Below, in pieces: positions 1-8,715 of a stretch of DNA of 8,715 nucleotides (position 1 is its first letter; each line of letters starts with the position of its first letter). Below the pieces are notes generated by a model that did no database searches, was not told where the DNA came from, and was given only the letters and a program-made list of their open reading frames with translations. The stretch spans positions 1-8,715 of the forward strand of contig JABHDC010000112.1 in NCBI GenBank assembly GCA_018673255.1. Direction: 5' to 3'. Position numbers and translations under genes: made by a program. The stretch is from Gemmatimonadota bacterium (lineage in GTDB: Bacteria > Latescibacterota > UBA2968 > UBA8231).

Positions 1-65
1 CGTGTGTGGGGTATGGGAGACCCGAAAGCCCTCACTCCTCCCACCGCCGACACGAGGCAGGCACG
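1..65 (+). repeat. Structured intergenic repeat, copy D (3' half only, cut by window edge)
   Basis: This is the right-hand part of the element seen complete at copies A, B and C. It keeps the GAGAC strand of the inner stem at 17-21, the CCTCACTCCTC segment at 30-40 shared with copies A and B, and the arm segment CTCCCACC at 38-45, matching CTCTCACC in copy C. The left half, including the central hairpin, would lie before the window. The right boundary is uncertain because the partner arm cannot be seen. The assignment rests on ordered motif matches to copy B, mainly GGGGTATG followed by GAGAC and CCTCACTCCTC. Confidence 0.6.
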
Positions 66-88
66 AGTCCGGTGACCTCCGAGCGAAA

Positions 89-258
89 CTGACCCGAGGT
101 CTGGTGCAGATCCGGTTGCTGTTGCGTTTCCTGCGTCCGGGGGAACGGCGGGATCGCTGGGCCTCAGGCGTGACACTGATGGTGACAGACACGAGGCGAG
201 GGATCTGGCGGTTGCCGCGAGCACGTGTTTGAGGATCTCAGGCCAGACCTCGAGTGGG
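89..258. repeat. Long imperfect inverted repeat downstream of the PcfJ-like gene
   Basis: The 10-mer CGAGGTCTGG at 95-104 is exactly complementary to CCAGACCTCG at 243-252, and AGATCC at 108-113 pairs with GGATCT at 233-238, with a small offset between the two blocks. A few further pairs extend outward to about 89 and 258. The enclosed interior is about 119 nt, close to the interior of the copy A-C elements, but the CTCGAC/GTCGAG core is absent. It could be a decayed or unrelated relative. An adjacent 8-bp inverted repeat (259-266 with 316-323) ends just before the stop codon of the minus-strand gene. I see no credible gene in 1-326. Confidence 0.45.
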
Positions 259-323
259 GCTGACCGAGCACACCCGGAGTAGATCAACCAGGTTGGTTCT
301 GGGGCCTGATGGCGACGGTCAGC
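259..323 (-). other. Nested inverted repeats at the 3' end of the PcfJ-like gene
   Basis: GCTGACCG at 259-266 pairs with CGGTCAGC at 316-323, enclosing a small AACCA-GGT-TGGTT hairpin at 286-298. The location, immediately after the stop codon on the minus strand, would suit a transcript end or 3' stabilising structure. No T-run follows the stems on the minus strand, so it is not a canonical intrinsic terminator. The stems are short and could be chance. Confidence 0.25.
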
Positions 324-326
324 TCT

Positions 327-2153
327 TCACGTTTTGGCGCCGCGGCGGATGCCTTCGGTTTCCATCCAGCGGCGCACGACACCACGGGAGGCGCGCAGGT
401 CGAGTCGGTAGTCGGCGGAAAGTGAACGGCGGCGGGGGCCGCCGGCTTCGACTTTGCCCGTGGGAAGGGCATTGAAGCGGCCGCGCATCTGGCTGATGAC
501 GCGTGTCTTGGGGTTTACGGCGATGGTCATGAGGCGGTCGGGGCGATCGTCGTCGACCTGCAGTTGCACGGAGAAGACGGCGTGTCGACCTGAACGGCAG
601 CCGGTGGCGTAGCTGCGCACGCAGTGACTCAAGGCTCGTCCTTCGGCGACCAGTTCGGCCGTGGTGGTCAGCTCCTGCACCGTCCAGGTGAGCTGGTAGC
701 CCTTCTTGTCTTGCTCGGTCTCTTCGAATTCACCGATGTCACTGCGATTCCACCGGCTGGCTGGGATTCTGTTCTCACGCGCAAGTCGGGTGTGCCATGT
801 CTCTACCAGATCCAGCAGCTTGTTCACGGACCGGCTCTTCATGGAGAAGTTCGGTTCGGGTGGTCCTTCGGTGAGGATGTCACCACTGGGCTGAGGGATC
901 TGCTGGTCTGGGAACTTCCGCTCCTGGATGTAGTCGACGATGAGGCCGATGAGATCCAGGTCGATCATGGGATGTTTGGTGAACCAGTGGATGGCTGTGG
1001 CCCAGAAGTCTTCATGCTCGAAGCTGCGACCCAGTCGTGTGGTGAGTAGCGCTTCGACGAGTCCGATGTCGCCACCCTGGCCGATGATCTGTCCGTAGCG
1101 AATGGCTTCCAGCATGGTGTAGTGTCCGGGAGCTTGCAGCGTCTCATGGGCCATGCGTTTGGTCAACTCGGCAGGCAGTTCGGGCGCCGAGCGGATGTGC
1201 CCGCCTGTGGCAATATGGAGGAACCAACCCGTTGCAGCAGGCAAGGTTTCGTCAGGGGGTTGTAGAAACAGGGTGTCGACGAGGTCGGGCACGTCGTAGC
1301 ATGTCAGCAGGTGTCGCAGCAGGGCACCGAAATGCCGCCGCGCATTGTGACCCTGAGGACGCCAGTCTTCGAGCGGTCGCTGCCAGTGATCGTGGAGCTG
1401 AGCGATCCGCAGCAGGCCGTCGATCCAGCAATTGCCGGGTGCATCCCCGAAACGGCCCAGTGCGGGATCGAGGCTGAAGAGGTCTGCCTTCATGCGCTCG
1501 GTGTGCAAGAGGAGACGACGGAAGGCGTCCCGCGTCGACGTGGGGTGAATGGCTTCCTGTGTGTCGACACGGTGCGAGTCGGCGCGCCGAGAGGTGTACC
1601 CCTCTGAATCAGCTGTCTCCGGGTCCGGGGCTGCATCGATCCCGTCCAGGATGGCGCCCACGTGACCGAGCCAGGCGGGTTTGAGATCGGTCGTGTCGGT
1701 CTGGCCGGTGAAGAGGGCGTCGATGGTCTCATGGGGTCGACGGGTGAGGCGGCGCACGCGGCGCAGGGCCTGACGGCTGGCCGCCTCCCGCGCTATCTCG
1801 ACTTCCTTGTGACGCTGCCGATCGCCCTTGTGCAGGGCGTCACTCAGGCCTTGATCTCGACACCATTGCTGGTACGCGCTGACGTCGGTCAGGTTCAGGG
1901 CCTTGATGTGTTCCTGCACGGTCGCGTCCGCGTCGCTGGCTGCTGTGTCACGCCGGGCGGCCTCACGTTCCTGGCGACGTTCCTGCCAGCCTTTGGTCAG
2001 GGCGCCGGTGAAGCCGTGCTTCCGACACCAGCGCTGATACTCCCCAACCGTCTTGAGGCCGAGCGACGCGATGTGGGTATCGAGATCGGCGTTGGCGCGT
2101 GCCTGGGCACCCCGGTGACGGGGGCGTGATCTGCGTTTGCTCTGCTTACCCAT
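327..2153 (-). CDS. PcfJ-like domain protein with duplicated N-terminal module
   Basis: A 608-residue protein. The C-terminal part matches the PcfJ-like pattern: EGRALSHCVRSY with His510 and Cys511, then a basic Gly-rich turn, VFSVQL, a TIAV strand near 543-546, and SQMRGRFN (Gln555, Arg557-Gly558, Asn561). PcfJ was named from the enterococcal conjugative plasmid pCF10; its biochemical role is not established, and relatives occur on many chromosomes. The N-terminus is very basic (KRRSRPRHRG) and carries two copies of a roughly 45-residue module at about 24-68 and 79-123, each with hI.sLgL..v..Yq.WCr..G...aL.K followed by a charged helix. Residues about 140-480 are probably helical and not recognised. 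No signal peptide or membrane segment is visible. The partner gene pcfK is not present. No Shine-Dalgarno sequence precedes the ATG, whose leader begins inside repeat copy A. The domain call is fairly sure; the function is unknown. Confidence 0.85.
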   Translation of the reverse strand: MGKQSKRRSRPRHRGAQARANADLDTHIASLGLKTVGEYQRWCRKHGFTGALTKGWQERRQEREAARRDTAASDADATVQEHIKALNLTDVSAYQQWCRDQGLSDALHKGDRQRHKEVEIAREAASRQALRRVRRLTRRPHETIDALFTGQTDTTDLKPAWLGHVGAILDGIDAAPDPETADSEGYTSRRADSHRVDTQEAIHPTSTRDAFRRLLLHTERMKADLFSLDPALGRFGDAPGNCWIDGLLRIAQLHDHWQRPLEDWRPQGHNARRHFGALLRHLLTCYDVPDLVDTLFLQPPDETLPAATGWFLHIATGGHIRSAPELPAELTKRMAHETLQAPGHYTMLEAIRYGQIIGQGGDIGLVEALLTTRLGRSFEHEDFWATAIHWFTKHPMIDLDLIGLIVDYIQERKFPDQQIPQPSGDILTEGPPEPNFSMKSRSVNKLLDLVETWHTRLARENRIPASRWNRSDIGEFEETEQDKKGYQLTWTVQELTTTAELVAEGRALSHCVRSYATGCRSGRHAVFSVQLQVDDDRPDRLMTIAVNPKTRVISQMRGRFNALPTGKVEAGGPRRRSLSADYRLDLRASRGVVRRWMETEGIRRGAKT

Positions 2154-2167
2154 GGTTTGCGAGGTTG

Positions 2168-2398
2168 GGGGCCTGTGGAGGGGGTGTCAAGCGGCGTGCC
2201 CTCGTGGTGAGACGTTCGGGCGCCGTCGCCTGGATCTAGCTGGGCACAGCCTAATGGTGATTCCTGAAGGCTGGCGTGTCTCGACGAACTGCTGTCGAGT
2301 CACTGGGTCCTCTGCTTGCCGGGCGCGTGCGATGAGCGACGACATGCCCTCACTCCTCTCACCACGAGGGCACGCGGCGTGTGTCCCCTACAGGCCCC
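2168..2398 (+). repeat. Structured intergenic repeat, copy A (complete)
   Basis: The element is bounded by long complementary arms. GCGTGCCCTCGTGGTGAGA at 2194-2212 is the exact reverse complement of 2357-2375 (19 of 19). An outer block GGGGCCTGT at 2168-2176 pairs perfectly with 2390-2398, and a G-run at 2180-2184 pairs with C-rich 2385-2389. An inner stem CGTCGC (2224-2229) pairs with GCGACG (2336-2341). The central hairpin is GTG-t-CTCGAC, an 8-nt loop at 2286-2293, and GTCGAG-t-CAC (2276-2303). It lies 14 nt upstream of the PcfJ-like ATG, in the gap between that gene and the sulfatase gene. A local alternative hairpin (TGCCCTC 2345-2351 with GAGGGCA 2366-2372) competes with the long arm. 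Confidence 0.85.
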
Positions 2399-2693
2399 AT
2401 AGTGAGGGGGTAGCCATCTGCGTGATGATCTACAAAGTTGGTAAGATGCGGGTCGTGGTGCATCTGGTTGCGAAAGACGTCGAAGTTCAGGAGACGGCAG
2501 AAACAGACTCGGTTCACGCGTGGTGTGGGTTGTCATGGGTAAGACCCCTGATCTGACGGTGAGTTACATGGCTCGCCATCGTACCGTGGTTGCGGATGCA
2601 CCGGGCTGGCCTCCGGCGGTGCTATTCGCACGTCAGGGTGAGTTCCCGGCCTCTCGTGGTCCACGGGCGCAGTCGCCGGGTGTGCCCATCAGG
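2399..2693. other. Gap between repeat copy A and the small frame before the sulfatase
   Basis: About 295 nt with no coding region I can support. An open frame runs through 2520-2693 in phase with the small downstream frame, but it has no recognisable protein pattern. No convincing -35/-10 pair was found. The promoter for the sulfatase is expected somewhere here, or within copy A, on position alone. Confidence 0.3.
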
Positions 2694-2951
2694 ATGTCCC
2701 CGCTGATCGATATGCGCGACGACGAGGAATTGCTGGAGACGGGTGAGCAATTGCACGAGCTTTGCGAGAAGCGCGGGATCCTGCACCTGATCATGCGGGC
2801 TCTGTCACAGATGGGTGTAGCCCGGGTCGCAACCAGGGATGCGAGTCATGACTTGCCCGTCCAATCGACGAGAGCGTCAGGCCAGCGTCGCAGGCTGGAA
2901 GAGAAGGTAAGAGAGACGACCCACCTGTTGTCCGCTAAGGAGTCAAGGTGA
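2694..2951 (+). CDS. Small hypothetical protein, possibly coupled to the sulfatase
   Basis: An 85-residue frame beginning with MSPLIDMRDDEELLETGEQL. The first 50 residues are acidic and look helical, with strongly GC-biased third positions (about three quarters of codons over the frame); the second half is basic, Arg-rich and less convincing. Its TGA stop overlaps the ATG of the sulfatase by one base (TGATG), an arrangement typical of translational coupling. No good ribosome binding site precedes 2694, and the open frame continues upstream to 2520, so the start is a guess. I recognise no family. It may be a real leader gene, a gene remnant, or chance. Confidence 0.35.
   Translation: MSPLIDMRDDEELLETGEQLHELCEKRGILHLIMRALSQMGVARVATRDASHDLPVQSTRASGQRRRLEEKVRETTHLLSAKESR
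2937..2942 (+). promoter_or_regulatory. Ribosome binding site of the sulfatase gene
   Basis: AAGGAG lies 8 nt before the ATG at 2951 and only 5 nt before an in-frame GTG at 2948. The spacing favours the ATG, giving 478 residues. The site sits inside the end of the preceding small frame. Confidence 0.75.
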
Positions 2952-4387
2952 TGGAACGCAAGAACCGCAGGCCGAATGTCATCGTCATCATGTCGGATGA
3001 TCAGGGGCCCTGGGCGATGGGATGTGCGGGCACGCCGGAGCTGGATACGCCGGCGCTGGATCGGATCGCCTCTGAGGGCATGCGATTCGAGAACTGTTTC
3101 TGTGCGTCACCTGTGTGCTCGCCGGCGCGGGCGAGTTTTCTCACTGGAAGGATTCCCTCTTCGCATGGAATCCATGACTGGATCAAGTCGGGGAATATCA
3201 ATGTCGATGAGGGGGTGACATGGTCCGGCAAGGATCGACCGATCGAATATCTAGCCGGACTGCCGGCCTTCACGGATGTGCTGGCGGACAATGGTTATCT
3301 GGTGGCGCTGTCGGGGAAGTGGCATCTGGGCGACAGTGGGCGGCCGCAGAAGAGTCACGACTACTGGTGTGCACACTCGCTGGGCGGTGACAACTACACG
3401 GACTATCACATCTTCGACAATGACGAAACGCTGGCGCATCAGTCGCAGTATGTGACGGACCTGTTCACGGACCGGGCCATCGATTTCATCGACGCACATG
3501 CAGCCGACGATCAGCCCTTCTGTTTGAGCATCCACTACACGGCGCCTCACGCGCCCTGGCGGGAACACGAACAGCCACCGGAGATCTGGCAACGATATGC
3601 GGGTCAGGAGTTCCCCTCATTGCCGGTGCTGCCGCCGCACCCGTGGGGTGGCTGGGATCCGACGCCTGCGCAGCGCAGTGAAACGATCGGTGGATATTTC
3701 ACGACGATCACCGCCATGGACACGGCGATCGGTCGCGTGCTCGACCAGCTGGATGCGCTGGGAATCGCCGACAATACACTTCTCGTCTTCACCAGTGACA
3801 ATGGCTACAGCGTTGGCCATCACGGCGTCCTCGGGAAGGGCAATGGCACCTATCCGATGAACATGTATGAGGAAGCGGTGAAGGTGCCGTTCCTGGCACG
3901 GTGTCCGGGGCGTGTGCCGGCTGGCATCGTCAACGACGCTCTCGTCAGTCACTATGACTTCCTGCCGACGTTGCTCGACTTCCTCGGCATTGCGAATCCG
4001 ATCAGAGGTCTGCCGGGTCGTAGCTTTGCCGGCTCGCTGGCGGGTGGCACCCACGAGGATGGTTCCATCGTGATCGAAGAACCGGCCAGCTGCGTCTACG
4101 AGGAGTATGGTCCGGTGCGCATGATTCGCGATCGCGAATGGAAATACGTGCACCGGTATCCGGACGGTCCGCACGAGTTGTATCACCTCGCCGAGGATCC
4201 GCTGGAAGAGGTGAATCTGATCAACAATGACTCAGCGTCAACGACACTGGAACGGTTGCGCACGGAGTTGGGCGAGTGGTTCTCTCGCTACGAGGATCCG
4301 GCGCGAGATGGATCGCGGTTGCCGGTCACGGGCCAGGGGCAGGTGCAGATGGTGGCACCAGATGAGAATTCAGAGGCGTTTGTCTAG
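2951..4387 (+). CDS. Sulfatase (formylglycine-dependent arylsulfatase family)
   Basis: A 478-residue alkaline-phosphatase-superfamily sulfatase that would hydrolyse a sulfate ester. PNVIVIMSDDQG supplies the metal-binding Asp16 and Asp17. The signature VCSPARASFLTGR is intact, with Cys56 as the residue converted to formylglycine and Arg60 beside it. GKWHLG is at 122-127, and FTSDNG gives Asp283 and Asn284, followed by Lys296. The C-terminal motif WKYVHRYPDGPHELYHLAEDP is typical of the small C-terminal subdomain. Length is normal for the family. No signal peptide is visible: the protein starts with a charged MERKNRRPN and enters the first strand directly, so it may be cytoplasmic. The maturing enzyme must be encoded elsewhere. 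The substrate cannot be read from sequence; the sialidase-like gene downstream suggests a glycan. Repeat copy B begins 17 nt after the stop. Confidence 0.95.
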   Translation: MERKNRRPNVIVIMSDDQGPWAMGCAGTPELDTPALDRIASEGMRFENCFCASPVCSPARASFLTGRIPSSHGIHDWIKSGNINVDEGVTWSGKDRPIEYLAGLPAFTDVLADNGYLVALSGKWHLGDSGRPQKSHDYWCAHSLGGDNYTDYHIFDNDETLAHQSQYVTDLFTDRAIDFIDAHAADDQPFCLSIHYTAPHAPWREHEQPPEIWQRYAGQEFPSLPVLPPHPWGGWDPTPAQRSETIGGYFTTITAMDTAIGRVLDQLDALGIADNTLLVFTSDNGYSVGHHGVLGKGNGTYPMNMYEEAVKVPFLARCPGRVPAGIVNDALVSHYDFLPTLLDFLGIANPIRGLPGRSFAGSLAGGTHEDGSIVIEEPASCVYEEYGPVRMIRDREWKYVHRYPDGPHELYHLAEDPLEEVNLINNDSASTTLERLRTELGEWFSRYEDPARDGSRLPVTGQGQVQMVAPDENSEAFV

Positions 4388-4403
4388 CGGATCAACTACA
4401 GAG

Positions 4404-4609
4404 CGGATCCGTCCTGCCCGGTCTGAGGTTGAGAGGGCTCGGGGCTGGCGTCTCTTTGGTTGGTAGTGGGGTTCTGCCTGGGGTGATCTGCTGGTTGGCG
4501 TGCCTCGACATACTGCGTCGAGTCACTGAGTCCGGTGCTTGTTGGATACGGGGTATGAGGAGACACAAGCCTCCTCACTCCTCTCAACCTCAGGCCGCGC
4601 AGGAATCCG
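4404..4609 (+). repeat. Structured intergenic repeat, copy B (complete)
   Basis: The left arm at 4412-4436 pairs with 4580-4604: 25 aligned positions, with one mismatch (4418/4598) and one G-T wobble (4422/4594). Beyond a 3-nt bulge (4409-4411), CGGAT at 4404-4408 pairs with 4605-4609. The inner stem GTCTC (4450-4454) pairs with GAGAC (4560-4564). The central hairpin is GTG-c-CTCGAC, loop ATACTGC (4510-4516), and GTCGAG-t-CAC (4500-4526). A local alternative hairpin, TGAGGAG (4556-4562) with CTCCTCA (4571-4577), would exclude the inner stem. The outer arm sequence is unrelated to those of copies A and C, although the inside is homologous. No T-run follows, so it is not a standard terminator. 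Confidence 0.85.
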
Positions 4610-4761
4610 GTATACCGTTGATAGAGGGAACTGTGCTGGTACCTGATAGCGGATCTCGAGGAGAGATTCGATCGGCCATATCGTGAAGATGTCCTGCGAC
4701 CGCACTGCGATGACCCCATCGGCGGCCAAGCGCCGTCACCGCATCATACGATGAGACTGAC
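4610..4761 (+). other. Leader region of the first VOC gene
   Basis: No gene is seen in these 152 nt. Two small back-to-back hairpins are possible near the end: CGATG-ACCC-CATCG at 4708-4721 and CGGCG-GCCAAG-CGCCG at 4720-4735, sharing two bases, so only one can form fully. No clear promoter boxes and no good Shine-Dalgarno sequence precede the ATG at 4762. Confidence 0.25.
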
Positions 4762-5103
4762 ATGAAAGAGATTGCCCCGACGACGCCGGTCACGGATGTG
4801 GACAAGGCGGTCGAGTTCTACACCGTGCAACTGGGCTTCGAGGTGGGCTTCAACAATGCGCCGGTCTTTGCCATGGTGCGACGCGGCAGTGTGCAGATCG
4901 GGTTGCAACGAGCAGGCGAGGAGCGGCCGCCGGGCACGGGGAATTGCTACATCTGGGTCGAAGACATTCGGGCGATCTACGAGGAGTTCTCGGCGAAGGG
5001 CGTCGTCTTCACGGACGACATTGCCCACAGAGGTGAATACGACCTGACGGACTTTGTCATCCATGATCCGGATGGCAACCACATCGGTATCGGCGGTCGC
5101 TGA
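4762..5103 (+). CDS. VOC (glyoxalase/bleomycin-resistance fold) protein 1
   Basis: A 113-residue single-module protein of the vicinal oxygen chelate superfamily. The family pattern is clear: TTPVTDVDKAVEFYTVQLGFEVG at about 7-29, YIWVEDIRAIYEEFSAKGV in the middle, and DFVIHDPDGNHIGIGG at the end. The usual first-strand His and the final Glu that bind metal in glyoxalase I and related dioxygenases are not seen (the end reads HIGIGG). That fits the metal-free, ligand-binding bleomycin-resistance type better than an enzyme, though VOC metal sites vary. The substrate is unknown. It sits 103 nt before the sialidase-like gene, same strand, and could share its transcript. The start lacks a good ribosome binding site, but the first strand begins directly after it, so the N-terminus is about right. 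Confidence 0.9.
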   Translation: MKEIAPTTPVTDVDKAVEFYTVQLGFEVGFNNAPVFAMVRRGSVQIGLQRAGEERPPGTGNCYIWVEDIRAIYEEFSAKGVVFTDDIAHRGEYDLTDFVIHDPDGNHIGIGGR

Positions 5104-5159
5104 GAGACTGGTGACTGGACTGCAATTCTGAGTTCGGCCAACGTGTTCGGCTGCCGTCT

Positions 5160-5179
5160 GGCTGGCTCATCTGCCAGCT
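5160..5179 (+). other. Small hairpin before the sialidase-like gene
   Basis: GCTGGC at 5161-5166 pairs with GCCAGC at 5173-5178 around a TCATCT loop, with a wobble pair outside. No T-run follows. It lies 28 nt before the start codon and could be a processing or regulatory hairpin, or chance. Confidence 0.25.
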
Positions 5180-5194
5180 GTAATCGTCACCTCT

Positions 5195-5200
5195 GAGGGT
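5195..5200 (+). promoter_or_regulatory. Ribosome binding site of the sialidase-like gene
   Basis: GAGGGT lies 6 nt before the ATG at 5207 and supports that start; no other start nearby is better placed. Confidence 0.65.
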
Positions 5201-5206
5201 GCTGCC

Positions 5207-6625
5207 ATGGAACCATCACTCGACGGGATGCGCCAGCGTCCCTACGCCTATTCCGATGTCTTCCGTCACCCGCCTCTGGGCGGCTCTGCCTGGGGTTCGT
5301 CGGGTGGGCACATCCGCGAGGATATCGATCCTGCCGTCGCGCGGGTCTGTAAGAACGAATCCAACTGTACCGTCTTCTTACGTGATGGGACGTGGCTGAC
5401 CACATGGGGGCAGGGCTCGCACGAGGGGCATCCCGATCAGCGGATTGTCTGTGCCACCAGCTGTGACACGGGACGCACGTGGTCGCAGCCGATCACGGTG
5501 CAGGAATCCAACCCGGCCCGAAGTGAGAACGTGGCCTACGGTGTGCCTTTCGTGGTACCGGAGACGGGACGCGTCTATGTCTTCTACTTCCTCACGGTCA
5601 ACACGGAGGGTCCGCACTACGCCGCCACGGGAAGTCTGAAGGGTGCCAAGCGTGCGCATCCACTGCATCAATCGGGGACGCTGCACTTCGTCTATTCAGA
5701 TGATGGGGCGCAGACCTGGTCGAGGCGATATCCGATCAATCTGCCACCCCGCGCTGTGAATGTGCAGCCGGGGGCGTGGCATGCCTGGGTGAATCATCCC
5801 CCTGTACAGATGCCAACGGGCGAGGTCTTACTCACTTTCTCGGCGACCCGTTCCACTGGAATCGGGGCGACGCCGTGGCAGCTGGGCGCAGCGGAGGCCA
5901 ACGTGCTGCGCTGCGACAATCTGTGCACGGAAGATGATCCGGCGGCGTTGCAGTTCACGCTGCTACCCGAAGGGGCACACGGCATCCGCACGAATCTGCG
6001 CGATCACTGGGACAATCCGGCACTGCAGCGGCATGTGGAATTCTGGAAGGGCGAGCCGGATGACACGGGATGGAGTCTGCAGGAGCTGACGTTGGTGGCC
6101 CTGGCCGATGGGCGCTGGCTTGGTGTGGGGCGCACGTATCTGGGATCCCCCGGCTACACGATCAGTGAGGATCGTGGCACGTCGTGGTCACGAGCCGAAC
6201 CACTGTGCTGGCGACCGGGTGGCGAGCCGATTCCGCATCCGATGACGATGTGCCCCATCGCCCCCACTTCGGACGGGCGTATCGTGCTACTCTTCACGAA
6301 CAACGATGGATCGGCCCGCGGGGCACAGCACGTATGGGACGGAGATGGGCGGACCCGGAATCCGCAGTGGATGGCCGTGGCTCGTCAGGTAGAAGACCCC
6401 TCGGGGAAGGTGGCGAATGCGGGGTTGGTCTTTGATGCGCCCGTCCTGCTGGCCGAGGTCGATGATTCGGGTGAGACGAATCTGAAGACGGGGATCAGTA
6501 TGCCGCAGTTCTTTGAGCGGGAGAATCGGTGGTTTGTCTGTTACAACATCGACAAGGAGCATCTGCTGCTGGATGAAGTGAGTGGGGTCGCGGGGTCGCC
6601 GGGCAGCTGCGTCCCATCGGTGTGA
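5207..6625 (+). CDS. Sialidase-like protein with Asp-box (BNR) repeats
   Basis: A 472-residue protein with the six-bladed propeller signature of exo-alpha-sialidase/BNR proteins. Three Asp boxes are visible: SCDTGRTW (85-92, canonical), SDDGAQTW (164-171, Ala in place of the Gly) and SEDRGTSW (320-327). Between them are typical blade strands such as GRVYVFYFLTVN, GEVLLTFSATR, GRWLGVGRTYLG and GRIVLLFTNNDGS. The catalytic Arg triad and the FRIP motif of true neuraminidases could not be assigned, so the substrate is open: sialic acid, another sugar, or no catalysis at all. No signal peptide is present. The last codons, CVPSV and the stop, lie inside the left arm of repeat copy C (6608-6622), so the C-terminus may have been changed by that element. 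The sulfatase and VOC1 genes upstream suggest a shared glycan-related task. Confidence 0.88.
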   Translation: MEPSLDGMRQRPYAYSDVFRHPPLGGSAWGSSGGHIREDIDPAVARVCKNESNCTVFLRDGTWLTTWGQGSHEGHPDQRIVCATSCDTGRTWSQPITVQESNPARSENVAYGVPFVVPETGRVYVFYFLTVNTEGPHYAATGSLKGAKRAHPLHQSGTLHFVYSDDGAQTWSRRYPINLPPRAVNVQPGAWHAWVNHPPVQMPTGEVLLTFSATRSTGIGATPWQLGAAEANVLRCDNLCTEDDPAALQFTLLPEGAHGIRTNLRDHWDNPALQRHVEFWKGEPDDTGWSLQELTLVALADGRWLGVGRTYLGSPGYTISEDRGTSWSRAEPLCWRPGGEPIPHPMTMCPIAPTSDGRIVLLFTNNDGSARGAQHVWDGDGRTRNPQWMAVARQVEDPSGKVANAGLVFDAPVLLAEVDDSGETNLKTGISMPQFFERENRWFVCYNIDKEHLLLDEVSGVAGSPGSCVPSV

Positions 6626-6788
6626 GCTACTCGAGGCTACGTCTCTTGTGATTGAGTGATCTGAATCCTGTGGTTGAGCCTTCTGGCCTTCGTGCCTCGA
6701 CAGACTGCGTCGAGTCACTGGGCTCACCAATGCCTGCAGTGCTTCAGAGAGACGTGATGCCTCTCGCGGCTCTCACCGATGGGACGCA
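6608..6788 (+). repeat. Structured intergenic repeat, copy C (complete, overlaps two coding ends)
   Basis: TGCGTCCCATCGGTG at 6608-6622 is the exact reverse complement of 6774-6788 (15 of 15). Pairing continues inward with small gaps: 6624-6627 with 6769-6772, GAGGC 6633-6637 with GCCTC 6759-6763, and ACGTCTCT 6639-6646 with AGAGACGT 6748-6755. TGAGCC 6675-6680 pairs with GGCTCA 6721-6726, and the central hairpin is GTG-c-CTCGAC, loop AGACTGC (6702-6708), and GTCGAG-t-CAC (6692-6718). Nearly the whole element can form one long hairpin. The left arm contains the last codons of the sialidase-like gene; the right arm contains the ATG at 6779 of the next gene. Confidence 0.87.
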
Positions 6789-7600
6789 CGTGGACCCGGC
6801 ACGACCCGCTTGCGGTGGATGAAGAACATGAGGAAAGACCACATTTTCAAGATAACCGGAAGACCTTGAGGGTCGTCACGTACAACATGCGGCAGGGTGG
6901 GTCTCAAGCGAACTGGTCTGAGTTGTTGGCGGCGACGACGCCGGATCTTCTGCTGATTCAGGAGACCAAGGATCCGGCCGCCCTGCTGGAGGATGTCGAC
7001 CACGGGCTGGATCTGGATCACCTGCTCTGGGTGCCTGTCGAGGCGCGTCGATGGGGATCGGCGATGTGGTGGCGTGGTCAGGCGATCCGGCCGATCTCCT
7101 TACCTAGCTTCGAGGGGTGGGTCGTCGGTGGAGAGACCCGGTTGGAGTCCGAATCGATCTTCGTCTTCAGTGTTCACATGCCGCCGGAGCGTGGTTCGTA
7201 TCTGCACTCTGCGAATCGGATGCTGGATGAGTTGAAGCCGATCGTGCAGGGCGGGCAGTTGCTGTTGGGTGGTGACTGGAATGTGGCGACGGCGCGGCGT
7301 GATCCTGATGAGGAGCGGAGGAATCGTCCAGGTGAGCTGGCGCTCTTTGATCGACTGGAATCGGAGTTCGGACTGGTCTCGGCCTGGCGAGTGGCGCACC
7401 CGACAGGACCGCTGCCGCAGACGTTGCGATGGATGAAGGAGCCGACGACACCCTATCACTGCGATGGGCTTTTCATGCCCAGTGGATGGGCGACTTCGAA
7501 TGTGTCAGCCCATGTGCTGGAGGGCCTACCCTGGACGGGACTCAGCGATCATAACCCGGTTGTTGTGGGATTCGACAATCCTCATCGGTCGTCGCCCTGA
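6779..7600 (+). CDS. Endonuclease/exonuclease/phosphatase family protein
   Basis: A 273-residue protein with the full EEP (DNase I/APE1/inositol phosphatase-like) motif set: LRVVTYNMRQG with Asn36, LLLIQETK with Glu62, FSVHMPP with His133, LLGGDWNV with Asp166 and Asn168, HCDGLF with Asp229, and the terminal LSDHNPVV with Asp257 and His258. It should be a metal-dependent phosphodiesterase or phosphomonoesterase acting on nucleic acid, lipid or sugar phosphates; the substrate is not readable. No signal peptide is visible. The first 29 residues precede the fold and carry no motif. The ATG at 6779 lies inside the right arm of repeat copy C and has no ribosome binding site, so the true start may be downstream, for example an in-frame GTG at 6815 or TTG at 6866 with GGA a few bases before it. 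The 3' end overlaps the convergent lipoprotein gene by 59 nt. Confidence 0.92.
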   Translation: MGRTWTRHDPLAVDEEHEERPHFQDNRKTLRVVTYNMRQGGSQANWSELLAATTPDLLLIQETKDPAALLEDVDHGLDLDHLLWVPVEARRWGSAMWWRGQAIRPISLPSFEGWVVGGETRLESESIFVFSVHMPPERGSYLHSANRMLDELKPIVQGGQLLLGGDWNVATARRDPDEERRNRPGELALFDRLESEFGLVSAWRVAHPTGPLPQTLRWMKEPTTPYHCDGLFMPSGWATSNVSAHVLEGLPWTGLSDHNPVVVGFDNPHRSSP

Positions 7601-7958
7601 CCACAGAGACAGTCTGAATCGTGAACACACCGTCATAGTCGGCGGCGAAACCGTCTGTGGCTCTTGGACCCACTTCACCGGTGACTTCCACATAGATCGC
7701 TTCGTAGGGGGTGTCGGTCAGTACCTGGTATTGGGCGATGAGTGGATCCAGGATCTCGCCTTCGCCTCTGAACCACAGGGTCTGCTCCGTGCCGCAGGGA
7801 GTGAACTCGCGGACCTCGTGTCCCCAGATCAGCCGGCCCGGGCGTGCGTCGAGGGTATGGGCACACGCAGGCAGACAGAGGACAGCGGCCAACAGCAGAG
7901 GGCGCCCGATGGGAGACACGCTGCGCAGAACGATGGCAATACTCGACACGACGTTCAT
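7542..7958 (-). CDS. Small predicted lipoprotein, function unknown
   Basis: A 138-residue protein with a lipoprotein signal peptide: PLLLAAVLCLPAC, with Cys32 as the lipidated residue (Leu at -3, Ala at -1; the Pro at -2 is less usual). After it come GRLIWGHEVREFTPCG, a WF pair, a helix DPLIAQYQVL and YVEVTGEVGP. From memory this resembles a family of small Gram-negative lipoproteins with an 'E..F.PCG...W' pattern, which I cannot name with confidence. It would be anchored in the envelope. The ATG at 7958 gives a long 20-residue stretch before the hydrophobic core and has GGAG only 2 nt upstream. A GTG at 7919 would give a more typical 19-residue signal. Its last 59 nt are antisense to the end of the EEP gene. 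Confidence 0.75.
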   Translation of the reverse strand: MNVVSSIAIVLRSVSPIGRPLLLAAVLCLPACAHTLDARPGRLIWGHEVREFTPCGTEQTLWFRGEGEILDPLIAQYQVLTDTPYEAIYVEVTGEVGPRATDGFAADYDGVFTIQTVSVVRATTDEDCRIPQQPGYDR

Positions 7959-8058
7959 ATCTCCACAACCTACATGTCAGATGCTTAGTGAAGGTAGCCT
8001 ATCGCATGGCACTCAAAATCCGAGTTAGAAATTAGAACGCAGGGAGCTAAGGAACAGC
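7959..8058. promoter_or_regulatory. Divergent intergenic region between lipoprotein and VOC2 genes
   Basis: A 100-bp gap between two divergently transcribed genes, visibly more AT-rich than its surroundings (8010-8040). Promoters for both directions are expected here on position, but I could not pick a convincing -35/-10 pair on either strand. Confidence 0.4.
8049..8053 (+). promoter_or_regulatory. Ribosome binding site of the second VOC gene
   Basis: AAGGA lies 5 nt before the ATG at 8059, with GGGAG slightly further upstream. It supports the annotated start. Confidence 0.65.
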
Positions 8059-8400
8059 ATGATCGAAAATGTCATCCCCATTCTGAATGTGAAGAGTCTC
8101 AAAGCCAGTCTCGAGTACTACGAGAACGCCCTGGGCTTCACGAAGGACTGGGGGAATGATGGTTTTGCGGGATTGTCACGTGATGGCTGGCGGATCTATC
8201 TGTCACAGGAAGGCCAAGGCCAGTCCGGGACCTGGCTCTGGGTTGGTGTGGAGGATGTCGACGCGATGTACACCGAGTGCACGTCGAAGGGTGCGAAGTT
8301 GACGTCAGAGATCATCAGCAACGCCTGGGCGCGTGAGTTCCAGGTGGAAGACCTGGATGGTCACGTGCTGCGCTTTGGCGGCGAACCCGAAGCCGAGTAA
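8059..8400 (+). CDS. VOC (glyoxalase/bleomycin-resistance fold) protein 2
   Basis: A 113-residue protein with the pattern VIPILNVKSLKASLEYYENALGF at 5-27, then WVGVEDVDAMYTECTSKGAKL, and FQVEDLDGHVLRFGGE near the end. 'P.L.V..L..S..YY...LGF' is the hallmark of the bleomycin-resistance-protein branch, which binds ligands without a metal; the first-strand His and final Glu of metal-dependent members are not seen. It is the same length as VOC1 at 4762 and shares its architecture, but identity looks low, so a recent duplication is unlikely. The ligand is unknown. The Nudix gene begins 4 nt after the stop, so the two are probably translated from one message. Confidence 0.9.
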   Translation: MIENVIPILNVKSLKASLEYYENALGFTKDWGNDGFAGLSRDGWRIYLSQEGQGQSGTWLWVGVEDVDAMYTECTSKGAKLTSEIISNAWAREFQVEDLDGHVLRFGGEPEAE

Positions 8401-8404
8401 ACAA

Positions 8405-8715
8405 GTGGCGGAAAACTCTGGAAGCCGATGGACGAGACTCGGCAGAGACGTCATCTATCAGAGTCCATGGGTGAATCTGTATGCGGACAAGGTGAAGCTG
8501 CCGCAGGGCCAGATCATCGAACGCTTCCATCTCCTGGATTTCGAGAAGGAGTGTGTGGCGGCGGTCGTGCAGAGTGACTCCGGTGAGATCCTCATGGTTG
8601 AGGTTCTTCGCTACGTGTCCGACTCGGTGGAGTGGGAGGTGCCGGCGGGCATGATCGACAAAGGCGAAGAGATTCTACCGGCGGCGCAGCGGGAGGTGCG
8701 CGAGGAATCAGGATA
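8405..8715 (+). CDS. Nudix hydrolase, ADP-ribose pyrophosphatase-like (3' end outside window)
   Basis: 103 codons are visible, starting from a GTG 4 nt after the VOC2 stop, and the frame is open at the window edge. The Nudix box is complete at residues 82-103: Gly82, Glu88, then REVREESG with Arg96, Glu97, Glu100 and Glu101. The N-terminal region (WTRLGRDVIYQSPWVNLYADKV, then LPQG and ERFHLL) and EWEVPAGMIDKGEE before the box fit the ADP-ribose/ADP-sugar pyrophosphatase branch, which cleaves ADP-ribose to AMP and ribose 5-phosphate. Substrate within that branch is inferred. The GTG start lacks a strong ribosome binding site and is probably read by coupling from VOC2. An ATG at 8428 is out of frame and was not used. 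Confidence 0.93.
   Translation, partial: MAENSGSRWTRLGRDVIYQSPWVNLYADKVKLPQGQIIERFHLLDFEKECVAAVVQSDSGEILMVEVLRYVSDSVEWEVPAGMIDKGEEILPAAQREVREESG

Follow-up and report, generated by a model that had tools for sequence, protein, structure and literature searches.

The 8,715-nt stretch of DNA analysed here (the window) contains three full copies (c1, c2 and c3) and the right part of a fourth copy of an intergenic palindromic element whose shape is conserved while its letters change. The dispersed element with a conserved hairpin and complementary arms proposed in the initial annotation was found again in related genomes (42 covariance-model matches), and its pairing covaries. We consider it probable (about 0.6) that the family is composed of non-autonomous mobile DNA elements of the MITE/REPIN kind; between the two options left by the initial annotation, the mobile DNA element is favoured, and the structured RNA is the less likely one.

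Copies in the window and architecture of the family

All the motifs previously claimed for the three full copies were confirmed by direct reading: GTG-Y-CTCGAC, a loop with ACTGC and GTCGAG-T-CAC-TG at the central hairpins (Table 1), flanked by CGTCKC on the left and by GMGAC and CTCTCA on the right. The long arms said to close each full copy are true inverted repeats: 84% complementary in c1 (2181-2212/2357-2388, plus an extra 2168-2176/2390-2398 read directly), 92% in c2 (4412-4436/4580-4604) and 83% in c3 (6608-6637/6759-6788). The partial copy was supported by its right-part motifs only, including 28 nt (16-43) with 75% identity to the right part of c2 (repeat family D6), and it was absent from the covariance-model matches.

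Complete copies of the family are long imperfect palindromes of about 180-230 bp, in which the outer arms (P1; 20-48 nt where kept) enclose an inner stem (P2) and a central hairpin (P3). In the 37 copies compared (the three of the window and 34 of the 42 model matches), P3 has a C.T mismatch in 27 and is followed on its 3' side by TGRG in 32; the single-stranded joining parts are 67-69% G+T, on one strand. Copies form sub-families: nine copies in the related genomes G023 and G025 have similar arms and core, and like ends, at different loci, and in another genome (G001) copies at different loci are 90% identical over 212 nt. Between sub-families, the arms have no common sequence and the ends are not alike, and in the sub-family of the window each copy has, outside GGTGAGAG, arms of its own that are nevertheless complementary to each other. 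CGTC sits within P2 and is missing from some sub-families, which have CGCC, indicating that it is not a terminal tag.

Table 1 Features of the element copies and adjacent genes in the window.
Feature	Position	Strand	Basis
Full copy 1 (c1), 231 bp	2168..2398	+	arms, fold, R1/R2 match 2222-2343
Full copy 2 (c2)	4404..4609	+	arms, fold, R2 match 4447-4567
Full copy 3 (c3)	6608..6788	+	arms, fold, R2 match 6638-6756
Right part of fourth copy, cut by window end	1..65	+	motifs read directly; D6 similarity
c1 central hairpin: GTG, T.T mismatch, CTCGAC, 8-nt loop, GTCGAG, CAC	2276..2303	+	read directly
c2 central hairpin	4500..4526	+	read directly
c3 central hairpin	6692..6718	+	read directly
c1 inner stem P2, 5' side (partner 2335-2343, one column gapped in c1)	2222..2231	+	alignment A4/A6
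c1 outer left arm, fixed-register match (19/32) to element-free G021 flank	2169..2200	+	32-mer null
BNR-domain gene, stop inside c3 left arm	5207..6625	+	Pfam BNR_2
Presumed isochorismatase-like reading frame, right of c1	2520..2951	+	alignment with G001

Pairing, covariation and drift

The whole-copy folds of c1, c2 (4404 paired to 4609) and c3 had z-scores of -7.3, -4.5 and -5.1, respectively, and in each case none of 200 dinucleotide-preserving shuffles was as good. Folded alone, the central hairpin was unremarkable in most copies (z < -1.5 in only 11 of 37), and the best fold of the lone central region differed in many of them, notably in the G023/G025 and G001:C29 sub-families.

The covariation check suggested in the initial annotation, performed with the shuffle and slide controls of the covariation tool in place of R-scape, showed that the pairing covaries. 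Among the 37 copies, 14 of the 19 modelled pairs had both-side changes, 93.4% of the cells were paired (77.9% when shuffled, 40.4-49.4% in slid structures) and the covariation score was 0.349 compared to 0.125 in the shuffles (0/500 as high). Because the alignment of P2 and P3 was made to fit the structure, these values are biased towards pairing. In 36 copies, the arms paired better with their own partner (mean score 16.5) than across copies (7.95): the own partner ranked first in 17 copies and second to sixth in 14, and the arms were lost in the other five.

Mismatches in 31 arm pairs were evenly divided between G-T (29) and A-C (26), as were those of P2 counted ungapped (5 and 5); in P3 the counts were 4 and 1, and on the model-fitted alignment P2 and P3 together gave 25 and 5. 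Balanced numbers of G-T and A-C are as compatible with neutral decay as with selection at the DNA level. In the orthologous copies of G001 and G021, the 41 long-range pairs showed 10 one-side changes (5 broken) and a single both-side change; when the fold of G021 was taken as reference instead, there were 9 one-side changes (5 broken) and no both-side change in 31 pairs. Compensation is also a minority among near paralogues: 15 pairing both-side changes were counted in five G023 copies (10 non-independent comparisons), compared to 34 one-side changes, 24 breaking.

Distribution among genomes and loci

The further copies that the initial annotation proposed to look for with a covariance model were found in the genomes of relatives, the set searched. 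The first of two successive models (R1) was built from the window copies and two outside ones, and its two strong matches in G001 (E 6.8e-25 and 2.8e-22) were both among its five training sequences; divergent relatives later found with R1 were outside its training set. The 42 matches of the second model (R2), 15 of them belonging to its training set, came from 6 of 64 related genomes (1-14 copies per genome): 6 of the 25 genomes of one family, a group probably related to Latescibacteria, and none of the 39 genomes searched in the rest of the phylum. The 14 copies of G001 include four pairs within 15 kb (P 0.00175; simulation on one linear 7.1-Mb piece). Four genome-contig stretches matched the core pattern; L004 alone is a relative, and L001, L002 and L003 were rejected (other motifs missing by eye; 17.8, 11.8 and 15.7 bits with R1). 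There were no matches to the strict core pattern or to the BNR protein in the viral contigs, nor to c2 in the plasmid collection. An ungapped palindrome finder run over 1.0 Mb detected six palindromes, five of them copies in L040 and L042, and was too strict to recover those of the window.

Pfam matches were obtained for 16 of 20 flanking proteins, mostly unlike (the families include UxuA, GH32, SBP, SSF, GH4, ABC, SufBD, FapA and exonuclease). Recurring neighbours were IlvD-type genes (two copies, G001 and G021), sulfatase genes (two copies, c2 and G023) and xylose-isomerase-like domains (two copies). A hand tally of 22 copies gave 9 in the same and 13 in the opposite orientation to the 5' neighbour, and 10 and 9, respectively, to the 3' neighbour; several copies almost fill the space between two genes, leaving a few bases according to longest-frame gene calls. 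In G021, the orthologue of an element-followed G001 gene has, by eye, a terminator-like hairpin in the element's place. A PcfJ gene was rejected as partner of the element, because PcfJ relatives are present in 30 of the 64 genomes and the element in 6; no paper on Latescibacteria with PcfJ was found in the open-licence PMC literature.

In G001, G021 and G022, the two genes that flank c1 have no copy between them (alignment or reading, plus model scan), an absence that could be loss. Only this locus is counted as an empty site; in 20 loci of six genomes (261 kb) where the gene neighbourhood corresponds, not included in that count, the best element match had E 6.2. The reading frame to the right of c1, which we take from its translation to be isochorismatase-like, had no Pfam match and is without about the first 100 residues present in the G001 protein; in 2400-2639, the three frames have only scattered 3-mers in common with that protein outside the retained part. 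The last 14 residues of the BNR protein depart from the consensus of its homologues, and c3 abuts this changed C-terminus; of the 14 homologues inspected (from at least 120), 12 align up to residue 458, one up to 460 and one up to 470. The BNR protein was also located on six metagenome contigs of close relatives of the window, the longest of 44,680 bases. Remnants were found in G021, where C8:888 has kept the core and lost the right arm, and in G001, where a solo left arm is located at C50:245118. The solo arm was considered as the end of an autonomous element and rejected, since it is a truncated copy preceded by a flank that has a duplicate at C50:252657.

Mobile DNA and the alternatives

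Copies of the family are dispersed among genes that are mostly unlike, similar copies group into sub-families, one locus is empty in relatives, and remnants occur. We lean to mobile DNA because the arm mismatches and the orientation are unbiased, three relatives lack the element at the c1 locus and the orthologous copy drifts mostly uncompensated. As in MITEs, the element is short, with terminal inverted repeats, several dispersed copies and no transposase gene inside. No target-site duplication was seen by eye at c1 or at the G023/G025 copies, the exact ends being uncertain for some copies, and nine element queries against loci of at least 3 kb recovered copies, full or partial, and a single solo arm, and no end pair around a gene. 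One strand would fold when single-stranded, a trans-acting transposase or recombinase (the candidate mover) would recognise the hairpin, and the folded DNA would be the form in which the element is moved or copied. The shape would be under selection as long as a lineage remains active, with individual copies drifting afterwards.

REPINs, as described in PMC3116915, are small, non-autonomous, hairpin-forming and extragenic, with compensatory hairpin changes and some clusters, the GI REPIN having 71 bp between its two 16-mers. The present element is likewise small, probably non-autonomous, hairpin-forming and extragenic, with some clusters, a hairpin over the whole unit and compensatory changes, but is longer, has no Y1 transposase, has arms unlike between sub-families and few copies per genome. 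The Y1 (RAYT) transposase (PF01797) was not detected in any of the six element genomes, of unstated completeness (control positive in 5/14), and the element is consequently not a REPIN proper; GTAG occurs 0, 1 and 0 times on the + strand of c1, c2 and c3. GTAG- and CGTC-tagged REPs are, according to PMC3733652, palindromes of 20-40 bp whose sub-families use different complementary residues in the stem, and a dedicated transposase is apparently lacking for the CGTC type; the element is likewise palindromic with sub-families, but longer, and its CGTC lies inside P2.

The Rfam search of the window and 15 loci gave no match at or above threshold (a sub-threshold match, E 0.41, at 6913-7004 is outside the copies). 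That the element is not a recognised REP, attC or named RNA agrees with the Rfam, Y1 and attC core-site results, and for ERIC with Rfam only. ERIC/IRU, YPAL and Correia/NEMIS are MITE-like intergenic imperfect palindromes of about 100-200 bp, thought to be non-autonomous mobile elements, whose copies share sequence; compared to these general descriptions, here it is the shape that is conserved, and a large part of the sequence varies. Integron attC sites are sequence-variable, structure-conserved single-strand hairpins between genes; the element is similar in keeping structure over sequence, between genes, but no strand of c1-c3 holds both RYYYAAC and GTTRRRY, the core sites of the usual consensus. 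Among the open-licence PMC papers listed on Latescibacteria repeats or mobile elements and on palindromic elements and template switching, none described this element.

A structured RNA, the + strand being transcribed as a trans-acting RNA or an mRNA leader or trailer with the mismatch hairpin as a protein or ligand site, would account for the covariation in P2 and P3, the C.T mismatch, the TGRG, the G+T-rich single-stranded parts on one strand and the excess of G-T over A-C in P3 and, on the model-fitted alignment, in P2 plus P3. We regard it as unlikely: there is no wobble bias in the arms or in ungapped P2, the orientation is inconsistent, neighbours are mostly unlike, the orthologous copy drifts, the elements have no Rfam match, and the window has 0 sigma-70-like promoters compared to 2.0 expected (host bacteria may use others). 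Also improbable is a site in the chromosomal DNA that serves the cell (as a transcription end, or in nucleoid-protein binding or replication), spread by duplication and kept for its cruciform. The tight placement of several copies between genes and the terminator-like hairpin replacing the element behind the G021 orthologue (by eye) point to such a site, but a TTTT run is absent near the right ends of c1, c2 and c3, the G001 copies are clustered and not spread, and 58 of the 64 genomes of the phylum have no match. Least probable is a known kind of element in a decayed state (integron attC array, REPIN or insertion-sequence ends), against which stand the absence of Y1 in all six genomes, of the core-site pair on one strand of c1-c3 and of an end pair around a gene in loci of at least 3 kb; the gene-element-gene-element layout does recall cassettes, and the overall likeness is to REPINs (short, hairpin-forming, with compensatory changes; PMC3116915).

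For the mobile DNA element, a doubtful addition is that, after the core (P2 plus P3) lands, fold-back copying of the host DNA at its flanks makes or lengthens the outer arms, which would explain arms unique to each copy yet complementary in the sub-family of the window. The support comes from one locus, c1: 7 of 77,989 null 32-mers were as good as the match of its outer left arm to the G021 flank (Table 1), and the complement of this arm, on the right, has by eye no counterpart in G021; the gene next to c1 on that side has lost its start in the window. At the same site G001 is unmatched (11/34 with the window, 12/34 with G021), and a second locus, the left flank of G001:C70:218523 compared to G021, showed no convincing arm homology. 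Alternatively, G021 could have retained a solo arm from an earlier insertion, similar to that at G001:C50:245118.

Copying of the arms from the target, if true, would be a simple route to the birth of long palindromes in bacterial genomes. The family would add a case of DNA shape kept far better than sequence, in hosts without detected Y1/RAYT, the enzyme type tied to comparable hairpin elements, so that another mover is to be sought.

Architecture and distribution of the element

The three full copies (c1, c2 and c3) and one partial copy described in the initial annotation are present in the window. All three full copies are built alike. Outermost are the long arms that pair with each other (P1); next comes the inner stem P2, in which CGTCKC faces GMGAC, followed by single-stranded stretches rich in G and T; at the centre is the hairpin P3. 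Its sequence runs GTG, one mismatch (C.T or T.T), CTCGAC, a loop of 7-8 nt containing ACTGC, GTCGAG, CAC and then TG. The hairpin and its flanking motifs are as that annotation had them. The long self-pairing arms also held: P1 is complementary within each copy, its sequences being unlike one another among the three, and each copy folds better than 200/200 shuffles. The right arm of c3 contains the first ATG of an endonuclease/exonuclease/phosphatase-family reading frame (6779-7600, + strand); the real start of this frame is thus probably further in, or supplied by the element.

Positions of the element copies in the window
Feature	Positions
Full copy c1	2168-2398
Full copy c2	4404-4609
Full copy c3	6608-6788
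Fourth copy, right part alone	1-65

A pattern scan of one genome per species (84,980 species) returned four stretches, one of them real (L004, a locus in the record Gemmatimonadetes bacterium SI074_bin69). The first covariance model (R1), trained on five copies (three from the window, two from the related genome G001), matched 4 of the 64 genomes of the phylum. Its successor (R2), trained on 18 R1 matches, gave the further copies that the initial annotation proposed to search for: 42 matches in six genomes (G001, 14; G021, 8; G022, 5; G023, 10; G024, 1; G025, 4), 15 of them also in the training set. There were no R2 matches at E <= 0.01 in the remaining 58 genomes, scanned with at most 56 first-look candidates scored per genome and stricter filters, so that weak copies may be missed. 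All six genomes fall within the 25 of G001's family. Two homologues of the PcfJ-domain protein adjoining c1, among the 29 matches listed, are named Candidatus Latescibacteria, which suggests that the element-bearing group belongs there. The window and L004 have gene order and element in common; given these relatives of the window's PcfJ protein, the title of the L004 record may be a misassignment.

Flanking proteins with a Pfam match (16 of 20 scanned) were mostly different from each other; recurring neighbours were IlvD-type genes (twice) and sulfatase genes, beside c2 and one G023 copy. Orientation to the flanking genes was unbiased (9:13 and 10:9, a hand tally of 22 copies using script-called longest reading frames, not annotation). 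The PcfJ-domain protein (327-2153, - strand) has a C-terminal PcfJ match and, by eye, two similar N-terminal stretches. It was rejected as the partner of the element, present in six genomes, since its relatives occur in 30 of the 64 (up to eight matches per genome; one gene may give two).

Pairing and sequence among the copies

The R2 alignment comprises 37 copies (three from the window and 34 of the 42 matches, the other eight being left out). The pairing covaries, judged by shuffled and slid controls in place of the R-scape test proposed in the initial annotation: both sides changed at 14 of 19 modelled pairs, and 93.4% of the cells were paired, compared to 77.9% when shuffled and 40.4-49.4% in slid structures. 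The clearest single case is the middle base pair of the outer P3 triplet, set in a conserved frame (A-T 29, T-A 6, C-G 1, G-C 1; unpaired in 0/37). Folded alone, the P3 stretch reached z < -1.5 in just 11/37 copies, another fold often being preferred, and P3 is therefore supported by alignment, not energy. One-side changes outnumbered compensated ones among close paralogues and in the one orthologous pair.

In a model-free test of the arms (n=36, L056:7584 left out), the mean alignment score of a left arm was 16.5 against its own right arm and 7.95 against those of other copies; the own partner ranked 1st in 17 copies and 2nd-6th in 14, the arms being gone in five.

Filled, empty and decaying loci

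Positions 327-4387 of the window (PcfJ, isochorismatase-like and sulfatase genes) are collinear with G001:C70 (sulfatase DNA identity 75%). Reading and model scan found no element in the PcfJ/isochorismatase-like interval of G001, G021 and G022; in the window, 15 bases separate the start of c1 from that of PcfJ, and the isochorismatase-like gene is without its N-terminal part. The G001 sequence 3' of the sulfatase gene diverges from the window and contains no element. Beyond residue 458, the BNR protein no longer follows 12 of the 14 homologues inspected; its stop is within the left arm of c3.

Two element loci are common to G001 and G021, in a collinear stretch. One copy is whole in both (in its 41 long-range pairs, 10 changes affect one side, 5 of which break the pair, and 1 is compensated); the other has lost its right arm in G021. 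There is a solo left arm at G001:C50:245118. Copies cluster in G001 (four pairs within 15 kb, P 0.00175 by simulation with the genome as one piece); contig C29 carries three in its first 21 kb, and the next 339 kb is without a match better than E = 1.

G023 and G025 contain nine similar copies, with ends mostly GGGC...GCCC. A further conserved stretch lies downstream in seven of them (L040, L042, L044, L045, L057): a second module, GTGGCGCC...GGCGCCACTCG...GGTGGGGCGCC, 3' of the right arm at similar spacing and partly repeated at L042:8072. This suggests a composite repeat. At L056:7433-7692 (G022:C332), two tandem copies, the first carrying an additional hairpin, GATCCAGCTTGCTGGATC, beyond the central one, adjoin an N run and the contig end. 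The near-identical copies at L057:5275 and 5614 (G025:C442), spaced 339 bp apart, share their right arm and reflect a tandem duplication or an assembly effect.

Nature of the element

The initial annotation left a structured RNA and a mobile element side by side. RNA helices tolerate G-U better than A-C. Arm mismatches in 31 copies were 29 G-T and 26 A-C (L056:7433, L056:7584, L053:888, L012, L046:12887 and L034 left out), so that the arms give no indication of selection on an RNA strand; such equal counts are equally expected from neutral decay. Ungapped G-T:A-C counts were 5:5 in P2 and 4:1 in P3, where events are too few for a decision between DNA and RNA; the model-aligned count for both (25:5) comes from an alignment that itself favours G-U. 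No TTTT run was found near the right ends of c1-c3. The initial annotation did not recognise REP, ERIC, attC or a named RNA class here, and for REP, attC and named RNAs the searches agree: Rfam had no match on the elements (window and 15 loci), the core-site pair characteristic of integron attC was not on any one strand of c1-c3, and Y1 transposase, and thus RAYT, was absent from the six element genomes (the control of the same search was positive in 5/14).

The palindromic intergenic elements are a real family, for which no existing name was found. Their conserved shape, dispersal, empty locus and remnants are the behaviour of a small, putatively mobile element, best read as a variant of the MITE/REPIN kind, yet one whose genomes are without the REPIN-associated RAYT enzyme. 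In G021, the flank free of the element can be aligned with the outer left arm of c1; this arm may therefore be host DNA, and its right-side complement would possibly have arisen through fold-back synthesis as an inverted copy. Homogenisation of arms by template switching between inverted repeats is reported (PMC8604942). Alternatively, the match in the G021 flank may be a solo-arm relic. For the putative mobile element, the palindrome would fold in single-stranded DNA, and a trans-acting enzyme would recognise the mismatch-bearing P2/P3 core; the shape would be kept in active lineages and single copies would decay in place.
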